64,000 nucleotides of DNA from Lutibacter sp. (GTDB lineage: Bacteria > Bacteroidota > Bacteroidia > Flavobacteriales > Flavobacteriaceae). Numbering within the stretch: position 1 is the first letter of the stretch; each line of letters starts with the position of its first letter. Location: positions 43,615-107,614 of the forward strand of contig NZ_WTAR01000030.1 of the NCBI RefSeq assembly GCF_013139515.1, given 5' to 3'. A program made the position numbers and the translations under genes. Shown piece after piece: positions 1 to 64,000 of this stretch. The notes under the pieces were generated by a model. It worked only from the letters and a program-made list of their open reading frames with translations. It was not told where the DNA came from and did not search any database.

Positions 1-156
1 AATTGCCCTAAATATAAATTTGAAGATAAAACAGATCTATGTTTTGATGGTATTAATTATTGCGAGTCTATAACAAATAAAAGTTTATATGAGAATCGTG
101 GAAATTATGGATTAATTCAATGTGAATATAATGGAGGATGTAATGGTAGAAAATAA
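1..156 (+). CDS. 3' end of a small Cys-rich protein (partial)
   Basis: An open frame enters from the left edge and stops at TAA 154-156, giving 51 residues. It has five cysteines (NCPKYKF near the start, then single Cys near residues 14, 21, 41 and 47), which suggests a small metal-binding phage protein. Its last codons overlap the ribosome binding site and start of the protease gene, so the two are probably translationally coupled. A similar four-Cys mini-protein lies at 35842-35982. Function unknown; the start lies outside the window. Confidence 0.5.
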   Translation, partial: NCPKYKFEDKTDLCFDGINYCESITNKSLYENRGNYGLIQCEYNGGCNGRK

Positions 157-1582
157 AAAGGTTTTTGTCGTAGCTGAAAAGAAGGAAGTAAATGATGAAG
201 AAAGAAGTGTTGTTTGCTATGCAAGCACTGAAACAGTTGATCGTCATGGAGAGATGATTCTTGCATCAGCTTGGACTGAAAAAGGGATGGAAGATTATAG
301 AAAAAATCCAGTAATTCTATTAAATCATGATTATTATTCCCTACCTGTTGGTAAATCTATGTGGCAGAAAGTTGATTCTAAAGGATTGATCTTTAAAATT
401 CAATTTGCCGATACAGATACTGGCAATGAATTATATAAATTATATTCAACTGGAATGATGAACTCATTTTCTGTTGGATTTCGTGCATTAGAGAGATACG
501 ATAATGAAAAAGAACAAAAATATGCTGATAAGAATGGTAAAGTCCCTCATACTGTTTATACAGAATGTGAGCTTTATGAATTATCTTGTGTAACTATTCC
601 TGCAAACCAGGATGCAAATATAATTAGGTCATTTAAATCATTTATTGATACTGATTTTAAATCCGATGAATTAATTAAATTTGCAGCAGAAATTAAATCT
701 TCTGAAAAATATATTGAAATAACTAAAACAATTGATGATGAAGATATTAAACCAAAAATTGTTGGAAAAATTGATCCAGAAACTGGTGAAAAAATCCTAA
801 TTGATGAAGATAATAAAGAAAAGAAAACAACCATTACTATTGAAGTCGATGATGAAGTTGATGATATTGTAGAGGATGGTATTGATGATGAATATATTCA
901 TATGGTTTTAATTGAAGCATCACTTTTTGAAACAGAATCATTAAGAAGTATTAATATTTCTGAAGATAAGGGAATTAAAGCTATTATTGGTTCATTGATT
1001 GAAGGTGGAAATACAAGAGTTCAAAAATATATGTTTGACAAAGGAATGTGGGATGTTACAAAAGCTGAAACATGGACTAATGAACATAAGGATATTAATG
1101 ATGCTGATTTCATAGTAAGGGATGATACTATTGATCTTGAAGAGAAATTTGGTGTTTGTGATTGTGGTGATGATTGTGAAGGTGATTGTGATGAATTTAA
1201 AAAAATTGATACTTTAGATGAACTGTCAGATATTTTAAAAGAATACATTGATGATCAAATAACCGAAAAATTTAAGTTATTTGAGGAAGTTACCGATAAG
1301 AAAGAAATGAATGAGTTAAATAAAACTCTTATTGATTCAATTGATGATCTTAAAAATGATATTAATAAGAGATTGCCTGTTCCACTTGAAGAAAAAATTC
1401 TTGAACTTGAAGAAGTAGAAGAAAAAACTTTAGAAATTGTAGAAAAAGAAGTTGAATTTAATATTGAAGATATTTCAAAAACAGTACAAAAAACTATTTT
1501 AGATGCTGTTGAAAAAAATAAAGAATCTTCAACTAATATTTTAAAAGAAAGGTTAATGAAATTTAAAGGTCAAATATTTTAA
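143..1582 (+). CDS. HK97-family prohead protease with long C-terminal extension
   Basis: Capsid maturation protease of the S78 (HK97/U35) family, which cleaves the scaffold or delta domain of the capsid protein during prohead maturation. Family motifs are in the first 170 residues: AST..VDRHGE, the catalytic His in LLNHDYY, the catalytic Ser in MNSFSVGF, and the later ELSCVTIPANQDA stretch. ATG 143 is chosen because GGAGG at 133-137 sits five bases upstream; a GTG at 122 and an ATG at 131 are in frame but lack a site. The remaining ~300 residues are acidic and helical, include a W..A..W..EH segment (near residue 320) and a CDCGDDCEGDC cluster, and probably act as a fused scaffold. The capsid gene follows directly, the usual HK97 order. 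Confidence 0.9.
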   Translation: MVENKKVFVVAEKKEVNDEERSVVCYASTETVDRHGEMILASAWTEKGMEDYRKNPVILLNHDYYSLPVGKSMWQKVDSKGLIFKIQFADTDTGNELYKLYSTGMMNSFSVGFRALERYDNEKEQKYADKNGKVPHTVYTECELYELSCVTIPANQDANIIRSFKSFIDTDFKSDELIKFAAEIKSSEKYIEITKTIDDEDIKPKIVGKIDPETGEKILIDEDNKEKKTTITIEVDDEVDDIVEDGIDDEYIHMVLIEASLFETESLRSINISEDKGIKAIIGSLIEGGNTRVQKYMFDKGMWDVTKAETWTNEHKDINDADFIVRDDTIDLEEKFGVCDCGDDCEGDCDEFKKIDTLDELSDILKEYIDDQITEKFKLFEEVTDKKEMNELNKTLIDSIDDLKNDINKRLPVPLEEKILELEEVEEKTLEIVEKEVEFNIEDISKTVQKTILDAVEKNKESSTNILKERLMKFKGQIF

Positions 1583-1629
1583 TTTACTAGAGATGTTTAG
1601 AGACATTAGGTAGATTTTTTTATTGATCA

Positions 1630-1662
1630 ATTTAAGTATTTAATTAAAAACTTATAAAGGAG
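1630..1662 (+). promoter_or_regulatory. Conserved element upstream of the capsid gene
   Basis: The 16-mer ATTTAAGTATTTAATT at 1630-1645 recurs exactly at 15293-15308. In both places it is followed by 13 AT-rich bases, a G-rich ribosome binding site and a start codon about 25 bases downstream. A TTTAAG-N16-TATAAA reading is possible, but initiation there would remove the ribosome binding site. It may be an mRNA leader element or a phage-specific promoter. Function not resolved. Confidence 0.35.
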
Positions 1663-1668
1663 TTTAAT

Positions 1669-2946
1669 ATGGGCGAAGAAGCTAAAAATAAAATGACTAT
1701 GGAAGATCTTACTAAAACTATTGGCGAAGTTGCAGAAAAAGCTATTGAAACTGCAATGGAAGGGCATAACGAAAAACTTGCAACTGATATTGATGAAAAA
1801 CTTAATAAATTTGCAGAAGATTTTACAAGTAAAATTAAAGTTGGCTTGGAAGGTGAAGCAGAGAAAGATCCTAAAGCTGGTTTTAAATCACTTTCTCATT
1901 TTGCAGTAGATGTTGCTAATGCTGCTCGTTCTGGTCATCGTAAGATTTCCAAAGAGCTTGGTAATTGGGATGAAGTTGTAACTTCAAAAGCTGCTGGAAC
2001 ACCATCACAGAATGTGACTGATGGTGAAGCTGGTGGTTATCTTGTACCTGAAGAGTTCCGTACAAATCTTCTCGTAGCTGCTGAAGAGAAAAATGAACTT
2101 ATGGGAAGATCAACAAGAATTCCTATGCAGTCAAGTTCTGTTCGTATTCCATACGTTAATGGTTTTGATAAATCAGGTGGTCTTGTTTATGGTAATGTTC
2201 AATGGTTGTGGACTGATGAAGAAGAAACCCGAACAGCTAAAAATGTTAAGTTTGGTTATGTAAACCTTAACCTTAATAAACTTGCTGGTATGGCATATGT
2301 TTCTGATGAAATCATCAAATTCTCCCCTATGTCTATTACAAATTTGCTTCAGAGAGGTTTCACTGATGGTTTCAACTTTGAAATGAATCGTGTAATCCTT
2401 AAAGGTTCTGGTGCTGGACAACCTCAAGGTATTTTGAATTCTCCTGCATTTGTTTCTCAGGCTAAAGAAACTGGTCAGGGAGCAGATACTATTGTTTGGG
2501 AAAATATCATTAATATGTATTCTCGTCTTTATGATAAATCTAGTGCTGTTTGGGTCTGCAATCCTGATACACTTCCACAGTTAGCTTCTATGAGTCTTGC
2601 TGTCGGTACAGGTGGCGTTGCTGTTTATATGCCAGCAGGGGGAGCTTCAGGAAAACCTTTTGATACACTCATGGGTTTACCGATTGTCTGGAATCATCAC
2701 GCAAAAACTGTTGGTGATGAAGGTGATATAGTTCTTGCCGATATGAGTCAGTATTTGCTTGGTATGTTGGCTGGAAATGAAGGGAGTAAATTTGACTCTT
2801 CTCTCCATTTCAAATTTGATACAGACCAGGAAACTTTTAAATGGACTGTATATATGGCTGGACAATCTTGGTGGCCTTCAGCCTTGACTCCTGCTGAGAG
2901 TTCAACTACTCTTAGTCCTTTTATTGGATTAGCAGCTAGAACATAA
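1669..2946 (+). CDS. Major capsid protein, HK97 fold
   Basis: 425-residue major head subunit. Residues 1-~110 are a charged, Lys/Glu-rich helical delta-like domain, the part normally removed by the protease encoded just upstream. The HK97 signature follows: GGYLVPEEFRTNLL near residue 124, then a spine helix and NRVILKGSGAGQPQGIL (near 240), which is strongly characteristic of the TIGR01554-type family. The start has AAAGGAG nine bases upstream. The carboxy part ends in LIGLAART-type A-domain sequence. Function is secure; the delta-domain cleavage point is inferred. Confidence 0.95.
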   Translation: MGEEAKNKMTMEDLTKTIGEVAEKAIETAMEGHNEKLATDIDEKLNKFAEDFTSKIKVGLEGEAEKDPKAGFKSLSHFAVDVANAARSGHRKISKELGNWDEVVTSKAAGTPSQNVTDGEAGGYLVPEEFRTNLLVAAEEKNELMGRSTRIPMQSSSVRIPYVNGFDKSGGLVYGNVQWLWTDEEETRTAKNVKFGYVNLNLNKLAGMAYVSDEIIKFSPMSITNLLQRGFTDGFNFEMNRVILKGSGAGQPQGILNSPAFVSQAKETGQGADTIVWENIINMYSRLYDKSSAVWVCNPDTLPQLASMSLAVGTGGVAVYMPAGGASGKPFDTLMGLPIVWNHHAKTVGDEGDIVLADMSQYLLGMLAGNEGSKFDSSLHFKFDTDQETFKWTVYMAGQSWWPSALTPAESSTTLSPFIGLAART

Positions 2947-2959
2947 TAGGTTTTTAAAT

Positions 2960-3020
2960 TTGGATGGATAGGTTGATCGCTGAAAGTGAAGAATCCCCAC
3001 TTCATTTCCATCCAATCTTT
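2960..3020 (+). terminator. Stem-loop after the capsid gene
   Basis: TTGGATGGA (2960-2968) pairs perfectly with TCCATCCAA (3007-3015), and an inner TGAAG/CTTCA hairpin (2987-2991/3000-3004) sits inside. The outer stem is followed by CTTTTT. This fits a two-tier attenuator or processing site that separates the abundant capsid message from downstream genes. The tract of U is short, so termination may be partial. Confidence 0.5.
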
Positions 3021-3070
3021 TTAAAAGGGGTATAAATATATAATTTAAAAATTCTTATGGAGGATTTAAT

Positions 3071-3550
3071 ATGAAAGATAGATTTTTTCAGAATATTCAT
3101 GTAGTAAATGCACTTCCTGCTTTATCAATAGCTGATGATTTTTTTGATGTTGGAACATCAGCTATTACCGACATTGTTAATTTGTCAAATTATGATCGTG
3201 CAACATTTATTATGCAATTAGGAGCAGGAGCAACTGGAACTGGTACAATCACTATTGAAAGTTGTGATGATGTTTCAGCATCAACAGCAACAGCTATTAC
3301 TTTTGATGCTTGGAAATCTACAACAAGTGATGTTTGGAGTGATAGAACATCTCAAGCTAGTTTTGCAACAACTGCTGGTGCTGGAGCTACTTATGCATTT
3401 GAAGTAAATGCTTCTGAACTTAGTGGAACTGATAAATTTGTACGTCTAAAAGCTCTTGAGCTTGTTAATGGTGCTGTAACTGGAAACATCATATGCATTC
3501 TTTCTAATGCACGTTATATGCATGAAGTAAAACAAACTGCAATTGTATAA
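3071..3550 (+). CDS. Putative capsid decoration / minor head protein
   Basis: 159 residues, Gly/Ala/Thr-rich and predicted beta-rich, with few charged residues, in the position directly behind the capsid gene where decoration proteins usually lie. The start has GGAGG eight bases upstream (ATGGAGGATTTAATATG). I see no family motif. A strong terminator follows, so with the preceding stem-loop this gene forms its own high-expression unit, which suits a protein needed in many copies. The role is inferred from position and composition only. Confidence 0.55.
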   Translation: MKDRFFQNIHVVNALPALSIADDFFDVGTSAITDIVNLSNYDRATFIMQLGAGATGTGTITIESCDDVSASTATAITFDAWKSTTSDVWSDRTSQASFATTAGAGATYAFEVNASELSGTDKFVRLKALELVNGAVTGNIICILSNARYMHEVKQTAIV

Positions 3551-3560
3551 AGTAATTGAT

Positions 3561-3595
3561 TAAGGGTGTTGAAATATACACCCTTAGTTTTTTAT
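3561..3595 (+). terminator. Rho-independent terminator
   Basis: TAAGGGTGT (3561-3569) pairs with ACACCCTTA (3578-3586) around a loop TGAAATAT, followed by G and seven T. The loop sequence TTGAAATAT recurs in the terminator at 4870-4908. Confidence 0.8.
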
Positions 3596-3606
3596 AAGGG
3601 GAAATT

Positions 3607-3855
3607 ATGGATCAAGTAAAAGTAAAATTTAATTTTGATTGGATGGGGAATCCTGCTGGATCAACAATACTTATGTATGAAGATAATGCAACTATGTTAA
3701 ATGAACGTGGAACTGTTGATATCATTGTAGATAAGAAAAAAGTTGATAAAACTGATAAAGATATATCCAAATCAGTTGAAAAACCTGAAAAAAACAAAAT
3801 GATGGTTTCACCACAAAAGAAAAAATCTGGTAGACCTAAAAAAACAAAGAAATAG
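3607..3855 (+). CDS. Small basic-tailed virion-region protein
   Basis: 82 residues: an N-terminal ~45-residue beta-type segment and a Lys-rich tail ending SGRPKKTKK, which resembles an AT-hook (GRP flanked by basic residues). AGGGG lies seven bases upstream. It sits between two decoration-like genes. The tail could contact DNA or acidic capsid surfaces, but this is speculation; no family recognised. Confidence 0.5.
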   Translation: MDQVKVKFNFDWMGNPAGSTILMYEDNATMLNERGTVDIIVDKKKVDKTDKDISKSVEKPEKNKMMVSPQKKKSGRPKKTKK

Positions 3856-3862
3856 GTGACAT

Positions 3863-4240
3863 ATGGCTGGATCAATAACTTTTAGTGAAACAACTCATAC
3901 TTCAGTTAAAAAACTTTCAATGACATGGGTGTCTGATGTTGCTTTAGGCACTGTCAATGCAATTCCATCAGAAAAATCATATACTGGAATGATTGAAAGA
4001 GCAGTATTTATTCCAGATAGTGGTGGAACACAACCCACAAATCTATATGATGTAACAATTACTGATTCAGATGGAATAGATGTTTTAATTGGTAATGGTG
4101 CAAATTTAGTAAATACAGGAGCAGTTCAAAAAGATAATGTTACTGATGGACTTGGCGCTGTAGTTTCTACAACTTTAACACTTAATATTACCAATGCGGG
4201 TAATTCAAATGGTGGAGAAGTAATTCTTTATATTCGATAA
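3863..4240 (+). CDS. Virion-associated beta-rich protein
   Basis: 125 residues, Thr/Ser/Gly-rich, beginning MAGSITFSETTHT and containing several TVTD/LTLNITN-like strands typical of small head fibre or decoration proteins. It starts eight bases after the previous stop with AGGTGA as ribosome binding site. A short hairpin ATCGTTA-TTT-TAACGAT (4257-4273) lies behind it and has no T tract, so it more likely stabilises or splits the message. Function inferred from context. Confidence 0.5.
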   Translation: MAGSITFSETTHTSVKKLSMTWVSDVALGTVNAIPSEKSYTGMIERAVFIPDSGGTQPTNLYDVTITDSDGIDVLIGNGANLVNTGAVQKDNVTDGLGAVVSTTLTLNITNAGNSNGGEVILYIR

Positions 4241-4303
4241 ATAAAATGTAACTAGCATCGTTATTTTAACGATTGTGAATATTCTAAATTAAGGAGGAAT
4301 ATT

Positions 4304-4843
4304 ATGGGAACAAAGTGTAAGTTTAAAAATGGTAAACAAGTATTTTCTAGTGATGCTCAAATGCTTTCTGGTGGAACTATTTCTACTAATCAGCAAATTG
4401 TAAGTTCAACAACTGAAACTGTTCTAGTTTCAGAAACTATTTATGGCAATACATTTGATGCAACAACTATGGGGTTTAGAGTCACTTTAGCTGGTGAAAT
4501 TTCAGCAAATGCTGGATCAGATATTACTCTAACTTTGAGATATGGAACAACTGATATCCTTGCTTTAGCCACAGTAACTTTAGCTGCTGAAGATGATAAA
4601 CAATTTAAATATGAGTGTTTGGGTAGAATTCATACTACTGGAGCAACTGGTAAGATAGTAGCTTCTTCTAGGATTGATATAGAGCAAGGAACACCATTGA
4701 TGTTTGCCGCAGATACTGCTGCCGCTGGAGTTACTGCTAATTTAACAGCAGATGGTAGCTTAAATGTAACAGGCCATTGGGATGCTTCAAATGCAAATTC
4801 AGATATAATTGCAATGATAGGATTTATTGAGTTTTTTAATTAA
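4304..4843 (+). CDS. Putative head decoration / fibre protein
   Basis: 179 residues with a predicted jelly-roll-like pattern of alternating strands (LTLRYGTTDILALATVTLAA, then GKIVASSRIDIEQGTPLMF). AAGGAGG is placed seven bases upstream, one of the strongest initiation sites in the window, and a strong terminator follows. Both point to high expression, as expected for a decoration protein. No catalytic motif seen. Confidence 0.55.
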   Translation: MGTKCKFKNGKQVFSSDAQMLSGGTISTNQQIVSSTTETVLVSETIYGNTFDATTMGFRVTLAGEISANAGSDITLTLRYGTTDILALATVTLAAEDDKQFKYECLGRIHTTGATGKIVASSRIDIEQGTPLMFAADTAAAGVTANLTADGSLNVTGHWDASNANSDIIAMIGFIEFFN

Positions 4844-4869
4844 TAGATAAATTTTAATATTAATTAATT

Positions 4870-4908
4870 AAGGGAAAGGGTTTGAAATATTCCTTTTCCC
4901 TTTTTTTT
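4870..4908 (+). terminator. Rho-independent terminator
   Basis: AAGGGAAAGGG (4870-4880) pairs over 11 positions (one G-U) with CCTTTTCCCTT (4892-4902); the T tract continues to 4908. The loop contains TTTGAAATAT, nearly the same as at 3569-3577. Confidence 0.85.
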
Positions 4909-4927
4909 ATATTTTTTTTAGGACAAA

Positions 4928-6538
4928 ATGGTACAAGAAACTACTATAAAAAGATATATAGGTTTATCTACTGATACTAAACCATCATCTCCAATTCAGG
5001 TAGGATCAGTAATCCGTATTCTTGCTGGTTCTGAATGGTATGAATTAGATACTGGTGTGACATATGTATTTGATGGTTCTAGTGCTTGGACTCCTAAACT
5101 TGTAAATCTAGGAAATGGAACTGGTGATTTTATAAATAGTGATAATCCATTTCCAGTATATGGTGGTTATGTTCCTATTGAATATTCACGAACAACAACA
5201 AATACAATAAAGTCACTTGTAAATAAAGGTCAATTAAATAAGTTTGTAATTTATCCAAGAATTGGTAATGAACATGTTGAAAGTTCTAGGGAGATTCAAG
5301 GTGTTGTCACAAATGGTAATATAGTTGGGCAAATATTTAAAGCATCAAAAGATAATATATCTGCATTGCTCCTTACTATTGAATCAGCAGAAGCACAAAC
5401 TATTGATACTTTTGAAACATATTCAAATGATGGTGAACTTCAAACTTCTTGGGTTGAAATAACAAATCCAGCAGTTATTTCAACATCAATAGTTAAAACT
5501 GGTGATCAAGCAATGGCCTTGCCTTTAACCACTACTGGTGATGAATGGGTATTAAGCGCACCATCAGATTATACAGATTATACAGGATCATTTGATTTTT
5601 ATCAAGATGTTGTATTTGGGGTATTAGGGGCAGAAGTGTCTGTATTTATTAGTGATGGAACTAATAGTAAAAGTTTTCCTCTTGTTATTAATATAACCAA
5701 TTCATGGACTCATTTTGATGTTCTTGAATCAAATATGATTGAAGATCAAGCTGAAACTACTGATACTACAAATATATTAACTATTGGGTTTAGAATAATT
5801 AGAAAAAAGAATGGAGCAACAGTTTATATTGATAATTTAATTGCTACCCCTGCTCCTGGTGAACTTGGTATTAAATTATGGAACATGGGTAATACTCTTC
5901 CTATAGATGGAGTTACCTCTATTGATGATGGCACCCAATACACCAGATTAGGTAAAACTCTTACTTCATCTTTTTCATTACCTTTGGTTGGAGGAAAAAG
6001 ATTATATCATGCTCATATGTTTAATGCAGCACTTGATAAAAATGTACCAGATAACGAACCACTAATAACTGATAATTATTATTTAATTGAACTTTATTAT
6101 ATAGATACCAATGTGAGTGTGTATGGCCCTGACACTTCTTTTAATACTCAATATTATAATAACGGATATTCTTTTACTACAGCAAATGAAGCTTCTGTTA
6201 TTAATGCAATAGGCCCATATTCAGATATAATGTTTACTATAATGTCAACACAATCTGTTTATGTAATTGAAGCTGGATGGAGGTTTGACGCTGAACCTAA
6301 TGGGGATTCTGACTTATATGTATTTATTGAAAATAAAGATATGCAAGTAACCGATACTGTTGTTGATCATGAAGAACATCCAGAACAAAAACACTCACAT
6401 GATGTATCAATTAGACCAATGATAATTGATAATGGTGGAAAAATAGAATTTTATAATAATGATGATGCATCAGATCAAGTATCAAATATTGTATATTTTG
6501 TAACTTTTCTATATGAACCTCCAATAGTAAATGGATAA
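4928..6538 (+). CDS. Virion protein with carbohydrate-binding-like beta-sandwich
   Basis: 536 residues. The N-terminal ~70 residues resemble short attachment domains of phage structural proteins. Residues ~155-310 (SIVKTGDQAMALPLTT ... FDFYQDVVFGVLGAEVSVFISDG ... GFRIIRKKNGATVYIDNLIA) follow the strand order of carbohydrate-binding or LamG-like beta sandwiches. The last third has a His-rich patch (VDHEEHPEQKHSHD). It overlaps the next gene by eight bases. Likely a head fibre or host-surface binding protein; the specific ligand is unknown. Confidence 0.5.
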   Translation: MVQETTIKRYIGLSTDTKPSSPIQVGSVIRILAGSEWYELDTGVTYVFDGSSAWTPKLVNLGNGTGDFINSDNPFPVYGGYVPIEYSRTTTNTIKSLVNKGQLNKFVIYPRIGNEHVESSREIQGVVTNGNIVGQIFKASKDNISALLLTIESAEAQTIDTFETYSNDGELQTSWVEITNPAVISTSIVKTGDQAMALPLTTTGDEWVLSAPSDYTDYTGSFDFYQDVVFGVLGAEVSVFISDGTNSKSFPLVINITNSWTHFDVLESNMIEDQAETTDTTNILTIGFRIIRKKNGATVYIDNLIATPAPGELGIKLWNMGNTLPIDGVTSIDDGTQYTRLGKTLTSSFSLPLVGGKRLYHAHMFNAALDKNVPDNEPLITDNYYLIELYYIDTNVSVYGPDTSFNTQYYNNGYSFTTANEASVINAIGPYSDIMFTIMSTQSVYVIEAGWRFDAEPNGDSDLYVFIENKDMQVTDTVVDHEEHPEQKHSHDVSIRPMIIDNGGKIEFYNNDDASDQVSNIVYFVTFLYEPPIVNG

Positions 6539-7097
6539 TATAATGAATATAAAATTAAAGCCTGGAGATATACTTTTAACATTAGTTCATGGATGGTTGG
6601 GTAATGCAATCATTAGAACTCAAAATATGATTGATTGTGAAACTGATATAGTTAATTTTTCACATGCTGCAATTGTATTAGATGAATGTGGAAATATATT
6701 TGAATCTTCATTAAAAATAGGAGCAAACCATATATCTAAATATGAAAATGTTCCTGTTCTTATTGCAAGACATAAAGATATGGAAGATTGGAAATTTAAA
6801 AAAGGTATTGGTGAAGCTCTTGATAATGAAGGGATGTTTTATCCTTTGCATAGATTATTCTTTATTCTTTTTGGAATATCTGCAATAAGAACAGATTGGC
6901 CTGTATGTTCTGAATTAGTAGCACAATTCTTATTAAAATCTGGTATAGATTCTGATTTAATAAGAAAAGGTAAGAAATACAGTAAGTGGTATGGTGTTAG
7001 TCCTGATATGATTGAAGATGCTGTATTCAGAGGTGAAAATTGGAATGTTGTTTATAATGGTAATTGGGACTCAAGATTACTTTCAAATAAGTATTAA
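6531..7097 (+). CDS. Permuted papain-fold amidase (YiiX/C92-like)
   Basis: 188 residues with the permuted NlpC/P60 signature: KPGDILLTLVHGW near the start, His in NFSHAAIVLDECG (residue ~44), FESS..IGANH, VPVLIARHKD, and the nucleophile-position Cys in WPVCSELVAQFLLKSG (residue ~126). YiiX/YaeF-like enzymes cleave amide bonds in peptidoglycan or lipids. In this cluster it may be a virion-associated wall-modifying enzyme. An alternative start is ATG 6543; neither has a convincing ribosome binding site and translation may be coupled to the overlapping upstream gene. Confidence 0.65.
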   Translation: MDNIMNIKLKPGDILLTLVHGWLGNAIIRTQNMIDCETDIVNFSHAAIVLDECGNIFESSLKIGANHISKYENVPVLIARHKDMEDWKFKKGIGEALDNEGMFYPLHRLFFILFGISAIRTDWPVCSELVAQFLLKSGIDSDLIRKGKKYSKWYGVSPDMIEDAVFRGENWNVVYNGNWDSRLLSNKY

Positions 7098-7111
7098 GGG
7101 AAAATATATCA

Positions 7112-7480
7112 ATGGATGAGATTTTAAAAGAAAATGAAAGTGTTGATGATTGCCCTTGTAAAAGTGTTGTTAGGTTAGCTGAATCAACGAGGGGTGAATT
7201 TAAATTAATAAATTTTGAAATGGTTCAATTAAAAGAAAGTTTTATAGAAATGAGATTAGAAGCAAAAGAGTGTTTGGAGTCTGTTAAAGAAACAGCATTT
7301 CAATTAAGAGAAGGAACAAAAGAATTTAACAATATACAAAAAACAATTTCAAATAGAGATGTTGAAAATAAAAAAGCTCATAAAAAAATGTGGTATGCAA
7401 TAGCTGGTTGTTTCTGTATTCTAATGGCAACAGGACATGCAAGTGATATTGGAAAACTAATCATAAAGATAATGAGTTAA
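7112..7480 (+). CDS. Coiled-coil protein with C-terminal membrane segment
   Basis: 122 residues: an N-terminal DDCPCKS motif, a long heptad-like helix (about 20-85), then one hydrophobic segment (WYAIAGCFCILMATG, about 93-107) and a short amphipathic tail. This plan resembles XhlA-type haemolysin/holin accessory proteins, and the neighbour upstream is a putative wall amidase. A lysis or membrane-tethering role is plausible but not shown. Confidence 0.45.
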   Translation: MDEILKENESVDDCPCKSVVRLAESTRGEFKLINFEMVQLKESFIEMRLEAKECLESVKETAFQLREGTKEFNNIQKTISNRDVENKKAHKKMWYAIAGCFCILMATGHASDIGKLIIKIMS

Positions 7481-7489
7481 TTAAATTTT

Positions 7490-8593
7490 ATGGCAACTCA
7501 AGCATTAGGAACAGATATTCAAATAACAGTATTACCAGATGGGAATTATCTTATTACTGGTTTAACTGTTTCTGCTGGAGAAGTTATATCTTTAGATAGT
7601 ACTGAATCTATTAGTGGTGGCCCTGCATCAATAACAATAACTGCCAACCTTGATTCAATACTTACGAAAACTGGAAATACTTCATTAACTAGTTTAGATA
7701 GTATATTGCAATCAATTAATTTAACTAAGTTTCTTTCCGCTGATGCTTTATTAACACTAGAAAATACTGTTTCAACTAATTTAGACTCTTTATTAAGCAA
7801 ATCTGGAATAGAAAAATCAACAGTTTTAAATGCTTTATTGTTAAAAACAGATATTGGTAAACAAGCATTTTTAGATGCTGTTTTGTTTGGTGGATCAGAA
7901 ATATTTGCAAATATAGATAGTTTTTTACAAAAACAATTTGAGGTAAGTGTAAGTCTTGATTCTCTTCTTCAAATTGCAGATTTAACTAAAATAACTAGTA
8001 TTGATTCTTATTTACAGTCAGTAGGAATAGAAAGTTCAACTAGTATTGATTCTTATTTACAGTCAGTAGGAATAGAAAGTTCAACATATTTAGATGCAAT
8101 TTTATTTGATGCAGCATTTAGCGGTCATGAAACTTATTTAGATGCAATTTTAAATAAATCTGATATAATATTTACAGCAAATTTAGATGCAATTTTAAAC
8201 ATAACTGGAGTTAAAGCAACAGATTTAGATGCAATTTTACAAGTGTCAAGAAGTTCAGAAGTTTTTCTTGGTGCAATTCTTTTGAAAGTTGCTGAAACAG
8301 CTTCATTAAATATAGATTCATTTTTAACCAAAGAAGAAACAAATTCATTAAGTATAGATGCTTCTTTAGTTAATTTATTTACAAAAACATTATCTTTAGA
8401 CGCAATATTTAAAAGTTCTTTTTCTAAAATATTATCTTTAGATGTTGTATTGTTTGGTGGAACAGAAATAACATTAAATATTGATGCTATATTATATTTA
8501 CTTAATCAAATTAAATATAATTTTATTGCTGTAAGCAGAACATACAATTTTGTTGGGATAAGTAAAACATATAATTTTATTTCAAAAACATAG
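7490..8593 (+). CDS. LDAIL-repeat protein (about 20 tandem repeats)
   Basis: 367 residues. After an N-terminal ~50 residues the chain is about 20 consecutive repeats of 14-16 residues, each with a core (L/I)D(A/S)(I/L/F)L; examples are LDSILTK, IDSYLQSVGIESST (twice, identical), LDAILNKS. The C-terminus has two short YNF repeats. Regular spacing suggests an elongated solenoid or fibre. One 45-bp unit is duplicated exactly (7993-8085). It lies among virion genes, so it may be a spike or whisker. No known family recognised with certainty. Confidence 0.6.
   Translation: MATQALGTDIQITVLPDGNYLITGLTVSAGEVISLDSTESISGGPASITITANLDSILTKTGNTSLTSLDSILQSINLTKFLSADALLTLENTVSTNLDSLLSKSGIEKSTVLNALLLKTDIGKQAFLDAVLFGGSEIFANIDSFLQKQFEVSVSLDSLLQIADLTKITSIDSYLQSVGIESSTSIDSYLQSVGIESSTYLDAILFDAAFSGHETYLDAILNKSDIIFTANLDAILNITGVKATDLDAILQVSRSSEVFLGAILLKVAETASLNIDSFLTKEETNSLSIDASLVNLFTKTLSLDAIFKSSFSKILSLDVVLFGGTEITLNIDAILYLLNQIKYNFIAVSRTYNFVGISKTYNFISKT
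7993..8085 (+). repeat. Perfect 45-bp tandem duplication
   Basis: Two identical 45-bp units (7993-8037 and 8038-8082, with the match running three more bases) encode two identical 15-residue repeats of the LDAIL protein. Exact identity at every codon position indicates a recent duplication. Confidence 0.9.
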
Positions 8594-8605
8594 GAGGGAT
8601 TAGAT

Positions 8606-9103
8606 ATGGCAGCAGTTGTTCAAATACATGAAATTACAAATACAAATACAGGTGTTGATAAAACAACAGATACCGTAAGATTCAAATCAGCAGATAATAC
8701 CACTGTTGATACAAATGATAGGATTCAGATTCCAGTTGCTGGATCTGATTATTCGTACACAAAACAGTTGAAAGTTTATGTTTCATCTGCTCCATCAGTT
8801 GATATTGATAATATTCAGGCATATTCTGATGGTACAAATGGTATGGGAACTGGAATTTCTGTAGAATATGATCTTCATACAACTTTTGTTACTCAAATAG
8901 ATACTACAATTGCAGGAACTGATTTGTTTACAATAACAAGTGGAAATGCAATTAATATGGATGCAATTAATACAGGGCCACATGCAACAACAGAAACTGG
9001 ATATGTAGGTGATGTTTTAAGATTACAAATGGCGGTTGCTTCAACTGCTGGTGCTGGTGCGGTTTCAGCAGAGGCCCTCACAGTGAGTTATGACGAGAGT
9101 TGA
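8606..9103 (+). CDS. Virion-associated beta-rich protein
   Basis: 165 residues, Thr/Ser/Asp/Ala-rich, with strand-like segments (QLKVYVSSAPSVDIDNI, GDVLRLQMAVAS). AGGAGG ten bases upstream gives strong initiation. The stop codon TGA lies inside a TTGACA box, so the 3' end overlaps a candidate promoter region for the inserted endonuclease gene. Probably a decoration or fibre protein; function unknown. Confidence 0.5.
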   Translation: MAAVVQIHEITNTNTGVDKTTDTVRFKSADNTTVDTNDRIQIPVAGSDYSYTKQLKVYVSSAPSVDIDNIQAYSDGTNGMGTGISVEYDLHTTFVTQIDTTIAGTDLFTITSGNAINMDAINTGPHATTETGYVGDVLRLQMAVASTAGAGAVSAEALTVSYDES

Positions 9104-9115
9104 CATTTAAGTATG

Positions 9116-9143
9116 TTGACATAATGCCGATAAGTATTATATT
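9116..9143 (+). promoter_or_regulatory. Sigma70-type promoter for the HNH gene
   Basis: TTGACA (9116-9121), 16-bp spacer, TATATT (9138-9143). A second TTGACA lies at 9100-9105 over the stop codon of the preceding gene. Transcription would start near 9150, after the upstream arm (9120-9128) of the start-codon hairpin, so this promoter would give an mRNA free of the hairpin while read-through mRNA would contain it. Confidence 0.55.
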
Positions 9144-9179
9144 GATAGTTAATATTAATTTATGCTTGGAGGCATTATG
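9120..9179 (+). promoter_or_regulatory. Start-codon sequestering hairpin (HEG type)
   Basis: CATAATGCC (9120-9128) is perfectly complementary to GGCATTATG (9171-9179), which holds part of the ribosome binding site and the ATG at 9177. The loop begins GATAAGTATTATATT and ends CTTGGA. The same layout with a different stem sequence precedes the GIY-YIG gene at 50402, and an imperfect version precedes the gene at 46040. Confidence 0.7.
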
Positions 9180-9755
9180 AAGATTCAAAGAAGAGAAGGT
9201 GGATTTTATCATTGGCAAAAACAAGAATCGGATACTAAATGTGCATGTGGATGTGGTGGATTTATAACTAATAGATCAGCAAAGGATAAAAAAAAGGGGA
9301 AAATTGAAGGATATTTAAAAGGGCATGGTTGGAGAGGAAAGAAAATGTCAGAATCTTCTAAACAAAAAATGAGAGAAAATCATGCAGATGTTAGTGGAAA
9401 AAATAATCCAAATTATGGTAAAGGTTTGTTTGGTGAAGATAATCCAAATTGGCAAGGTGGAAAAGTAGGGTTATTATATGGAGTTGGAAATAATCAGAAA
9501 GGCATTAATACAAACAAAGATAAAAAATTTAGAAAAGAAATAATAAAACGAGATAAAGAATGTGTTTTGTGTGGGAGAAAAGAAATGCTTTGTTGTCATC
9601 ACATTATTCCTTGGGTTGAAAATGAGAATATAAGATTTGATAAAAATAATTGTGTTACTCTTTGCAATAAATGTCATCCAAGGGCAGATAATAAACATCA
9701 TTACGAAAAATATAAATTAATGCTAGAAAGTTATGTTGACAATTTATTAATTTAG
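9177..9755 (+). CDS. HNH homing endonuclease
   Basis: Free-standing nuclease, 192 residues from ATG 9177; an upstream in-frame ATG at 9162 would place GGAGG inside the coding sequence. Order: CACGCGG zinc-like motif, NUMOD3-like stretches (SESSKQKMRENH and GKNNPNYGKG), then a C-terminal HNH: CVLCGRKEMLCCHHIIPW ... CVTLCNKCHPRAD with two CxxC pairs. Such enzymes cut intronless alleles and spread by recombination. It is inserted between virion genes and has its own promoter and hairpin, signs of a mobile unit. Confidence 0.8.
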   Translation: MKIQRREGGFYHWQKQESDTKCACGCGGFITNRSAKDKKKGKIEGYLKGHGWRGKKMSESSKQKMRENHADVSGKNNPNYGKGLFGEDNPNWQGGKVGLLYGVGNNQKGINTNKDKKFRKEIIKRDKECVLCGRKEMLCCHHIIPWVENENIRFDKNNCVTLCNKCHPRADNKHHYEKYKLMLESYVDNLLI

Positions 9756-9764
9756 GGGGTAATT

Positions 9765-10424
9765 ATGGGGAAAAAGATTTTAATAGGTGTTCCGACAAGT
9801 GGAGAAATAAATACTAGATTTGCTTTATCATTATTCAAATCTAGTATTTATTTAACTGAAAAAGGCTATTCTGTTGATATTAGATTTAATGAAGGGTCTT
9901 TAATATCAGCACAAAGAAATCATTTATCAAAAATTGCTTATGAATCAGAATGTGATTTATTATTTATTGATTCTGATATGACATTTAACCCTGAAGATAT
10001 AGAAAAGATTGTCGAATCTGAAAAAGATATAATTGGTGGTCTTTGCTACTCAAGAAGAGAACCATACTTTCCAATAATCTATAAAGATTTTGATGATGAA
10101 AAATTTGGATTTTCAAGAAAATTACCAAATGAATTTGAAGGTGATATAATTGAATGTATCGCAACAGGAACTGGAGTTTTATGTATTAAACATCAAGTTT
10201 TGAAAGTAATGCATAATGAAAAGTTTGTAAAAGCAAATGGATATCCATTTAATATGATCCAGTTAGATAATGGGGATCAACTAGGAGAAGATTTATCATT
10301 CTGTCTTAAAATTGCTAAAAAAACTAATTTTAAAATTTTCTGTGATATAACTGTTGATATTGGACATGTTGGAGATATGGCAATTACAAAAGAAACGTAT
10401 GAGGCTTATAATGGAAAGGAATAA
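9765..10424 (+). CDS. GT-A fold glycosyltransferase
   Basis: 219 residues. VGVPTSGEI-like N-terminal strand, a metal-binding DXD in LLFIDSDMTFNPEDI (residue ~69), and the acceptor-side motif GEDLSFCLKIAKK near residue 172 are typical of small GT-A (GT2-like) transferases using nucleotide sugars. It is paralogous to the gene at 15333 (shared plan SxRNxL, DxD, GED.xFC). Its place inside the virion operon suggests glycosylation of a particle protein or of host surface; the substrate is unknown. Confidence 0.7.
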   Translation: MGKKILIGVPTSGEINTRFALSLFKSSIYLTEKGYSVDIRFNEGSLISAQRNHLSKIAYESECDLLFIDSDMTFNPEDIEKIVESEKDIIGGLCYSRREPYFPIIYKDFDDEKFGFSRKLPNEFEGDIIECIATGTGVLCIKHQVLKVMHNEKFVKANGYPFNMIQLDNGDQLGEDLSFCLKIAKKTNFKIFCDITVDIGHVGDMAITKETYEAYNGKE

Positions 10425-10761
10425 GTCTTATAATTGGATAATAGAAACATTAGATGGTGAAAAACTTGAGCAGTATAACTCTGATGGTTCTGAAAATTCA
10501 TGGAAGGGGTTGAATAAGAAAAGAATTCACAAAGTATCGTTTATTCCTAATTCTCCATTTCTTAAACAACATGAATTAATTATAGATACTTTTAATGGGA
10601 ATTATTTTCAAAGAAGATTTGGAAGGGGTTTTTTAAAACAATCAAATCAATTTAAACTTTCTGAATATCTAAATTGCATAGTAACAAAACATTTTAGATT
10701 TTATTTAACAAGTGATGGTCAAGTAATAATCACCCCTAATAATTATGAAATAAAGGTATAG
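10411..10761 (+). CDS. Small conserved-looking phage protein
   Basis: 116 residues from ATG 10411, preferred because GAGG is placed seven bases upstream; it overlaps the glycosyltransferase end by 14 bases. Basic and aromatic-rich (NYFQRRFGRGFLKQ) with no motif I recognise. The overlap suggests coupled translation with the transferase. Function unknown. Confidence 0.5.
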   Translation: MERNKSYNWIIETLDGEKLEQYNSDGSENSWKGLNKKRIHKVSFIPNSPFLKQHELIIDTFNGNYFQRRFGRGFLKQSNQFKLSEYLNCIVTKHFRFYLTSDGQVIITPNNYEIKV

Positions 10762-10763
10762 AT

Positions 10764-11117
10764 ATGGCATTAGATAATTTCCAGGGAACAAGGGATATAA
10801 TTTTACAAACAAATTCTAAAGATGTTCCTTATTCATTCACATTTACTGTAAATTCAAGCGCAACAGCAAATGATGGAGCATTGCCATTTGGAACTAATGT
10901 TAGTACTGCTGTTGTTACAGCGCATATTGCCGAAACAGGTGTTGCAGATTCAGAAATTGTTGCTAATTCATCTGTTGGTTCAAATGTAGTTACTGTTGAT
11001 ATGACTTATCCATCAACTAATGGAGTTAATTGGTATCATTTAACTTTTGTGTTGACATTGGATAATGGAGCAATATTAGAATTTGATTATAATAGAGTAT
11101 ATGTGGAGGATAGATAA
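10764..11117 (+). CDS. Small beta-rich head-region protein
   Basis: 117 residues with an Ig-like strand pattern (YSFTFTVNSSAT, VTAHIAET, YHLTFVLTLDNGAILEFDYNRVYVEDR). It lies just upstream of, and overlaps by one base, the head-tail adaptor gene, a position where many siphophages carry small structural or accessory proteins. Function inferred from position. Confidence 0.5.
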   Translation: MALDNFQGTRDIILQTNSKDVPYSFTFTVNSSATANDGALPFGTNVSTAVVTAHIAETGVADSEIVANSSVGSNVVTVDMTYPSTNGVNWYHLTFVLTLDNGAILEFDYNRVYVEDR

Positions 11118-11932
11118 TGATTGTTACACCAAGTGAAATGAGAACATTTATTGGTGATATAGATGATTCTGAGTATGAATTTGTTTCTCCAACGCATGAT
11201 TCTGTTGAATCATTTGTTTCAAATTATTGTAATAGAACTTTTGAATCAACATCTTATACAAGAAAAAAATATTGTGGCAATGGAAGATCTATTTTAATAC
11301 TTGATGATTATCCACTAACCGCTGTTGATAGAGTGTCTATTGGAAATATAGGGGCAGTAAAGGTTAAAAACACAAACACTACTTCTAGTGCTTCTGTATC
11401 AGTAGTTTCTACTGGTCTTAGACTTGTAAAAGATGGAGTGGCAGATACTTCTGTCACATTTGTAGCAAATACAACAATGACAGCAATAATCAATGCAATC
11501 AATGCAATTTCTGGATGGTCTGCTGAATTATTGAATTCTTCATATGGAAGTTATAGATCAGCAGATTTAATTGAATCAGTTGGATTATCTGCAATAAATA
11601 ATAATTGGGTTGATTTAAAAATGCCAGATGATGCAGAAGATAATTTTTCTGCTGATCTAAGTACTGCTGTTCTTAAAAAGAATTCTGGTTGGCCTAGTGG
11701 ATTTAATAATATTTATATAGATTATACTGCTGGTTATACATCAACAACAATGCCTGAAGATTTAAAATTAGCTATAAAAATATTTACTAAATATATTTAT
11801 AATAAAAAAGAAGAGGAAACAATTGGTGTTGCTGAATATAGAGCAGAAAATCTTTGGGGTACTTTTGAAAAAGATCCAATGGGAAAAGAAGTAAGAATGA
11901 TTCTTAGTAAATATAAAAGAATGTTGGTATAA
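11117..11932 (+). CDS. Head-tail connector (adaptor, gp6-like)
   Basis: 271 residues. The N-terminus (VTPSEMRTFIGDIDDSEYEFVSPTHDSVESFVSNYCNR) and the C-terminal helix pair (PEDLKLAIKIFTKYIYNKKEEE ... GKEVRMILSKYKRM) match the adaptor proteins that dock under the portal. A beta-rich insertion of about 130 residues (around 75-200) makes it longer than the usual ~100-190 residues. Gene order (adaptor, head closure, neck, terminator) supports the call. Confidence 0.7.
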   Translation: MIVTPSEMRTFIGDIDDSEYEFVSPTHDSVESFVSNYCNRTFESTSYTRKKYCGNGRSILILDDYPLTAVDRVSIGNIGAVKVKNTNTTSSASVSVVSTGLRLVKDGVADTSVTFVANTTMTAIINAINAISGWSAELLNSSYGSYRSADLIESVGLSAINNNWVDLKMPDDAEDNFSADLSTAVLKKNSGWPSGFNNIYIDYTAGYTSTTMPEDLKLAIKIFTKYIYNKKEEETIGVAEYRAENLWGTFEKDPMGKEVRMILSKYKRMLV

Positions 11933-11934
11933 TT

Positions 11935-12276
11935 ATGATAGGCCCACGTATCAGACTGATGCTTCAATCAAATTCCAAAGTGTCGGATGGAATGGGTGGT
12001 TTTACTGACTCATGGATAGATGTTAGAGAATTGAAAGGAGTATTTATGAATAGAAAAGCTAAAGAGCTTTTTTCTAATCATTCTGAAAAGGTATCTTCTA
12101 ATCATTATTTCTCAGTAAAAAACATGAGAGATTTATATGTAGATGAAAGTTTTAGATTTTATTACAATAGTAAGGTATATGAAATAGTTTTTATAAGTAA
12201 TCCTGGTGAAAAAAAGAATATTACAATTTTCCATTTAGAAAAATATGAAGATAGTGGAAGTGGGAGTGGTTGCTAA
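11935..12276 (+). CDS. Head closure protein (Hc1, SPP1 gp16-like)
   Basis: 113 residues; pattern MIGPRIRLMLQSNSKVSDGMGGFTDSWIDVRELKG followed by RDLYVDESFRFYYNSKVYEIVFISNPGEKKNITIF matches the small beta-barrel stoppers that close the head exit channel. It starts three bases after the adaptor stop and overlaps the next gene in a TAATG junction. Confidence 0.75.
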   Translation: MIGPRIRLMLQSNSKVSDGMGGFTDSWIDVRELKGVFMNRKAKELFSNHSEKVSSNHYFSVKNMRDLYVDESFRFYYNSKVYEIVFISNPGEKKNITIFHLEKYEDSGSGSGC

Positions 12277-12746
12277 TGGCAAAAGCTGTTTGGTTTGATA
12301 AAGATATTGATTCAAAGATTGATAAAGCTTCAAAAAGAATTATCAAGGCTGGTTGTATTGCTTTGTCAAATGATTTAAAAGATATGATGGGTGGTAGCAA
12401 TGCTGGTCAACATCTTCCATACAGATCAAAGAAAAACCCAACTCAAACACATTGGAGTTCTAAACCTGGATCAGCACCAAATATTGATACTGGAGCATTG
12501 AAAGATTCTATTTCATGGGATACTTCATTTGGTGCTTCTGGTGGTGCAAGAAGAGGGTTAAATGAAGGAGTTAAAAGTCCAGGTGGTGGAAGATTTGTAA
12601 AAACTGGAGCGGTTGGAACTAATCATCCAGGTGCAAAAGCATTAGAGTTTGGATATTCTCCAAATAATTTAGCTCCAAGACCTTTTATGACTGTTGCTTA
12701 TGAATTTTTCAAACTCAATGATTTTTTAAGGAAATTTAGATTATGA
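12276..12746 (+). CDS. Neck / HK97 gp10-like tail completion protein
   Basis: 156 residues from ATG 12276 (TAATG overlap with the previous stop; an ATG six bases earlier is less likely). It has the family features SKPGSAPNIDTGALKDSISW and GTNHPGAKALEFGYSPNNLAPRPFM (compare GxxxxALExGxxxxxPRPF) of HK97 gp10-type proteins acting at the head-tail joint. It ends in an ATGA overlap with the inserted HNH gene. Confidence 0.75.
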   Translation: MAKAVWFDKDIDSKIDKASKRIIKAGCIALSNDLKDMMGGSNAGQHLPYRSKKNPTQTHWSSKPGSAPNIDTGALKDSISWDTSFGASGGARRGLNEGVKSPGGGRFVKTGAVGTNHPGAKALEFGYSPNNLAPRPFMTVAYEFFKLNDFLRKFRL

Positions 12747-13624
12747 ATAGCTTGTTAAAAATATGTACTAAATGTGGTCTTGAAGATGATATTAATAAAT
12801 TTCCTAAAGATAGACAAAAGAAAGATGGTAGACATCCTTGGTGTAGAGAATGTGTAAAAAAAAGAAATAAAGAATATTCTATAAATAACAAAGAAAAATT
12901 AAAAAAAAGTAGTAAGAAATATACAACTAAAAATAAAGAAAAAATGGATGAATATCATAAAAAATATAGAAGTGATAATAAGAAAAAAATAAGTGATTGG
13001 CATAAAAAAAATTATATTGATAACAAAGATAAAATTAATCTAAGTGGTTTTAATTATCGTAAAAACAATAAAGAGAAAATAAAATTAAAAGGTAAAAAAT
13101 ATAGAGATAACAATAGAGAAAAAATAAATAATTTTCATAAAGAATATAGATCATTAAAAGCAAAATACAAAGCATTGAAAAATAAATTAACTGTTGATGA
13201 ATCTCCAATAGAAGGAAAAAATGGTATCTTATTAGTTAAATGTAAGAAATGTAGGAAATACTTCAATCCAACAAATTTACAAGTTCAAAATAGAGTTCAA
13301 AGTTTATTAGGACAATCATCTGGAGAATCTAATTTGTATTGTTCTGATAAGTGTAAACAGAAATGTAGTATATATAATAAATGGAAAGATCAGTCTTTAA
13401 TTAATAAATATAATAAATCACGTTGCAATCAAAAAGTTAATAGACAAGCATTATTAGAAAATCAAATAGATAAATATGGATTTAATTTCTGTGAAAAATG
13501 TGGTAAAAAATCAGATTTATATATTCACCATAATATAATGATATCAAAAGATATCTCTATGGCAGATGATATGAGTCATCAAATATTAGTGTGTAAAGAA
13601 CATCATACACATGAGGGATGTTGA
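12743..13624 (+). CDS. HNH homing endonuclease with Lys-rich linker
   Basis: 293 residues. An N-terminal zinc finger (CTKCGLEDDINKF ... CRECVKK) leads into about six Lys/Asn-rich repeats of the type K.Y..NKEK, a central CKKCRKYF/YCSDKCK pair and a C-terminal HNH (CEKCGKKSDLYIHHN ... LVCKEHHTHEGC). The ATGA overlap with the upstream neck gene and the direct join to the tail-terminator gene show a precise insertion that keeps translational coupling. Confidence 0.7.
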   Translation: MNSLLKICTKCGLEDDINKFPKDRQKKDGRHPWCRECVKKRNKEYSINNKEKLKKSSKKYTTKNKEKMDEYHKKYRSDNKKKISDWHKKNYIDNKDKINLSGFNYRKNNKEKIKLKGKKYRDNNREKINNFHKEYRSLKAKYKALKNKLTVDESPIEGKNGILLVKCKKCRKYFNPTNLQVQNRVQSLLGQSSGESNLYCSDKCKQKCSIYNKWKDQSLINKYNKSRCNQKVNRQALLENQIDKYGFNFCEKCGKKSDLYIHHNIMISKDISMADDMSHQILVCKEHHTHEGC

Positions 13625-13625
13625 A

Positions 13626-14039
13626 ATGAATTTATTATTGGAAGGGTTGTGGCTAAAATCTCAAGAAGTAAGTGATTACAATACTTCTATTTCTGGTCAA
13701 CAATTTTTTGGTAAAAAACCAAGTTGTGCATCTGAACCATATGTAGTTTTAAACCTTATTGTTGGAACACATGATTCCTTTTTTGATTATACTGAGTCTA
13801 CAGATAAATTTGAAGATTTTACTATTCAATTTACAATAGTTTCTAAATCTGAATCACCAACTGAAGCAGGAAATATCCTTGAAGATTTAAAAGCCTTATA
13901 TGACAATGCAATATTGACTATTACTGGATATACAAATATTGAAATGAAAAGATTAACAGTTGTTGGCCCTGAATGGAATAATGATGATAGAATATATCTT
14001 TATTATATTAGATATGATGTCTCATTACAAGGGACTTGA
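13626..14039 (+). CDS. Tail terminator-like protein
   Basis: 137 residues from ATG 13626 (an earlier in-frame ATG at 13611 lies inside the HNH gene). It follows the neck gene order and has the alpha/beta pattern and spacing of tail terminator proteins (DUF3168/gpU-like): PYVVLNLIVG, TIQFTIVSKSESPTEAGNILEDL, IEMKRLTVVGPEW, IYLYYIRYDVSLQGT. These cap the tail tube and bind the neck. Its TGA stop forms part of the -35 box of the promoter that follows. Confidence 0.65.
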   Translation: MNLLLEGLWLKSQEVSDYNTSISGQQFFGKKPSCASEPYVVLNLIVGTHDSFFDYTESTDKFEDFTIQFTIVSKSESPTEAGNILEDLKALYDNAILTITGYTNIEMKRLTVVGPEWNNDDRIYLYYIRYDVSLQGT

Positions 14040-14064
14040 CATATATAAGACAAGTGTTTATAAT
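14036..14064 (+). promoter_or_regulatory. Consensus sigma70 promoter
   Basis: TTGACA (14036-14041), exact 17-bp spacer, TATAAT (14059-14064): a full consensus match in the middle of the virion operon. The stop codon of the upstream gene is the TGA of TTGACA. It would drive the sulfotransferase-glycosyltransferase genes with host RNA polymerase, independent of late transcription. Confidence 0.75.
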
Positions 14065-14096
14065 TAATAGATTATTAATTTTAATGGGGAGTGTAT

Positions 14097-14582
14097 ATGG
14101 GAAAAGACAATAAAACATTTATCATTTTATCAATGCATAGATCTGCATCAAGCCTTGTTGCAAAAGGATTGAATAATGCTGGTGTTAATATGGGGGAAAA
14201 TTTATTAAGTGGTCTTGCTGATAATCCTGAAGGCCATTTTGAAGATTTAGATTTTTTATATACCAATATTCATTTAATGAATGGTGATAATTGGAAAGAT
14301 GTTAATACTCCTATTAAAAATCTAAATATGAAATCATTAATTGAAAAGAAAGATATTAATCCATTATGGGGATGGAAAGATCCTAGAACTATTTTAACTA
14401 TTGAAAGATATTATGATTTACTAAATGATCCAATAATTGTTGCTTTATTTAGAAATCCAGAAAAGGTAGGAATGTCTTTAGAAAAACGTGGAGACATGAC
14501 TAAAAAGGAAGGTATTAAGTTAGCTAAAGAATATAATAAAAAACTGCTTTTATTTTTGAATAAAAGATTTGGGGAAGATTAA
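14097..14582 (+). CDS. Sulfotransferase-like protein
   Basis: 161 residues from ATG 14097 (GGGGAG five bases upstream; a GTG at 14091 overlaps that site). The N-terminal FIILSMHRSASSLVAKGL resembles the 5'-phosphosulfate-binding loop of PAPS-dependent sulfotransferases, and VALFRNPEKVGMSL resembles the 3'-phosphate-binding RxP...S motif. NPEGHFED and WGWKDPRTIL are common in bacterial and phage members. It is short for the family. With the adjoining glycosyltransferases it could sulfate a sugar on the virion or cell surface. Activity is inferred. Confidence 0.6.
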   Translation: MGKDNKTFIILSMHRSASSLVAKGLNNAGVNMGENLLSGLADNPEGHFEDLDFLYTNIHLMNGDNWKDVNTPIKNLNMKSLIEKKDINPLWGWKDPRTILTIERYYDLLNDPIIVALFRNPEKVGMSLEKRGDMTKKEGIKLAKEYNKKLLLFLNKRFGED

Positions 14583-14616
14583 TGAAAGGATATTTAGTTG
14601 AATAAAGGGGAAAAAT

Positions 14617-15207
14617 ATGATTTCTGTATGTATTCCATATATAAGAAAAGAAAAACTTAAATTTTGTATTGAAGCATTGCAAAATCAGAAAAATATAGAA
14701 AATTTTGAAGTTTTATTATATCATGATAAGGAAAGAATTGGATGTCCGTTATCTTTAAAGCATTTAGTTAGTAAATCAAGGAATGATTACATTGTATTTA
14801 TTGGTGATGACACAGTTCCCAATGAGAATATGTTAAGTGAAGCTTTAGTAAAAATGAATGAATTTGAAGGCGGTTGGGGGTTGGTTGGTTTTGATGATTC
14901 TTACAATAGCGGTGAAACTCATGCAAGTCATTGGATGGGACATAAAAAGCTATTAAGATATTTAGATGGAGAATTTTTTCATACTGGATATAAACATTGC
15001 TATTGTGATAATGAACTTATAGTTAGATGTAAAAGTATTAATAGATATAAATATGCAGAAAAAGCTAAATTATATCATGATCATCCAATGGTTCAGAAAA
15101 ATATGGGGTTGATGGATAAAGATTATAAAAAGGTATATTCACAAAAATATGTAAATATGGATTACAATTTATTTATAAAAAGATTAAAAAATAATTGGAA
15201 AGAGTAA
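14617..15207 (+). CDS. Family 2-like glycosyltransferase
   Basis: 196 residues. SVCIPYIRKEKLKFCIEALQNQ at the N-terminus, VSKSRNDYIVFIGDDTVPNENML with a DD pair (residue ~67) and a later LVGFDDSY segment fit GT2 glycosyltransferases. The gap to the previous gene is 34 bases with AGGGG upstream of the start, so it is probably cotranscribed from the 14036 promoter. The acceptor is unknown. Confidence 0.65.
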   Translation: MISVCIPYIRKEKLKFCIEALQNQKNIENFEVLLYHDKERIGCPLSLKHLVSKSRNDYIVFIGDDTVPNENMLSEALVKMNEFEGGWGLVGFDDSYNSGETHASHWMGHKKLLRYLDGEFFHTGYKHCYCDNELIVRCKSINRYKYAEKAKLYHDHPMVQKNMGLMDKDYKKVYSQKYVNMDYNLFIKRLKNNWKE

Positions 15208-15332
15208 TATACAAACCATCTAAAATTTAACTTTTTATCAATTATGCCGATAAGATAAGAATAATAACACTTTATATTTTTTTTGTTATTGTATTTAAGT
15301 ATTTAATTTAATAATTATATTGGGGAATATAA
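15208..15332 (+). other. Intergenic region with HEG-type motif relic
   Basis: No gene seen. ATGCCGATAAG (15244-15254) is the same string that forms the hairpin arm and loop start upstream of the HNH gene (9124-9134), but no matching downstream arm overlaps the start at 15333. AATAAC/GTTATT with a T8 run between may form a weak hairpin. The 16-mer shared with 1630 lies at 15293-15308. Confidence 0.4.
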
Positions 15333-16004
15333 ATGAATAATGAAAATTTCAAATTGGGGATTGCCCTTCCACTCACAGATGAAAAGATACATTCTAGGTT
15401 TTTTGATTCGTGGAATTTAATGTCAAAACCACCATATATTTATTTAAGGCCAATAAATCCAGGCCCGATTGACTCTGTAAGAAATGAATTAGTTAAACAA
15501 GCATTAGAAAGTGAATGTACTCATATTATAATGATGGATACAGATCAGGTATATGATCCAGAAACAATAGAGAAATTACTTGGGTTTGTTTTAAGTGATG
15601 AAAAATATAAAGTTTGTGGTGGAAAAGTTCATAGAAGATATCCACCATTTGATCATCTTTGCTTCAGAGGAATACCTGGAAAATATACATTAGTTAATGA
15701 CAAAGAAATAGAAAGTGGAAAGGTTATAGAAGTTGATGCAACAGGTTGTGGATGTATTTTATATGATATTGAAGTATTTAAAAAAATAGAACAGCCTTGG
15801 TTTGAATTTGGCAAAACAGATGAAAATAAAGATATTGGCGAAGATGTTAATTTTTGCCAAAAAATGAAAGAGAATGGATATAAGATATATGTAGATACTA
15901 GTTTAGATATAAAACATATGACAACTGTAGAGGTTGATTATAATTTGTATCTTTTATATAGACATATAAATAAATTGAAATTGAAATACGATAAGGAGGA
16001 TTAG
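15333..16004 (+). CDS. GT-A fold glycosyltransferase
   Basis: 223 residues, paralogous to the gene at 9765. Motifs: DSVRNELVKQALESECTHIIMMDTDQVYDPETI with the DXD (DTD, residue ~69), ATGCGCILYDIEVF, and GEDVNFCQKMKENGY (residue ~171). It lies between the sulfotransferase/GT2 pair and the tail tube gene. GGGG is placed eight bases before the start. A virion- or host-envelope-modifying role is inferred from context. Confidence 0.7.
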   Translation: MNNENFKLGIALPLTDEKIHSRFFDSWNLMSKPPYIYLRPINPGPIDSVRNELVKQALESECTHIIMMDTDQVYDPETIEKLLGFVLSDEKYKVCGGKVHRRYPPFDHLCFRGIPGKYTLVNDKEIESGKVIEVDATGCGCILYDIEVFKKIEQPWFEFGKTDENKDIGEDVNFCQKMKENGYKIYVDTSLDIKHMTTVEVDYNLYLLYRHINKLKLKYDKED

Positions 16005-16006
16005 TT

Positions 16007-16420
16007 ATGGCAGCAAAATCAGGAAGGTTATGCAGTATTAAATTAGGTACAAATCTAATACAATTAATGGGAACTTGGTCAATGCCTGGAGTTTCAACAG
16101 ATTTATTGGAATCTACAGCATTTGGTGACGATTGGAAACAGTTTAAAACAGGTTTATTGGATGGTGGTACAATTACATTCAATGGTTTGTATGATCCAGC
16201 AGATACAACTGGTCAGGATGCATTAAGAACAGCGAATGAAGATTCTACTGAATTGACTGATGTTAGGCTGTATATTGACTCTACAAGTTATTGGATTCCA
16301 ACTACTACAGGCCCTGCAAGTTACATGTTGGTTACGGATTGGGAGATTGGAGCAGATAAATCAGCATTGATGACTGCAAGTTTTAGTCTCAAGGTATCTG
16401 GAAAATTAGAACTTATTTAA
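16007..16420 (+). CDS. Major tail tube protein
   Basis: 137 residues; MAAKSGRLCSIKLGTNLIQLMGTWSMPGVSTDLLESTAFGDDWKQF, the GGTITFNGLYDPADTTGQD stretch and VTDWEIGADKSALMTASFSLKVSGKL match siphophage tube proteins of the TTP/phi13 type. GGAGG is six bases upstream. The next genes are the tape-measure chaperones, the usual order. Confidence 0.8.
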   Translation: MAAKSGRLCSIKLGTNLIQLMGTWSMPGVSTDLLESTAFGDDWKQFKTGLLDGGTITFNGLYDPADTTGQDALRTANEDSTELTDVRLYIDSTSYWIPTTTGPASYMLVTDWEIGADKSALMTASFSLKVSGKLELI

Positions 16421-16441
16421 TTAAAAATAAGTATTATATTT

Positions 16442-16475
16442 GGAGCAAGTGAAAAACCTTGCTCCTTACTTTAAA
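16442..16475 (+). terminator. Hairpin after the tail tube gene
   Basis: GGAGCAAG (16442-16449) pairs with CTTGCTCC (16458-16465) around TGAAAAAC. The following TTACTTTAAA is a weak tract, so partial termination that lowers expression of the chaperone and tape-measure genes is likely. Confidence 0.55.
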
Positions 16476-16489
16476 CAGGGGAAAAGATT

Positions 16490-16906
16490 ATGCCTTTTGA
16501 TATTGAAAATTTAAACGAATCAGTTCGTTACTATTGGGGAAAAGAGAAAAAAGAATATGTTAATTTAAGGCTTGTTCCTGACCCTGAAATGAATAACTTT
16601 AGGAAAGAAACTGGAATTAAATCAAAAGCTAAACATATAATTAATCCTATGTCTAAAAGAATGGAAAGGGTTGATGATTTAAATATCTCTTCTGATGCTT
16701 TGATGGCTTTTAATGAATTGGTTTTTGATTATCAAATTGAGAGTTGGTATTTAATCACTAATGAAGATCAAAGTATTGAATGCAATCTTGATAATAAAAA
16801 GAAAATGATGTATGGATCGCCTAAATTTTCTACTTGGATTTCAAAATGCATGGAGAAACTTGAAAAAGCAAGTTTAGAGATTGAAGAGGAAGAATTGGGA
16901 AACTAA
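16490..16906 (+). CDS. Tape-measure chaperone, G-like
   Basis: 138 residues, acidic C-terminus (EIEEEELGN). It lies between tail tube and tape-measure genes, where siphophages encode G and the frameshift product GT, which bind the tape measure and recruit tube subunits. The frame ends G GGA AAC TAA: the canonical slip heptamer GGGAAAC (16897-16903) abuts the stop codon. Sequence identity to lambda G is not visible; the call rests on position and the slip site. Confidence 0.75.
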   Translation: MPFDIENLNESVRYYWGKEKKEYVNLRLVPDPEMNNFRKETGIKSKAKHIINPMSKRMERVDDLNISSDALMAFNELVFDYQIESWYLITNEDQSIECNLDNKKKMMYGSPKFSTWISKCMEKLEKASLEIEEEELGN

Positions 16907-17247
16907 TTCAATACACAAAGAGAGTTAGAGAGATATCTAATAATGGTGGTTGTGAATCTTGTATAGGTATCCATAAGTTGAAAAATGAAACCCCTTTGTG
17001 TATTGACTGTATAAATCCTCTATTCAATGAAAATAAAGTTGCTTATGATATCTGGCAACTTGTTAAAGATCAAAGATTAATGGGTGGTATGGATGGAACC
17101 ACTATATCCATTAAGCATGAATGTATTTGGCGTTTAATTGATGAGCTTTCAGATAAAATTCCAAATAGAATAAAATGTTTTAAAAAGATTGTTCATGTTT
17201 ATAAAGCAATTTTCCAGATAGAATTTGATGAGAAGGATAGTAAATAG
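16490..17247 (+). CDS. Tape-measure chaperone GT (-1 frameshift fusion)
   Basis: A -1 slip on GGGAAAC (16897-16903) leads from the G frame into an open frame that runs to TAG 17245-17247, giving a fusion of about 252 residues. After the slip the chain reads KLIQYTKRVREISNNG, then two CxxC pairs (CESC and CIDC) and a helical tail. The downstream frame has no good start of its own (only a TTG at 16978 without a ribosome binding site), which supports expression by frameshifting. Confidence 0.75.
16897..16903 (+). promoter_or_regulatory. Programmed -1 frameshift site GGGAAAC
   Basis: In the zero frame the codons are TTG GGA AAC TAA, which fits X XXY YYZ with X=G, Y=A, Z=C; the zero-frame stop follows at once. 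The -1 frame stays open for about 115 codons. Confidence 0.8.
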
Positions 17248-17975
17248 ATGGCAGTAAAACTAAATACATTCATTAAAAGAGATAAGATTATTCTTTTTAA
17301 AAAAAATTAATAGGTTGACTCCATTATCCTTATTTAGAAAAAAAAGTTTATGGAAGTACAAGAGTTTTTGTTAATTGGAAATGTGATTGTGGTAATGAAA
17401 AAGAAATAATTTATAAAGAAGTTAAATCTGGACATATTAAATCATGTGGATGTTTACAAAAAGAAAAAGCATCTTTAGTAAATACAAAGCATGGTCTGTC
17501 AAAGACAAAACTTTATGAAGTTTGGAAATCAATAACTCAAAGATGTTATAATAAAAATGTGAAACAATACAAAGATTATGGTGGAAAGGGGATTAGCATT
17601 TGTGATGAATGGCGAAATGATTTTAAATGTTTTTATGATTGGTCTATAGATAATGGGTATAAAGAAAAATTATGTATAGATAGAAGAAATAATAATGGCA
17701 ATTATGAACCAAGCAATTGTAGATTTGTAACATATTCTAAAAATAATCAAAATAGAAGATTATTAAGATCAACAAATAAATCAGGATATTGTGGAGTATC
17801 TAAAAAATCTTTCTCATATATCTCTTCTTTATTTTTTAAAGGAGAATATTTGTTAAACAAATCAGGGTTTAAAACAGCAATAAATGCTGCTATTTATAGA
17901 GATATGTTTATTGTTAAAAATAATTTACCTCATAAATTGAATCTTCCTGAAATATTTTTCAATGGTTCGATATGA
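17248..17975 (+). pseudogene. HNH/AP2 homing endonuclease broken at two A8 runs
   Basis: ATG 17248 follows the GT stop directly, but the frame stops after 20 codons. Shortening the A8 run at 17299-17306 to seven, then the A8 run at 17338-17345 to seven, restores one frame through to 17975: FIKRDKI...NRL..., WKCDCGNEKE, SCGCLQKE, then HNH (YGGKGISICDEWRNDF ... IDRRNNNGNYEPSNCRFVT) and an AP2-like end (SGYCGV ... SGFKTAINAAIYRD). This matches the intact genes at 42846 and 45297 along its length. From GTG 17559 a 138-residue fragment is open. Either a decaying gene or one that relies on slippage. Confidence 0.75.
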
Positions 17976-20908
17976 CAAAATTAGGCGAAATATTCATAGA
18001 ATTAAAGCTTGACAGCAAAGAGTATAAAGCTTCTTTAAAGAAACAAAAAGCTTTAGCTCTTAAAACTGCCAATGAGATAGAAAAAGGTCAAGTTTCGTCT
18101 AATTCAAAAACAACAAAATCTAAAGCTGCTGAACAAAAAGCACATATAGATGGTTTAAATAATATAGTAAAATATGAAAAGCAAGTATATGATCAAAAGA
18201 AAAAAATAAATGATGATGCAATAAAATCTAGTGATAAAGCATCAGCAGCAATAATGAAGAATGAAGAAAATATTAATAAACAAAAAACAGCATCGTCAAA
18301 AAGCTATTCAGATGCTGATGCTCAAGCCCAATATCAATCTCAAGAAAGGCTTATAAAACAACAAGGAAAATATGCAAAAGCTCAAGGTAGTGCTATTGAG
18401 ATGAATAAGAAGTTTGATAAACAGATGAAAAGCAATAATAAAACTGTCAAGTCATCCGAGAAAGGTTTTCTTCAATTAACTACTGGAATTTTAAAATCTG
18501 CTCCTGCTTTTGCTGTTGCAACTGCTGCTATTGCTGGAGTATATCAAACTCTTAGATTTCTTACGAGTGAATTTACTGCGGGGTTGAATGCAATAGAAGA
18601 TTTTAATTCTAGTGTAATATCTTCTTCCGCATTTATTACAACATTTTCTAAAAAAGCTTCAGAAGGTGATATAGCTGGAGCATGGGATGAAGCTAGTGTT
18701 TATGCAAAAGCTTTAACAAAAGAATTAGAAATAATGGATGCAAAAACTATTGCTACTGGTAAAGATCTTAGAATAATATCAGATACATTTATTCAGCAAG
18801 GAATTCTTTTAGATGTTAATAATGAAAAACAAAAAGCAGGATTTATTAATTTAGCTAATGCTATTAAATTAATGACTAAAGGGCAAAATCAAGAGATTCA
18901 GTTAAGGCAGGAATCAAGAGCATTAGCTCAAGGTCAATTAAAAGATTCAAACCTTTTAGTAAAATTATTACAGGCAAAAGATCCAGAATTTAAGAAAAAT
19001 CTTGCTACTGCAAAGAAAACAGGTCAGGTTTTTCAATATATTGGGGATTTATTAGAAGGGTTTACTCCTGCATCATTAGCATTTGAAGCTACATGGTCTG
19101 CAATTGGTACTTCATTAGAAACTATTCATGATAGAGTTTTAAGAGGTGCTTTTCTTCCAACATATCAAAAATTACTTGAATTTGCAGTTGAGATTAAAGA
19201 TAGCCTTATTGATGGACAAGGTGAATTAACTCCATTAGCAAATAAAATACAAAATGATATTCAAAAAATATTATCTGTTGCAACAAAAGTTATTGAAAAA
19301 ATTATAAAATCTACTTTTTGGTTAATTTCAAATCTTGAAATAGTTGTTTATTGGTTTAAAGCTATTGCTGAAATTACAACATTAGGATTAGGTATTTCAG
19401 TAGTTCCAGTATTAACAACTGCAATAAAAAATTTAGGATCAGCAGCATTAATAACAAATACAAATATGTCAATGCTGAAGAAAACTACAATAGGTTTATT
19501 TTCTTTTTATGCAGGATTTAAATTAGGTCAATATCTTTATGAAGAATTTGAACAAGTTAGATTATTTGGAGTTGGATTGATTGATGGATTGATTGATGGG
19601 TGGCATAAATTTGGATCATCTGTAAAAATACTTTGGATAGAAATAAAACAAGCATGGAAAGATATTGTTTATGATCTTGGTCAATTATGGGGTGATTTTT
19701 TAATGAAAATCTCAGATGCTTTTGTATCTTTGCCATTTTCATGGGGTGATAAAAAAGCATCTGAGATTGGAGCGGTAGCAAAAAGTTTTAAATCAATGAC
19801 TAAACCTCTTGATGAAACAGCAAAATCAATTCGTGAAGTTACAAAAGCTGAAGAAGAATGGCAAAAAGGTCATGATAAAGTAATTGATTCAATGGTTAAT
19901 AGTGCTTTATCATATAAGCCATCTTCAATTATTCCAGGTGAAGCAGAAGATGAAAGTAATGTTTCTGTTCCTGAATTAACTATTCCCCCTGAAACAGAAG
20001 ATGCAATTAAGAAAAAAATTAAAAAATTTGAAGATGAAATGAAGAAATATGTTGATTCTCTTAAAGTTCCTCAATCAATTTTAAATTCTTTCTTAATTGG
20101 TGATGAAAAAGAAAGACAAGATGTTTTAGACACTTTCCAAGATTTAAGAGATCAATTACAAAATGCTGCTAAAGAAGGTTCAATTTCTGGAGAAAAATTT
20201 GCTGAAGTATGGAGAAGAATAGGAGAAGAAGAAGCAAAAGCATTAAATAAATTAACTGGTTGGGGCCAAATTGCAGACACATTAGATAGTTATGCAAGAG
20301 AATCTATGGATATATTTGATAATTTAAGTGAAGTTGTTTCATCTGCATTCTCATCAATGGAAGATGCTTTGGTTGATTTTATAACAACTGGAGAATTTGA
20401 ATTTTCTAATTTTGTTGATTCTATTTTAGCAGATATTGCTAGAATAGCAGTTCAAGAAAGTATAACAGGCCCGTTAGCTTCTGCTCTTAGTACTTCTCTT
20501 GGTGGTTCTTTTAGTGGTTTATTTAGTGGTGGAAGTAGTAGTAGTGGACTTACTACAGAAACACTAAATTTTAATCCTGCTACATATAATGCTGGTGGTA
20601 AAGCTGCTGGTGGAGCAGTTGTTGGTGGCAGTTCATATCTTGTTGGAGAGAAAGGGCCAGAAGTATTTTCACCAGCAGAAAATGGAAGTATAACCCCAAA
20701 TTCAAATCTTGGTGGAAATACAACTGTTCAAGTTATTGATCAGAGAAATGGTGGTGAAGATATAGAAGTTCAAAGATCTAAAACTAATGATGGTGAATTT
20801 ATAAAAATGATAATTAAAGAAGTTTCAAATGATTTGCGTAGTGGTGGAGATACATCAAAAGCAATGACACAAACATTTGGAACTAGAAGAGTAGGAGCAA
20901 GAAGATAA
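17972..20908 (+). CDS. Tape measure protein
   Basis: 978 residues, the length determinant of the tail and part of the DNA-ejection apparatus. N-terminus (MTKLGEIFIELKLDSKEYKASLKK) is typical; a long helical region (1-~160) precedes hydrophobic segments (near 175-200 and 465-520: GLGISVVPVLTTAIKNLGSAA); the C-terminus is Gly/Ser-rich with AGGKAAGGAVVGGSSYLVGEKGPEVF, a hallmark of lambda-type tape measures. At the usual ~0.15 nm per residue a tail of roughly 145 nm is expected (inference). It overlaps the relic endonuclease end by four bases. Confidence 0.9.
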   Translation: MTKLGEIFIELKLDSKEYKASLKKQKALALKTANEIEKGQVSSNSKTTKSKAAEQKAHIDGLNNIVKYEKQVYDQKKKINDDAIKSSDKASAAIMKNEENINKQKTASSKSYSDADAQAQYQSQERLIKQQGKYAKAQGSAIEMNKKFDKQMKSNNKTVKSSEKGFLQLTTGILKSAPAFAVATAAIAGVYQTLRFLTSEFTAGLNAIEDFNSSVISSSAFITTFSKKASEGDIAGAWDEASVYAKALTKELEIMDAKTIATGKDLRIISDTFIQQGILLDVNNEKQKAGFINLANAIKLMTKGQNQEIQLRQESRALAQGQLKDSNLLVKLLQAKDPEFKKNLATAKKTGQVFQYIGDLLEGFTPASLAFEATWSAIGTSLETIHDRVLRGAFLPTYQKLLEFAVEIKDSLIDGQGELTPLANKIQNDIQKILSVATKVIEKIIKSTFWLISNLEIVVYWFKAIAEITTLGLGISVVPVLTTAIKNLGSAALITNTNMSMLKKTTIGLFSFYAGFKLGQYLYEEFEQVRLFGVGLIDGLIDGWHKFGSSVKILWIEIKQAWKDIVYDLGQLWGDFLMKISDAFVSLPFSWGDKKASEIGAVAKSFKSMTKPLDETAKSIREVTKAEEEWQKGHDKVIDSMVNSALSYKPSSIIPGEAEDESNVSVPELTIPPETEDAIKKKIKKFEDEMKKYVDSLKVPQSILNSFLIGDEKERQDVLDTFQDLRDQLQNAAKEGSISGEKFAEVWRRIGEEEAKALNKLTGWGQIADTLDSYARESMDIFDNLSEVVSSAFSSMEDALVDFITTGEFEFSNFVDSILADIARIAVQESITGPLASALSTSLGGSFSGLFSGGSSSSGLTTETLNFNPATYNAGGKAAGGAVVGGSSYLVGEKGPEVFSPAENGSITPNSNLGGNTTVQVIDQRNGGEDIEVQRSKTNDGEFIKMIIKEVSNDLRSGGDTSKAMTQTFGTRRVGARR

Positions 20909-21255
20909 TGGCAGTTTGGCCCGGATCTTTACCACAAAAACCTCTATTTGGATTTTCAGAAACCACTCCAGATTTAACAATTAGAACATCTATGGGAGTT
21001 GGCCCTGATAAAATAAGAAGACGTTTTACTGCTGGAGTTAGACAATTTCCAATGAGTTTTCAAATGACAACTGCTCAAGTAGCAACATTTGACACGTTTT
21101 ATATAACTACTCTTGCTGGTGGTTCTTTACAATTTGATTATTCAGATCTACGAACAGGATTGTTAAAAAGCTGGAGATTTGTTGGAGTTCCTAGATACAC
21201 ACCTATAAGTAATGAACGATGGACTGTTGATATTAATTTGGAGCAAATGCCATGA
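20908..21255 (+). CDS. Minor tail protein, gpM-like
   Basis: 115 residues starting MAVWPGSLPQKPLFGFSE, with RRRFTAGVRQFPMSFQMTTAQ and GSLQFDYSDLRTGLLKSWRFVG: a small tail-tip protein of the lambda gpM type that follows the tape measure. Overlaps both neighbours by 1-4 bases. Confidence 0.75.
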   Translation: MAVWPGSLPQKPLFGFSETTPDLTIRTSMGVGPDKIRRRFTAGVRQFPMSFQMTTAQVATFDTFYITTLAGGSLQFDYSDLRTGLLKSWRFVGVPRYTPISNERWTVDINLEQMP

Positions 21256-21731
21256 GTAGAACTGTTTCAAATACAGCATTACAAGCTATGCTTGCACAAG
21301 AAACAGATGAGATTTTTCTTACTTGTTTAACAATAGATCATGATGATTTAGCTAGTCCTATTTTATTAGTTAATGATTCTACAGAAATAGTTAGAACAGC
21401 AGGAACTTTTCTTCCTTTTCCATTTACAATTACTCTTCCTAGTGATAGTGAAGATACAATTCCTACTGTCAATCTTATCATTGACAATATTGATCAATCA
21501 ATTGTTGAAGTAATTAGGTCAATTGATACATCTCCAAATGTAACAATGGAAATAATTCTTGCTTCAACACCAAATGTAATTGAAGCAGGGCCATATACAT
21601 TTAGATGGAAAACATCAACATATGATGCTTTTTCAGTAACAAGTTCTTTGGGATATGATGACATTTTAGATGAACCATTTCCCTCTTTGACATTTGGCCC
21701 TTCTAATTTTCCAGGGATGTTTCAACTATAA
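21252..21731 (+). CDS. DUF1833 tail protein (gpL position)
   Basis: 159 residues; RTVSNTALQAMLAQETDEIFLTCLTIDH, FLPFPFTITLPSDSEDTIPTVNLIIDNIDQSI and the C-terminal DEPFPSLTFGPSNFPGMF match DUF1833, found between the M- and K-type genes of many siphophages. It probably forms part of the tail tip hub. The next gene starts at the base after the stop. Confidence 0.75.
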   Translation: MSRTVSNTALQAMLAQETDEIFLTCLTIDHDDLASPILLVNDSTEIVRTAGTFLPFPFTITLPSDSEDTIPTVNLIIDNIDQSIVEVIRSIDTSPNVTMEIILASTPNVIEAGPYTFRWKTSTYDAFSVTSSLGYDDILDEPFPSLTFGPSNFPGMFQL

Positions 21732-22115
21732 ATGAAAAATCTTTCTAAATATATAGGAATTCCATTCATAGATAATGGAAGAACATTAGAAGGATGTGAT
21801 TGTTTTGGATTGGTTAAATTAATCTATAAAGAACAATTTAATATAATATTGCCAGATTATTTATATAAAGATACAAATGATATAGAAGCAATTAATGATA
21901 GTTTGAGTGTTGGTAAAAATATGTATGAAAAAGTAAATTCTCCTTTATATGGGAATTTAGTTTTATTTAATATTGTTGGAATGCCAATGCATATTGGATT
22001 TTGTTTAGGTCATGGAAAATTTTTACATGTTAGTAATAAATCAAAAACTTCATGTAAAGATAGAATTTTAAGATGGAAAAATAAAATAGAAGGTTTTTAT
22101 TGCTATGTCAGATGA
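21732..22115 (+). CDS. NlpC/P60 tail peptidase (gpK-like)
   Basis: 127 residues. The active-site Cys is in GCDCFGLVKLIYKEQF (residue ~24) and the His in PMHIGFCLGHGKFLHVSN (residue ~87), the NlpC/P60 arrangement. Lambda gpK-type proteins sit at the tail tip and cleave peptidoglycan cross-links during DNA entry. It overlaps the next gene by 11 bases. Confidence 0.8.
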   Translation: MKNLSKYIGIPFIDNGRTLEGCDCFGLVKLIYKEQFNIILPDYLYKDTNDIEAINDSLSVGKNMYEKVNSPLYGNLVLFNIVGMPMHIGFCLGHGKFLHVSNKSKTSCKDRILRWKNKIEGFYCYVR

Positions 22116-25100
22116 TGTTCAAATAATAGCTGCTACACATCCATTACAACAAAGAGTTGTTTATTCTTCTGCTCCAGCAGGATCAACAATTTCAGAAGTT
22201 TTAGGAATACATTGCACAACTGCTGCAAATGTTATTGTTAATGGTATTGCAGTATTGTATGAAGATTGGAAGACATTTGTTTTAAAGGCTGGTGACATTT
22301 TAAATGTTCGTGTTGCTCCTAAAGGTGACAATATTTTAGGAGCAATATTACAAGTTGTTATTATGGTAGTTGCTATTTGGATTGCTGGCCCTTTAGGTAC
22401 AACAACTTGGGGTCTTGGTTCTACTGGAGCAGCATTTGCTGCTGGTGCATTTACATTAGTTGCTTCAATGGCATTAAATGCTTTGATTCCAACTCAACAA
22501 GCAAATGCAGCAGATGTAGAGGGTGATTCATTTAATGAATTAGTAGGAATTACTGGTCAAAGTAATTCTATGAATCCATATGGTGTTGCTCCAAGATGTT
22601 ATGGTACAAATCGTATTTATCCATTACTTGCTGCTAATCCATATACAGAAGTTGTTGGTGAAGATCAATATTTAAGAATGTTATTCTATCTAGGAATAGG
22701 TGACTATACATTAAGTGATTGGAGAATAGGGGAAACTGATTTAGATGATTATGATGATGTTGAAGTACAAGTATTTAAAACTGGGGTAGAAGAATCTCAA
22801 TTATATACAAATGATGTTTATGAAGAACAATTTTCATTGGCTTTGCCAAGAAGGGAATATAAAGAAGAAGATGAAGATGATGCTGTTCATAGAACATATG
22901 TAACAAAAATACTTGAAGATGGTGTAACAGCAATAACAGTATTAGATGATGATGATGTCCAATTTGAAAGAACAACTGAAGATGAATGTAATGAAATTAG
23001 TATAGATTTAACATTCGGTAATGGAATGTATGGTATTGGTTATGAAGGTGGTACTTTAGGTTGTCGTGTCTATTTTCAGGTTGAATATAAAATACATGGA
23101 ACATCTGATGATAATTATATTCCAGCAACATATTCTACTGGATTTACTTCTTCACATTCAGATTATACAGTTTGGTCTGGAGGAACAACAATTTCTTTTA
23201 TAAATAGATTAAGAAGAGAAACTGTTAGAATTGGTCTTCGATGGGAAACACCAGTTTTTGAAAAATATGATATTAGAATAATTAGGATAGGAACAGAATA
23301 TATATCGAGTACTGAAACAGCTTCAGTTTCAAAATTAAAGAGAACTTTATCAACAAATTATGATTGGTATTATGCTTATGCTTTACCAGAAGATGGGTCT
23401 TCAATATCGACTAATACTTTAGATATTGAAGATTTTCAAGTTGAAACTGTTTATAATTTAGATGATTCTCTTTCAACTGATCCTGAAGGAACTGGAGCTA
23501 CATTAATTAATGTAAAAACTTATCCATTATCTCAAGAAGTAGATACTTCATATTCATCAAATATTCATTATGAAACTGATGAATATGGTCAAACACATTC
23601 ATATTCTGGTCGTACTTATATTGTAGATCAAACTACAACTTATTATAATTATGTTTATAGAATTATATGGAGTGAATCAGATGTACAAACACACAGTGAA
23701 GGTGCTGGAATAAGTGATTGTGAATGGACATCATTAAGAACAGTTGTATATCAAGAACCAGTATTAGTTGATGATGTTTGGCTCATTGGAATGAGAATAA
23801 AAGCAACAGATCAATTAAATGGGATTGTTGATGAATTGAATTTATTAGTAAATACTCATATTCCTGTTTACAATGGTTCTTCTTGGGTTGAACAGGCAAC
23901 AAATAATCCAGCATGGGCATACTGTGACGTTTTAACTGGTGAATCTAATGCAAGACCAATCAGTAAAGATTTATTAGATCTTGATGCAATTGAATCATGG
24001 GCAGGATATTGTGATAATGAAAATTTTGAATATAATTCATTGGGTGATGAAGCAACTACAGTTTTTGAATTAGCAAGAGAAATAGCTGCTGCTGGAAGGG
24101 CAGCATGGTCAATGACTGATGGATTATATTCAGTTGTCAGAGATATACCAAATCAAACTCCAGTTCAGATTTTTACACCAAGAACATCCTGGGATTTTTC
24201 TGGAACAAAAACATTCCCAATTGTTCCTCATTGTTTAAGAATAAAATATAGAAATGAACATGAAGATGTTGATTATGATTGGGATGAATTACAAGTTTAT
24301 GCTGATGGTTATGCAGAAATAGCAAGTGGTGATAAATTAGCAGCAACATTATTTGAAATTCTTGAATTTAAAGGAATAACAAATTCTGAACAAATATTTA
24401 AATTTGGACGTTATTATCTTGCTGCAATGAAACTTAGACCAGAAATATATTCTTTAAATGTTGATGTTGAACAACTTGTTTGCACAAGAGGAGATCTTGT
24501 ATATGTATCAAATGATATTCCTCTATGGGGAACAGGTTGGGGTAGAGTAAAAACAATAAATACGAGTGGATCTACAGTAGTAAGTTTTACAGTTGATGAA
24601 ACTATTGATGTTTTTGTTGGTGAATATGCTATTAGAATTAGAAAATCTGATGGCACAAATATAATGGAAAGATATACTTCTGTTGCAGATGAACAAATTA
24701 ATGAATTTACTCCAGATACCCCAATGGGACTTTTTGAAGTTGGTGATTTATTTGTTCTTGGTCAATATGGACATGAAGTAACTCCATTAATAGTTTCAAA
24801 AATTGAACCTGGAGGTGATCTTTCAGCAAAACTTACTTTAGTTGATGAAGCTCCAGATATTCATTTAGCTGACAAAGCTGAAATACCAGATTTTGATCCT
24901 AATATAACAACACAAGATGATTTTACACAAGTTAAGCCAGCAGCACCAACAATAACGTCTGTAAGATCAGACAGGAATATTTTACAAACAACATCTAATG
25001 GTTCTTTAATAATAAGTATTTTAGTTAATTATAGTTTAACTGGCTCTAATTCATATCCAGTAGCATATATAGATGGTTCTATTCGACCTTATGGATCTTC

Positions 25101-26862
25101 AGATTCATGGAGTTTACATCCACAATCATCTCCAAATGGATCATTTAGATTTAATAACCTAGAGCAAAATGCAACTTATGAATTAAGAATAAGGTCTGTA
25201 ACTGCTGAAGGTGTTACATCTGATTGGATTACACATAATCATACTGTTGGAACCGTTGATATAGATCCAGATTCAAGACCAGCAGTTGAAGAACTAACTG
25301 TATATAGAGAAACATACGGATATACCTTTTCATGGGATGTCGCTACAGTAAATGTTCTTGGATATAATATATATTTAGATGATGTTTTAATAGTAGAAAA
25401 TTATACTGGAACTACTTATTCACATTTATCATCAATATTAGAAGGTGAACATACTCTTGAAGTTAGAACTGTTGATACAACTGGACATGAATTTTCACAA
25501 TCACAAACAATAACTTTTTCAGCAGCAAGAACAGAAGGAACAGATGGTACATATGAAGATTATAGTTTAGATTCTTCTGGTCATTTGACTCTTCAAGTTC
25601 CAGTTGTTAACGATCCTCAAGTTGTTTTATATGAAATTAGGGGTGGAGAAATTGGTTCTGTTTGGGGAGATGGATTTTTCCTTGCATCTTCTACAACAGG
25701 ATCATTTGATTTAACAGTAGATTTAGTTACAACAAAACAAATTTTTGCAAGAGCTAAACTTGATGATGGAAGTTATTCAAGTCATAGCTTTATAATTGTT
25801 ATGCAATCCTTAACAACTCCTGATTTAAGTGTAAGGATTATTGAACCAAATGTATCATTAGATTGGGATGATATACCAGAAGCAGCATATTATGAATTAC
25901 TAGTTGAATCTGGTGGAGTTACTTCAAGCAAAACTGTAACTGATTCAATATACACTTTTGCTATTCCTAAATATGATACAACAATTAGTGTAAGGGCATG
26001 GTCTGGAACAGGGTATTTTTCACCTTGGGTTGAAGAGGAAGTATCTGTATCTGGACATTATAATTACAATGAAATAATTTCATTTGATTTTGATTTTATA
26101 AATGGTCAATATTTAAACTTTGGATGGCAAACTGATGATACAGTTGTTAGACCAAGTGTTTTAGGAATTACATTAGCTGGATCACCAGCAGCAAATATAA
26201 ATGATTCAGATTTATTCAACTTTGCTGAAGAATGGGAAAATACAGTTGTTAATACAATTGAAGATAAACCAGCATCTTGGTTTCGTGAAAAATGGTATGC
26301 AGATGGAAATGGATGGTTTGAATCAGATGTTCAGGATTTAGGAGCAACTTATACTGGAAGATTAACAGTAAACCTTGCAACAAGTATAGCTCATCACAAT
26401 AAAACAGTTGCGGAAATAGAAGATGTTGAAGCTGGACATTTAGAAGATTTTACTGGTGAAGAGTTAATGGGAACAAGAACTAATATATCAGTTGTTGTTC
26501 TTACATCAACTGATGGTGTTGATTATGTAGAAAGAAGTCCTGATGATTGGGTTACAGATATTAGATATTTAAAGATTCGTGGTGAAATGCTGTATGCAAC
26601 TCCATTAGCTGATATTGTGATTGAAGAGGGAACAATGACTCTTGATGTTCCTGATCTTACATATGATGGAACTGAAATAATATCAAGTCCTGATACAACA
26701 AAAGTTATAACATTTACTACACCATTCAATAGTATAAGTTCTGTTATATGCAATGCTGATGGAGTTGCTACATCATATCCAACTAATGTATCAGAAACAG
26801 GATTTACAATTAATGTAAGCACAACTGATACAACAGTCTATTGGTTTGCTAAGGGGTATTAA
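22105..26862 (+). CDS. Tail tip host-specificity protein (gpI-gpJ fusion type)
   Basis: 1585 residues. Residues 1-~75 resemble the small gpI-like/ubiquitin-type domain; 76-~135 is strongly hydrophobic and Gly/Ala-rich (ILGAILQVVIMVVAIWIAGPLG, then AAFAAGAFTLVASMALNAL), as in gpI-type tip proteins; NPYGVAPRCYGTNRIYPLLAANPYTEVVGEDQYLRMLFYLGIGDY marks the gpJ hub. Fibronectin-III-like repeats lie around 950-1310. The distal ~250 residues probably carry receptor specificity. A separate gpI gene is absent, so the fusion is inferred. Confidence 0.85.
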   Translation: MSDDVQIIAATHPLQQRVVYSSAPAGSTISEVLGIHCTTAANVIVNGIAVLYEDWKTFVLKAGDILNVRVAPKGDNILGAILQVVIMVVAIWIAGPLGTTTWGLGSTGAAFAAGAFTLVASMALNALIPTQQANAADVEGDSFNELVGITGQSNSMNPYGVAPRCYGTNRIYPLLAANPYTEVVGEDQYLRMLFYLGIGDYTLSDWRIGETDLDDYDDVEVQVFKTGVEESQLYTNDVYEEQFSLALPRREYKEEDEDDAVHRTYVTKILEDGVTAITVLDDDDVQFERTTEDECNEISIDLTFGNGMYGIGYEGGTLGCRVYFQVEYKIHGTSDDNYIPATYSTGFTSSHSDYTVWSGGTTISFINRLRRETVRIGLRWETPVFEKYDIRIIRIGTEYISSTETASVSKLKRTLSTNYDWYYAYALPEDGSSISTNTLDIEDFQVETVYNLDDSLSTDPEGTGATLINVKTYPLSQEVDTSYSSNIHYETDEYGQTHSYSGRTYIVDQTTTYYNYVYRIIWSESDVQTHSEGAGISDCEWTSLRTVVYQEPVLVDDVWLIGMRIKATDQLNGIVDELNLLVNTHIPVYNGSSWVEQATNNPAWAYCDVLTGESNARPISKDLLDLDAIESWAGYCDNENFEYNSLGDEATTVFELAREIAAAGRAAWSMTDGLYSVVRDIPNQTPVQIFTPRTSWDFSGTKTFPIVPHCLRIKYRNEHEDVDYDWDELQVYADGYAEIASGDKLAATLFEILEFKGITNSEQIFKFGRYYLAAMKLRPEIYSLNVDVEQLVCTRGDLVYVSNDIPLWGTGWGRVKTINTSGSTVVSFTVDETIDVFVGEYAIRIRKSDGTNIMERYTSVADEQINEFTPDTPMGLFEVGDLFVLGQYGHEVTPLIVSKIEPGGDLSAKLTLVDEAPDIHLADKAEIPDFDPNITTQDDFTQVKPAAPTITSVRSDRNILQTTSNGSLIISILVNYSLTGSNSYPVAYIDGSIRPYGSSDSWSLHPQSSPNGSFRFNNLEQNATYELRIRSVTAEGVTSDWITHNHTVGTVDIDPDSRPAVEELTVYRETYGYTFSWDVATVNVLGYNIYLDDVLIVENYTGTTYSHLSSILEGEHTLEVRTVDTTGHEFSQSQTITFSAARTEGTDGTYEDYSLDSSGHLTLQVPVVNDPQVVLYEIRGGEIGSVWGDGFFLASSTTGSFDLTVDLVTTKQIFARAKLDDGSYSSHSFIIVMQSLTTPDLSVRIIEPNVSLDWDDIPEAAYYELLVESGGVTSSKTVTDSIYTFAIPKYDTTISVRAWSGTGYFSPWVEEEVSVSGHYNYNEIISFDFDFINGQYLNFGWQTDDTVVRPSVLGITLAGSPAANINDSDLFNFAEEWENTVVNTIEDKPASWFREKWYADGNGWFESDVQDLGATYTGRLTVNLATSIAHHNKTVAEIEDVEAGHLEDFTGEELMGTRTNISVVVLTSTDGVDYVERSPDDWVTDIRYLKIRGEMLYATPLADIVIEEGTMTLDVPDLTYDGTEIISSPDTTKVITFTTPFNSISSVICNADGVATSYPTNVSETGFTINVSTTDTTVYWFAKGY

Positions 26863-26864
26863 TT

Positions 26865-27071
26865 ATGGCACAAACAGATGAAGAATTACAAACTGAATTA
26901 AATGTAAGTTACACTAGTAATATTGCCCCTACAGTTCAAGAAGCAATAGACTTTGTTAAAAATTCAGATGATACAGCAAATTTTATAATGGTTGCTGGAA
27001 TAGTTATAAGAGTTGATACAATTGTTTCTTTAATAAAAAACTCAAAAAAGATGTCTTTACTTGGAGGATAA
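26865..27071 (+). CDS. Small tail-fibre region protein
   Basis: 68 residues, helical, with a hydrophobic stretch FIMVAGIVIRVDTIVSLI near the C-terminus. It starts two bases after the tip gene and is followed three bases later by a similar-sized gene. Possibly a chaperone or connector for the fibres; no family recognised. Confidence 0.45.
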   Translation: MAQTDEELQTELNVSYTSNIAPTVQEAIDFVKNSDDTANFIMVAGIVIRVDTIVSLIKNSKKMSLLGG

Positions 27072-27074
27072 AAT

Positions 27075-27275
27075 ATGCCCACAGAAGGAGAGTTAATTAA
27101 AACATTTGCAAATGCAAGTAAGGATGTGAAAGAAGTATTTAAAAATCTTGAAGCATGGGCAAGTGAAACTCAAAGTCAAATAACTTTTACATTTAGTGAT
27201 GGAACATCAGCATCAGTTTCTTCTGTTGGATCACTAAAATATGAAACAAAACGATTATCATTAATTTACGGATAA
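27075..27275 (+). CDS. Small tail-fibre region protein
   Basis: 66 residues: amphipathic N-terminal helix and a short beta-type end (QITFTFSDGTSASVSSVGSL). TGGAGG about eight bases upstream. Unknown function; probably cotranslated with its neighbours. Confidence 0.45.
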   Translation: MPTEGELIKTFANASKDVKEVFKNLEAWASETQSQITFTFSDGTSASVSSVGSLKYETKRLSLIYG

Positions 27276-27285
27276 GGAGAACTAA

Positions 27286-27885
27286 ATGGCAACAAAAAAT
27301 TGGACAAAGGCAACCTTGCCGTATACATCAATTAGAACTGCTTCATTTGCATGGACAGTTTCAAGTGGTGGATCAGGTGAATATTACTTGAGAACTGCTG
27401 CATTGAATAATCCATCAGTAGATAAACCTAATGCTATAATTGAAAATGGGACTCTTATATCTGAAGGTTCAGCATTAGGATCATTAGCAGTAAGTACATG
27501 GGGTTATGGTGATGCTGATGGTCTTGGATATAGCACAATTTATATTCGATTATCAGATGGTACAGATCCTGATGGTAAAGCTGTTGATTATGTAGAAAGA
27601 TCAACTAACACTATTTTACTACAAGGTGGAGATGGTAATGAAGTAGAAGTACTAAGTATTATTATTACCAATCTTCATGAAACAATAGCTGCTGAAGTTG
27701 AAGCAAGAATATATAATTCAACAGGAACATTTTTAGCTAATATATTAAATAAAAGAACAATAGCTGCTGAAGGTCAATTAGTTTTAGATAGAGCATCATT
27801 ATTTGCTTTAAACAATCAGGATATTATAAAAATTGAAAGTAATTTAGAAGAAGTTAATATTCTTGCATCTGGAATGGAGGGATAA
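27286..27885 (+). CDS. Tail fibre / distal tail protein
   Basis: 199 residues, a mostly beta protein: MATKNWTKATLPYTSIRTASFAWTVSSGGSGEYYLRTAALNNPSVDKPN with LRTAA/NPSVDKPN repeats seen in virion fibre-base proteins, and a C-terminal Ig-like part (VLSIIITNLHETIAAEVEARIYN). AAGGAGAAC precedes the start. Likely an adaptor between tip and fibres; inferred. Confidence 0.5.
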   Translation: MATKNWTKATLPYTSIRTASFAWTVSSGGSGEYYLRTAALNNPSVDKPNAIIENGTLISEGSALGSLAVSTWGYGDADGLGYSTIYIRLSDGTDPDGKAVDYVERSTNTILLQGGDGNEVEVLSIIITNLHETIAAEVEARIYNSTGTFLANILNKRTIAAEGQLVLDRASLFALNNQDIIKIESNLEEVNILASGMEG

Positions 27886-27887
27886 AT

Positions 27888-29225
27888 ATGGCTGTTACAA
27901 CTTATCCAGTTCCAGATGTTGTTGAATTTCCAGTAGCTGATCCAACTGGACATTCAGGAAAATATTTAACTACTACCGATGGAATTGTAACTTCATGGGC
28001 CACAGTTCCAGATACAGGTATTGGCGAATACATAAGTACAACAAGTGTTTCTATTGGTGTTGGATCAATGACCGGAAATACTGGAACAGAATGTGTTTCT
28101 ATTGGTTCAAATGCATTATCAGGAACATCAACAGCAGTAGCTAATATTGGTATTGGAAAAAATACTCTATCAGTAGTTACTACAGGAAATACAAATGCTT
28201 GTGTTGGTCTTGAATCTGGAATGTATATTACTACAGGTGATTTTAATGTTGCACTTGGTGAATTTTGCTTAAAGGGGACTAGCACTACTAATGTAACTGG
28301 AAACAATAATGTAGCAATTGGTAAACGTGCTATGGTTGGTGTGGCTGGAACAGATACATCAGGTTATAATAACATAGGAATTGGTGAAAATGCATGTACC
28401 AATGTAGATACTGGACATAATAATATTGGTATTGGAAAAAATACTTGTTCTGGTGCTGTTGGTGGTTTAAGTGGAGAAAATAATGTCTGCATAGGTGGTG
28501 GGTGTGGAGAAGTTATTACTACAGCTAATACTAATGTATTAATTGGGTCAAATTCAGGAGCAGGAATTACTACTGGAAGTAGTAATGTATCAATAGGAGC
28601 AGCAGCTGGCAATGATATAACAACTGGAACTAATAATGTATGTATTGGTACTGGAAGTATGCTTCTTGCCACAGAAACAGGTAATAATGTATGTGTTGGA
28701 ACATCAACAGGGGCAGCACTTACTACAGGTTCAGGTATTAACACTTGTATTGGGGCGACAGCAGGAGATTTAATAACAACAGGAATTAATAATACTTGTC
28801 TTGGATATCAAGCAAATCCAACAGGAGCAACAGTTTCAAATGAATTTACACTTGGAAATGGTTCAATAACTGATTTAAGATGTAATGATACAACAATCTC
28901 TTCTTTATCAGATATAAGAGATAAATCAAATGTAGTCGCAATTCCATATGGTCTTGATTTTATTAATTCTATGAGGCCCGTACAATTTGATTGGACTCGT
29001 AGAGATAGAACAATGGAAGGAAAGGTTGATCTTGGTTTTATTGCTCAAGAGTTAGATGAAGTAGAAGATCAATTTGATAGTCATGATTACACAAGATTGG
29101 TACATAAGGAAAATCCTGAAAAATGGGAAGCAGATCCAATGAAAACTTATCCTATACTTATTAAAGCAATTCAGGAACTATCTGAAAAAGTAACCGAATT
29201 AGAGGAGAAATTAGCTAATGTCTAA
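27888..29225 (+). CDS. Tail fibre with peptidase S74 chaperone domain
   Basis: 445 residues. Residues ~45-325 are repeats of the form N(V/I)xIGxxAG..ITTG, which should build a trimeric beta-helical stalk similar to YadA-type heads. From about 335 comes the S74 intramolecular chaperone: SSLSDIRDKSNVVAIPYGLDFI with the Ser-Asp cleavage dyad, MRPVQFDW, VDLGFIAQELDEV, then YPILIKAIQELSEKVTELEEKLAN as the C-terminal coiled coil. S74 domains trimerise the fibre and then release themselves by autocleavage. Overlaps the next gene by eight bases. Confidence 0.85.
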   Translation: MAVTTYPVPDVVEFPVADPTGHSGKYLTTTDGIVTSWATVPDTGIGEYISTTSVSIGVGSMTGNTGTECVSIGSNALSGTSTAVANIGIGKNTLSVVTTGNTNACVGLESGMYITTGDFNVALGEFCLKGTSTTNVTGNNNVAIGKRAMVGVAGTDTSGYNNIGIGENACTNVDTGHNNIGIGKNTCSGAVGGLSGENNVCIGGGCGEVITTANTNVLIGSNSGAGITTGSSNVSIGAAAGNDITTGTNNVCIGTGSMLLATETGNNVCVGTSTGAALTTGSGINTCIGATAGDLITTGINNTCLGYQANPTGATVSNEFTLGNGSITDLRCNDTTISSLSDIRDKSNVVAIPYGLDFINSMRPVQFDWTRRDRTMEGKVDLGFIAQELDEVEDQFDSHDYTRLVHKENPEKWEADPMKTYPILIKAIQELSEKVTELEEKLANV

Positions 29226-29505
29226 GAAATTAAGAAGAAACAAAGTAGAAACAATTACAGCTACTGATGTAGTAATTACAAATATTGAACATGATTTTGA
29301 TCATGGTAAAATACAAATAGGATATTTAATTACTACAGAAACTGGAAAACCTATTAGAAGAGGAAGACATATAGTTAAAACACCACAGGATATTACTGAT
29401 TTATATATTAATGTAGATGCTCAAATTGCTACTGGTAAAACATCACAAGAAGCTCTTATTGAAGCTGCTTATGATACTATATTAGATTTAATTGATGCAC
29501 AATAA
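29218..29505 (+). CDS. Small protein coupled to the S74 fibre
   Basis: 95 residues, basic N-terminus (MSKKLRRNK) and TTETGKPIRRGRHIVKTPQDITDLYINVDAQI. The start lies inside the end of the S74 gene, so translation is probably coupled. Could be a fibre assembly factor; no family recognised. Confidence 0.45.
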   Translation: MSKKLRRNKVETITATDVVITNIEHDFDHGKIQIGYLITTETGKPIRRGRHIVKTPQDITDLYINVDAQIATGKTSQEALIEAAYDTILDLIDAQ

Positions 29506-29517
29506 TAGGAGAAAATA

Positions 29518-30450
29518 ATGTCATCACTAAATACAACAGTTCCAGCAAGGACTCAGACAATTGGAGAAGTAATTGATTCGACCAAAAATAACTTTGTTTT
29601 AACTGATTCTGAAATTGATAGAGTAGAGGGTTTAGTTAGCACTTCAACAACAACTTCAAGCACTAATCTTTCTGCTCATAATGATTCAGCAACTGCTCAT
29701 GGTGTTGATGCTCTTGATACAAGAATAACAGCTAATGAAGATGAATTGTTTGATGGTAGAGGCACTAAGGATACACTTGATGAAAGACTATCTGTTGCCA
29801 TTGAACAGGATGGCACAATTAGATTGTCTGAATTTTCAGGGAGGTATATAGACAATAGTGATGTTGCAACTTATGTTGATAATAGGAACTTTACTGTCCC
29901 TGGAGATAGAACTGGTGTTTATATTGTTGGAGCAATTTTAAGAATAACTGTTGTTTCTGGATATGTATATGGAATTGTTCAATCATCAACTTATACTACA
30001 TCAACAAATGTTCAGCTTTTGAGTGATTATCAAGTATTAACAAATCCAATTTCTAAAGTTGAAATGTCATTACTTGCATTTGATAATGCTGTAGAAACAG
30101 TTGCAGCAACAAATTCAACTGATATTACAAATCTTCAAAATCAAATGTCTGCATATCTTGCAACTGGTGATAAAACATTAACAAATTCTGATTCACCATA
30201 TACAGTTCTTGCTACAGATAGAGTTCTTATTTGTGATACTACAGCAGGAAGTATCACAATAGATTATCCAGCAGTTGCAACTAGTGAAAATAGACAATTG
30301 GTTGTTAAAAAAATAATTGCTGCAAATACAGTAACTAGAGATGGTAATTCATCAGAAACAATAGATGGTTCAACAACACAAGCAATGACAACTCAATGGG
30401 ATAAGGCTACTGATTATTGCAATGGCACTGAATGGTTTCAAATAGCTTAA
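29518..30450 (+). CDS. Tail fibre protein with coiled-coil stalk
   Basis: 310 residues. The N-terminal ~90 residues include LSAHNDSATAHGVDALDTRITANEDEL, a pattern common in phage fibre stalks. The middle is beta-rich and the C-terminus (TLTNSDSPYTVLATDRVLICDTTAGSITIDYPAV ... NGTEWFQIA) looks like a trimeric tip domain of fibre and tailspike proteins. A coherent member of the adhesin cluster; receptor unknown. Confidence 0.6.
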   Translation: MSSLNTTVPARTQTIGEVIDSTKNNFVLTDSEIDRVEGLVSTSTTTSSTNLSAHNDSATAHGVDALDTRITANEDELFDGRGTKDTLDERLSVAIEQDGTIRLSEFSGRYIDNSDVATYVDNRNFTVPGDRTGVYIVGAILRITVVSGYVYGIVQSSTYTTSTNVQLLSDYQVLTNPISKVEMSLLAFDNAVETVAATNSTDITNLQNQMSAYLATGDKTLTNSDSPYTVLATDRVLICDTTAGSITIDYPAVATSENRQLVVKKIIAANTVTRDGNSSETIDGSTTQAMTTQWDKATDYCNGTEWFQIA

Positions 30451-30477
30451 TTTAAAAAATAAAAGAGGGAGATTAAA

Positions 30478-30894
30478 ATGAAAAAAATATTAATAATGTT
30501 GTTAACATGTTTGGGGTTCTCTTTAGTTATAAATATTCCAACTATTCTCGCTAAAACAGCAACAGTAACATACTCATATGATGACTGGGCGAATCATACT
30601 GTTTGTATTTATGTTTCGGAAACTCCTGATATTGCTACACACCAAACAGCTACTGGTCAATGTGATATGGAGGATGATGGTGTTGTTGAAATTGGCAATA
30701 TTCAGACAGGAATGACATATTATTTTGCTCCTGTTGGGTATGATAAAGTTACTGGTGCAAGAACAATGTGGGGTGATGAGGTAGCTCAACTTGTTCCTGC
30801 TGAAGTGTTGCCTGATATGGGTGAATTGCCTCCGATTATAGAAGTTCCATTTGGGACTTTTACTCTTGATAGTGTTACATACAAGGCTAACTAG
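30478..30894 (+). CDS. Exported protein with N-terminal signal peptide
   Basis: 138 residues. MKKILIMLLTCLGFSLVINI is a typical Sec signal, with a likely cleavage after TILA (residue ~25). The mature part has Cys residues near 41 and 60 and an FN3-like strand pattern (GQCDMEDDGVVEIGNIQTGMTYYFAPVGYDKVT). Export is unusual for a virion component, so it may act at the infected cell surface, for example in superinfection exclusion. GAGGGAG precedes the start by seven bases. Confidence 0.6.
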   Translation: MKKILIMLLTCLGFSLVINIPTILAKTATVTYSYDDWANHTVCIYVSETPDIATHQTATGQCDMEDDGVVEIGNIQTGMTYYFAPVGYDKVTGARTMWGDEVAQLVPAEVLPDMGELPPIIEVPFGTFTLDSVTYKAN

Positions 30895-30904
30895 GAGACT
30901 GTAG

Positions 30905-31663
30905 ATGCCTTATTTGACCGTTGATGTTAATGGGACAACCATTGATGTGCAAGTTACTGATATGTACCTTGAGTTTGCTGATACTGCTCATTTACTCATG
31001 GCTCATGCTACAAGTGATAAGTCTGTAGAATATTTCAAATTTGATCCACATCTTGTATCCAGTAGTGGGTATTATGTATTAGCAGATGATCCAAGCCTTA
31101 CATTAAGTCTTGTTGAAAATTCTCCAATTAGAGTAGTTGTGCAAATCAAAGGTAATTTTTATAAGACAATTGGAACAGCTTATTTGGGATCAGCAACAAA
31201 CCAGGTAACTTATACGTTTTATGTATATGAAGATAGAATGACTATTGATATATCATATGATACTTCTGATACTTCAGTATCTCTTGATGATTCAAATTTC
31301 CATGCTTTGATCCAACATTCACCCCTTGCTGGTATTACAGCAACAGATGATAATTTTTGGGGAGATGCCACATCTGAAACTGATGCAGGTAGCTTTGACG
31401 ATGTAAGTACAACTGCTAATTATATGAGAGTAACAGATGCTAGTGATTATGATATTTTAAGTATAGTTTTGGATGAGGGAGGTCACACTGTACATCAAAG
31501 ATTTAATGGGGTAGGAACAATACATCAAGCATGGAAAGGTGTTTTGGTTCTTAATGGGGTAGATACTTATAGTGCTATTTTTATATGGGATCATACGATA
31601 ACCTGGGATGCTGCTGGAAGACAAGCTCTTGGTATTCAATACAAAGACCAAATAATTTCATAG
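30905..31663 (+). CDS. Virion adhesin-like protein
   Basis: 252 residues beginning MPYLTVDVNGTTIDVQVTD; a related MPYLSVD start opens the large adhesin at 32315, so the two share an N-terminal attachment domain. The rest is beta-rich (VTYTFYVYEDRMTIDISYDTSD, YSAIFIWDHTITW). Probably a minor fibre or adhesin. Base composition becomes visibly less AT-rich from here to 35809. Confidence 0.5.
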   Translation: MPYLTVDVNGTTIDVQVTDMYLEFADTAHLLMAHATSDKSVEYFKFDPHLVSSSGYYVLADDPSLTLSLVENSPIRVVVQIKGNFYKTIGTAYLGSATNQVTYTFYVYEDRMTIDISYDTSDTSVSLDDSNFHALIQHSPLAGITATDDNFWGDATSETDAGSFDDVSTTANYMRVTDASDYDILSIVLDEGGHTVHQRFNGVGTIHQAWKGVLVLNGVDTYSAIFIWDHTITWDAAGRQALGIQYKDQIIS

Positions 31664-31671
31664 GATTAAAT

Positions 31672-32310
31672 ATGAACGTAAAACAACAAAGTCCAGAACA
31701 CACACCAGAACTATTTTACATGCCATTTGCCACAGGTGAATTCAAAGATGCCTATGACGATGAAGGTAATGTAATTGGTCAGGAAGAAATCGTTGAATAT
31801 ACTACAGCAGTAGAGGTAACAACTCAACCAGACCATGCATCTCTCAAACGGAAGTGCAAAGATGGTATCCAAGAATTAAGAGTTTACCCTAATGACCAAT
31901 TCCCAATTAAGTTGTATGTCAATGATGTTTTATTAGCCGAACAATCCGTAGTAATGGAGGTTTCCGGTGATGGTGGAGCAACATGGGAAGTTCCTGCCAC
32001 GGTTGATAAAATCATTGATTATGATAATGACGGAGTATTTGATGCATTGGTAAGTACTGGTGAAGGATCATATCTATCTGTGTCCTGTAATTGGAATAGT
32101 TTCTTACCTGATCCTGATAAGCAAGTGTTTATTGCTAATTCTCCTGGCAAGTTGGTACGGATTGGTTGGTATATCAAATCACATAATCCAGAATTTAATA
32201 TGAGATATGATGAAGGTGAAGATGTTTTTACTGAACTTATAGAAGGTGAAGTGGATATGATGCACGTTGTGTTTTCACCTAATGGCATTATGGATTACTT
32301 GGAGGTTTAA
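31672..32310 (+). CDS. Tail-region protein of unknown function
   Basis: 212 residues from ATG 31672, preferred over an upstream in-frame ATG (31585) that lies inside the previous gene; TAGGA is seven bases upstream. Beta-rich with VYPNDQFPIKLYVNDVLLAEQSVVMEVSGDGGATWEVP, resembling an Ig-like or FN3 module, and an acidic end. Position between two related adhesins suggests a connector. Confidence 0.5.
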   Translation: MNVKQQSPEHTPELFYMPFATGEFKDAYDDEGNVIGQEEIVEYTTAVEVTTQPDHASLKRKCKDGIQELRVYPNDQFPIKLYVNDVLLAEQSVVMEVSGDGGATWEVPATVDKIIDYDNDGVFDALVSTGEGSYLSVSCNWNSFLPDPDKQVFIANSPGKLVRIGWYIKSHNPEFNMRYDEGEDVFTELIEGEVDMMHVVFSPNGIMDYLEV

Positions 32311-32314
32311 ATAG

Positions 32315-35300
32315 ATGCCTTATCTTTCAGTAGATGATCAGTCAACAACCATAGCCATAACCGGAAGTGGTAATATTTGCACATTCACTGTAGCCACAGC
32401 GGATGCTTCTCTCGTTGAGAATAATCCTAACAGAGTCACAGTAACTGAGACTGCTATTAGGTGGTCTATACTCCCTGATAGAATTATAAAAGCCGGAACT
32501 TCTGCTGCAACTACAGGATTATCAATTGGTACGGAGGATGGCTCTTACTCTGAAGAAACGATTACAACTGATGTTCAGTATTGGACACCACTTACATCTG
32601 TAACTGATGCAACAGTATTGAAAGCACTTATAACTGCTCAATACAAAGACACTACCCTAGAACTCTCAAGAGGAGCAGCAGTAACTGACCTAAATATTCC
32701 TGATAATATTGGTACTGATGGTTTCGCTTCAGACGGAGCATGGCACTTTGAAGCTGATAATAATGATGACTTAGAAATTCCTTGGGATCGTGACAGGAAT
32801 AATCCCAATGTACAGATTCATGATTGGCCTATGCTTAGTGGTTCTGGTGATGAGCATTTGATTGGTCACTGGAAACTAAACTCAGTTGGAGGTAGCTCTG
32901 ATTTTTATGAAGAGATTGCTGCTGAGTGGGGAGGAACTTCTAATAATGTTACTGCTGTTGAAGCAGTACAAGGTAACGGTATTCAAAAGAGTTCTGGTAC
33001 TAGTGACTATTTTGAAGTGGATGATACCAATATCCCGACAGAGCAAGGGACTATTTCATTCTGGTTTATTCCCTCGCATGATAGTGACAATGCTGTTTTT
33101 TGGACAGCAATCTCTAATATTTGTAGTATCTCAGAGGGCGATAACGCAAATACTATAGGGCTAAAAGGCAACAATGGCTCCGGTGCTAACTTTGAGTGGG
33201 AGTGGCACATAAGGGACAATGGGGGTACAGCACATACTTGTGATTCCGGTTTATTATCTGCTAATATATTTACAGCAGGAACACCTCTGAGAATCCATCT
33301 TTGTTGGGATTCAGCAAAAGGATTTATGGCTATTATTGTAAATAATCGTATAGTTAAAAATTTACATACATCTTCGTGGACTATGGGAGAGAGTTGGCAA
33401 TCCTCTGATGGTAATTTGAGATTTTTTAATGACTCTGGTGGAGAAGCAGATACTTCTATTATAGACTCACTGAAAATCTACAACCAACCAATCCTCCCAT
33501 ACGGAGCATACTTTACTGGGAATGGTTCTGTTAATACTGCAAGAGCGCATAGTGATGTTTTGACTTATTGGGATTGTGACAACACAACTTTAAATATAAG
33601 TCAGGAAACAACTCCAGCAGTAGTACAAGGTGGTGCTACATTCACCGGGGGTGGTGTGGAAGTACTGACAGGTGATACTACAAACATAACTTGTACTGAC
33701 GGAACTAGCTTTGACATGACTAACAGTACAATATCACTATGGTATAAAGCTACAGGAAGTCCGGCAGCATGGGCTTGTTTATGCGCTTTGAGTTCAAGCT
33801 CCAATGCTTTTTTGCTGATGATGGAAACAGCAACAAAACTAACTCTTAAAATAAACGGTTATCAGTACGGGGTAACAGTACCAACACTATGGGATGGCAA
33901 CGATCATCATATACGTTTTAACTGGGACTTAGGTACTTATAATTGGCACTTGTGGCTTGATGGTATTTATTACCCTGTCACAGGTTTTTCAAACTTCACA
34001 GATCCAACAGCGTCTGGACCAATGTATATAGGTAATGTAAATGGTGCTCAGCCAGCGCAGGGTGTAATAAGGGACTTTCATATAACTAGTAAAAAAGATA
34101 CTCCACAAATACCAACCATTGGATACAAACCAATGTGGATGCCAACTGTTCAAGGTAAGACATTAGGAACAGATTATCAACAATCAGTATTGCCGGATAT
34201 GTCAGTACTCTTAACACATCAAGAAACACTCACTACAGCCGACACAACTTACATAACTCACTTACATCCTGATGTGGGTAAATGGGTCAGAGACTTAAAT
34301 ATTCCAGCGAGTATCGGTAAGGGTGGATTGGCTTCTGATGGAGCTTATCATGCAGAGATGGGGTTAACAGACGGAGATCCTCAACTCCAATTAACAGCAG
34401 ACATAGACCGTAATAACATGGCCCTTGCTCCACATCAAAATGAAGCATGGGGAATGAAAACAGTCAATGATGCTGGTAGTGCTTTGGATGAGCATTTGAT
34501 CTGCTATTGGAGTTGCGCTTCCCTTACAGTATTAGATATATTTGATGCTAGTACTGATGGGGGTACTGTGACTCTGACAGGGGTAGATGTGAACACTGAT
34601 GGGATCAGAGGAAAGGCTGTTGGTGATTTTACAGATGCATCAGATATCGCAACCTTCCCATGTACTGATGGCAGTAATGTTGTTGCGGATAGAGGTACGA
34701 TAACGTTTAGTTACAAGAATAATGGGAGCACACCAGCAGGTTACAATAGATTCTTTGAACACTCACTTGGATCAACAAATGCCTTACAATTATTAAGAAA
34801 TAGTACATTTAATGATAGGTTTGAGGTACAAGTAGGAAATACAGGGGCATTAACAGGGTCTGACTTTGGGACTGACCTTCTCGATGGAAACTGGCACAGT
34901 ATTACAATGGGTTGGGATCAGGCTAAGTCTTTTATCTATATTTCTCTTAATGGTGTTGTGCATGTTCACAGTGTGGCGTTCACTGCTCCAACATTATCCA
35001 GTGGGACTATGCAAATAGGGAATAGATCCTCTGGTTCAAGACAGTGTGAAGGGCTTATCGACAACTTCAAAATCTACAACGAACTAATCCTCCCATACGG
35101 GGCATACTTTACAGGTATAGGCTCAGACTCAACTGATCTTGCTGCAGTTAATACTAATACGGCTCATAGTGATGTTACTTGTTACTTTGACTCTGAGATA
35201 GATACTGTAGCAGCCTTACAGATAGGCACTAGTACATTATTTAGCATAGACAGTACAATCTCTATTGCTACCTCTGGAGGGCCAGATGGAAAAGACTGTT

Positions 35301-35809
35301 TAAACTTTACAACTAAAACTGCCACTTCCTCACAAGCCTTAGAGATTGATGGTACAGATATTGATTTAAGCAATAGTTCTTTTGGTTTTTGGTATTCTCC
35401 GCAATATACTGGAATCCCTACAACATCACAAAACATCTTATTTAATAGTGGTGAAATATCTCTAACTCACAATATTACATCTGGAGATTTAGTACTAGCA
35501 TGTGGGGTAAACGGTGGGATCACAGAATCGGCGTGGTCCCCAGTAGCTGGTGTCTGGTATTTTATAAGGTTTAACTTAGAGACAAATAACCTAAAAATGT
35601 TTATTGATGATATACAGATTAGTACTACTGACAATGTATACACAGCTCCATCGGCTCCTGCTGTTATAGAATTTGGTAGAACTTACCAGGGAGCAGCAGC
35701 ACATAATTATTACTTAGGTAAAATATATATAACTAGCAACCCAAACACACCTCAACTACGTACAGCCGGATATCGTCCTATTGTACTACCAGTAGTAGAT
35801 ATAACATAA
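32315..35809 (+). CDS. Large adhesin with three LamG-like domains
   Basis: 1164 residues. Starts MPYLSVDDQSTTIAITGSG. Three concanavalin/LamG-like modules follow (about 160-400, 405-610 and 700-940), marked by EHLIGHWKLN / EHLICYWSC, GTISFWF / STISLWYKATGS / GTITFSYKN, and the recurring (K)IYNxxILPYGAYFTGxGS linker; a partial fourth module ends the chain (SFGFWYSPQYT ... KIYITSNPNTPQL). Such domains bind glycans, so this is probably the main receptor-binding or surface-adhesion protein. Codon use is richer in G and C than in the capsid and replication genes, which suggests separate acquisition. Confidence 0.65.
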   Translation: MPYLSVDDQSTTIAITGSGNICTFTVATADASLVENNPNRVTVTETAIRWSILPDRIIKAGTSAATTGLSIGTEDGSYSEETITTDVQYWTPLTSVTDATVLKALITAQYKDTTLELSRGAAVTDLNIPDNIGTDGFASDGAWHFEADNNDDLEIPWDRDRNNPNVQIHDWPMLSGSGDEHLIGHWKLNSVGGSSDFYEEIAAEWGGTSNNVTAVEAVQGNGIQKSSGTSDYFEVDDTNIPTEQGTISFWFIPSHDSDNAVFWTAISNICSISEGDNANTIGLKGNNGSGANFEWEWHIRDNGGTAHTCDSGLLSANIFTAGTPLRIHLCWDSAKGFMAIIVNNRIVKNLHTSSWTMGESWQSSDGNLRFFNDSGGEADTSIIDSLKIYNQPILPYGAYFTGNGSVNTARAHSDVLTYWDCDNTTLNISQETTPAVVQGGATFTGGGVEVLTGDTTNITCTDGTSFDMTNSTISLWYKATGSPAAWACLCALSSSSNAFLLMMETATKLTLKINGYQYGVTVPTLWDGNDHHIRFNWDLGTYNWHLWLDGIYYPVTGFSNFTDPTASGPMYIGNVNGAQPAQGVIRDFHITSKKDTPQIPTIGYKPMWMPTVQGKTLGTDYQQSVLPDMSVLLTHQETLTTADTTYITHLHPDVGKWVRDLNIPASIGKGGLASDGAYHAEMGLTDGDPQLQLTADIDRNNMALAPHQNEAWGMKTVNDAGSALDEHLICYWSCASLTVLDIFDASTDGGTVTLTGVDVNTDGIRGKAVGDFTDASDIATFPCTDGSNVVADRGTITFSYKNNGSTPAGYNRFFEHSLGSTNALQLLRNSTFNDRFEVQVGNTGALTGSDFGTDLLDGNWHSITMGWDQAKSFIYISLNGVVHVHSVAFTAPTLSSGTMQIGNRSSGSRQCEGLIDNFKIYNELILPYGAYFTGIGSDSTDLAAVNTNTAHSDVTCYFDSEIDTVAALQIGTSTLFSIDSTISIATSGGPDGKDCLNFTTKTATSSQALEIDGTDIDLSNSSFGFWYSPQYTGIPTTSQNILFNSGEISLTHNITSGDLVLACGVNGGITESAWSPVAGVWYFIRFNLETNNLKMFIDDIQISTTDNVYTAPSAPAVIEFGRTYQGAAAHNYYLGKIYITSNPNTPQLRTAGYRPIVLPVVDIT

Positions 35810-35841
35810 ATCAATTAACTTAAAAGAGGATTCCAATCTTT

Positions 35842-35982
35842 ATGACAATATTAAATGAACGCTTGATTATTGTAAAAGGTGAACGATGTCCATTTAGTTT
35901 AAAATGTGAAAGACCATGCATAGCAAAACTGAATTTAGAAAATGAATTTAGTTGTGGCTTATTTAAAGAATATGTAAAATAA
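35842..35982 (+). CDS. Four-Cys mini-protein
   Basis: 46 residues with four cysteines (ERCPFSLKCERPC then SCGLF), likely to bind one metal ion. GAGG lies about 13 bases upstream, further than usual. Similar in size and plan to the partial gene at 1-156. No function known. Confidence 0.45.
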   Translation: MTILNERLIIVKGERCPFSLKCERPCIAKLNLENEFSCGLFKEYVK

Positions 35983-36007
35983 TGTTATTTCAATCATTAC
36001 TTTACAA

Positions 36008-36457
36008 ATGAGTGTCGATAAAATGTATAAATGCAAATACTTTAAAATATATGAACTTGTTTATCCTGAATTATATAATTATGCAAAACAAACTGGAAAT
36101 ATTAATAAATTATGGAATTTTTTTGATGAAGAACTATTAATAACTATAGATAATATAAGAGAATTAAATAGAAGTTCAATAAAAATAAATGATTGGTATT
36201 GGGGTGGAAATTACTCATTGAGTGGATTAAGACCTTATGATTCATTGATTGGTGCTTTTGGAAGTTTTCACAAATTTGGAAAAGCATTTGATCTAAAATT
36301 CAATTCAATAGAACAAATAAGACAGGATATCCTGAATAATCCATTTCAAGAAGAGTTTAAGTATATAACTTGTCTTGAAATGGATGTATCTTGGTTACAT
36401 ATAGATTGTAGAAATAGAGATAAAGTTAATTTAGGAATACTTAAAATATATCCATAG
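36008..36457 (+). CDS. Endolysin, M15-type peptidase
   Basis: 149 residues with the zinc-peptidase signature of the M15 family: SGLRPYDSLIG, then SFHKFGKAFDLKF (His and Asp ligands in HxxGxAxD) and WLHIDCRNRD (third ligand and base). These cut peptide cross-links or stems in peptidoglycan (D,D- or L-Ala-D-Glu specificity). No signal peptide, so it needs a holin. It is the last gene of the rightward arm. Confidence 0.75.
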   Translation: MSVDKMYKCKYFKIYELVYPELYNYAKQTGNINKLWNFFDEELLITIDNIRELNRSSIKINDWYWGGNYSLSGLRPYDSLIGAFGSFHKFGKAFDLKFNSIEQIRQDILNNPFQEEFKYITCLEMDVSWLHIDCRNRDKVNLGILKIYP

Positions 36458-36459
36458 TA

Positions 36460-37032
36460 TTACCAAATCTTTAAATCTTTTTTAACTGCCATAAATAAAG
36501 CTCTTGAAACTTTAATTGCATCATTAACACTTAATCCTTTTTCAACCATATATTCTATTTGCTTAATCGCTTTTTCTTCATTTTTTTTATCCATCCATCT
36601 TTTTATTTTAAACATCTTTTCTCTAATCTTAGCTTTTCTCTTATCTGTAAGATTTCGATCTCTTTTCTTAACTCTTGATCTATTGACAATAGTGTAGTTA
36701 TCGGTGAACAAATCCTGCATTCCACCATCTTTCACACTCTGTATCCATAAATCTATTCTCTCTTCAGTTGTGAAGGTCTTATTAGTCAAAAATGCAGCAG
36801 GGAAACCAAATTTCTCAATCCATTCCCTTACATGTATTCTTGTCACATTAATATTGTGTTTTTCCTTCAAATATTTAGATATTTCTAATACATTAGATAG
36901 ATTGTGTTCTTTAACTTCTTTGTCATAATCAATGCAATGATCATATCCATCTCCATTAGATTTTCCACTTCCCATACAACCATGTCTATGATCACCACAA
37001 TTATTACATTTGATTAATTTATTTTTACTCAT
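36460..37032 (-). CDS. Zinc-cluster protein, possible DNA-binding regulator
   Basis: 190 residues. N-terminal cluster CNNCGDHRHGCMG with a further Cys in YDHCIDYD; middle segment LEISKYLKEKHNINVTRIHVREWIEKFGFP resembles a helix-turn-helix choosing a site (as in terminase small subunits or excisionases); the C-terminus is a basic helix. Last gene of the leftward arm, overlapping the HNH gene. Identity not established. Confidence 0.5.
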   Translation of the reverse strand: MSKNKLIKCNNCGDHRHGCMGSGKSNGDGYDHCIDYDKEVKEHNLSNVLEISKYLKEKHNINVTRIHVREWIEKFGFPAAFLTNKTFTTEERIDLWIQSVKDGGMQDLFTDNYTIVNRSRVKKRDRNLTDKRKAKIREKMFKIKRWMDKKNEEKAIKQIEYMVEKGLSVNDAIKVSRALFMAVKKDLKIW

Positions 37033-37553
37033 AATTCTTTCTTCTTTTTATTTTCTAACCACCATCTTAAATAATGTTTATTGCACATTTTTCTAGTTTT
37101 GACAGGATTATTACAACCTTGACATTTACATTTTTGCCCATTTAAATTTTTATATAATATAGGAGTTTTTAATATTTGTTTTGGAGACATTCCTTTCCGA
37201 TATCTTTTATAAACTAAATTATATGAAAGGTTATAGACGGAACACCATTTAGCCATTGGAATTCCATCTAATTTTATTGTTGTCCTTCTATTATTAGACT
37301 GTTCTTTTCTTGAGGCCCAAATGCAATTTTTTAAGCAATAGTTTCCATTAGAATTTAATCTCTCAATCGTATCTCCTTTTTGTGGAATACCCATATCTAT
37401 AATAAACTTTTCGATATCCATCCATTCAGAGCAGATAGATATTCCTCTACCTCCATAATCTTTATAGTCAGATGAGTTTTCATTTAAACATCTTTGTTTC
37501 ATAGACCTCCAACTTTGATAACAGGGGTGTTTATATCTACCATGAGTTTTCAT
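37029..37553 (-). CDS. HNH endonuclease
   Basis: 174 residues. HNH core: SWRSMKQRCLNENSSDYKDYGGRGISICSEWMD ... IERLNSNGNYCLKNCIWASRKEQSNNRR, like the AP2-HNH genes at 42846 and 45297 but without their zinc head or AP2 tail. Instead it ends with a NUMOD-like helix-turn-helix (YNLSYNLVYKRYRKGMSPKQIL) and a CQGC..CNKH finger. Its ATG overlaps the reductase stop (ATGA), as expected for an inserted, coupled homing gene. Confidence 0.7.
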   Translation of the reverse strand: MKTHGRYKHPCYQSWRSMKQRCLNENSSDYKDYGGRGISICSEWMDIEKFIIDMGIPQKGDTIERLNSNGNYCLKNCIWASRKEQSNNRRTTIKLDGIPMAKWCSVYNLSYNLVYKRYRKGMSPKQILKTPILYKNLNGQKCKCQGCNNPVKTRKMCNKHYLRWWLENKKKKEL

Positions 37554-39418
37554 AATTCACAATTGCCTCCACTACAAGCTAATGTTTGAGATGAAATAGT
37601 CATATCCCTATTTTCATACTCCTTCATCTTTTCCCAATCTATCTTAGGGAAAGATTTAATACCCTCTTCATATTCTTCTTTTGTTATTTCTTCATATGGT
37701 GCGTTTTCATAAATATGGTCATCTTTAGGAAAAAATGATAATCCTCCTATGATATCCCAATTATTCCATATCCAATTTGCAATTGCAAAATATTCATCAT
37801 CTGTATAATATATTGTTTGACTAGGATTTCCTTCACACCAAGTATTTCTATATATTTTCCACAAATCAAGCTGGTCTAATGCTTTAAGATCTTTTAGAGT
37901 TATTGACTTTTCAGGTGATTTTATATAAAATGAAAATATATATTTATCGCAAGAATCATTAATATATGGAACCCCTTGATCAATCAATAATTTACTTAAT
38001 GGATCTTTAATATCTTGCCTAACTCTTCTAATGTAATATGGGAACATTCGAGGGTGAATACCTGATGAACAATTCACTAACTGTGAAACTGTTCCTGATG
38101 GTTTATTGAGAGTTAATTGCTTAGATTCATTTATATTTAATTTTTTTGCCCATTTTATATTAATTTTTCTAGCAATGTCTTTCAATTCTTTTAACCAATT
38201 TTCTAACTCAAATGATTGACCAGACATTATATGATGATCCATGATTCCAGTTAATGAGACTCCAAGTAATCTTTCTTCTTCTGCATTTTTCTTCCAGATA
38301 GGTCTTAGATATCTAAAATCTGTCAATGTTGATTGTAAAGTTCCAAGAATTGAAGCAATTCTTACTTTTTTCTTCAATGATTCAAGAGTATCTTCTGATC
38401 TAATTACAACTTCTGTAAGATTGCACAAACCTCCTGAATCCCTTAGTATAGCTTCAGCACAAGGATTTAGAATGTATTCACCATCGTATACCCTATCACA
38501 TTCCTCTGCTTTTATTTTTAATGCAACTTTATTAACTATTCCTCTTTCTCCAGATTTGCTTACATACTGATTTCTCCATTCTTTAGAAAAAGAATCTAAA
38601 TCTGGCTTTTCTGTATATGCTGTTGAGTTATTGGCTAATGCTCTTTGAGGGTCTGCAATATACCATTCTCCATTTTTAGCCCTTCTCATTCTATCATCAG
38701 ATAAGTTAGATAGGGATATCATAGCTGCTCTCCTAACAGAGCCAACAATAACTGTATCAGCAATTTTACACATCAAATCATGACATTCTATACTATTTAA
38801 CTTTCTCCCTTTAGCATTTTTAAATAACCGAATTGTAAATTCAAAAAGATTTTTCAAGGGTAATGGGCCAGAGCTTCTACCTCCAAAAGTTTTTAATCTC
38901 TTCCCAGCTTCTCTAATTTTAGAGACATCATACTTTGGGATTTTTCCTGAATATAACAAACTTATTAATTCTCTTAATGAACTAGCCCATCCTATTTTTG
39001 AATCTGCAACAACAATAACTGTATCGCTATTGAAAAATTCTTCATCTATTGTTGGCAGTTTATTTATATACTGTCTTTCAACAGAAAATCCAAATCCAGA
39101 TCCACACATTAATAAATAAAAAGCTTCATCAAAAACTCTTTGATGGTTTATTGCACACGCAGAACAATTATATCCAGCAATATTATCTCTTTTTAAGGCT
39201 TTTCCTGCCGTCATCAATGCTCTCATTGAAGGCATAACTTCCAGATTTAAAATTGATTCCTTTATCTCTTTTGGAAAACTTATATTCTCTAGTTGTAATC
39301 TATTTCTAAAAAATGAACAATATCTTTCAACTGTTTCTTCCCAAGTTTCTCTTCTTTTTTCTTTGTCTAAAAATCTTGCATATTTTGATATATGAATATA
39401 CTTTTGATAATCGTCCAT
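37550..39418 (-). CDS. nrdJ: Class II (B12-dependent) ribonucleotide reductase
   Basis: 622 residues, monomeric ribonucleoside-triphosphate reductase type. Visible landmarks: MPSMRALMTAGKAL, the redox Cys in GYNCSACAINHQRVF, SGFGFSVER, the radical-site Cys in LNPCAEAILRDSGGLCNLTEV, LLGVSLTGIMDHH, NKPSGTVSQLV, and the C-terminal shuttle Cys pair in LACSGGNCEL. It makes deoxynucleotides using adenosylcobalamin, so the host must supply B12. It is complete and uninterrupted, with an HNH gene attached at its 3' end. Confidence 0.9.
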   Translation of the reverse strand: MDDYQKYIHISKYARFLDKEKRRETWEETVERYCSFFRNRLQLENISFPKEIKESILNLEVMPSMRALMTAGKALKRDNIAGYNCSACAINHQRVFDEAFYLLMCGSGFGFSVERQYINKLPTIDEEFFNSDTVIVVADSKIGWASSLRELISLLYSGKIPKYDVSKIREAGKRLKTFGGRSSGPLPLKNLFEFTIRLFKNAKGRKLNSIECHDLMCKIADTVIVGSVRRAAMISLSNLSDDRMRRAKNGEWYIADPQRALANNSTAYTEKPDLDSFSKEWRNQYVSKSGERGIVNKVALKIKAEECDRVYDGEYILNPCAEAILRDSGGLCNLTEVVIRSEDTLESLKKKVRIASILGTLQSTLTDFRYLRPIWKKNAEEERLLGVSLTGIMDHHIMSGQSFELENWLKELKDIARKINIKWAKKLNINESKQLTLNKPSGTVSQLVNCSSGIHPRMFPYYIRRVRQDIKDPLSKLLIDQGVPYINDSCDKYIFSFYIKSPEKSITLKDLKALDQLDLWKIYRNTWCEGNPSQTIYYTDDEYFAIANWIWNNWDIIGGLSFFPKDDHIYENAPYEEITKEEYEEGIKSFPKIDWEKMKEYENRDMTISSQTLACSGGNCEL

Positions 39419-39454
39419 TTTGTATCACCAATGTTATAAATTTAATGGAATATT

Positions 39455-39531
39455 TGGCAGGAACGGGAAGAATCGAACTGGAAACATCAAACGTCAAAAG
39501 GTTTATATTCTACCAATTGAATTAAGTCCCT
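39455..39531 (-). tRNA. Degenerate tRNA, Gln(UUG)-like
   Basis: The minus strand reads as a 77-nt tRNA: acceptor AGGGACT/CGTTCCT (6 of 7 pairs), D-stem ATTC/GAAT perfect with GG in the loop, loop TTTTGAC giving anticodon UUG, T-loop TTCGATT, G73 and encoded CCA. The T-stem pairs at only two of five positions and the anticodon stem is mispaired, so the molecule is probably not functional. It lies between dut and the reductase. Confidence 0.45.
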
Positions 39532-39543
39532 GTTTATAGTTTG

Positions 39544-39966
39544 CTAAAACCCTGTACTACCAAAACCATCTGTGCCACGATCTGTAATACCTAAATCTTC
39601 AATATTCTTAACTACTTTTATAACAGGATATGATACTGGAAAAATAATTAATTGAGCAATTCTATCACCTTTTTTATATCGAAATTCTTCTGTATTACTA
39701 AGATTATATAAATGAACATGAATTTCACCAGTGTATGGTTCATCTATAACACCAGCACCAACCTCAATATTTTTCTTGACAGATAGGCCAGAACGTGCTT
39801 TTACAATTCCACAATGATTAGGTGGAAATCTTACAAATGTTCCCGTTTTAATAAGCTTAGATTCATTTGGTTTTATTAAACCATCTTCATCTGCAATTAA
39901 ATCCACTCCTGCATCGTTATTATTTTTCTTTGTAGGAATATTTCCATATACAGTCATTTCAATCAT
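39544..39966 (-). CDS. dut: dUTPase
   Basis: 140 residues with all five trimeric dUTPase motifs: DAGVDLIA (1), ARSGLS (2), GAGVIDEPYTGEI (3, with the catalytic Asp), GDRIAQLIIFP (4) and RGTDGFGSTGF (5). It hydrolyses dUTP to dUMP, which feeds ThyX and keeps uracil out of phage DNA. Starts next to the nucleotidase stop. Confidence 0.95.
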   Translation of the reverse strand: MIEMTVYGNIPTKKNNNDAGVDLIADEDGLIKPNESKLIKTGTFVRFPPNHCGIVKARSGLSVKKNIEVGAGVIDEPYTGEIHVHLYNLSNTEEFRYKKGDRIAQLIIFPVSYPVIKVVKNIEDLGITDRGTDGFGSTGF

Positions 39967-40548
39967 TTATATCTCCTTTAATAGTTTTAATATATCTTTA
40001 TAATTTTCTCTAATTCTGATATAATTCTTTATTTCTTTAACTTGACCCATAATATGAGTTAATTTAGACCAACCATTGTTAGATCCCTTATCAAATACAA
40101 TACCAAATTGTTTATTATATTTACAATGATCTCTAACTGTATGAATATTATCATCAATTAATATTCCATCATGAGTATGTTTCCACTTTTGATTTGAATG
40201 AATGATATTATCTGACTTTATAGGAAAATATCTACAAATGTGATATTCTTTCTCAATTTCTGTACCTGGATATGATGAAGTTATAATATAAATATTTTCA
40301 TATCCAAATAAATCTATTATAGTATCAATGAAGTTCTGTGAATTTTTAAGTGGTTTAATAATATCTTTTGAATATATATCAGGATTTTGAAAAAATGAAT
40401 TTGCTCCTTTCCCATAAGTATCTTCAATCCATGTCCAACTTAATATATCTTTACTTGTTATTTTATCCTTATAATGTTTGAAAATCCACTTACACCATTT
40501 TGAATCAAGATCATTAATAGTTGAATCATAATCAACATATATTTTCAT
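39967..40548 (-). CDS. 5'(3')-deoxyribonucleotidase (HAD family)
   Basis: 193 residues from ATG 40548, chosen because it overlaps the previous stop as ATGA and has AAAGGA upstream; an in-frame start at 40581 lies inside the upstream small gene. HAD motifs: VDYDSTINDLDSKW (DxDxT), IYIITSSYP and GILIDDNIHTV, in the order of NT5C-type nucleotidases that dephosphorylate deoxynucleoside monophosphates. It fits the surrounding nucleotide-pool genes. Confidence 0.75.
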   Translation of the reverse strand: MKIYVDYDSTINDLDSKWCKWIFKHYKDKITSKDILSWTWIEDTYGKGANSFFQNPDIYSKDIIKPLKNSQNFIDTIIDLFGYENIYIITSSYPGTEIEKEYHICRYFPIKSDNIIHSNQKWKHTHDGILIDDNIHTVRDHCKYNKQFGIVFDKGSNNGWSKLTHIMGQVKEIKNYIRIRENYKDILKLLKEI

Positions 40549-40670
40549 ATGGTAAAATCCTTTTCGGCTTGCAAAACCCAATCTTTAATTTTACCAGTTT
40601 TATTAAAATATTTAAACAAGTATTTTAATGTTCTCATTGCCAATCGTCTATTATGGTTTTGAAATATCAT
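40545..40670 (-). CDS. Small basic protein, 41 aa
   Basis: ATG at 40670 overlaps the upstream stop as ATGA, and its own stop overlaps the nucleotidase start as ATGA, so it fills the gap exactly in a coupled chain. Sequence MIFQNHNRRLAMRTLKYLFK then KDWVLQAEKDFTI: basic and helical. Function unknown. Confidence 0.55.
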   Translation of the reverse strand: MIFQNHNRRLAMRTLKYLFKYFNKTGKIKDWVLQAEKDFTI

Positions 40671-40876
40671 ATAGTATTACTTTCTATATATTCTTTAATA
40701 GTTTCATCACTAAATCCAGCACTTCTTAATACTGGAATAATAAAATAATCAATTACATTTTCAATTGATGGAAATTCACCTTCTCTTTCAACTTGATATT
40801 CACCATAACTATCTTTAAAATAGAGTAAAGTTGTTTCAATCTCAGTTTCTGTTGTTTTAGTTTTCCATTCACACAT
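40667..40876 (-). CDS. Small acidic protein
   Basis: 69 residues (MCEWKTKTTETEIETTLLYF ... IENVIDYFIIPVLRSAGFSDETIKEYIES), with a one-base overlap to thyX and an ATGA overlap downstream. No motif recognised. Confidence 0.5.
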   Translation of the reverse strand: MCEWKTKTTETEIETTLLYFKDSYGEYQVEREGEFPSIENVIDYFIIPVLRSAGFSDETIKEYIESNTI

Positions 40877-41475
40877 TATTCATCCTCTTTATTAAATACA
40901 GAAGATGCTCTATCTGATAAGATCAATAATATCATATCAGCAATTACTCTAATATCTGGATGAGCAGCTTTAGACCCCCTAAGATTTATAAAATGAATCC
41001 ATTCTCTGAAATTTGCAGTCATGACAATCTCAGTCTTGAGACATGTTGGCAATACACTTCTGGCATTTTCAGGCTTAACACCTATATCAATAAGTTTTTT
41101 ATATGATTCTTCAGCATTTTCACATGCTTCTCTCCATAATTCTTCTTCTATTTTATTTACAATCTTACATGGTTGAAGTACTTCAATATCACCATATTTA
41201 ACATAACGGGTACTTTCTTGAGAATAACTAGCCAATCTATGTCTAACAATCTCATGTGTTATTCCACGATCACAAACAATTCTAAAGGTTGCAAATGCAT
41301 GTTCAATAACTGAATGATGCCCTCTTTTAGTTATTGCTTTTACAAATACCTTTGCAGAAGTTGGAGTTATCTTATTTTCACTCTTATAACAAGTCCTTCC
41401 TGCTGCTTCAATTAATTGTTCTGCATCTTTACTAATTTGTAATAATTCAACTGATGGTTGTATTGTTTTCATCAT
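40876..41475 (-). CDS. thyX: Flavin-dependent thymidylate synthase
   Basis: 199 residues with the ThyX motif RHRLASYSQESTRY (RHRxxSxxxxSxRY) near residue 78, GHHSVIEHAFATFRI before it and TANFREWIHFINLRGSKAAHPDIR after it. It makes dTMP from dUMP using FAD, NADPH and methylenetetrahydrofolate. AAGGAG lies 12 bases from ATG 41475, or better spaced for ATG 41472. It overlaps the upstream small gene by 29 bases. Confidence 0.95.
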   Translation of the reverse strand: MMKTIQPSVELLQISKDAEQLIEAAGRTCYKSENKITPTSAKVFVKAITKRGHHSVIEHAFATFRIVCDRGITHEIVRHRLASYSQESTRYVKYGDIEVLQPCKIVNKIEEELWREACENAEESYKKLIDIGVKPENARSVLPTCLKTEIVMTANFREWIHFINLRGSKAAHPDIRVIADMILLILSDRASSVFNKEDE

Positions 41476-41635
41476 TCATCTCCTTTCTAATTTCATCTGC
41501 TCTTTCCCAAGTAAAAAGCAACTCATCATTTAAGTAGAATCCATCTTGTTTAAATTGACATTCAGAATATTGATGAACTATCTCTTCAATATCAAGCCAA
41601 ACACCATGTTTATTTTTAATTTCTTTTACACTCAT
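41447..41635 (-). CDS. Small hypothetical protein
   Basis: 62 residues, acidic, MSVKEIKNKHGVWLDIEEIV and LLFTWERADEIRKEMND; overlaps thyX at its 3' end. No family recognised. Confidence 0.45.
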   Translation of the reverse strand: MSVKEIKNKHGVWLDIEEIVHQYSECQFKQDGFYLNDELLFTWERADEIRKEMNDENNTTIS

Positions 41636-41637
41636 AA

Positions 41638-41907
41638 TTATACCTCTGCTGGTTTAGGTAAATACATCCAATAATTAACTTTTCCAAAGCAAGGTTTATA
41701 ATCAAAAAACCCTTTCCCGACCATAAGTTGTTTAAAGTCTTTACCATCCCATAACATAGTACTAGTTTCATTTGGTTCATCTTCACAACAATAATAAGTT
41801 ACAAAAACAGAAACGCTATATCTTTTTTCTGGAATGACAGGCAAACGATCATTAACACTAATCCAACCATCTTTTTTACAATTACAGTATTTCATTTTAT
41901 TCTTCAT
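41638..41907 (-). CDS. DUF551 protein
   Basis: 89 residues. CKKDGWISVNDRLPVIPEKRYSVSVFVTYY and the ending VNYWMYLPKPAEV are the DUF551 hallmarks, a small domain very common in phages. Function not known. It overlaps the next upstream gene by 11 bases. Confidence 0.7.
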   Translation of the reverse strand: MKNKMKYCNCKKDGWISVNDRLPVIPEKRYSVSVFVTYYCCEDEPNETSTMLWDGKDFKQLMVGKGFFDYKPCFGKVNYWMYLPKPAEV

Positions 41908-42094
41908 CTAATAATTTCCAATCTTTTTTAATATTTAAAGTTCCTGAAAAATAAAAAGGGTCATATTTATTACCACGATATTCTTTTTCAAATTTTCCAA
42001 CCACTTTTGTTTCTTCTAAATTATCGAAAACACCAAGTGGATAAGAATGATTTTCTCTATCTCCCCATCTATACATCAACACTAAATAAAGCAT
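41897..42094 (-). CDS. Small phage protein
   Basis: 65 residues. MLYLVLMYRWGDRENHSYPLGVFDNLEETKVVGKFEKEYRG resembles the short phage proteins built around a GVFxxxEEA pattern and an acidic C-terminus. Function unknown. Confidence 0.5.
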   Translation of the reverse strand: MLYLVLMYRWGDRENHSYPLGVFDNLEETKVVGKFEKEYRGNKYDPFYFSGTLNIKKDWKLLDEE

Positions 42095-42098
42095 ATCT

Positions 42099-42578
42099 TT
42101 AATTCCACCAAGATAATGATTTACGTTCCATAATTTTAAAAATATAATTTAAATCTTGCTTTCTCAACATACTTTCTTTATAAGACAACAAGCTAAATTC
42201 TTTTCTTTCTTGAATTTCATCATTTGCAGTTATTACTTTATTTCTAGTTAATAAACATTTTTGAAATTCTTTGTTTTTTGTATTTTCAAAGTCTAATTTG
42301 ATATTTCCCCATTTTCTATCATGATGTTTAAATACATTTTCATGATACTCATCTTCAATCAATCTATTCAATCCATATATACAATGCTTGATATCATCAG
42401 CAACTTTTTCCATACCAATAAAAATTGCATCATATCTATAAAACTTTTCCATTCTGATTAGCTTATATCTAAGATAAACATATAAGTAGTGAGAGTCCCA
42501 ATCTCTATCATTCCAAAGCATAGGAAAATAATAAATGATATTTTTAATAAAAAACTTTATTTTTCTGAAAAAGTCCAT
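42099..42578 (-). CDS. Conserved phage protein of unknown function
   Basis: 159 residues, aromatic and helical: YYFPMLWNDRDWDSHYLYVYLRYKL, MEKVADDIKHCIYGLNRLIEDEY and a conserved-looking WG.I...FEN segment. Similar proteins occur in large phages without an assigned role. No transmembrane or catalytic motif. Confidence 0.5.
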   Translation of the reverse strand: MDFFRKIKFFIKNIIYYFPMLWNDRDWDSHYLYVYLRYKLIRMEKFYRYDAIFIGMEKVADDIKHCIYGLNRLIEDEYHENVFKHHDRKWGNIKLDFENTKNKEFQKCLLTRNKVITANDEIQERKEFSLLSYKESMLRKQDLNYIFKIMERKSLSWWN

Positions 42579-42579
42579 A

Positions 42580-42849
42580 TTAAATCCTTTTTATTTCAGT
42601 TTCAATATCTTTTGCTATCATATATAAAACTAAATAACCAGTTAAATCTTTAATAGTATCATCACCTAAATATTCACTTCCTTTTTTTAGTCTATTTATT
42701 TTATCATCCATTCTGACAGCTAATTGTTCAACTGCTGTATTTTTACTAAAAATATTTATTGGTTCTAATGCTGAATTACCATAAGCGATATTTTTATCAA
42801 TTAGGAATTGTTTTATTTCATCACATTTTTTTTCAATCATTACTTTCAT
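42580..42849 (-). CDS. DUF1599 (nucleotide-modification-associated) protein
   Basis: 89 residues from ATG 42849, which overlaps the HNH stop as ATGA and has GGAG seven bases upstream. NIAYGNSALEPINIFSK and VEQLAVRMDDKINRLKKG ... GDDTIKDLTGYLVLYMIAKD match DUF1599, a helical domain associated with nucleotide metabolism. The homing gene lies directly upstream and maintains coupling. Confidence 0.7.
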   Translation of the reverse strand: MKVMIEKKCDEIKQFLIDKNIAYGNSALEPINIFSKNTAVEQLAVRMDDKINRLKKGSEYLGDDTIKDLTGYLVLYMIAKDIETEIKRI

Positions 42850-43544
42850 ATTACACTCCATAAGTTAAGTTCAGGAAAATTAAGTTGATGCGGTAAATTA
42901 TTTTTTATTATATAAATATCTCTATAAATAGCAGCACTTTTAGCTGTTTTAAATCCAGATTTATCTAATAATATTCTTCTATCTTTATACATGATTATAG
43001 AATTAAAAGTTTTATTTTTTCTTTTAATAATACCAATATAACCACTTGTATTATTTTTATATTTTCTCTTGTTTAATACATTAATTTGAACAGTAACAAA
43101 TCTGCAATTATTAGGCGTATAATCACCATCATTATCTTCTCTATCTATCTGCAATCCTTTTTTATATCCATTAATTAAAGACCAATCATAAAATAATTTA
43201 AAATCATTCATCCACTCAGTACAAATAGATATTCCCCTTCCACCATAATTATGATAAGATTTATCTTTTTTATTATAACATCTTTGTTTCATACTTGTCC
43301 ATACAGAATAAAGTGGGATTTTATTATATCCTGAACATCCATGCTTAAAACTCCTTTCTTTTATTAATTCTTTATTAAGGCACCCACATGATTTAGTATG
43401 TCCGTTTCTTAAATTGCTTAATAAAAATTCTTTAACAACTCCACAATCACATTTACATAAAACTCTTCTCCTTCCTTCTTGTTCAACTTCTCCAACAATC
43501 ATTAATCTATTATATTTATCTCCTTTAATAAATATATTTTTCAC
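42846..43544 (-). CDS. HNH homing endonuclease with AP2 domain
   Basis: 232 residues from GTG 43544, which overlaps the upstream stop (TAGTG) with GAGG before it. Order: zinc-finger-like head (CKCDCGVVKEF ... SCGCLNKE), HNH core (MKQRCYNKKDKSYHNYGGRGISICTEWMNDF ... IDREDNDGDYTPNNCRFVT), C-terminal AP2-like DNA-binding domain (SGYIGI ... SGFKTAKSAAIYRDIYI). Intact homologue of the broken gene at 17248 and of 45297. Site-specific DNA cleavage and self-spread are expected. Confidence 0.85.
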   Translation of the reverse strand: MKNIFIKGDKYNRLMIVGEVEQEGRRRVLCKCDCGVVKEFLLSNLRNGHTKSCGCLNKELIKERSFKHGCSGYNKIPLYSVWTSMKQRCYNKKDKSYHNYGGRGISICTEWMNDFKLFYDWSLINGYKKGLQIDREDNDGDYTPNNCRFVTVQINVLNKRKYKNNTSGYIGIIKRKNKTFNSIIMYKDRRILLDKSGFKTAKSAAIYRDIYIIKNNLPHQLNFPELNLWSVI

Positions 43545-43750
43545 TATTTATCCTCACTATATATAATTTCTACAATTTCTGACTCTTTCCAAATAATTAT
43601 ATTTTCAGGTTTATTTTTAAGAGCTTGATTTAAAATACAATCAGCAGAATCTTTTACTTGTTTCTTAACTTGAGCAACTGTACAATCATCACTCCATTTA
43701 CCACAAACATCAATTTTTAATATAACTTTTATTTTAGCTGTGACACTCAC
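43544..43750 (-). CDS. Small hypothetical protein
   Basis: 68 residues (AKIKVILKIDVCGKWSDDCT ... KDSADCILNQALKNK). ATGA-type overlap with the upstream gene and TAGTG overlap with the inserted HNH gene. No motif recognised. Confidence 0.45.
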   Translation of the reverse strand: MSVTAKIKVILKIDVCGKWSDDCTVAQVKKQVKDSADCILNQALKNKPENIIIWKESEIVEIIYSEDK

Positions 43751-44010
43751 TTTATAACCTTTAATTTTCCTGAAATAAACATTTGAACCAATGTCTGAAC
43801 AAATAATGCATCTTCTCCATTACCTTCCATATCTTGAGACATTAATGTTCCCATACAACTACATTCAGGAGTCCATATAAATTGATAATCTTCTTCCTTA
43901 TCATAGTCCTGTATTTCAAGACCATCAAAACTATCATCTTCAAGAAAATTAGTTTTCTTCATAAGATTTAACAAATCTTCTTGTGTTTTTATATATTTGA
44001 AATCTGTCAT
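43747..44010 (-). CDS. Small acidic protein
   Basis: 87 residues, acidic with ECSCMGTLMSQDMEGNGEDALFVQTLVQMF. Overlaps the Rad50-like C-lobe gene upstream by four bases, so it belongs to the same transcription unit. Function unknown. Confidence 0.45.
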   Translation of the reverse strand: MTDFKYIKTQEDLLNLMKKTNFLEDDSFDGLEIQDYDKEEDYQFIWTPECSCMGTLMSQDMEGNGEDALFVQTLVQMFISGKLKVIK

Positions 44011-44618
44011 GATATTTGTTTACATTCCCCATTTTTTACATTAAAAATCCTATCTCCGACTATATTACCTTGATTAGTTACTACAATGAATTGTATCTCA
44101 TATTTATCAGATAACATTTGCATAACATTACTAAAATTTTCTTGCTCAATATTGCCATTTAACGATCCAGTTGGTTCATCTAAAAACATAATTTTTCTAG
44201 CTTTCTTTTCAAGATGTAAGAAAGCTACCCTACATCCAAAGCTGGCAATCTCAGCAACTCCAAATCCACCATCGAACATCCCACATTCATTTCCATCATT
44301 AATAATATAACACTCACATTCAGTTTTGTTTCTTTTTTGAACAAACTTAATTTTAAACTCTAATTTTTCAGAAAAAACTGCTTGGATTGCAGAAGTAACT
44401 AATGTATTAAAATTATCTTCAATCGTTTTCTGAGTTTGTTCAGCTACAATCTGAGTGATAACTCTTGCTTCAGTATGATCTTCTAAATCTTTATTTAGTT
44501 CATTATTAATTATACCTTCAGAAACCAATTCAGATTTGATATAATCTTTAGTAGCTTTATCACTAGAAAATTTCTCTTTCATTTCATTGTAGTTGTCAAG
44601 TATCATACTAATTACCAT
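44007..44618 (-). CDS. C-terminal ATPase lobe of a split Rad50/SbcC
   Basis: 203 residues. ABC signature-like FGVAEIASFGCRVAFLHL, Walker B with D-loop (KIMFLDEPTGSLN) and an H-loop-like FIVVTNQG are present in the order of SMC/Rad50 C-lobes, but there is no Walker A. The missing half, with Walker A and zinc hook, is the separate gene at 47823-49091. Together they should form one ATPase head that regulates the SbcD nuclease at 46695. A coiled-coil gene overlaps directly upstream. Confidence 0.7.
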   Translation of the reverse strand: MVISMILDNYNEMKEKFSSDKATKDYIKSELVSEGIINNELNKDLEDHTEARVITQIVAEQTQKTIEDNFNTLVTSAIQAVFSEKLEFKIKFVQKRNKTECECYIINDGNECGMFDGGFGVAEIASFGCRVAFLHLEKKARKIMFLDEPTGSLNGNIEQENFSNVMQMLSDKYEIQFIVVTNQGNIVGDRIFNVKNGECKQIS

Positions 44619-44851
44619 TCATATTCAGTTTTAAGTTCTTTATATAAAGTATTTATTTCTATTTTAAGTGAATAAAGTTTTTTAGTATTTTTCTTAACAA
44701 AATCTTCCATTTCATCCATAGAGGATAAACCAAGAGATTCTTCGGCTTGTTTAAACAGTTGTTTATTTTCACCTTCAAAAACACCAAGTTCTTTTTTAGC
44801 TGATTCAATTTCACGATCAAGCTTGTTTAAATCATTAATTATTTCTTGCAT
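44612..44851 (-). CDS. Coiled-coil segment, probable return arm of split Rad50
   Basis: 79 residues of heptad-type sequence (MQEIINDLNKLDREIESAKKE ... KKLYSLKIEINTLYKELKTEYEW). It overlaps the C-lobe gene by seven bases. In a normal SbcC a coiled coil joins hook and C-lobe, so this may supply that arm in trans. GGGG precedes the start. A promoter candidate lies upstream. Confidence 0.5.
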   Translation of the reverse strand: MQEIINDLNKLDREIESAKKELGVFEGENKQLFKQAEESLGLSSMDEMEDFVKKNTKKLYSLKIEINTLYKELKTEYEW

Positions 44852-44873
44852 TACTTATCCCCTTGGATTAATT

Positions 44874-44902
44874 TAAATATATTTGGTGACACTACTTGTC
44901 AA
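44874..44902 (-). promoter_or_regulatory. Sigma70-type promoter candidate
   Basis: On the minus strand TTGACA (44902-44897), 17-bp spacer, TATTTA (44879-44874), with initiation expected near 44867 and the ATG at 44851. The stop codon of the upstream gene is the TGA of TTGACA, the same device as at 14036. Confidence 0.5.
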
Positions 44903-45078
44903 TTCTTTTTAGCATTATCGTTAAGAGAATGTATTGTTGCACAATTTCTACAAAATAGAAAAACATTTTCATCGTCAATAAGTTCATCATCATCAAAAAA
45001 TTCAGGATTATGTTTCCATTCCCACATATCATTACAACCACAATTTCCACAAATTAAATGTAATTTTGCCATAACCAT
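44899..45078 (-). CDS. Small zinc-ribbon protein
   Basis: 59 residues from ATG 45078 (AAAGGGG just upstream; ATG 45093 would include that site). Two pairs, CGNCGCNDMW and CRNCATIHS, form a likely zinc ribbon. Function unknown; nucleic-acid binding is possible. Confidence 0.5.
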   Translation of the reverse strand: MVMAKLHLICGNCGCNDMWEWKHNPEFFDDDELIDDENVFLFCRNCATIHSLNDNAKKN

Positions 45079-45114
45079 TATTTCCCCTTTCATTACTTGA
45101 TATTACAACTAATT

Positions 45115-45303
45115 TTATTTAACTAAGCAATCTAATGACCAAGGATGATGATTTACTAATGTTTTGTGTCTATAATCACATTTAGTACATGTTGCTATAT
45201 ATGAACCTGATTGAAATCCATTTTGTTCAAGTTTGATTGAAGCATCACATTTTGGACACTTTGTTCTACCAGAAACAATTTTTCCATTTTTATATCCTAA
45301 CAT
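45115..45303 (-). CDS. Small zinc-ribbon protein
   Basis: 62 residues with CPKCDASIKL and CTKCDYRHKT, a rubredoxin-type CxxC...CxxC ribbon, then NHHPWSLDC. It overlaps the homing endonuclease gene by seven bases. Function unknown. Confidence 0.5.
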   Translation of the reverse strand: MLGYKNGKIVSGRTKCPKCDASIKLEQNGFQSGSYIATCTKCDYRHKTLVNHHPWSLDCLVK

Positions 45304-46040
45304 AATCTACTCTCTAAATTTAATAATCCAACTACGTTTAATTTATGTGGCAAGTTATTTTCAATGATATATTCATTTCTAACAATTGCAGCCTCTCTTG
45401 CTGTTTTAAAACCTGATTTATAAAGTATTTTTTTATTTTTATAATTAATTTGACATGAATATAATTTATTTATTTTATGACATGTAATTCCTATATATCC
45501 ACTAGTATTATCAATTCTTTTCCTTCTATTTAAACTGTTTATCTGATGTGTCACAAATCTACAATTATCAGGTGAATAGTTCCCATCATTATTTCTTCTA
45601 TCTATTTCCAACCCTTTTTTATATCCATTATCTAAACACCATTTATAAAACTTTGTAAAGTCTTTTCTCCATTCATCACAAACAGTTATCCCCCGACCAC
45701 CATAATTATGATAATCTTTATGTTTTTTATAATAGCACCTTTGTTTCATACCCATTAATACACTATATATTTTATCAATATTACCAACTTTTGCAAATCC
45801 ATGTTTTGTATTTCTTTTTATTATTTGTTCTTTATTAAAACAACCACATGATTTAGTTACCCCTTTTATTAAATTTCTTATTGGAGTTTTCTTTTCATTA
45901 CCACAATCACATTCAACTAATGCTAATAATCTTCCATCATTACTCATTTCATCTAATATTTTAACTAATTTTAATCTTCCAAATATACAATTTAAATATT
46001 GATTGTAATTTATTCTACTTTTATTTGTTTTTCTTTTCAT
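45297..46040 (-). CDS. HNH homing endonuclease with AP2 domain
   Basis: 247 residues. Zinc head (VECDCGNEKKT ... SCGCFNKEQI), HNH core (MKQRCYYKKHKDYHNYGGRGITVCDEWRKDF ... IDRRNNDGNYSPDNCRFVT), AP2-like tail (SGYIGITCH ... SGFKTAREAAIVRNEYIIENNLPHKLN). Closely similar to 42846 and to the relic at 17248, so the family has multiplied in this genome. The upstream region has an imperfect start-codon hairpin. Confidence 0.85.
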   Translation of the reverse strand: MKRKTNKSRINYNQYLNCIFGRLKLVKILDEMSNDGRLLALVECDCGNEKKTPIRNLIKGVTKSCGCFNKEQIIKRNTKHGFAKVGNIDKIYSVLMGMKQRCYYKKHKDYHNYGGRGITVCDEWRKDFTKFYKWCLDNGYKKGLEIDRRNNDGNYSPDNCRFVTHQINSLNRRKRIDNTSGYIGITCHKINKLYSCQINYKNKKILYKSGFKTAREAAIVRNEYIIENNLPHKLNVVGLLNLESRLC

Positions 46041-46089
46041 AATTATACCTCAAAGTTTCATTAAGAATAATTACTTATCGGTAATATTA
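46040..46089 (-). promoter_or_regulatory. Imperfect start-codon hairpin (HEG type)
   Basis: Minus strand TAATATTACC (46089-46080) pairs at 8 of 10 positions with GGTATAATTA (46049-46040), which covers part of the ribosome binding site and the first base of the ATG. The loop begins GATAAGTAATTATT, as in the hairpins at 9120 and 50401. Confidence 0.5.
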
Positions 46090-46090
46090 A

Positions 46091-46270
46091 TTATTTCTTT
46101 AATCCGTATGAATTCTTTTCCGAATATCCGTTAATTACAAAATTTGAAGCACTCATAACTTTTTTCATCACAGTCCCACAGTTATTACATTTAAATATTT
46201 TATCTTTATTGAAAACCAACTCTTCAATTTCTCTTTCACAGTTTTTACACCTTAGAATATAAATAGGCAT
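46091..46270 (-). CDS. FmdB-like zinc-ribbon protein
   Basis: 59 residues: YILRCKNCEREIEELV, FKCNNCGTVMKKV and SASNFVINGYSEKNSYG, matching the FmdB/CxxC zinc-ribbon family that is frequent in phages. Start overlaps the upstream stop as TAATG. The role is unknown; nucleic-acid binding is usually assumed. Confidence 0.6.
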   Translation of the reverse strand: MPIYILRCKNCEREIEELVFNKDKIFKCNNCGTVMKKVMSASNFVINGYSEKNSYGLKK

Positions 46271-46695
46271 TACTTATTATCCTTGTATTGATTAATTGAT
46301 TCATCATACCATTGCCAGTTATCTACTCCACCAGCTTCAAGAGCATCTAAAAGTTCTAATCTTTCTTGAATATCGTTATTATCTATAGATATTGGATTTT
46401 CAAGCCTTTTAATCTTTTCATGAAGATCAAATGTATTATACTGAAATGCTTTTAACTCTTCATTAAGATCTTTAATTTTTGATTTATACTCTTCACATAA
46501 ATCATAATTATCAATTTTCAACTTTTTAAATTCTTCATTCTTACAATTTAAACCATTAAGTGTATTCTCTATTTGTTCAGTTGCCCACTTCAATTGTTTT
46601 ATAGATACTCCATTAGGATACATCCTTTCAAACAGATCTTTTTGTTTAGGGGTACAAAGATTTAAAATACTGTTCATGTATTCTGTTTTATTCAT
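46270..46695 (-). CDS. Coiled-coil protein
   Basis: 141 residues. N-terminal MNKTEYMNSILNLCTPKQKDLFERMYPNG is a short conserved-looking helix-turn unit, followed by about 80 residues of coiled coil (KIKDLNEELKAFQYNTFDLHEKI) and an acidic end. It overlaps sbcD by one base. Possibly an accessory protein of the SbcCD complex; inferred from position. Confidence 0.45.
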   Translation of the reverse strand: MNKTEYMNSILNLCTPKQKDLFERMYPNGVSIKQLKWATEQIENTLNGLNCKNEEFKKLKIDNYDLCEEYKSKIKDLNEELKAFQYNTFDLHEKIKRLENPISIDNNDIQERLELLDALEAGGVDNWQWYDESINQYKDNK

Positions 46696-47657
46696 TATCT
46701 TAAACCCATATTTTTATAAATGATATCAGAATGTACTTTACTAATCTTATTTTCTTCTAAATAAGTTTCCATATTATCTTCAAACTTAATAGTTGTTTTG
46801 TCTTCATTGAGTAATGAATTATAATAATCTTTTATTTTCTCATTGTCAATCTTTTTATTTCTTTCATCTTCAATTTCTTGAATACTAAAAACTTCACTTG
46901 ATGGATCAATAGGAATGTCAAATGATTCACATTCTCTTGTTTTCGTATCAAATATAACACATCTTGGTTTATGATCAAGTTGTTTAGAATTCATCCTCAT
47001 TAAACTACCAAGATTAAATAAGTGTTTATTTCCATAATGATGATCAAATGATTGGTGATTATCTCCGCTGACAATCACATCAAACTTATTTTTTCTTAAA
47101 AATATACTTGCATTTTCATATTCTTCTTGTTGTTTCCATAATTTATCTTTAATTACCATAATATGAGCAACTAAAATATTAAAACTATCTGAATTTTTAA
47201 TAATTGGTATTTCATCATTATAATTCATTCCATAAATATTAATATTTCTATCTATAATAATTGGATCGGTATTATTTAATTGGGTTATAACACCAGAAGA
47301 ATATAATACTTTAAGTGGTGTATTTTCTAATGAAGTCATTCTATTTCTTTGATCATGGTTTCCAGCAACACTAAAACATTTACCTTTAAATTTAGATAAT
47401 AACTTAATTGTTTTAGCTATAGTTTCAAATGTAATTCTTTTAATCTGAAATTTTTTAGATTTTAAATCATAATTAACTCTATCATGACTAAAATTAAAAA
47501 AATCACCACTCTGAAGCATCATATCACATTTATGTTTATTTCCTAAATCAATACAATAATTAAGTTTAGTGAATTGTTTATTATAATAATCATCAATTCT
47601 ATGTAATGGTGCTTTTTCATCTATATGTAAATCTGATGGGGGTATTAGTATTTTCAT
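46695..47657 (-). CDS. sbcD: SbcD/Mre11-type nuclease (gp47-like)
   Basis: 320 residues, calcineurin-like metallophosphoesterase: SDLHID (motif I), QSGDFFNFS (II), SVAGNHDQRN (III), LVAHIMVI (IV) and VSGDNHQSF (V). It pairs with Rad50/SbcC to process DNA ends for recombination-dependent replication. The N-lobe of the partner lies just upstream and the C-lobe about 2 kb downstream. Confidence 0.85.
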   Translation of the reverse strand: MKILIPPSDLHIDEKAPLHRIDDYYNKQFTKLNYCIDLGNKHKCDMMLQSGDFFNFSHDRVNYDLKSKKFQIKRITFETIAKTIKLLSKFKGKCFSVAGNHDQRNRMTSLENTPLKVLYSSGVITQLNNTDPIIIDRNINIYGMNYNDEIPIIKNSDSFNILVAHIMVIKDKLWKQQEEYENASIFLRKNKFDVIVSGDNHQSFDHHYGNKHLFNLGSLMRMNSKQLDHKPRCVIFDTKTRECESFDIPIDPSSEVFSIQEIEDERNKKIDNEKIKDYYNSLLNEDKTTIKFEDNMETYLEENKISKVHSDIIYKNMGLR

Positions 47658-47842
47658 TATTTTCCCTTATATGCCAAGCCTAATTTACGTCTAAATTTAC
47701 TTGCTTGTCTAATAGTTGGTTCAATACAAGCATTGTCACATGCTCTAATACAAGCATTGTTCTCAAACACTTGTTTGTTTAATAAAGTTCTACCTTTCTT
47801 CCCTGTATCTAAATCTGCCCAATTAATCATTGGTAATGTCAT
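47657..47842 (-). CDS. Small basic Cys-containing protein
   Basis: 61 residues from ATG 47842 (GGAG six bases upstream; a longer in-frame version from 47866 lies deeper in the Rad50 N-lobe gene). NACIRACDNACIEPTIRQASKFRRKLGLAYKGK: three Cys and a basic end. Overlaps both neighbours. Function unknown. Confidence 0.5.
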   Translation of the reverse strand: MTLPMINWADLDTGKKGRTLLNKQVFENNACIRACDNACIEPTIRQASKFRRKLGLAYKGK

Positions 47843-49091
47843 TACAATCTCCTGTTTTATTTCCACAAATAGGGCATATCCCCATATCTTTAATATAATC
47901 TACCTTTTCAATTTCTTTAATTTCAATCAAATGGTTTAGATTTCCACAATCTCCTGCATTGCTTTCTAATGTATACAATATTTTTTCTATACTGTCAACA
48001 TTATTCTTTAAAGAAATATAATCTTTTATTGATTTATTGATTCTATTTTTATGATTTTCAATACCAAGCCAATCAGTGATGTTTTCCATCTCTTCACTTA
48101 AATATTTAACCCTATCATAAATAGTTTGACAATTCTTTAATTTCTTCTCTAATTTAGAGAACTCTACTAAGTTTGAATTGATTAAGGCACTCTGCCCTTC
48201 CAAATCAATAATTGTCTTAATCTTATCTATTCTACCGATGTTTTCATTGATACAAGATATTATTTTATTAACTTGGTTACTGTCTTGCTCCAGCATTTGA
48301 TATTTATCTATTTTATCCTTGTTCACTTTTAGTTTCTGTTCACTTTTTATGAACAAGCTCAATTTATGAACAGTGATATTATTTTTATTTAAATCTGCTG
48401 ATATTTTATCGCATAGATTTAAATCATCTTCTAACTTGTTATGAATTTTAATAAAATCATCTAATTTAGTAATAAGTACTTGCACTTTATCAAGATTTTC
48501 ATACTTTAATAAGCTTTTATTAAAATCCTTTATATTGCTATTACTTATTTTAATCTTAGAATCAATTCTTTTTATATTAGCATCTGCTTCTATTTGAGTT
48601 TGATCAATAATAGAAAGATCAGTTGCTCTATTTATCATCCTTGCTCTTTCAGATGACTTTTCATTAATAAAAAAATACTTATGTTCTTGATCCCTAAAAC
48701 TATAATCTTCTAAAGATAGGAAATCCTTTACTTCATCTGGTGGATTATGACCAAAAGAATTTAGAGAATCTTCAATAGTAGGAATATTATAATCATTGAT
48801 TGTATTACTTTTATTTCTTTGTCTATTGACAGTGCCATCAGGAAAACCTTCATCTCCTTCAAATACAAGATCAATATTTGTAATCTCTTTTGTTTTCTTT
48901 TTCTTTGCTAAATCCCACGGCATGTAGCGACTGTATCTATTAGGTGAATTATTTAAAACTATATCTACTGCTCTAAAAATAGCAGATTTGCCCATATTTG
49001 AAGATCCAGATATAATATTAACATTTGGATGTAAAATCAATTCTGTATTTTTATGATTTTGAACATTTTTTATCTTAATAGTTTTAAGCAT
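47823..49091 (-). CDS. N-terminal lobe of a split Rad50/SbcC with zinc hook
   Basis: 422 residues. MLKTIKIKNVQNHKNTELIL and Walker A in IISGSSNMGKSAIFRAVDIV are typical of SMC/Rad50 N-lobes. A long coiled coil (about 165-390) follows, then the hook motif CPICGNKTGDC, and the chain ends nine residues later, where a complete SbcC would return with a second coiled coil and Walker B. Those parts are encoded at 44612-44851 and 44007-44618. Confidence 0.75.
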   Translation of the reverse strand: MLKTIKIKNVQNHKNTELILHPNVNIISGSSNMGKSAIFRAVDIVLNNSPNRYSRYMPWDLAKKKKTKEITNIDLVFEGDEGFPDGTVNRQRNKSNTINDYNIPTIEDSLNSFGHNPPDEVKDFLSLEDYSFRDQEHKYFFINEKSSERARMINRATDLSIIDQTQIEADANIKRIDSKIKISNSNIKDFNKSLLKYENLDKVQVLITKLDDFIKIHNKLEDDLNLCDKISADLNKNNITVHKLSLFIKSEQKLKVNKDKIDKYQMLEQDSNQVNKIISCINENIGRIDKIKTIIDLEGQSALINSNLVEFSKLEKKLKNCQTIYDRVKYLSEEMENITDWLGIENHKNRINKSIKDYISLKNNVDSIEKILYTLESNAGDCGNLNHLIEIKEIEKVDYIKDMGICPICGNKTGDCNDITND

Positions 49092-49094
49092 TAT

Positions 49095-49436
49095 TTAATC
49101 TCTATCTAAAGTATTAGCATAATCAACTAATTCATTACAAACAATAACCCTATCTGTATTTCTAACAACTTCAATACTTTGTGATTCATTCCATCCTATA
49201 TATTCTTTTGTTTTTTCATCTCTAGTTATATTTTTAGCTAGCCAAGACCCCTTATGTTTTTCACAATAAGGATAGATACATACCCCTTCATCATCTACAA
49301 ATGTAGGGCCACACCCCTCACATAAAACTTGCCAACCACAACCTTCTTTTAATTTTTCACCATTACCCATATATTTAAAATCTCCAAAATCTTTACCAAA
49401 CATATCTATTGAACATTGCTTGCAAAATTCAGCCAT
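49095..49436 (-). CDS. Cys-rich phage protein
   Basis: 113 residues from ATG 49436 (AAAGGA eight bases upstream). MAEFCKQCSIDMFGKDFGDF, then GCGWQVLCEGCGPTFVDDEG and YPYCEKH contain eight Cys, a pattern of small zinc proteins found in many phages. Function unknown. The frame continues upstream to ATG 49514 but that part looks like a relic of another gene. Confidence 0.6.
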   Translation of the reverse strand: MAEFCKQCSIDMFGKDFGDFKYMGNGEKLKEGCGWQVLCEGCGPTFVDDEGVCIYPYCEKHKGSWLAKNITRDEKTKEYIGWNESQSIEVVRNTDRVIVCNELVDYANTLDRD

Positions 49437-49514
49437 TGTATTTAATCCTTTTATTTTTTCTAAACAATCACCGTGAATTAATCTTATTGTTTTTCTCTTA
49501 TATGTTAAATTCAT
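49437..49514 (-). pseudogene. Possible N-terminal relic of a DNA methyltransferase
   Basis: Twenty-six codons in frame with the Cys-rich gene read MNLTYKRKTIRLIHGDCLEK followed by IKGLN. IRLIHGDCLEKIK is very like the start of N4/N6 DNA methyltransferases (xxLIxGDCLExLK), but the DPPY and SAM motifs are missing. It lies at the 3' end of the GIY-YIG gene, so the rest was perhaps lost with that insertion. Short, so uncertain. Confidence 0.35.
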
Positions 49515-50402
49515 TTAATCCTCTATATACCAAAAAGATAATCCTTTTGTTGTTTTTTGTCTATTATGTAAAACATTACATATTCCTTGACTTAATACTC
49601 CAGTATCTTCTCTTACTTCTAAAATACTTAAATATATTTTACCATTAGAACAACCTATTTTTTTACCATTCATTAATGATTTTGCTCTTTTAATAGCATA
49701 TTTTTTATCAATTTTCATACCTTTAATTGGACTTGGTTTACCAATTCTTGATTTAGATATTTTTATTTTTGTTTCTTCTGAAAGTTTTCTACCTTTACAA
49801 GACTCAGAAAGATTTTTTTTATGTTCTTCGGAAAAATGCTTACCATAAGCCCAATGATTTTCTTTTGTATTTACCTTAGACATTATATCTCTTGTTTTCT
49901 TTGTATGTTTTCTACCATAATTTCCATTATTTTTACCACTTGAAGCTATTGAAATTTTCTTCTTTGTTTCTTCTGAAAGTTTAGATCCAGTTCTTAATTT
50001 TGATAATTTCAATCTTACTTCTTTTGTATGTGTTTTTCCATACATACCATTTTTTTCACCAATCAATAATCCTTTTCTCTTTTCTGACATTCTCTTTTTA
50101 ACTTCATCACTAAAATATACATTTGAATTTCCACCAGATATTAAATTATATCCATATGGAGAAATAGTATTTAATTTATCAATCCAATATATTTCTCTAC
50201 TATTTAATTCATCAACTTTACACTCTTCTAATACATCAAATATAAAATTATTAACTCCATATTTAATTATAGATTTTTTTATAGAAGATTTATATTTAGT
50301 TTTTTTATTTTTATGTTCAGTTAATCTTCTTTGTATATTTATACTCTGTCCAATATAACATTTTTTAGTTATTTTATTTTCAATACAGTAAATTCCTATC
50401 AT
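49515..50402 (-). CDS. GIY-YIG homing endonuclease
   Basis: 295 residues. GIY-YIG domain at the N-terminus (GIYCIENKITKKCYIGQSINIQRRLTEH, catalytic Arg and later Glu in LNSREIYWID), four or five NUMOD3-like helices (LSEETKKKISIASSGKNNGNYG and similar), and a NUMOD1-type helix-turn-helix end (SILEVREDTGVLSQGICNVLHN). It is a free-standing homing gene. The ATG is covered by a perfect 10-bp stem. Confidence 0.85.
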   Translation of the reverse strand: MIGIYCIENKITKKCYIGQSINIQRRLTEHKNKKTKYKSSIKKSIIKYGVNNFIFDVLEECKVDELNSREIYWIDKLNTISPYGYNLISGGNSNVYFSDEVKKRMSEKRKGLLIGEKNGMYGKTHTKEVRLKLSKLRTGSKLSEETKKKISIASSGKNNGNYGRKHTKKTRDIMSKVNTKENHWAYGKHFSEEHKKNLSESCKGRKLSEETKIKISKSRIGKPSPIKGMKIDKKYAIKRAKSLMNGKKIGCSNGKIYLSILEVREDTGVLSQGICNVLHNRQKTTKGLSFWYIED

Positions 50403-50445
50403 AATATGTCTCCAAGTATTTTTAATATACTTATCGACATATTAT
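50401..50445 (-). promoter_or_regulatory. Start-codon sequestering hairpin (HEG type)
   Basis: On the minus strand ATAATATGTC (50445-50436) pairs perfectly with GACATATTAT (50410-50401), which covers two bases of the ATG and adjoins the ribosome binding site. The 25-nt loop starts GATAAGTATATT and ends CTTGGA, as in the hairpin at 9120-9179 whose stem sequence differs. Confidence 0.7.
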
Positions 50446-50458
50446 AGAATTACTTTAA

Positions 50459-51040
50459 TCATTCAAGACCCAACCTGAAAACTGACAAAAAATATGCATC
50501 AGCTAAATCATATTCTGTCTTTTTAGGTAATTTATTATCTAAAATATACTTATCTATAACACACTTTGCTTTCTTTGGCAAGCGATTATATGTAACTATT
50601 TTAACCCATTCCTTACCATACTTTTCTTTCAAATCCTTCTTTGCTTGTTTAACTTCTGGAACTATTGGTTTTCTCCATTCAGTAACCGGAACTATTCCAA
50701 TGCAAATAGGCTTAAACATATCATATATAAATGTTCTACAATACCAAAAATTTCCTTGGATAATATCCTTCATTCCAGATTGACCACCATAAGCCAATCC
50801 TTCAATAACTATTCCTTTAAGACCATAACCATAATTTTCATAAATAAAAGATTCCATTTCTAAACTATTATATATTAATAGTTCTTCATCATTCTTAACA
50901 GGATAAGGTAATTTTTTATTTGATTTTAAATCATTTGGTTTTGATTTAATAACTTTAAGATCAACTATATTCTTTCTATGATCTATACAAACTAAACCTG
51001 ATGATCTCAAACTAAGGTCTATTCCTATTATCCCAGTCAT
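50459..51040 (-). CDS. RuvC-like Holliday junction resolvase
   Basis: 193 residues with an RNase H-like acidic triad in the right order: IGIDLSLRSSGL (Asp 7), IVIEGLAYGGQ (Glu near 75) and EYDLADAYFLSVF (Asp near 181). The middle contains K-rich segments (KQAKKDLKEKYG). Likely a junction or branched-DNA resolvase for recombination and packaging. ATG overlaps the previous stop (TAATG). Confidence 0.75.
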   Translation of the reverse strand: MTGIIGIDLSLRSSGLVCIDHRKNIVDLKVIKSKPNDLKSNKKLPYPVKNDEELLIYNSLEMESFIYENYGYGLKGIVIEGLAYGGQSGMKDIIQGNFWYCRTFIYDMFKPICIGIVPVTEWRKPIVPEVKQAKKDLKEKYGKEWVKIVTYNRLPKKAKCVIDKYILDNKLPKKTEYDLADAYFLSVFRLGLE

Positions 51041-51207
51041 TATACTATCACCTTAGCAGGATTAACAATTAACTTTGATCCTTTAGGGCCAAATCCAGAA
51101 ACTTTTCTACCTTTCAAATAATTTTTTATTAACATATTAGATAATTTTCTTCTGGTCTTATATGCTTCAAAAGTTTCACCTTCCATTCTCTTCGCTGTAT
51201 TTTCCAT
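51040..51207 (-). CDS. Small basic protein, 55 aa
   Basis: MENTAKRMEGETFEAYKTRR, then LSNMLIKNYLKGRKVSGFGP: basic, ending KVIV. GAGG upstream and a TAATG overlap with the resolvase make it a convincing small gene. No family recognised; the 51208-51269 stretch upstream holds nothing I can name. Confidence 0.55.
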   Translation of the reverse strand: MENTAKRMEGETFEAYKTRRKLSNMLIKNYLKGRKVSGFGPKGSKLIVNPAKVIV

Positions 51208-51269
51208 TATCAATCCTCTTTATATTTTTTTATTTCAGTTTGTATTTTATTTACATCATCGTTCGGTGC

Positions 51270-51563
51270 CTAATACTCTGGATAGTCATAAGCGCTTAAA
51301 CACTCTGCACACAGAGCATGTTTTTTCCATTGGTGGTTTTTAGCGACCCATTTTTCTTCTTTCAAAAACTGTCCGCAATCGTGGCATTTATCATGGTATT
51401 GGCTCCGAACTATGCGGTCAACTTGACCCAATAGGGCTACGCCTTTTGAGGTTTCTGCCAAGTCAGATAATCGCCCTATTATTGTGCCACTGTCATTTCT
51501 TACCATACCGTTTTCTTGTACTGTAAAACCTGCAATGTCGTATGTTGTGCATGTGTCACACAT
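51270..51563 (-). CDS. Zinc-finger protein of foreign composition
   Basis: 97 residues from ATG 51563 (AAGGA eight bases upstream; ATG 51596 would include that site). MCDTCTTYDIAGF at the start and CHDCGQFLKEEKWVAKNHQW ... LCAECLSAYD at the end form two CxxC sets. This gene and the next have clearly more G and C than all their neighbours, which suggests recent acquisition. Confidence 0.55.
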   Translation of the reverse strand: MCDTCTTYDIAGFTVQENGMVRNDSGTIIGRLSDLAETSKGVALLGQVDRIVRSQYHDKCHDCGQFLKEEKWVAKNHQWKKHALCAECLSAYDYPEY

Positions 51564-51608
51564 GTTATTTCCTTTCTTATATCTTAATTGTTCCACTGAT
51601 TATGGACG

Positions 51609-51761
51609 TTAGCGAGAAAAGCAGATACCCATCAGAACAGCTCCAAAAAATGCACCATAAATAGCAAAATAGGAAGGCGAAACTATCAAGTTATACTTTT
51701 CACAGTATACACCACCGACCATGTAAATTACTGAAACGATAATAATTAATAAATATTTCAT
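51609..51761 (-). CDS. Small membrane protein, 50 aa
   Basis: MKYLLIIIVSVIYMVGGVYC and AIYGAFFGAVLMGICFSR form two hydrophobic segments around a short polar loop. The ribosome binding site AGGAGGGGGAG is one of the strongest in the window. Size and topology would suit a holin or a membrane-bound inhibitor, but nothing proves it. Composition resembles the adjacent gene at 51270. Confidence 0.55.
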   Translation of the reverse strand: MKYLLIIIVSVIYMVGGVYCEKYNLIVSPSYFAIYGAFFGAVLMGICFSR

Positions 51762-51776
51762 AATTTTCTCCCCCTC

Positions 51777-52616
51777 CTAGCAAAAATTTTCACGAAATTT
51801 ATCAAGTTTATCTCCTGTTACTAAACTTCTAAAGCCATAACGATTACAAACACTTATATAATCTTTAATGTCTAATTTTTCAAAATCCTTTATCTTTGGT
51901 GTTAATGTACCCTTAAATGGTAGTTTTGTCAATGTTTTATTTCTTTCTTTAATTAGTGGAGCAGTCATTAATATATTTCTAAATGTTTTTGATGCTGGTT
52001 TCATTTTGCCATGCATAAATTTTATAGCTGTTTTTTCTTTAACCCCTGAAACACCTTCTACATTATCACTCAAGCAACCACCTAATTGTTTAACTTCCTC
52101 CCATTCTTTAGGAGTACATCCAAATTCAGTCATTAAATCATTTTTAGTATAAACTCTCTCTTTAAAATTCATCATGCTGCAATGATCAAGAAGTTGATAT
52201 CCATCCTTATCATTAGATAATACTAAATAAGAATCTGGTTTATTTTTAACTATTGATGCTATTAAATCATCACCCTCATACCATTCTTGCATGAAATTAT
52301 TTCTAAATCCAAGATCAGGTATAATTTCATCTTTTAATCTTTCAAATTGTGGAAAAGCAATTGATTCAAGTTCAAGTTGTTCATCAGTTTTATCTTTATT
52401 CCTTTTATGTTTATATGGTGTATACATCAATCTTCTTTTAGATCGTCTTGAATCCCATATAAATATAAAATCATTTATTTTAAGATTATTGGCAACTTTA
52501 ATAATCTTATTTATAAAGTTGAAGATAATACCTGATTGTTGATTATTATAACTAAGACCTTGAAGGGCAAACATTCCGGTGTAACACATGTAATTACAAT
52601 CAACTATTATCTTCAT
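51777..52616 (-). CDS. 5'-3' exonuclease (FLAP/Pol I N-terminal type)
   Basis: 279 residues. IIVDCNYMCYTGMFAL at the start, DFIFIWDSRRSKRRLMYTPYKHKR, EWYEGDDLIASIV, LVLSNDKDGYQLL and GGCLSDNVEGVSGVKEKTAIKF (helix-hairpin-helix) are the metal- and DNA-binding motifs of the PIN/FEN family in order. It removes RNA primers and flaps, and stands next to RecA. Overlaps the next upstream gene by four bases. Confidence 0.85.
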   Translation of the reverse strand: MKIIVDCNYMCYTGMFALQGLSYNNQQSGIIFNFINKIIKVANNLKINDFIFIWDSRRSKRRLMYTPYKHKRNKDKTDEQLELESIAFPQFERLKDEIIPDLGFRNNFMQEWYEGDDLIASIVKNKPDSYLVLSNDKDGYQLLDHCSMMNFKERVYTKNDLMTEFGCTPKEWEEVKQLGGCLSDNVEGVSGVKEKTAIKFMHGKMKPASKTFRNILMTAPLIKERNKTLTKLPFKGTLTPKIKDFEKLDIKDYISVCNRYGFRSLVTGDKLDKFRENFC

Positions 52617-52804
52617 TTAATCTCCTTAAACTTTTCATAAAATTCTTTTCTTTCCCTAACATAAATAACTCCACTTGATACATCATTCCCAAATTGTGGA
52701 GAATACATGACCATTATTTGACCATCTCTATCATTTGTTGCATTTACAACTTCATCTAATTTGTAATAAACATGATCTGTTTTTATATTAAAGAATTTTT
52801 TCAC
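52613..52804 (-). CDS. Small DUF1653-like protein
   Basis: 63 residues from GTG 52804, which overlaps the recA stop (TAGTG) with GAGG upstream. YYKLDEVVNATNDRDGQIMVMYSPQF ... GVIYVRERKEFYEKFKEI follows the DUF1653 plan (K/L-x-YxVxxxAxxT...VxYxxxY...WvRxxxxFxe), though weakly. Function unknown. Confidence 0.45.
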   Translation of the reverse strand: MKKFFNIKTDHVYYKLDEVVNATNDRDGQIMVMYSPQFGNDVSSGVIYVRERKEFYEKFKEIK

Positions 52805-53973
52805 TATGAAAACCTCTTCTTTCTTTTTAATTTCATAGAATCTTCGATGTAGCTCCAAGAAACACCAACAATTTCATCAAGGTCTTCTTCAAGATTATTA
52901 TTTTCAATATAATCAATTAGTTGATCTTTAGCTTTCCCATCTGAATTTGAAGTAAAATCCATATCAAATTCAGGAGCCTTGATTGTTTTTCCTGCTTTTT
53001 TCCAAATATTATTCTCTAAAAGAAAATCAATATTTGCTCCAATATTATCAATACCAAAAGAATCAAATATATCAAATTCAATAGTTCTCTTTTTACCTGT
53101 CATTTTATTCTTAGAAACATCAAGTTTGGTTCTTTGACCAATAACTTTCTTATATATATCATCTTTATGAGATGCTTTTTTAGACAACCACCATTGATGT
53201 GTTGAATAAAAATATGGTGCTTCTCCACCACTGGTTGCATGTTTCTTTTCAAATGGCCCTGCATTTATTTTTTGTCTCAACTGTTGTAAAATATTAACTG
53301 ATGAATCAGTATTTTTAACTTCTTTCTTAATCATTCTAAGTATTTGACCAAGAATTTTTGCTTTTTCAGTATTAAAACTGCCTTTAAGCTCTTTTATATG
53401 TTCAGGAGATTTTGCATCACGAACAGCTTCTTTATATTCCTTTTCTATTTCTTCATCTGTTGATAAAGCATCAAGTGAATCAAGAACCCATATGAACTTA
53501 ATACCCTCATTTGATTTCATAAGAATATTACTTTTAAACTCTTGAATAGTATTTGAGTTGATTGGAATGCCATTTTTATCATAACGTGGAGAAATGATTC
53601 TATTTTTAAGCTTATCTCCAAATAAATGAGATATATTAAATTCTGATGCATGTTCAACATCATCAAAAATCAATTCATATTCATCAAATCTAGGGTTGTT
53701 TGCTATTGCTGCAAGCATATTATAAACCAAAAATGTTTTTCCACTAGATGAAGAGCCTGGAATAGTATTAATCTTACCCATTCCTGCTCCACCATCAATA
53801 GTATCTGTACAAGCAAGATTTAATAATGTCAAACCAGTGGGGATTAATTTATCTTTGTCAACATATTCAATTACATCATCACTTTCATCCATATTTTCAA
53901 TAGCACCATCAATTTTATCTGCAACTTTTTCAGAATCACTCATCTTATTTCTACTTCCTTTAGGTCTAGGCAT
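52804..53973 (-). CDS. RecA/UvsX-like recombinase
   Basis: 389 residues. Walker A PGSSSSGKTFLVYN (near residue 83), LIFDDVEHA in the position of the catalytic Glu strand, Walker B FIWVLDSLDAL, then the QLRQKINAGPFEKKHATSGG loop region. MPRPKGSRNK at the N-terminus is AT-hook-like. It forms filaments on ssDNA for recombination-dependent replication, with the gp32-like SSB, SbcCD and resolvase encoded nearby. Confidence 0.8.
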   Translation of the reverse strand: MPRPKGSRNKMSDSEKVADKIDGAIENMDESDDVIEYVDKDKLIPTGLTLLNLACTDTIDGGAGMGKINTIPGSSSSGKTFLVYNMLAAIANNPRFDEYELIFDDVEHASEFNISHLFGDKLKNRIISPRYDKNGIPINSNTIQEFKSNILMKSNEGIKFIWVLDSLDALSTDEEIEKEYKEAVRDAKSPEHIKELKGSFNTEKAKILGQILRMIKKEVKNTDSSVNILQQLRQKINAGPFEKKHATSGGEAPYFYSTHQWWLSKKASHKDDIYKKVIGQRTKLDVSKNKMTGKKRTIEFDIFDSFGIDNIGANIDFLLENNIWKKAGKTIKAPEFDMDFTSNSDGKAKDQLIDYIENNNLEEDLDEIVGVSWSYIEDSMKLKRKKRFS

Positions 53974-53983
53974 TTAATTCTCC

Positions 53984-54187
53984 TTATGTATTTGCTAACA
54001 AATCAACTCTATTGACAATAATAACTTTTCCTGGTTCATTCATATCACAAGATTTTATATCAATTAATTTGAATGAAATTGATCTAGGAATCATTCCTGT
54101 ATCATTATGAAATCTTTGTAATGATTCCTTAATTTCATTTTCAGTTAATTTAATAGCATCTTCTAATTCATCACGAATAGTCTTCAT
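53984..54187 (-). CDS. Small protein leading the recA operon
   Basis: 67 residues (MKTIRDELEDAIKLTENEIKE ... KSCDMNEPGKVIIVNRVDLLA). AAGGA is nine bases upstream, and a 146-nt structured leader precedes it. No family recognised. Confidence 0.45.
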   Translation of the reverse strand: MKTIRDELEDAIKLTENEIKESLQRFHNDTGMIPRSISFKLIDIKSCDMNEPGKVIIVNRVDLLANT

Positions 54188-54214
54188 ATTATTTCCTTAT
54201 TTTTATTTATTATA

Positions 54215-54360
54215 TTATGGTGGAGTAGCCGAGTACCATCCAGTGATCACTTCATCCGGCAATTTACTAGCACCCTCAAGAACTTTCACTCGTTCATGTT
54301 GCAACATTTACAGGCTAATTATCTCTTTGGGGTTACATAGGTCGTGCTACACCCCCATAA
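54215..54360 (-). ncRNA. Structured leader RNA upstream of the recA operon
   Basis: The first and last 15 bases on the minus strand (54360-54346 and 54229-54215) pair at 13 positions with two opposed mismatches. Inside, GAAC/GTTC closes an eight-base loop and ACCC/GGGT with AAG/CTT forms a longer arm. GGGG(T) in the closing stem could instead pair with the nearby ACCCC, so two folds compete. It starts after a strong terminator and ends about 30 bases before the next gene. It matches no riboswitch or sRNA consensus I know. Confidence 0.5.
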
Positions 54361-54379
54361 TATAATAACATTTAATTAG

Positions 54380-54418
54380 AAAAAAGTGAGGGATAGAACT
54401 AACCTGTTCTATCCCTCT
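54380..54418 (-). terminator. Strong rho-independent terminator
   Basis: Minus strand GAGGGATAGAAC (54417-54406), loop AGGTTA, GTTCTATCCCTC (54399-54388), then AC and six T. A perfect 12-bp stem. It ends the transcript carrying the permuted tRNA and separates it from the recA leader. Confidence 0.9.
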
Positions 54419-54498
54419 AGTAGTTTATTAATTGATTTCAAGTCAATCAGTAATTTCCTATAATTGAAAACATTTGAGATCTAAATTTTAGTTTAAAT

Positions 54499-54604
54499 AC
54501 TGATGCAAACCTATTTGCTATCTCCCTATAATTTTCAAAACATATAAATATTTATACACTTAGAAAATGGTAGGGAGAATGAGAATCGAACTCATACCTT
54601 CAGT
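54499..54604 (-). tRNA. Circularly permuted tRNA-like gene
   Basis: Read on the minus strand, the 3' half comes first: anticodon-stem ACTGA (54604-54600), variable AGGT, T-arm ATGAG-TTCGATT-CTCAT (54595-54579), acceptor TCTCCCT (54578-54572), A73 and encoded CCA (54570-54568). A 40-nt AT-rich spacer follows, then the 5' half: acceptor AGGGAGA (54527-54521), TA, D-arm GCAAATAGGTTTGC (54518-54505), A26, anticodon-stem TCAGT (54503-54499). All stems pair fully: 7/7, 4/4, 5/5 and 5/5. No acceptor partner exists in the normal or tandem order. Beyond the anticodon stem TTAGATCT can pair with GGATCTAA, extending the helix. Permuted tRNAs are known in red algae and archaea and permuted tmRNAs in several bacteria; which type this is remains open. 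The anticodon depends on how the ends are joined (UUU for two of the possible joints). Confidence 0.7.
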
Positions 54605-54745
54605 TTAATAGAACATTAGATCCAATAACATCAATGAGGAAATATAAATTTGTGGGTGCAATAAACTCAATCTGATTCTTTCCAAGTGCCAAACCCTTAG
54701 AAAATAAAAATAAGGTTAATGATAAAGCTGACCCAAAAATTATAA

Positions 54746-55516
54746 CTATGAATTAATATATTTAAAAATTGCTTCTCCAATTCGTTTCTTTTCTACAGTA
54801 GTGCTATTTGCTCTCATTCGTGCTTGTTTAGCAGCACGAAGAAGATTATCAACATTACCAATAAGTTTTGATTTTTCAGTTGGAGTAATCATACCACACC
54901 AAACTTCTTTTGAAAATTTTCCAATATTAACAGTTTCCTTCCATGTTTCAATCTGAGCAGGAAGTGCTTGCCCACCTTCACCATCTTTTGGAAACGCTGG
55001 TGGAACTATAACTTTATGTTGCGGCCTTTTTTCAGTTTTTAATGATTCTTCAGGAGTAGATCTTGAATAAGTATTACTACCCTTTGTTTCATCAAGCACC
55101 CATTTAATTCCAGGTGAAAGTGTTGGAATTGCATCATATACCTTTCTTAGTTCTTTCATTTCACTTTCAAGACCAAGAAGATATGTTGCTGGAACTTTTT
55201 CAGCAAGAACAACCCCATCAACAATAAGATCAGCTACTGCATTTTGGTTTGTTGATTCTTTTTGAAGAATACCATCAAAAGCTTTAATAATACTCTTAGA
55301 CATATATTCAAGTTTATCACAAACAGTTGTAGTCATTTCTTGACTTTCATCAATTCTGTTCATATATGAATCTTCATCATCAAACATTTTAAGACTTCTT
55401 GAAAATCCCATAAATAGATTGTCTTTTTTGAAAGTCTTTATTGTTTCATTAATGATTTTATTTTTAATACCTTTTAAATTTGATTCTACTGCAAGTAATT
55501 CATGTAATTTTCCCAT
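54746..55516 (-). CDS. Conserved phage protein (DUF7873-like)
   Basis: 256 residues. GKLHELLAVESNLKGIKNKIINET, FGMxxxYxxxDED-like middle, VPATYLLGLESEMKELRKVYDAIPTLSPG, and the C-terminal VWCGMITPTEKSKLIGNVDNLLRAAKQARMRAN match a protein widely conserved in phages beside replication genes, without a known role. Located between SSB and the RNA locus. Confidence 0.6.
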   Translation of the reverse strand: MGKLHELLAVESNLKGIKNKIINETIKTFKKDNLFMGFSRSLKMFDDEDSYMNRIDESQEMTTTVCDKLEYMSKSIIKAFDGILQKESTNQNAVADLIVDGVVLAEKVPATYLLGLESEMKELRKVYDAIPTLSPGIKWVLDETKGSNTYSRSTPEESLKTEKRPQHKVIVPPAFPKDGEGGQALPAQIETWKETVNIGKFSKEVWCGMITPTEKSKLIGNVDNLLRAAKQARMRANSTTVEKKRIGEAIFKYINS

Positions 55517-55657
55517 CTTAATATCCCCATAATAAGTTTTAAATTAAATTTAATGGTAATAAGCAAGCACTTCTTAGGAATCACCCTACCAGTTTACTTG
55601 CCTTTCCCATAAGGATTTCATATCAGATTATTGATTAAATAATCCTTTGGTGAAAAC
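55517..55657 (-). other. Intergenic leader with two hairpins
   Basis: No gene seen. Minus strand GATTATT/AATAATC (loop TAATC) follows the SSB stop, then a nested hairpin with GCAAG/CTTGC outside and TAGG/CCTA inside. Neither has a T tract, so they more likely affect mRNA stability or translation of the next gene. Confidence 0.4.
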
Positions 55658-56731
55658 CTATTTTTTACTTAAACTTTTTTTCTTTTTACTACCACCTTCT
55701 TTTTGAAGTTGACATTTTGATTTAAGTTCACAAGTATCACATTCATTATACTCATCATAATCATCTCCGAATTTAGCACCAAAAGGACATTCAAGAAGTG
55801 GAACATCATCTCCCATACCTTCATCTTCCTTCTTTTTCAATTTTTTTCGAGTCTTTAATGGTTTTTCTTCTACTTTTTCTTCTACTTTTTCCTCTACTTT
55901 TTCTTTCTTCTCTTCTATTTTTTCCTCATCTTTTTTAGAATGGGTTTTAACTGAAAACATTTTAACAATATCATCATAATCCATTGGACTGATAATTCCA
56001 TCAAGAGCAGCAGCAGCATCAATCTCTGCATCAGAAATAATATCACCTTTTTCTCTAGGAACTAATTCATGTCCATCAACAGTCCAATTATCACCAGACT
56101 TTTGAGTATTAAAGAAAATTGTAAAACCATCATCATCTGGAGATGCATAAAGTTTCTCCTCTCCAGTACGTTTATTTAATTTAAGCTTTTGAAGTTTATC
56201 TTCCATCCAGTTAAAAGGATATTCAAAAATTTGAACTCCTTTTTCTTCAAGTTCACCGCCATCACGAACAATAACATTATAAATAATCCGATGTTGAATA
56301 GTGTAATTTTTATAGATTTCTCTACGCTCTTCTTTAATCTTAGTTAAAGCAAGCTCACTATCCCGTTGTTCACAAATTGGACAATCTAAACCATACATTT
56401 CACTTGGACATACAATCCTTAAATTCTGTGGCCCTACATTTGTATGGATAAAAACATTCATACAGTATGTTGGATCACCTTCTTTAAGCTTTGAAATTGA
56501 AACTCCAGGCTTGCTAATTTTTGGATAGGTTGGAAAGTTATTACCAACTTCAAAAGGAACAATGTCAAACATATGTTCATTACCTTTTTCAGTAATTTCA
56601 GGTATCCACAATTCCATTCCTTCCGGTAGATTGAAATAAGTTACAAATCCTGAATCCTTATCCCCCATTTTTTCATTTTCTTCCATTCTTTGTTTAAGTG
56701 CTTCTTTAGCTTTTTTTCTGTCAAACGCCAT
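55658..56731 (-). CDS. gp32-like single-stranded DNA-binding protein
   Basis: 357 residues. The N-terminus is a basic LAST-like helix (AFDRKKAKEALKQRM), the central OB-type part has the zinc site CPSEMYGLDCPICEQRD (near 110-125) and NVIVRDGG/QIFEYPFNWMEDKLQKL as in gp32 homologues. The C-terminal third is an acidic/Lys repeat tract (EEKVEEK repeats) that should mediate partner binding, ending with a second Cys cluster (ECPFGAKFG ... CDTCELKSKCQ). It coats ssDNA for RecA and the polymerase. Confidence 0.75.
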   Translation of the reverse strand: MAFDRKKAKEALKQRMEENEKMGDKDSGFVTYFNLPEGMELWIPEITEKGNEHMFDIVPFEVGNNFPTYPKISKPGVSISKLKEGDPTYCMNVFIHTNVGPQNLRIVCPSEMYGLDCPICEQRDSELALTKIKEERREIYKNYTIQHRIIYNVIVRDGGELEEKGVQIFEYPFNWMEDKLQKLKLNKRTGEEKLYASPDDDGFTIFFNTQKSGDNWTVDGHELVPREKGDIISDAEIDAAAALDGIISPMDYDDIVKMFSVKTHSKKDEEKIEEKKEKVEEKVEEKVEEKPLKTRKKLKKKEDEGMGDDVPLLECPFGAKFGDDYDEYNECDTCELKSKCQLQKEGGSKKKKSLSKK

Positions 56732-56752
56732 TGTGTATCTCCCTATTTATTG

Positions 56753-57064
56753 TTAGTTATCTATTGTACATTCATCTACTATTTTTTTACCACAATCTGC
56801 TGTGATTGTCAACCAATTATTTCCATCTTTCAAACTTGCTGTACAACTATCATAATTAAATATATTTCCCGATTCTCCACAAGACAATCCAATTATTTTT
56901 ATTCCAGGGTAAATTGGATCAACAAACCTCTCCATATTATCTCTTGCATAATTTGTTTTGTCAATATTTGTTTTGTCAATATTATTTATTTTTATATTGA
57001 CAGCTATTATCAAAGTAATAATAAATAATATAAAAATAAATAAAGTGGACTCTTCACCATTCAT
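56753..57064 (-). CDS. Membrane-anchored small protein
   Basis: 103 residues; one hydrophobic segment (LFIFILFIITLIIAVNI, about 8-24) and a soluble Cys-containing domain (SCGESGNIFNYDSCTASL, TADCGKKIVDECT) that probably faces the periplasm and forms disulfides. A 15-bp tandem repeat (56951-56980) encodes NIDKT twice. Follows the SPFH lipoprotein gene, so a cell-envelope role is possible. Confidence 0.5.
   Translation of the reverse strand: MNGEESTLFIFILFIITLIIAVNIKINNIDKTNIDKTNYARDNMERFVDPIYPGIKIIGLSCGESGNIFNYDSCTASLKDGNNWLTITADCGKKIVDECTIDN
56951..56980 (-). repeat. 15-bp tandem repeat
   Basis: ATTTGTTTTGTCAAT occurs twice in tandem and encodes the duplicated NIDKT residues behind the membrane segment of the small membrane protein. 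Confidence 0.8.
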
Positions 57065-57072
57065 TATATAAC

Positions 57073-58068
57073 CTATTTACCAATATCAAGAATGAATCCA
57101 GCACCATTTGGAGGCATCATTGTTGGAAGTACACCATTCCATCTTTCTGCCTTTACAAGAGCAGCTTTAGCGTAATAAACTGAGTTAGATACTTCAACTT
57201 GTTTCTTTCGTGCTTCAGCAGCTTTAGCAAAGTTTTCTGCTGATTTTTTATCAGCTAATGATTGAGCAATTTTCTTTTCATTAATTTTATCTTGAGCAAG
57301 TCTTTTATTATCTTGATCCTTAATATTAAGAGCAGACTTAAAATTATCATTAATAGAATCTTGAATTGTTGCATCTTCATAAGCAAGACCTCCAATTAAT
57401 CCAAATGTATCAATTGTTACACCAGTTTTAGCAAAAAATGCAACTATATTCTTTTTTGAATCATCGACAATGTCACCTTTCATTTGTCTAGCACCTTTAA
57501 CTTCTTTTACAATTACTTTACCAGCTTTATTATAAATATTTGGAGATCCTTCAAGATTATATTTAGCAAATGATCTTGATAAATCTTCAGTTGTTTTAGA
57601 TTTAACAACTTGAGCTAAAATAGTTGTTAAATTACCAGAAGGATAATTATATAAAAACAATGCAGTATCTTCTTCTGATACATGACCAGAGATATTAATT
57701 CCTACCTTAAACCCAATTGAATCATTAGACTCAACTTTAATTCCACTTGCATCTTCCCAAGTAAAAGTAATTGGTTTTCTATCAACTGTTATTACACGAA
57801 CAGTTGGAACCCATTTATAATTCCAATACATTCTACCTGTATTAATCTTTTTAAGTGGTAGATAAATACGTTTTGTAGCAACTTTCTTTTTAGCTAAAAA
57901 ATCTACAGAATCAAATTTTCCTTGATCTGAAGTAGCACCTTCAAGTGGAATAACAAATGCTGTTTCATTTGGCTTAATCTCTACATACTTATCAACTTTT
58001 GCTGGCCCTAAACATGCAACACTTCCAAACAATAACACTCCGGCTAAAACTACATTAATCTTTTTCAT
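57073..58068 (-). CDS. SPFH/band-7 lipoprotein
   Basis: 331 residues from ATG 58068 (MKKINVV...), with a longer in-frame start at 58083. A lipoprotein signal with lipobox GSVAC (Cys ~19) is followed by a SPFH-type domain: VPTVRVITVDRKPITFTWED ... SIGFKVGINISGHVSEEDTALFLYNYPSGNLTTILAQVV, then a Lys/Ala-rich coiled coil (NEKKIAQSLADKKSAENFAKAAEARKK). SPFH proteins scaffold membrane microdomains. A phage copy anchored as a lipoprotein may protect or reorganise the envelope of the infected cell. Confidence 0.7.
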   Translation of the reverse strand: MKKINVVLAGVLLFGSVACLGPAKVDKYVEIKPNETAFVIPLEGATSDQGKFDSVDFLAKKKVATKRIYLPLKKINTGRMYWNYKWVPTVRVITVDRKPITFTWEDASGIKVESNDSIGFKVGINISGHVSEEDTALFLYNYPSGNLTTILAQVVKSKTTEDLSRSFAKYNLEGSPNIYNKAGKVIVKEVKGARQMKGDIVDDSKKNIVAFFAKTGVTIDTFGLIGGLAYEDATIQDSINDNFKSALNIKDQDNKRLAQDKINEKKIAQSLADKKSAENFAKAAEARKKQVEVSNSVYYAKAALVKAERWNGVLPTMMPPNGAGFILDIGK

Positions 58069-58318
58069 TCTTTTTATCCCCATTCTTATTATTAATTATA
58101 TCCTTTACATGATAAAGGACACTTGTTAATAGAAATATACAACCTATATAATACAACCAATAATTTATATTTGAATTAACTAAATTTGATGATAATCCAT
58201 AAATAACTTTACTATCTTCTAATTGCATAACTGCTAAACTTGCAGTTGTTGCAGTTGTAAAGAATTTATTAACCCCTAAAAATATTAAACCTATAATTGC
58301 AAATAAAATCTTCTTCAT
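58055..58318 (-). CDS. Small membrane protein
   Basis: 87 residues; hydrophobic N-terminus (ILFAIIGLIFLGV) and a second segment (INYWLYYIGCIFLLTSVLYHV, about 51-71) with a basic tail. Overlaps the SPFH gene, so the two are probably translated together and could act as a membrane pair. Confidence 0.5.
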   Translation of the reverse strand: MKKILFAIIGLIFLGVNKFFTTATTASLAVMQLEDSKVIYGLSSNLVNSNINYWLYYIGCIFLLTSVLYHVKDIINNKNGDKKNEKD

Positions 58319-58884
58319 TATATAACCTTTTTTTTCTTTCTTGTCAATAGTTTTTCTTTCAAATTATCATTTAAATCATTAGTTGTTTCAGTAAAGCTAT
58401 TATTACTTAACTCTTTTTTATTAGATTTGTCAAGAACTTTATCAGGTCTGGAATAATATTCATTTAAATATAATCTAATTAAATCATCAATCTTACTTGC
58501 TTTAGCCATTAGAGCATAATGAAAATTCTTATATTTATTATCTAATGATTGTGCTTTAGCAAGTTCACCTCTCTTTTCCGATATCTCATTAATGAGATCT
58601 TTATACTCTTGTTGGGTAAATACCCAATTTTCTGCTACTTTATCAGTAGGAGATTTATCAAAATCATCAATACTTTCCCATTTCATCTTTGCTTTAAAAG
58701 CAAGAGAACCTTTTAATGATTTTAATTTATCTGTAAGATTATCCAACTGAGCAGTATATTTTAAAAATTTATCATTTTCATGATGCCATAACTTGTCATA
58801 TTCACCAATAAGATAAGACAGGTTTTGTGATTCATCATCTAATGCAAATTTATCTATTCTTAAATCATTATCTGGATCAAGCAT
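58318..58884 (-). CDS. Helical protein, possible recombination mediator
   Basis: 188 residues, strongly helical: SYLIGEYDKLWHHENDKFLKY, FKAKMKWESIDDFDKSPTDKVAENWVFTQQEYKDL, YALMAKASKIDDLIRLYLNEYY. Size, helix pattern and place near RecA/SSB recall UvsY-like mediators, which load the recombinase onto SSB-coated DNA, but I cannot confirm homology. Confidence 0.4.
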   Translation of the reverse strand: MLDPDNDLRIDKFALDDESQNLSYLIGEYDKLWHHENDKFLKYTAQLDNLTDKLKSLKGSLAFKAKMKWESIDDFDKSPTDKVAENWVFTQQEYKDLINEISEKRGELAKAQSLDNKYKNFHYALMAKASKIDDLIRLYLNEYYSRPDKVLDKSNKKELSNNSFTETTNDLNDNLKEKLLTRKKKKVI

Positions 58885-58899
58885 ATTAATACCATAGTT

Positions 58900-59136
58900 T
58901 TATTTGTTTGTCAAGCGTTTTATTACACTAATAATGTCATCTACATTCTCTACTTTATCCCAATCATAATCAGCAATTTCAAGATCAAATTCTTCTTCCA
59001 TTACCATAACTAATTCAAATAAATCTAGTGAATCAGCACCAAGATCATCAATAATGTCATCAGTTCCCACAATTGATTTATCTGCCAAATATAAATGTTC
59101 TTTAATTATAAATAATATCCTATCTTCAATGTCCAT
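58900..59136 (-). CDS. acpP: Acyl carrier protein
   Basis: 78 residues, acidic four-helix ACP with the phosphopantetheine Ser in DDLGADSLDLFELVM (residue ~36) and the helix-III region EEEFDLEIADYDWDKVENVDDIISVI. It would carry acyl chains after modification by the host transferase. No acyltransferase or synthase is adjacent. It overlaps the polymerase gene by one base, so it is expressed with the replication genes. Confidence 0.85.
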   Translation of the reverse strand: MDIEDRILFIIKEHLYLADKSIVGTDDIIDDLGADSLDLFELVMVMEEEFDLEIADYDWDKVENVDDIISVIKRLTNK

Positions 59137-61529
59137 TATTCAAACCCTCCAATTCGTTCCAAAGTAGTTATAAAGTTTTTAATTCCTTTTCTAAATGGCT
59201 TACCAAAATCTTCTGGTTTCCAAATAGCAAGTCTTGGATTGACACAATAACATACCCAAAATCCATATTCTTCATTCCAAACAGTTGTTCCATTATATTT
59301 CATTATTCCAGTTGGTTCACCTATAAATGTTTGAATAGCTATATTATCAAATGAAAGAACTATCGGCATCCTAACATTTGATTGTTCTTTTGTCAACCAT
59401 TTTTTTGAACAAGTTTCAATTTCTTCCTTACTTTGAACTCTTTTTGATTTACATTTAACAATACTGGAGATATAAAAATCTTCTAAATCAAATCCATATT
59501 TGTCCAATTCATGATTTAATTTCTTTATCTGATGATTATCAAAAAATCTATAATCAGTTTTATTTTTCCAATCAGGACTACCATTTAAAATACCTATATT
59601 ATATTTTCCAACAACTGGTTTGATAGGATGTGTTTCATAATCTCTTATATCTCTTAAAGAACAGCTATTACAAGCAATATAATTTTTAAAATGCACTTTA
59701 ATATTATTTTCTTTTGCAAAATTTCTATCTTTAAAATTACAATTGATTAAATCATCTACATTGTAGTCATCTATATCTCCAACTAATGCTGCAAGTTTAG
59801 GATACTTTATTTTAGGATTAAATACAATACCTAAGTCAAAATATTTATCTACATCCTCAGTAACTTCACCAGTATAAGCACCGATATCTTTAAGTATAGT
59901 TTTTAACTTGCCTTTTATTTTTTCTTCATTTGAAAAGAATCCTTTTTTAAGTTTAATATTTTTAATTTTATCAAGTGTTTTTTTACCAATACCTTTAACT
60001 TCTATAAATGGTATATATAATTTCTTATTTCTACAAGTCCATTTTCTTACATCTGATTTTCCAATTCTAGGAAGAACAATTTCAAGTTTCATCCTACCAG
60101 CTTCTTTAACTAAATTAATCTTTTGTCCTTCAGATCCGTATGTTAAAGCAGCACATATAAATTCATAAGGGTAATATTGTTTTAGCCATGCTGTAAAATA
60201 AGTTATAAATGCATATGATATTGAATGACTCCTATTGAATGAATATCTAGCATGTGCTTTTAACTCTTCCCAAAAATCAAGTGCTTCTTTTTCTGAAAAA
60301 TAACCAAGATTGTTACAACCATCAATAAATTGTATTTTATATGGCTCAAATTCTTCTTCATTACGCTTTTTACTGATAACTTTTCTAATTTCATCAGCAA
60401 CACCCATTGACAATCCTGCAATTTTATTAAATATGAACATAATTTGTTCTTGATAAATAACGACTCCATATGTATCCTTAGTTATCTCCTCGTACATATG
60501 ATGTTTCTTTTTCCATTTTTCACCATTCTTTCGCTTTATATATTTATCGGTTATTCCAGAATCAAATGGGCCTGGGCGACAAATAGCAAGCAGATCTGAT
60601 AATTGATCTATATTATTTATTTTTGATTGCTTTATCAAATTTGTCAATACCCATGTAGATATTTGAAATAATCCAATAGTTTGACCATTTGATATATTTT
60701 TAAAAACTTTTTCATCTTCAAGATTAATTTTATATAAATTTATATTTTTATTATGATTTTTCTTAATTAGTTTTAAAGCACCAGAAATAACAGACCATGT
60801 TGATAATCCAAGATAATCAAATTTTAAAAGACCACAATACTCACTATCATTTTTGTCAAAATTAACAGATATTGTTTTATTCCTATTTACTAAATGTGCA
60901 TTTTTACCACTATTTAAGTCATATTTAGATAAAATAATACCCCCTGCATGGCGACCATAAGACTTTGGCTGGCTCCGCAAGCGCAATGCATGTTTAATTA
61001 CTTGTGGGTATTTTTGAGCAAATCTTAATCCTTCTGGCTTTTCAAGAGCGTCATCAAGCCCATCAATTATAACTTTTGAAAATTTATTTACTTCAAACAA
61101 AGGAACTTCAAATATTCTTGACACATCTCTAATAACTCCTTTATCTTCCATTTTTAAAAAAGTACTTACAGATGCTACCTTGTTTTCTCCGTATAATGTC
61201 CTTAGATAGTTTGTTAATTCTTCTCTTCTATCTTTTTCACAATCTACATCAATATCTGGAGGGGAAATCCTGGCAGGATTTAAAAATCTCTCAAAGATTA
61301 ATTTATGATGTATTGGATCAATATCAATAATTCCTAATAAATAAGATACTAATGATCCAGCAGCACTACCCCTAGCACCAGTCATAATCCCATTTTTTTT
61401 ACAATATTCAATAGAATCAAAAACAATTAAAAAATATTTAACAAATCCTTTATCTTTAATTACGGAAAATTCATGTTTAAACCTTTTCTTATATTCTTCT
61501 ATATCTATTTTATTTTCTTGTTTTTGCAA
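59136..61529 (-). CDS. DnaE-type DNA polymerase fused to a UDG-like domain
   Basis: 797 residues from TTG 61529 (GGGG upstream, in-frame stop two codons before). It starts at the polymerase core: GFVKYFLIVFDSIEYCKKNGIMTGARGSAAGSLVSYLLGI, SPPDIDVDCEKDRREE (catalytic Asp pair), YGRHAGGIILS, LKFDYLGLSTWSVI (third Asp), and the finger/HhH parts ending VKGIGKKTLDKI. The PHP domain of bacterial DnaE is missing. From ~616 to the end lies a family-4 UDG-like domain with its four Fe-S Cys (CNSC near 620, VKC near 693, EETC-type near 707), but the catalytic GExPG motif is replaced by NGSPDW. Probably the phage replicase with a uracil-sensing or DNA-binding appendage. Confidence 0.8.
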   Translation of the reverse strand: MQKQENKIDIEEYKKRFKHEFSVIKDKGFVKYFLIVFDSIEYCKKNGIMTGARGSAAGSLVSYLLGIIDIDPIHHKLIFERFLNPARISPPDIDVDCEKDRREELTNYLRTLYGENKVASVSTFLKMEDKGVIRDVSRIFEVPLFEVNKFSKVIIDGLDDALEKPEGLRFAQKYPQVIKHALRLRSQPKSYGRHAGGIILSKYDLNSGKNAHLVNRNKTISVNFDKNDSEYCGLLKFDYLGLSTWSVISGALKLIKKNHNKNINLYKINLEDEKVFKNISNGQTIGLFQISTWVLTNLIKQSKINNIDQLSDLLAICRPGPFDSGITDKYIKRKNGEKWKKKHHMYEEITKDTYGVVIYQEQIMFIFNKIAGLSMGVADEIRKVISKKRNEEEFEPYKIQFIDGCNNLGYFSEKEALDFWEELKAHARYSFNRSHSISYAFITYFTAWLKQYYPYEFICAALTYGSEGQKINLVKEAGRMKLEIVLPRIGKSDVRKWTCRNKKLYIPFIEVKGIGKKTLDKIKNIKLKKGFFSNEEKIKGKLKTILKDIGAYTGEVTEDVDKYFDLGIVFNPKIKYPKLAALVGDIDDYNVDDLINCNFKDRNFAKENNIKVHFKNYIACNSCSLRDIRDYETHPIKPVVGKYNIGILNGSPDWKNKTDYRFFDNHQIKKLNHELDKYGFDLEDFYISSIVKCKSKRVQSKEEIETCSKKWLTKEQSNVRMPIVLSFDNIAIQTFIGEPTGIMKYNGTTVWNEEYGFWVCYCVNPRLAIWKPEDFGKPFRKGIKNFITTLERIGGFE

Positions 61530-61615
61530 TTTTTACCCCATCTTTTAATAATGTCATTATCGTCAAATATATGAAGGTAACAAAAGATGCATTTATCTAT
61601 GTAAAGAATTTTCAT
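61505..61615 (-). CDS. Possible 36-residue Cys-containing peptide
   Basis: MKILYIDKCIFCYLHIFDDN runs on to a basic end and overlaps the polymerase start by 25 bases. It fills an otherwise empty 92-base gap and could couple translation of the TTG-started polymerase. There is no clear ribosome binding site, so this is weak. Confidence 0.3.
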   Translation of the reverse strand: MKILYIDKCIFCYLHIFDDNDIIKRWGKNCKNKKIK

Positions 61616-61621
61616 AATTGT

Positions 61622-61819
61622 TTATTCATCATTAAATTTATTGATTTGAGCTTGAATCATTTGACCTATTGCAATATGACTATTCATTTCAGTCAAAACA
61701 TTTGCTGTGACTTTCAATATAACAATTTGTTCATAACTAGTCAATGATGAATATGATTTTAACCCATTTAACATCTCAATAACATCACTTGATATATCTG
61801 CTATTTTTTTTGGATTCAT
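61622..61819 (-). CDS. Small helical protein
   Basis: 65 residues, fully helical (ADISSDVIEMLNGLKSYSSLTSYEQIVILKVTANVLTEMN). Adjacent to the KTSC gene stop. No family recognised. Confidence 0.45.
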   Translation of the reverse strand: MNPKKIADISSDVIEMLNGLKSYSSLTSYEQIVILKVTANVLTEMNSHIAIGQMIQAQINKFNDE

Positions 61820-62152
61820 TTATTCAGCTTTTGAAAATTCAAAATTCTTATTAATATGTGAATGGAAATGTTTTCCAACAGATTCACAAGAACAAAATAA
61901 AGCCCAATCACTTTCTAAAAAATTACTATAATGGTATTCTCCACCTTTCTTAAATCTAATAACCAAGACCATTTTTTTTTGATCATATCCAATTTGTTTA
62001 ATATTTGATGATGTTACATCAAAAAATCTTACACTCATAACTTTCTCCTTTTGTATTGTTTTACTTGGCACATTAGCTTTTCCAAATGCTACATTATATT
62101 GACCTGTTGTTAGTTTCATTTGGCTATCATAACCAACTTCATCGTTTTTCAT
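61820..62152 (-). CDS. KTSC-domain protein
   Basis: 110 residues. SSNIKQIGYDQKKMVLVIRFKKGGEYHYSNFLESDWALF and SVGKHFHSHI fit the KTSC domain, a small fold found alone in phages and attached to nucleic-acid enzymes. Precise role unknown. Confidence 0.7.
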   Translation of the reverse strand: MKNDEVGYDSQMKLTTGQYNVAFGKANVPSKTIQKEKVMSVRFFDVTSSNIKQIGYDQKKMVLVIRFKKGGEYHYSNFLESDWALFCSCESVGKHFHSHINKNFEFSKAE

Positions 62153-62172
62153 CCCATTCCTCTAATTATCGT

Positions 62173-62349
62173 TTATATTTTCTTAAAATCCATTCTTCTT
62201 ATCACTGTCTGAATAACCTTTCTTTCGTTAGGAGTCATTATTGTTCTCCCCTCTAGTGAAGTTGTCCTAATACAAATTTCAAACGACTTAGTAACTTGAG
62301 CATTATCCCCTATTGCAATACAGTTTGTTATTTCAATATTATCTAACAT
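62173..62349 (-). CDS. Small protein, 58 aa
   Basis: MLDNIEITNCIAIGDNAQVT, then TIMTPNERKVIQTVIRRMDF: AGGA nine bases upstream of ATG 62349. Occupies the gap between its neighbours. No family recognised. Confidence 0.5.
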   Translation of the reverse strand: MLDNIEITNCIAIGDNAQVTKSFEICIRTTSLEGRTIMTPNERKVIQTVIRRMDFKKI

Positions 62350-62378
62350 ATTAAGATATCCTATTTACTTTACCACTT

Positions 62379-62780
62379 TTAAAATTGTTCATTCCAAGAT
62401 ATTAAATTTCTTTCATATATTTCAAACTTACTTTGTGCTATGTCAATTAAATAATCAGCATATATAGATCTACTACATTTTTTATTAATCAAAGTTTTTA
62501 ATATTCTTAAAATACTTATCTTTTTTATTATAGTTCTAGGATTATTTTTAAATTTACCAGATAATCTTGAATCTGGATACATAGAACAAAGATCTTTATA
62601 CCATTGAACATTGCTAGAACAAGCAACTCTTTTACATCTACCTTCACCCCTTTCAGGATCAGGAACAAAACATACTTCAAGTTGATTTTCATACATTTCA
62701 TTAATCATTTCTTCTAAACTATATATAAGATGATCTGGTATTTTAATCATTTGGAAAATTAATTTTGAATGATGGATCAA
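62379..62780 (-). CDS. Hypothetical protein
   Basis: 133 residues with a possible internal start at residue 11 (MIKIPDHLIYSL). Basic, with VPDPERGEGRCKRVACSSNVQWYKDLCSMYPDSRLSG and Cys residues that may bind a metal. Its 5' end overlaps the remains of a zinc-ribbon gene in another frame. Confidence 0.45.
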   Translation of the reverse strand: MIHHSKLIFQMIKIPDHLIYSLEEMINEMYENQLEVCFVPDPERGEGRCKRVACSSNVQWYKDLCSMYPDSRLSGKFKNNPRTIIKKISILRILKTLINKKCSRSIYADYLIDIAQSKFEIYERNLISWNEQF

Positions 62781-62856
62781 ATGATCCGCATGCCCAATAA
62801 CCTAACACATTGCCACATTTTATGCAAGTAAATTGCTCTTCACATGAAACATATAA
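62743..62856 (-). pseudogene. Zinc-ribbon gene relic without a start
   Basis: An open frame with no ATG or GTG at its head encodes SCEEQFTCIKCGNVLGYWAC and ends NFPND. It looks like the C-terminal part of a zinc-ribbon protein whose 5' part was lost at the junction with the HNH gene, exactly where the palindrome lies. Confidence 0.4.
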
Positions 62857-62870
62857 TTATATGTTTCATG
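62843..62870. repeat. Perfect 28-bp palindrome
   Basis: The 14-base arms CATGAAACATATAA and TTATATGTTTCATG are exactly complementary with no spacer. It lies between the HNH gene stop (62873) and the zinc-ribbon relic. Could be an operator, a cruciform recombination site or part of the endonuclease target. No T tract, so not a simple terminator. Confidence 0.8.
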
Positions 62871-62872
62871 AT

Positions 62873-63310
62873 TCACTCCCATAAGTTGTATTGCTTTGTA
62901 TCTATAATTGCTCTTTCATCTCTTCTTTTTCTACGATGAATAGCTTTACAATTATCAATATGAGAAACTTGTATAAGATGTTCAGGATTTAAACAAAGAG
63001 TATTTCTACATCTATGATCAATAACATTTTCAGCAAGAATATCCCCATTAAATAACGCATAGGACACTCTATGAACCCACATTGTAGATTTATATCCTGC
63101 TACATTGATACTACCATATCCATTATGATTTCTACCTTCCCATTCCCAACAATTACAAATATTAAAATTAGTAAATCTATTAATTGCTCTTAAACAATTA
63201 TCAAACATTTCTTCTGAAATGCTGAATGGTCTAATATTTATTTTATTAGCACCAAATCCAAATTCTATATATTCAGGTTTAACAGTGGTATCAACTATTT
63301 TTAAAAACAT
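62873..63310 (-). CDS. HNH_3-type endonuclease
   Basis: 145 residues. NCWEWEGRNHNGYGSINVAGYKSTMWVHRVSYALFNG and VIDHRCRNTLCLNPEHLIQVSHIDNC form the compact HNH_3 fold. The ATG follows the previous stop directly. Likely another homing gene, bounded at its 3' side by the palindrome and gene relic. Confidence 0.8.
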   Translation of the reverse strand: MFLKIVDTTVKPEYIEFGFGANKINIRPFSISEEMFDNCLRAINRFTNFNICNCWEWEGRNHNGYGSINVAGYKSTMWVHRVSYALFNGDILAENVIDHRCRNTLCLNPEHLIQVSHIDNCKAIHRRKRRDERAIIDTKQYNLWE

Positions 63311-63514
63311 CTATTTGCCAATATCCATCCATCCAGTTACCATTCCAACCAGTGGAATAATACCAATACTATGAATAATTTCTGCTTTATATGGTTCTTT
63401 AAAATCGCATTTTGATAATTTATTAATATTCATTACCCAACCTGTTCCAACCACTATTGCAAAAAATAGATAGAATAAACCAGCACACCCAATTAATGAC
63501 TTTGCATTTGACAT
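63311..63514 (-). CDS. Small conserved membrane protein
   Basis: 67 residues; GLFYLFFAIVVGTGWVMNI and IIHSIGIIPLVGMVTGWMDIGK are two hydrophobic segments around KCDFKEPYKAE. This pattern recurs in many large phages as a small inner-membrane protein of unknown role. GGAG precedes the start. Confidence 0.6.
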   Translation of the reverse strand: MSNAKSLIGCAGLFYLFFAIVVGTGWVMNINKLSKCDFKEPYKAEIIHSIGIIPLVGMVTGWMDIGK

Positions 63515-63523
63515 AATTTTCTC

Positions 63524-63802
63524 CTATAACATTTTTTTAGCTTCTGGATATCTTGAAGCATAAGTTCCATTGACTTTACCTAATTTATATTTACCATAAT
63601 CAGTAAAGACAGTACCATTTTTAAAGTCTTTAACTTTTCCTGTAAAGATAGATTCACCTTTATCAAATTTATCATTACCATAAACTTGACCTTTAATCTT
63701 ACTGCCAATAATAGAATCAGGATTTAAGTAATTGTTTGCTATATGAGTAGCACCTTTTTTTATAATACTCCAGTTTTCCAATTTCATAATTTCTTCTGAC
63801 AT
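63524..63802 (-). CDS. Small hypothetical protein
   Basis: 92 residues from ATG 63802 (GGGG eight bases upstream; the longer frame from 63859 would overlap the upstream gene). Beta-rich with DKGESIFTGKVKDFKNGTVFTDYGKYKLGKVNG, an OB- or SH3-like pattern. Function unknown. Confidence 0.5.
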   Translation of the reverse strand: MSEEIMKLENWSIIKKGATHIANNYLNPDSIIGSKIKGQVYGNDKFDKGESIFTGKVKDFKNGTVFTDYGKYKLGKVNGTYASRYPEAKKML

Positions 63803-63806
63803 TTTA

Positions 63807-64000
63807 TTACCCCAATAGATTTTTTTCAAGATTCTTATTAAATTCATCAATAGTGTCAAGATTAAATTTATCTCTAATCATATTAAATAAATTAGTTAAA
63901 TAGATTGCATCGTTTTCATTTGTTAATTCAAAACTAACACTTCCAACAGTTCCACATGAAACAAGATATTTGTCATCATTTTCAATTACATTATACGAAA
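63807..64000 (-). CDS. 3' end of a hypothetical gene (partial)
   Basis: An open frame enters from the right edge and stops at 63807-63809: the last ~64 residues read CGTVGSVSFELTNENDAIYL, NLFNMIRDKFNL and a helical end. Start lies outside the window. No motif recognised. Confidence 0.5.
   Translation of the reverse strand, partial: SYNVIENDDKYLVSCGTVGSVSFELTNENDAIYLTNLFNMIRDKFNLDTIDEFNKNLEKNLLG

Follow-up and report, generated by a model that had tools for sequence, protein, structure and literature searches.

What kind of RNA would be encoded by a gap between two genes in which every arm of a tRNA cloverleaf is present, but in permuted order? This question is raised by a locus in Lutibacter sp. 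assembly GCF_013139515.1 (source assembly G000), within a stretch of 64,000 nucleotides, hereafter the window, that spans positions 43615–107614 of one contig (C153). This contig is 107,614 bases long and, judging by a 127-base terminal direct repeat, probably represents a circular genome in full. Its gp32-like, UvsX-like and DUF7873 genes have counterparts in phages, and they point to a probable phage that was binned with the bacterial assembly. The element lies in a 558-nt gap. On one side, directly upstream in the direction of transcription, is a minus-strand gene (54746–55516) for a 256-aa DUF7873 protein (PF25283, Pfam E 2.8e-67), which is the sole match to this family in the assembly. 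On the other side is a small ORF (53984–54187), beyond which a RecA/UvsX-like gene is located (52804–53973). Inspection by eye also revealed ORFs resembling HNH or GIY-YIG homing endonucleases elsewhere in the window (9162–9755, 12743–13624, 37029–37553, 42846–43544, 45297–46040 and 49515–50402), and, to its left, large genes of the contig with interruptions that resemble inteins.

A scripted parse of the minus strand from 54604 to 54499 yields a circularly permuted cloverleaf in which all 21 of 21 pairs form (acceptor 7, D 4, anticodon 5 and T 5), exactly as a preliminary description of the locus had proposed, including the encoded CCA. The minus strand begins with the 3′ strand of the anticodon stem, ACTGA (54604–54600), which is followed by an AGGT linker (54599–54596), the T-arm ATGAG TTCGATT CTCAT (54595–54579), the acceptor 3′ strand TCTCCCT (54578–54572), the discriminator A73 (54571) and the CCA sequence (54570–54568). 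A 40-nt spacer (54567–54528), folded as an AT-rich hairpin, then leads to the acceptor 5′ strand AGGGAGA (54527–54521). After two nucleotides (TA) comes the D-arm GCAA ATAGGT TTGC (54518–54505), and after a single A the 5′ strand of the anticodon stem, TCAGT (54503–54499), completes the order. The additional helix that had been described as extending the anticodon stem is likewise present in sequence and fold, and is formed by GGATCTAA (54623–54616) and TTAGATCT (54484–54477), both on the minus strand.

This arrangement is confirmed as real and beyond chance. When the same descriptor was run on one strand of the 64-kb window after dinucleotide shuffling (60 replicates), 31 hits reached at least 18 of 21 pairs and none reached 21, and the two further hits in the window itself, both at just 18 of 21, correspond to about the chance rate. 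The two acceptor strands and the spacer of the window also make one long hairpin, and thus part of the acceptor match could stem from this hairpin alone. The pairing found in relatives, described below, reduces this concern.

Existing tools do not report the element. We considered a conventional tRNA and rejected it, given that the 5′ half does not precede the 3′ half and that ARAGORN reports nothing in the window; the sole conventional tRNA it finds in the contig is a tRNA-Met (CAT) just to the left of the window (contig positions 43460–43536). No Rfam family matches the site, or any other part of the window, at gathering scores, and searches at the site with E values up to 10 return just low-scoring, unrelated families.

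A DNA search of phage records with the window element gave nothing useful, and therefore the protein encoded upstream was used to find relatives. DUF7873 proteins are present in 71 phage records, and 1218 proteins match at E ≤ 0.001 in a large protein set. From these relatives we assembled 172 loci, consisting of 13 of the 71 phage records, 79 IMG/VR loci (from the best 80 of 237) and 80 bacterial genome loci (the best 80 of 265, mostly from actinobacteria). A permuted domain is located within 700 nt downstream of the DUF7873 gene in 155 of the 172 loci (12/13 phage, 66/79 IMG/VR and 77/80 genome), and the window has the same arrangement. Shuffled sequences gave only 10 hits in 3440 trials, the antisense strand gave none in the phage and IMG/VR sets and one among the genome loci, and an equal length upstream of the gene gave hits in 3/13, 3/78 and 2/79 loci, respectively. 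The earlier contention that the cloverleaf is not a product of chance thus holds both for the shuffled window and for this recurrence.

Loci carrying two or more domains number 4 in the phage set, 6 in the IMG/VR set and 44 in the genome set. Such tandem domains beside a single DUF7873 gene were seen in Klebsiella and actinobacterial phages (L024 and L028–L030) and in 44 of the 80 chromosomal loci (L114–L193). We then trained a covariance model on 47 domains, taken from the window and other loci. Of the 17 loci that the descriptor had missed, 14 yielded the domain with at least 48 bits; in L094 and L169, the recovered domain lies more than 700 nt downstream of the DUF7873 gene. The model found no convincing domain in L031 (26 bits), L064 (23 bits) or L184 (none). 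The last of these holds a DUF7873 gene of a genome (G038) in which two RNAs resembling those of DUF7873 loci occur elsewhere (L212 and L213), neither of them having such a gene in the surrounding 2.5 kb or so. ARAGORN tRNA predictions overlap only 3 of 209 permuted domains, and Rfam at gathering scores returned only tRNA and two tmRNA matches in 23 DUF7873 loci. In Klebsiella phage FBKp24, a tRNA-Sup-TTA is annotated over the second permuted domain (L024:3518–3597), and this annotation is probably a misreading of that domain.

The preliminary description had noted that its proposal would be undermined by relatives in which the two halves do not pair, and we find that they do. Because the original scan selects on pairing, it was rerun with selection on the T-arm and D-arm only. 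The acceptor stem then proved to be fully paired (7/7) in 9 of 10 phage, 56 of 67 IMG/VR and 66 of 72 genome cases (131 of 149), with mean pair numbers of 6.7, 6.33 and 6.82 in the three sets versus 3.96, 3.49 and 4.75 when partners were swapped among loci. The IMG/VR set (best 80 of 237) includes 49 distinct 7/7 acceptor stems, and each position shows all four Watson–Crick pair types. Pairing is weaker in the anticodon stem, which averages 4.4, 4.13 and 4.18 of 5 pairs versus 3.3, 3.01 and 3.36 after swapping. RNAalifold, run unprompted on the 47 domains, returned the T-, acceptor and D-stems with double changes at 15 of 16 pairs, and did not return the anticodon stem. When the structure was given, 92.6% of alignment cells pair versus 59.0% in shuffles, for rows that had been picked by pairing score, and the register stands alone when the alignment is slid. 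Flanking sequences beyond the anticodon stem also pair above the swapped level (8.24 versus 7.09 for phage and IMG/VR loci, 7.43 versus 6.63 for genomes). On the basis of these comparative data, we consider the permuted tRNA-like domain to be a real and widespread element conserved with compensatory changes. That the locus instead descends from a pair of tandem tRNA genes whose outer halves were lost is exceedingly improbable and is disfavoured here. The covariance model does also match tandem conventional tRNAs, a point in favour of such a relic, but the compensatory changes across relatives argue against decay, and no remnant halves are apparent by eye in the flanks.

A domain with this shape could be a true permuted tRNA gene, whose transcript would be cleaved and then religated in the anticodon loop to give a decoding tRNA with UUU, AUU or UUA as the possible anticodons. 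In red algae and archaea, permuted tRNA genes similarly present a 3′ half, an intervening sequence and a 5′ half, and mature via a joined circle (PMC3978253); in the window, the break falls in the anticodon loop. The complete cloverleaf with its CCA is in keeping with this reading, and every 7-nt join that can be made in the window gives U33, with two joins producing a Lys UUU loop, so the window sequence alone permits decoding. The family argues against it. Among the 209 domains, U33 is found in only 9/16 phage, 35/72 IMG/VR and 27/121 genome examples, and the domain family is therefore unlike decoding tRNAs. Moreover, the anticodon stem runs into further outer helices that enclose the junction, the anticodon loop is not conserved, and no tRNA-splicing endonuclease (PF01974), RtcB (PF01139) or PF09414 RNA ligase was found in the source assembly, which is estimated to be 90% complete. 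We therefore depart from the preliminary description where it treats the locus as a tRNA gene that decodes, which we regard as very improbable.

The same description also likened the locus to tmRNA, and there are features that make this comparison attractive. Two-piece tmRNAs share the permuted gene order, the spacer between the CCA and the acceptor 5′ strand, and the joining of a tRNA-like domain to an RNA body (PMC10085705, PMC3978253). A corresponding hypothesis is that the element gives a processed, multi-piece tmRNA-like RNA, in which RNase P and 3′ trimming would remove the spacer and the freed CCA end would be charged and used in translation. The acceptor stem and T-arm are of full length, and 72 of 88 phage and IMG/VR domains (12/16 and 60/72) encode CCA; among the conventional tRNAs at these loci, the corresponding counts are 39/80 and 117/151. 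Within the IMG/VR set, the domains thus encode CCA about as often as conventional tRNAs do, and this pattern fits phage 3′ ends that would be matured as tRNA ends. Only 22 of 121 genome domains encode CCA, whereas none of 50 conventional tRNAs at the genome loci does so. Given this low proportion, and acceptor loops that are mostly 6–9 nt in genome domains, free CCA ends may be confined to phages. RNase P favours U at position −1. This nucleotide is present in 34 of 72 IMG/VR domains, but in only 4 of 16 phage domains versus 44 of 80 conventional tRNAs there.

Inspection of the window RNA by eye brought no evident tag reading frame to light. Other characteristics depart from tmRNA more directly. 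Pair 3–70 of the window domain is G–C rather than G–U (G3–U70 occurs in 18 of 209 domains), a D-stem is present, and the Rfam tmRNA models do not match the window even with E values up to 10, although the same library does find tmRNA in two of the loci (L028 and L100). The discriminator base is mixed among domains, and therefore no single synthetase identity is indicated. In view of these differences, tmRNA is not supported for the window, and the multi-piece, charged version is unlikely. The cutting step of that hypothesis is nonetheless compatible with the explanation we prefer, and charging is the part that we doubt.

The domain appears to be one portion of a longer transcript. A structured noncoding RNA is predicted to extend over the intergenic region on the minus strand from about 54745 to 54378 (predicted ends), and an unconstrained fold of this sequence has a z-score of −5.6, with none of 100 shuffles folding as well. 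This fold includes the T-, acceptor, D- and anticodon stems along with further outer helices. At the 3′ end is an intrinsic terminator-like site (54417–54378), composed of a 12-bp stem with a loop of 6 (54417–54388) and a T-run; one such site was found, versus a shuffle mean of 0.3. A promoter scan found promoter-like sites to be no commoner than in shuffles. In the fold, the predicted 5′ body (54745–54605) forms a GGGT...ACCC helix. This body is also weakly periodic at 6 nt, with a lag-6 identity of 0.378 that 4.6% of mononucleotide shuffles reach.

The periodicity is far more conspicuous in relatives, where the RNA outside the permuted domains is periodic at 6 nt, with lag-6 z-scores of 5.5 (phage), 8.1 (IMG/VR) and 23.5 (genomes). 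At least two tandem hexamers of the form YARNYT are present in 8/12 phage, 20/61 IMG/VR and 52/77 genome loci, whereas shuffles give 0.25, 2.4 and 0.5. Both the periodicity and the hexamers (L021–L193) are strongest in bacterial genomes. These repeats may constitute a protein-binding array, a view against which the absence of tandem hexamers from 41 of 61 IMG/VR loci must be counted. When the 5′ bodies of four relatives were folded by themselves, the z-scores were −0.1, 0.2, −2.8 and −1.1, clearly better than shuffles in one case only, and for this reason structure in these bodies stays at the level of prediction. In 6/12 phage, 24/66 IMG/VR and 12/77 genome loci, the RNA is followed by a conventional tRNA at a distance of up to 250 nt. 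GOLLD and other large phage RNAs are also structured and occur near tRNA clusters. The RNA described here resembles them in being a structured phage RNA near or with tRNAs, and differs in that no Rfam family matches the window at gathering scores.

The closest precedent among known RNAs is the bacterial Y RNA YrlA. The Rfam YrlA model (RF02553) has the same permuted order, and a relaxed threshold gives a match to L021, a relative from a Rhizobium phage, that covers the permuted module (E 0.0036) and aligns the T-arm, acceptor 3′ strand, loop, acceptor 5′ strand and D-arm. The score of 23.4 bits is far below the gathering score of 69, and the window itself gives no match with E values up to 10. 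A bacterial Y RNA is reported to superpose on tRNA with circular permutation (PMC11472068, citing structure PDB 6CU1), and the modules of the window and L021 follow this order from T-arm to D-arm. In YrlA, the Ro60-like protein is described as binding a basal stem made from the two ends of the RNA, and PNPase as binding the tRNA-like domain (PMC8394870); the RNA predicted here shares this plan of a basal stem plus a tRNA-like domain. The preliminary description is thus upheld in placing a permuted tRNA shape in a probable phage, but its statement that no phage example was known needs to be changed, since the YrlA module is permuted alike and such domains lie near a phage Ro60 (TROVE) gene in two of four TROVE loci scanned (L194, from Rhizobium phage RHph_TM21B, and L196).

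These two loci and the shared module might be taken to indicate a canonical YrlA RNA bound by Ro60, a reading that is highly improbable for the window and that we disfavour. No TROVE gene was found in the source assembly, and the RNA is linked to DUF7873 instead. Of 36 phage or viral records with DUF7873, only 5 have TROVE (4 above the cut-off), and searches with four phage TROVE queries located it in the flanks of 3 of 173 DUF7873 loci (L023, L046 and L145), the flanks being 2.5 kb, or 5 kb for L021–L023. The RNA also departs from YrlA in its greater predicted length, in the 6-nt periodicity of its relatives and in that 44 of the 80 genome loci carry two modules.

The RHph_TM21B phage, which also has a DUF7873 RNA, carries permuted domains upstream of its TROVE gene (L023:9759–10577) that score 59.7, 41.7 and 35.7 bits with the R1 model, and by eye some of these have CCA and there is a recurring GTTGCGA motif. 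Actinobacterial Y RNA-like units in L209, L218 and L214 have in common, by eye, a motif resembling GGTGCGCAGGC..GGATACTTC; within the stretches examined, a TROVE relative was found only near L214, which is from a bacterial genome. Among 14 control genomes, Deinobacterium chartae is the sole one that matches DUF7873 and also the sole one that matches TROVE.

A decoy role against anticodon nucleases has been put forward for YrlA (PMC7790460), and an equivalent proposal can be made for the present RNA, namely that a tRNA body with no anticodon loop would occupy host defence enzymes that cut tRNAs. The lack of conservation in the anticodon loop is in accord with this proposal, and so is the fact that several phages carry DUF7873 within a tRNA cluster. 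We nevertheless hold the decoy proposal to be quite unlikely, given that the cassette also resides in many actinobacterial chromosomes, where a phage decoy would have no plain use, and that the phage represented by the window has only the one conventional tRNA reported by ARAGORN.

If the RNA functions with a protein, DUF7873 is its predicted partner. The AlphaFold model of the window protein is confident (mean pLDDT 93, pTM 0.80) and features long helices at residues 4–29 and 65–90, a helix at 110–128, long strands at 156–171 and 188–207, and a long C-terminal helix at 212–236. Residues that are invariant or nearly so include K86, N90, D96, K163, K230, R233 and N237. A comparison of the model with folds in the PDB gave no clear match, such that no solved fold stands out, and the median pI of the family is 6.5 (8.6 for the window protein), and RNA binding by DUF7873 is accordingly proposed with caution. 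A crude comparison of chromosomal neighbours disclosed no shared neighbour beyond DUF7873 and no functional hint, and the absence of shared neighbours suggests that the protein and the RNA form a stand-alone cassette.

Taking these observations together, we favour, with a probability of roughly 60%, the explanation that the conserved, DUF7873-linked permuted tRNA-like domain is the predicted head of a longer noncoding RNA, likely a Y RNA-like tRNA mimic that resides in an RNA–protein particle. The RNA is best read, by analogy, as resembling a Ro-bound Y RNA in its manner of working without being one, and as acting independently of Ro. The gap would be transcribed, and DUF7873 would bind the resulting RNA, probably along the hexamer repeats. 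The tRNA-like head may be recognized by an enzyme that handles tRNAs, with RNase P, tRNA-modifying enzymes and PNPase as candidates, and would not enter the ribosome as a decoding tRNA. In phages, the encoded CCA suggests that RNase P and 3′ trimming would release the acceptor end, so that the RNA would consist of two pieces joined through its helices. As to its benefit for a phage, the reading we adopt is that such an RNA would dock a host tRNA enzyme, either for use or for blockade.

A more ambitious version of this explanation, which we offer tentatively and consider somewhat doubtful, is that DUF7873 and its RNA represent a third class of tRNA-mimic ribonucleoprotein beside tmRNA–SmpB and Ro60–Y RNA. 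DUF7873 would assemble along the 6-nt repeats of an RNA bearing one or two permuted heads, and tRNA-processing enzymes would free the acceptor ends to give an RNA of two or three pieces, by which part of the tRNA machinery would be captured. This stand-alone cassette of two genes would be shared between phages and actinobacteria.

In 155 of the 172 loci, DUF7873, a family with no assigned function, is accompanied by a structured element that neither Rfam nor ARAGORN reports, both in bacterial chromosomes and in phages that infect several hosts. Its distribution suggests that the permuted tRNA shape of Ro-bound Y RNAs is used more widely, with another protein. DUF7873 gains a first testable role, as the partner of an RNA, and the benefit that phages may draw from tRNA mimics becomes open to experiment in the cultured Rhizobium and Gordonia phages.
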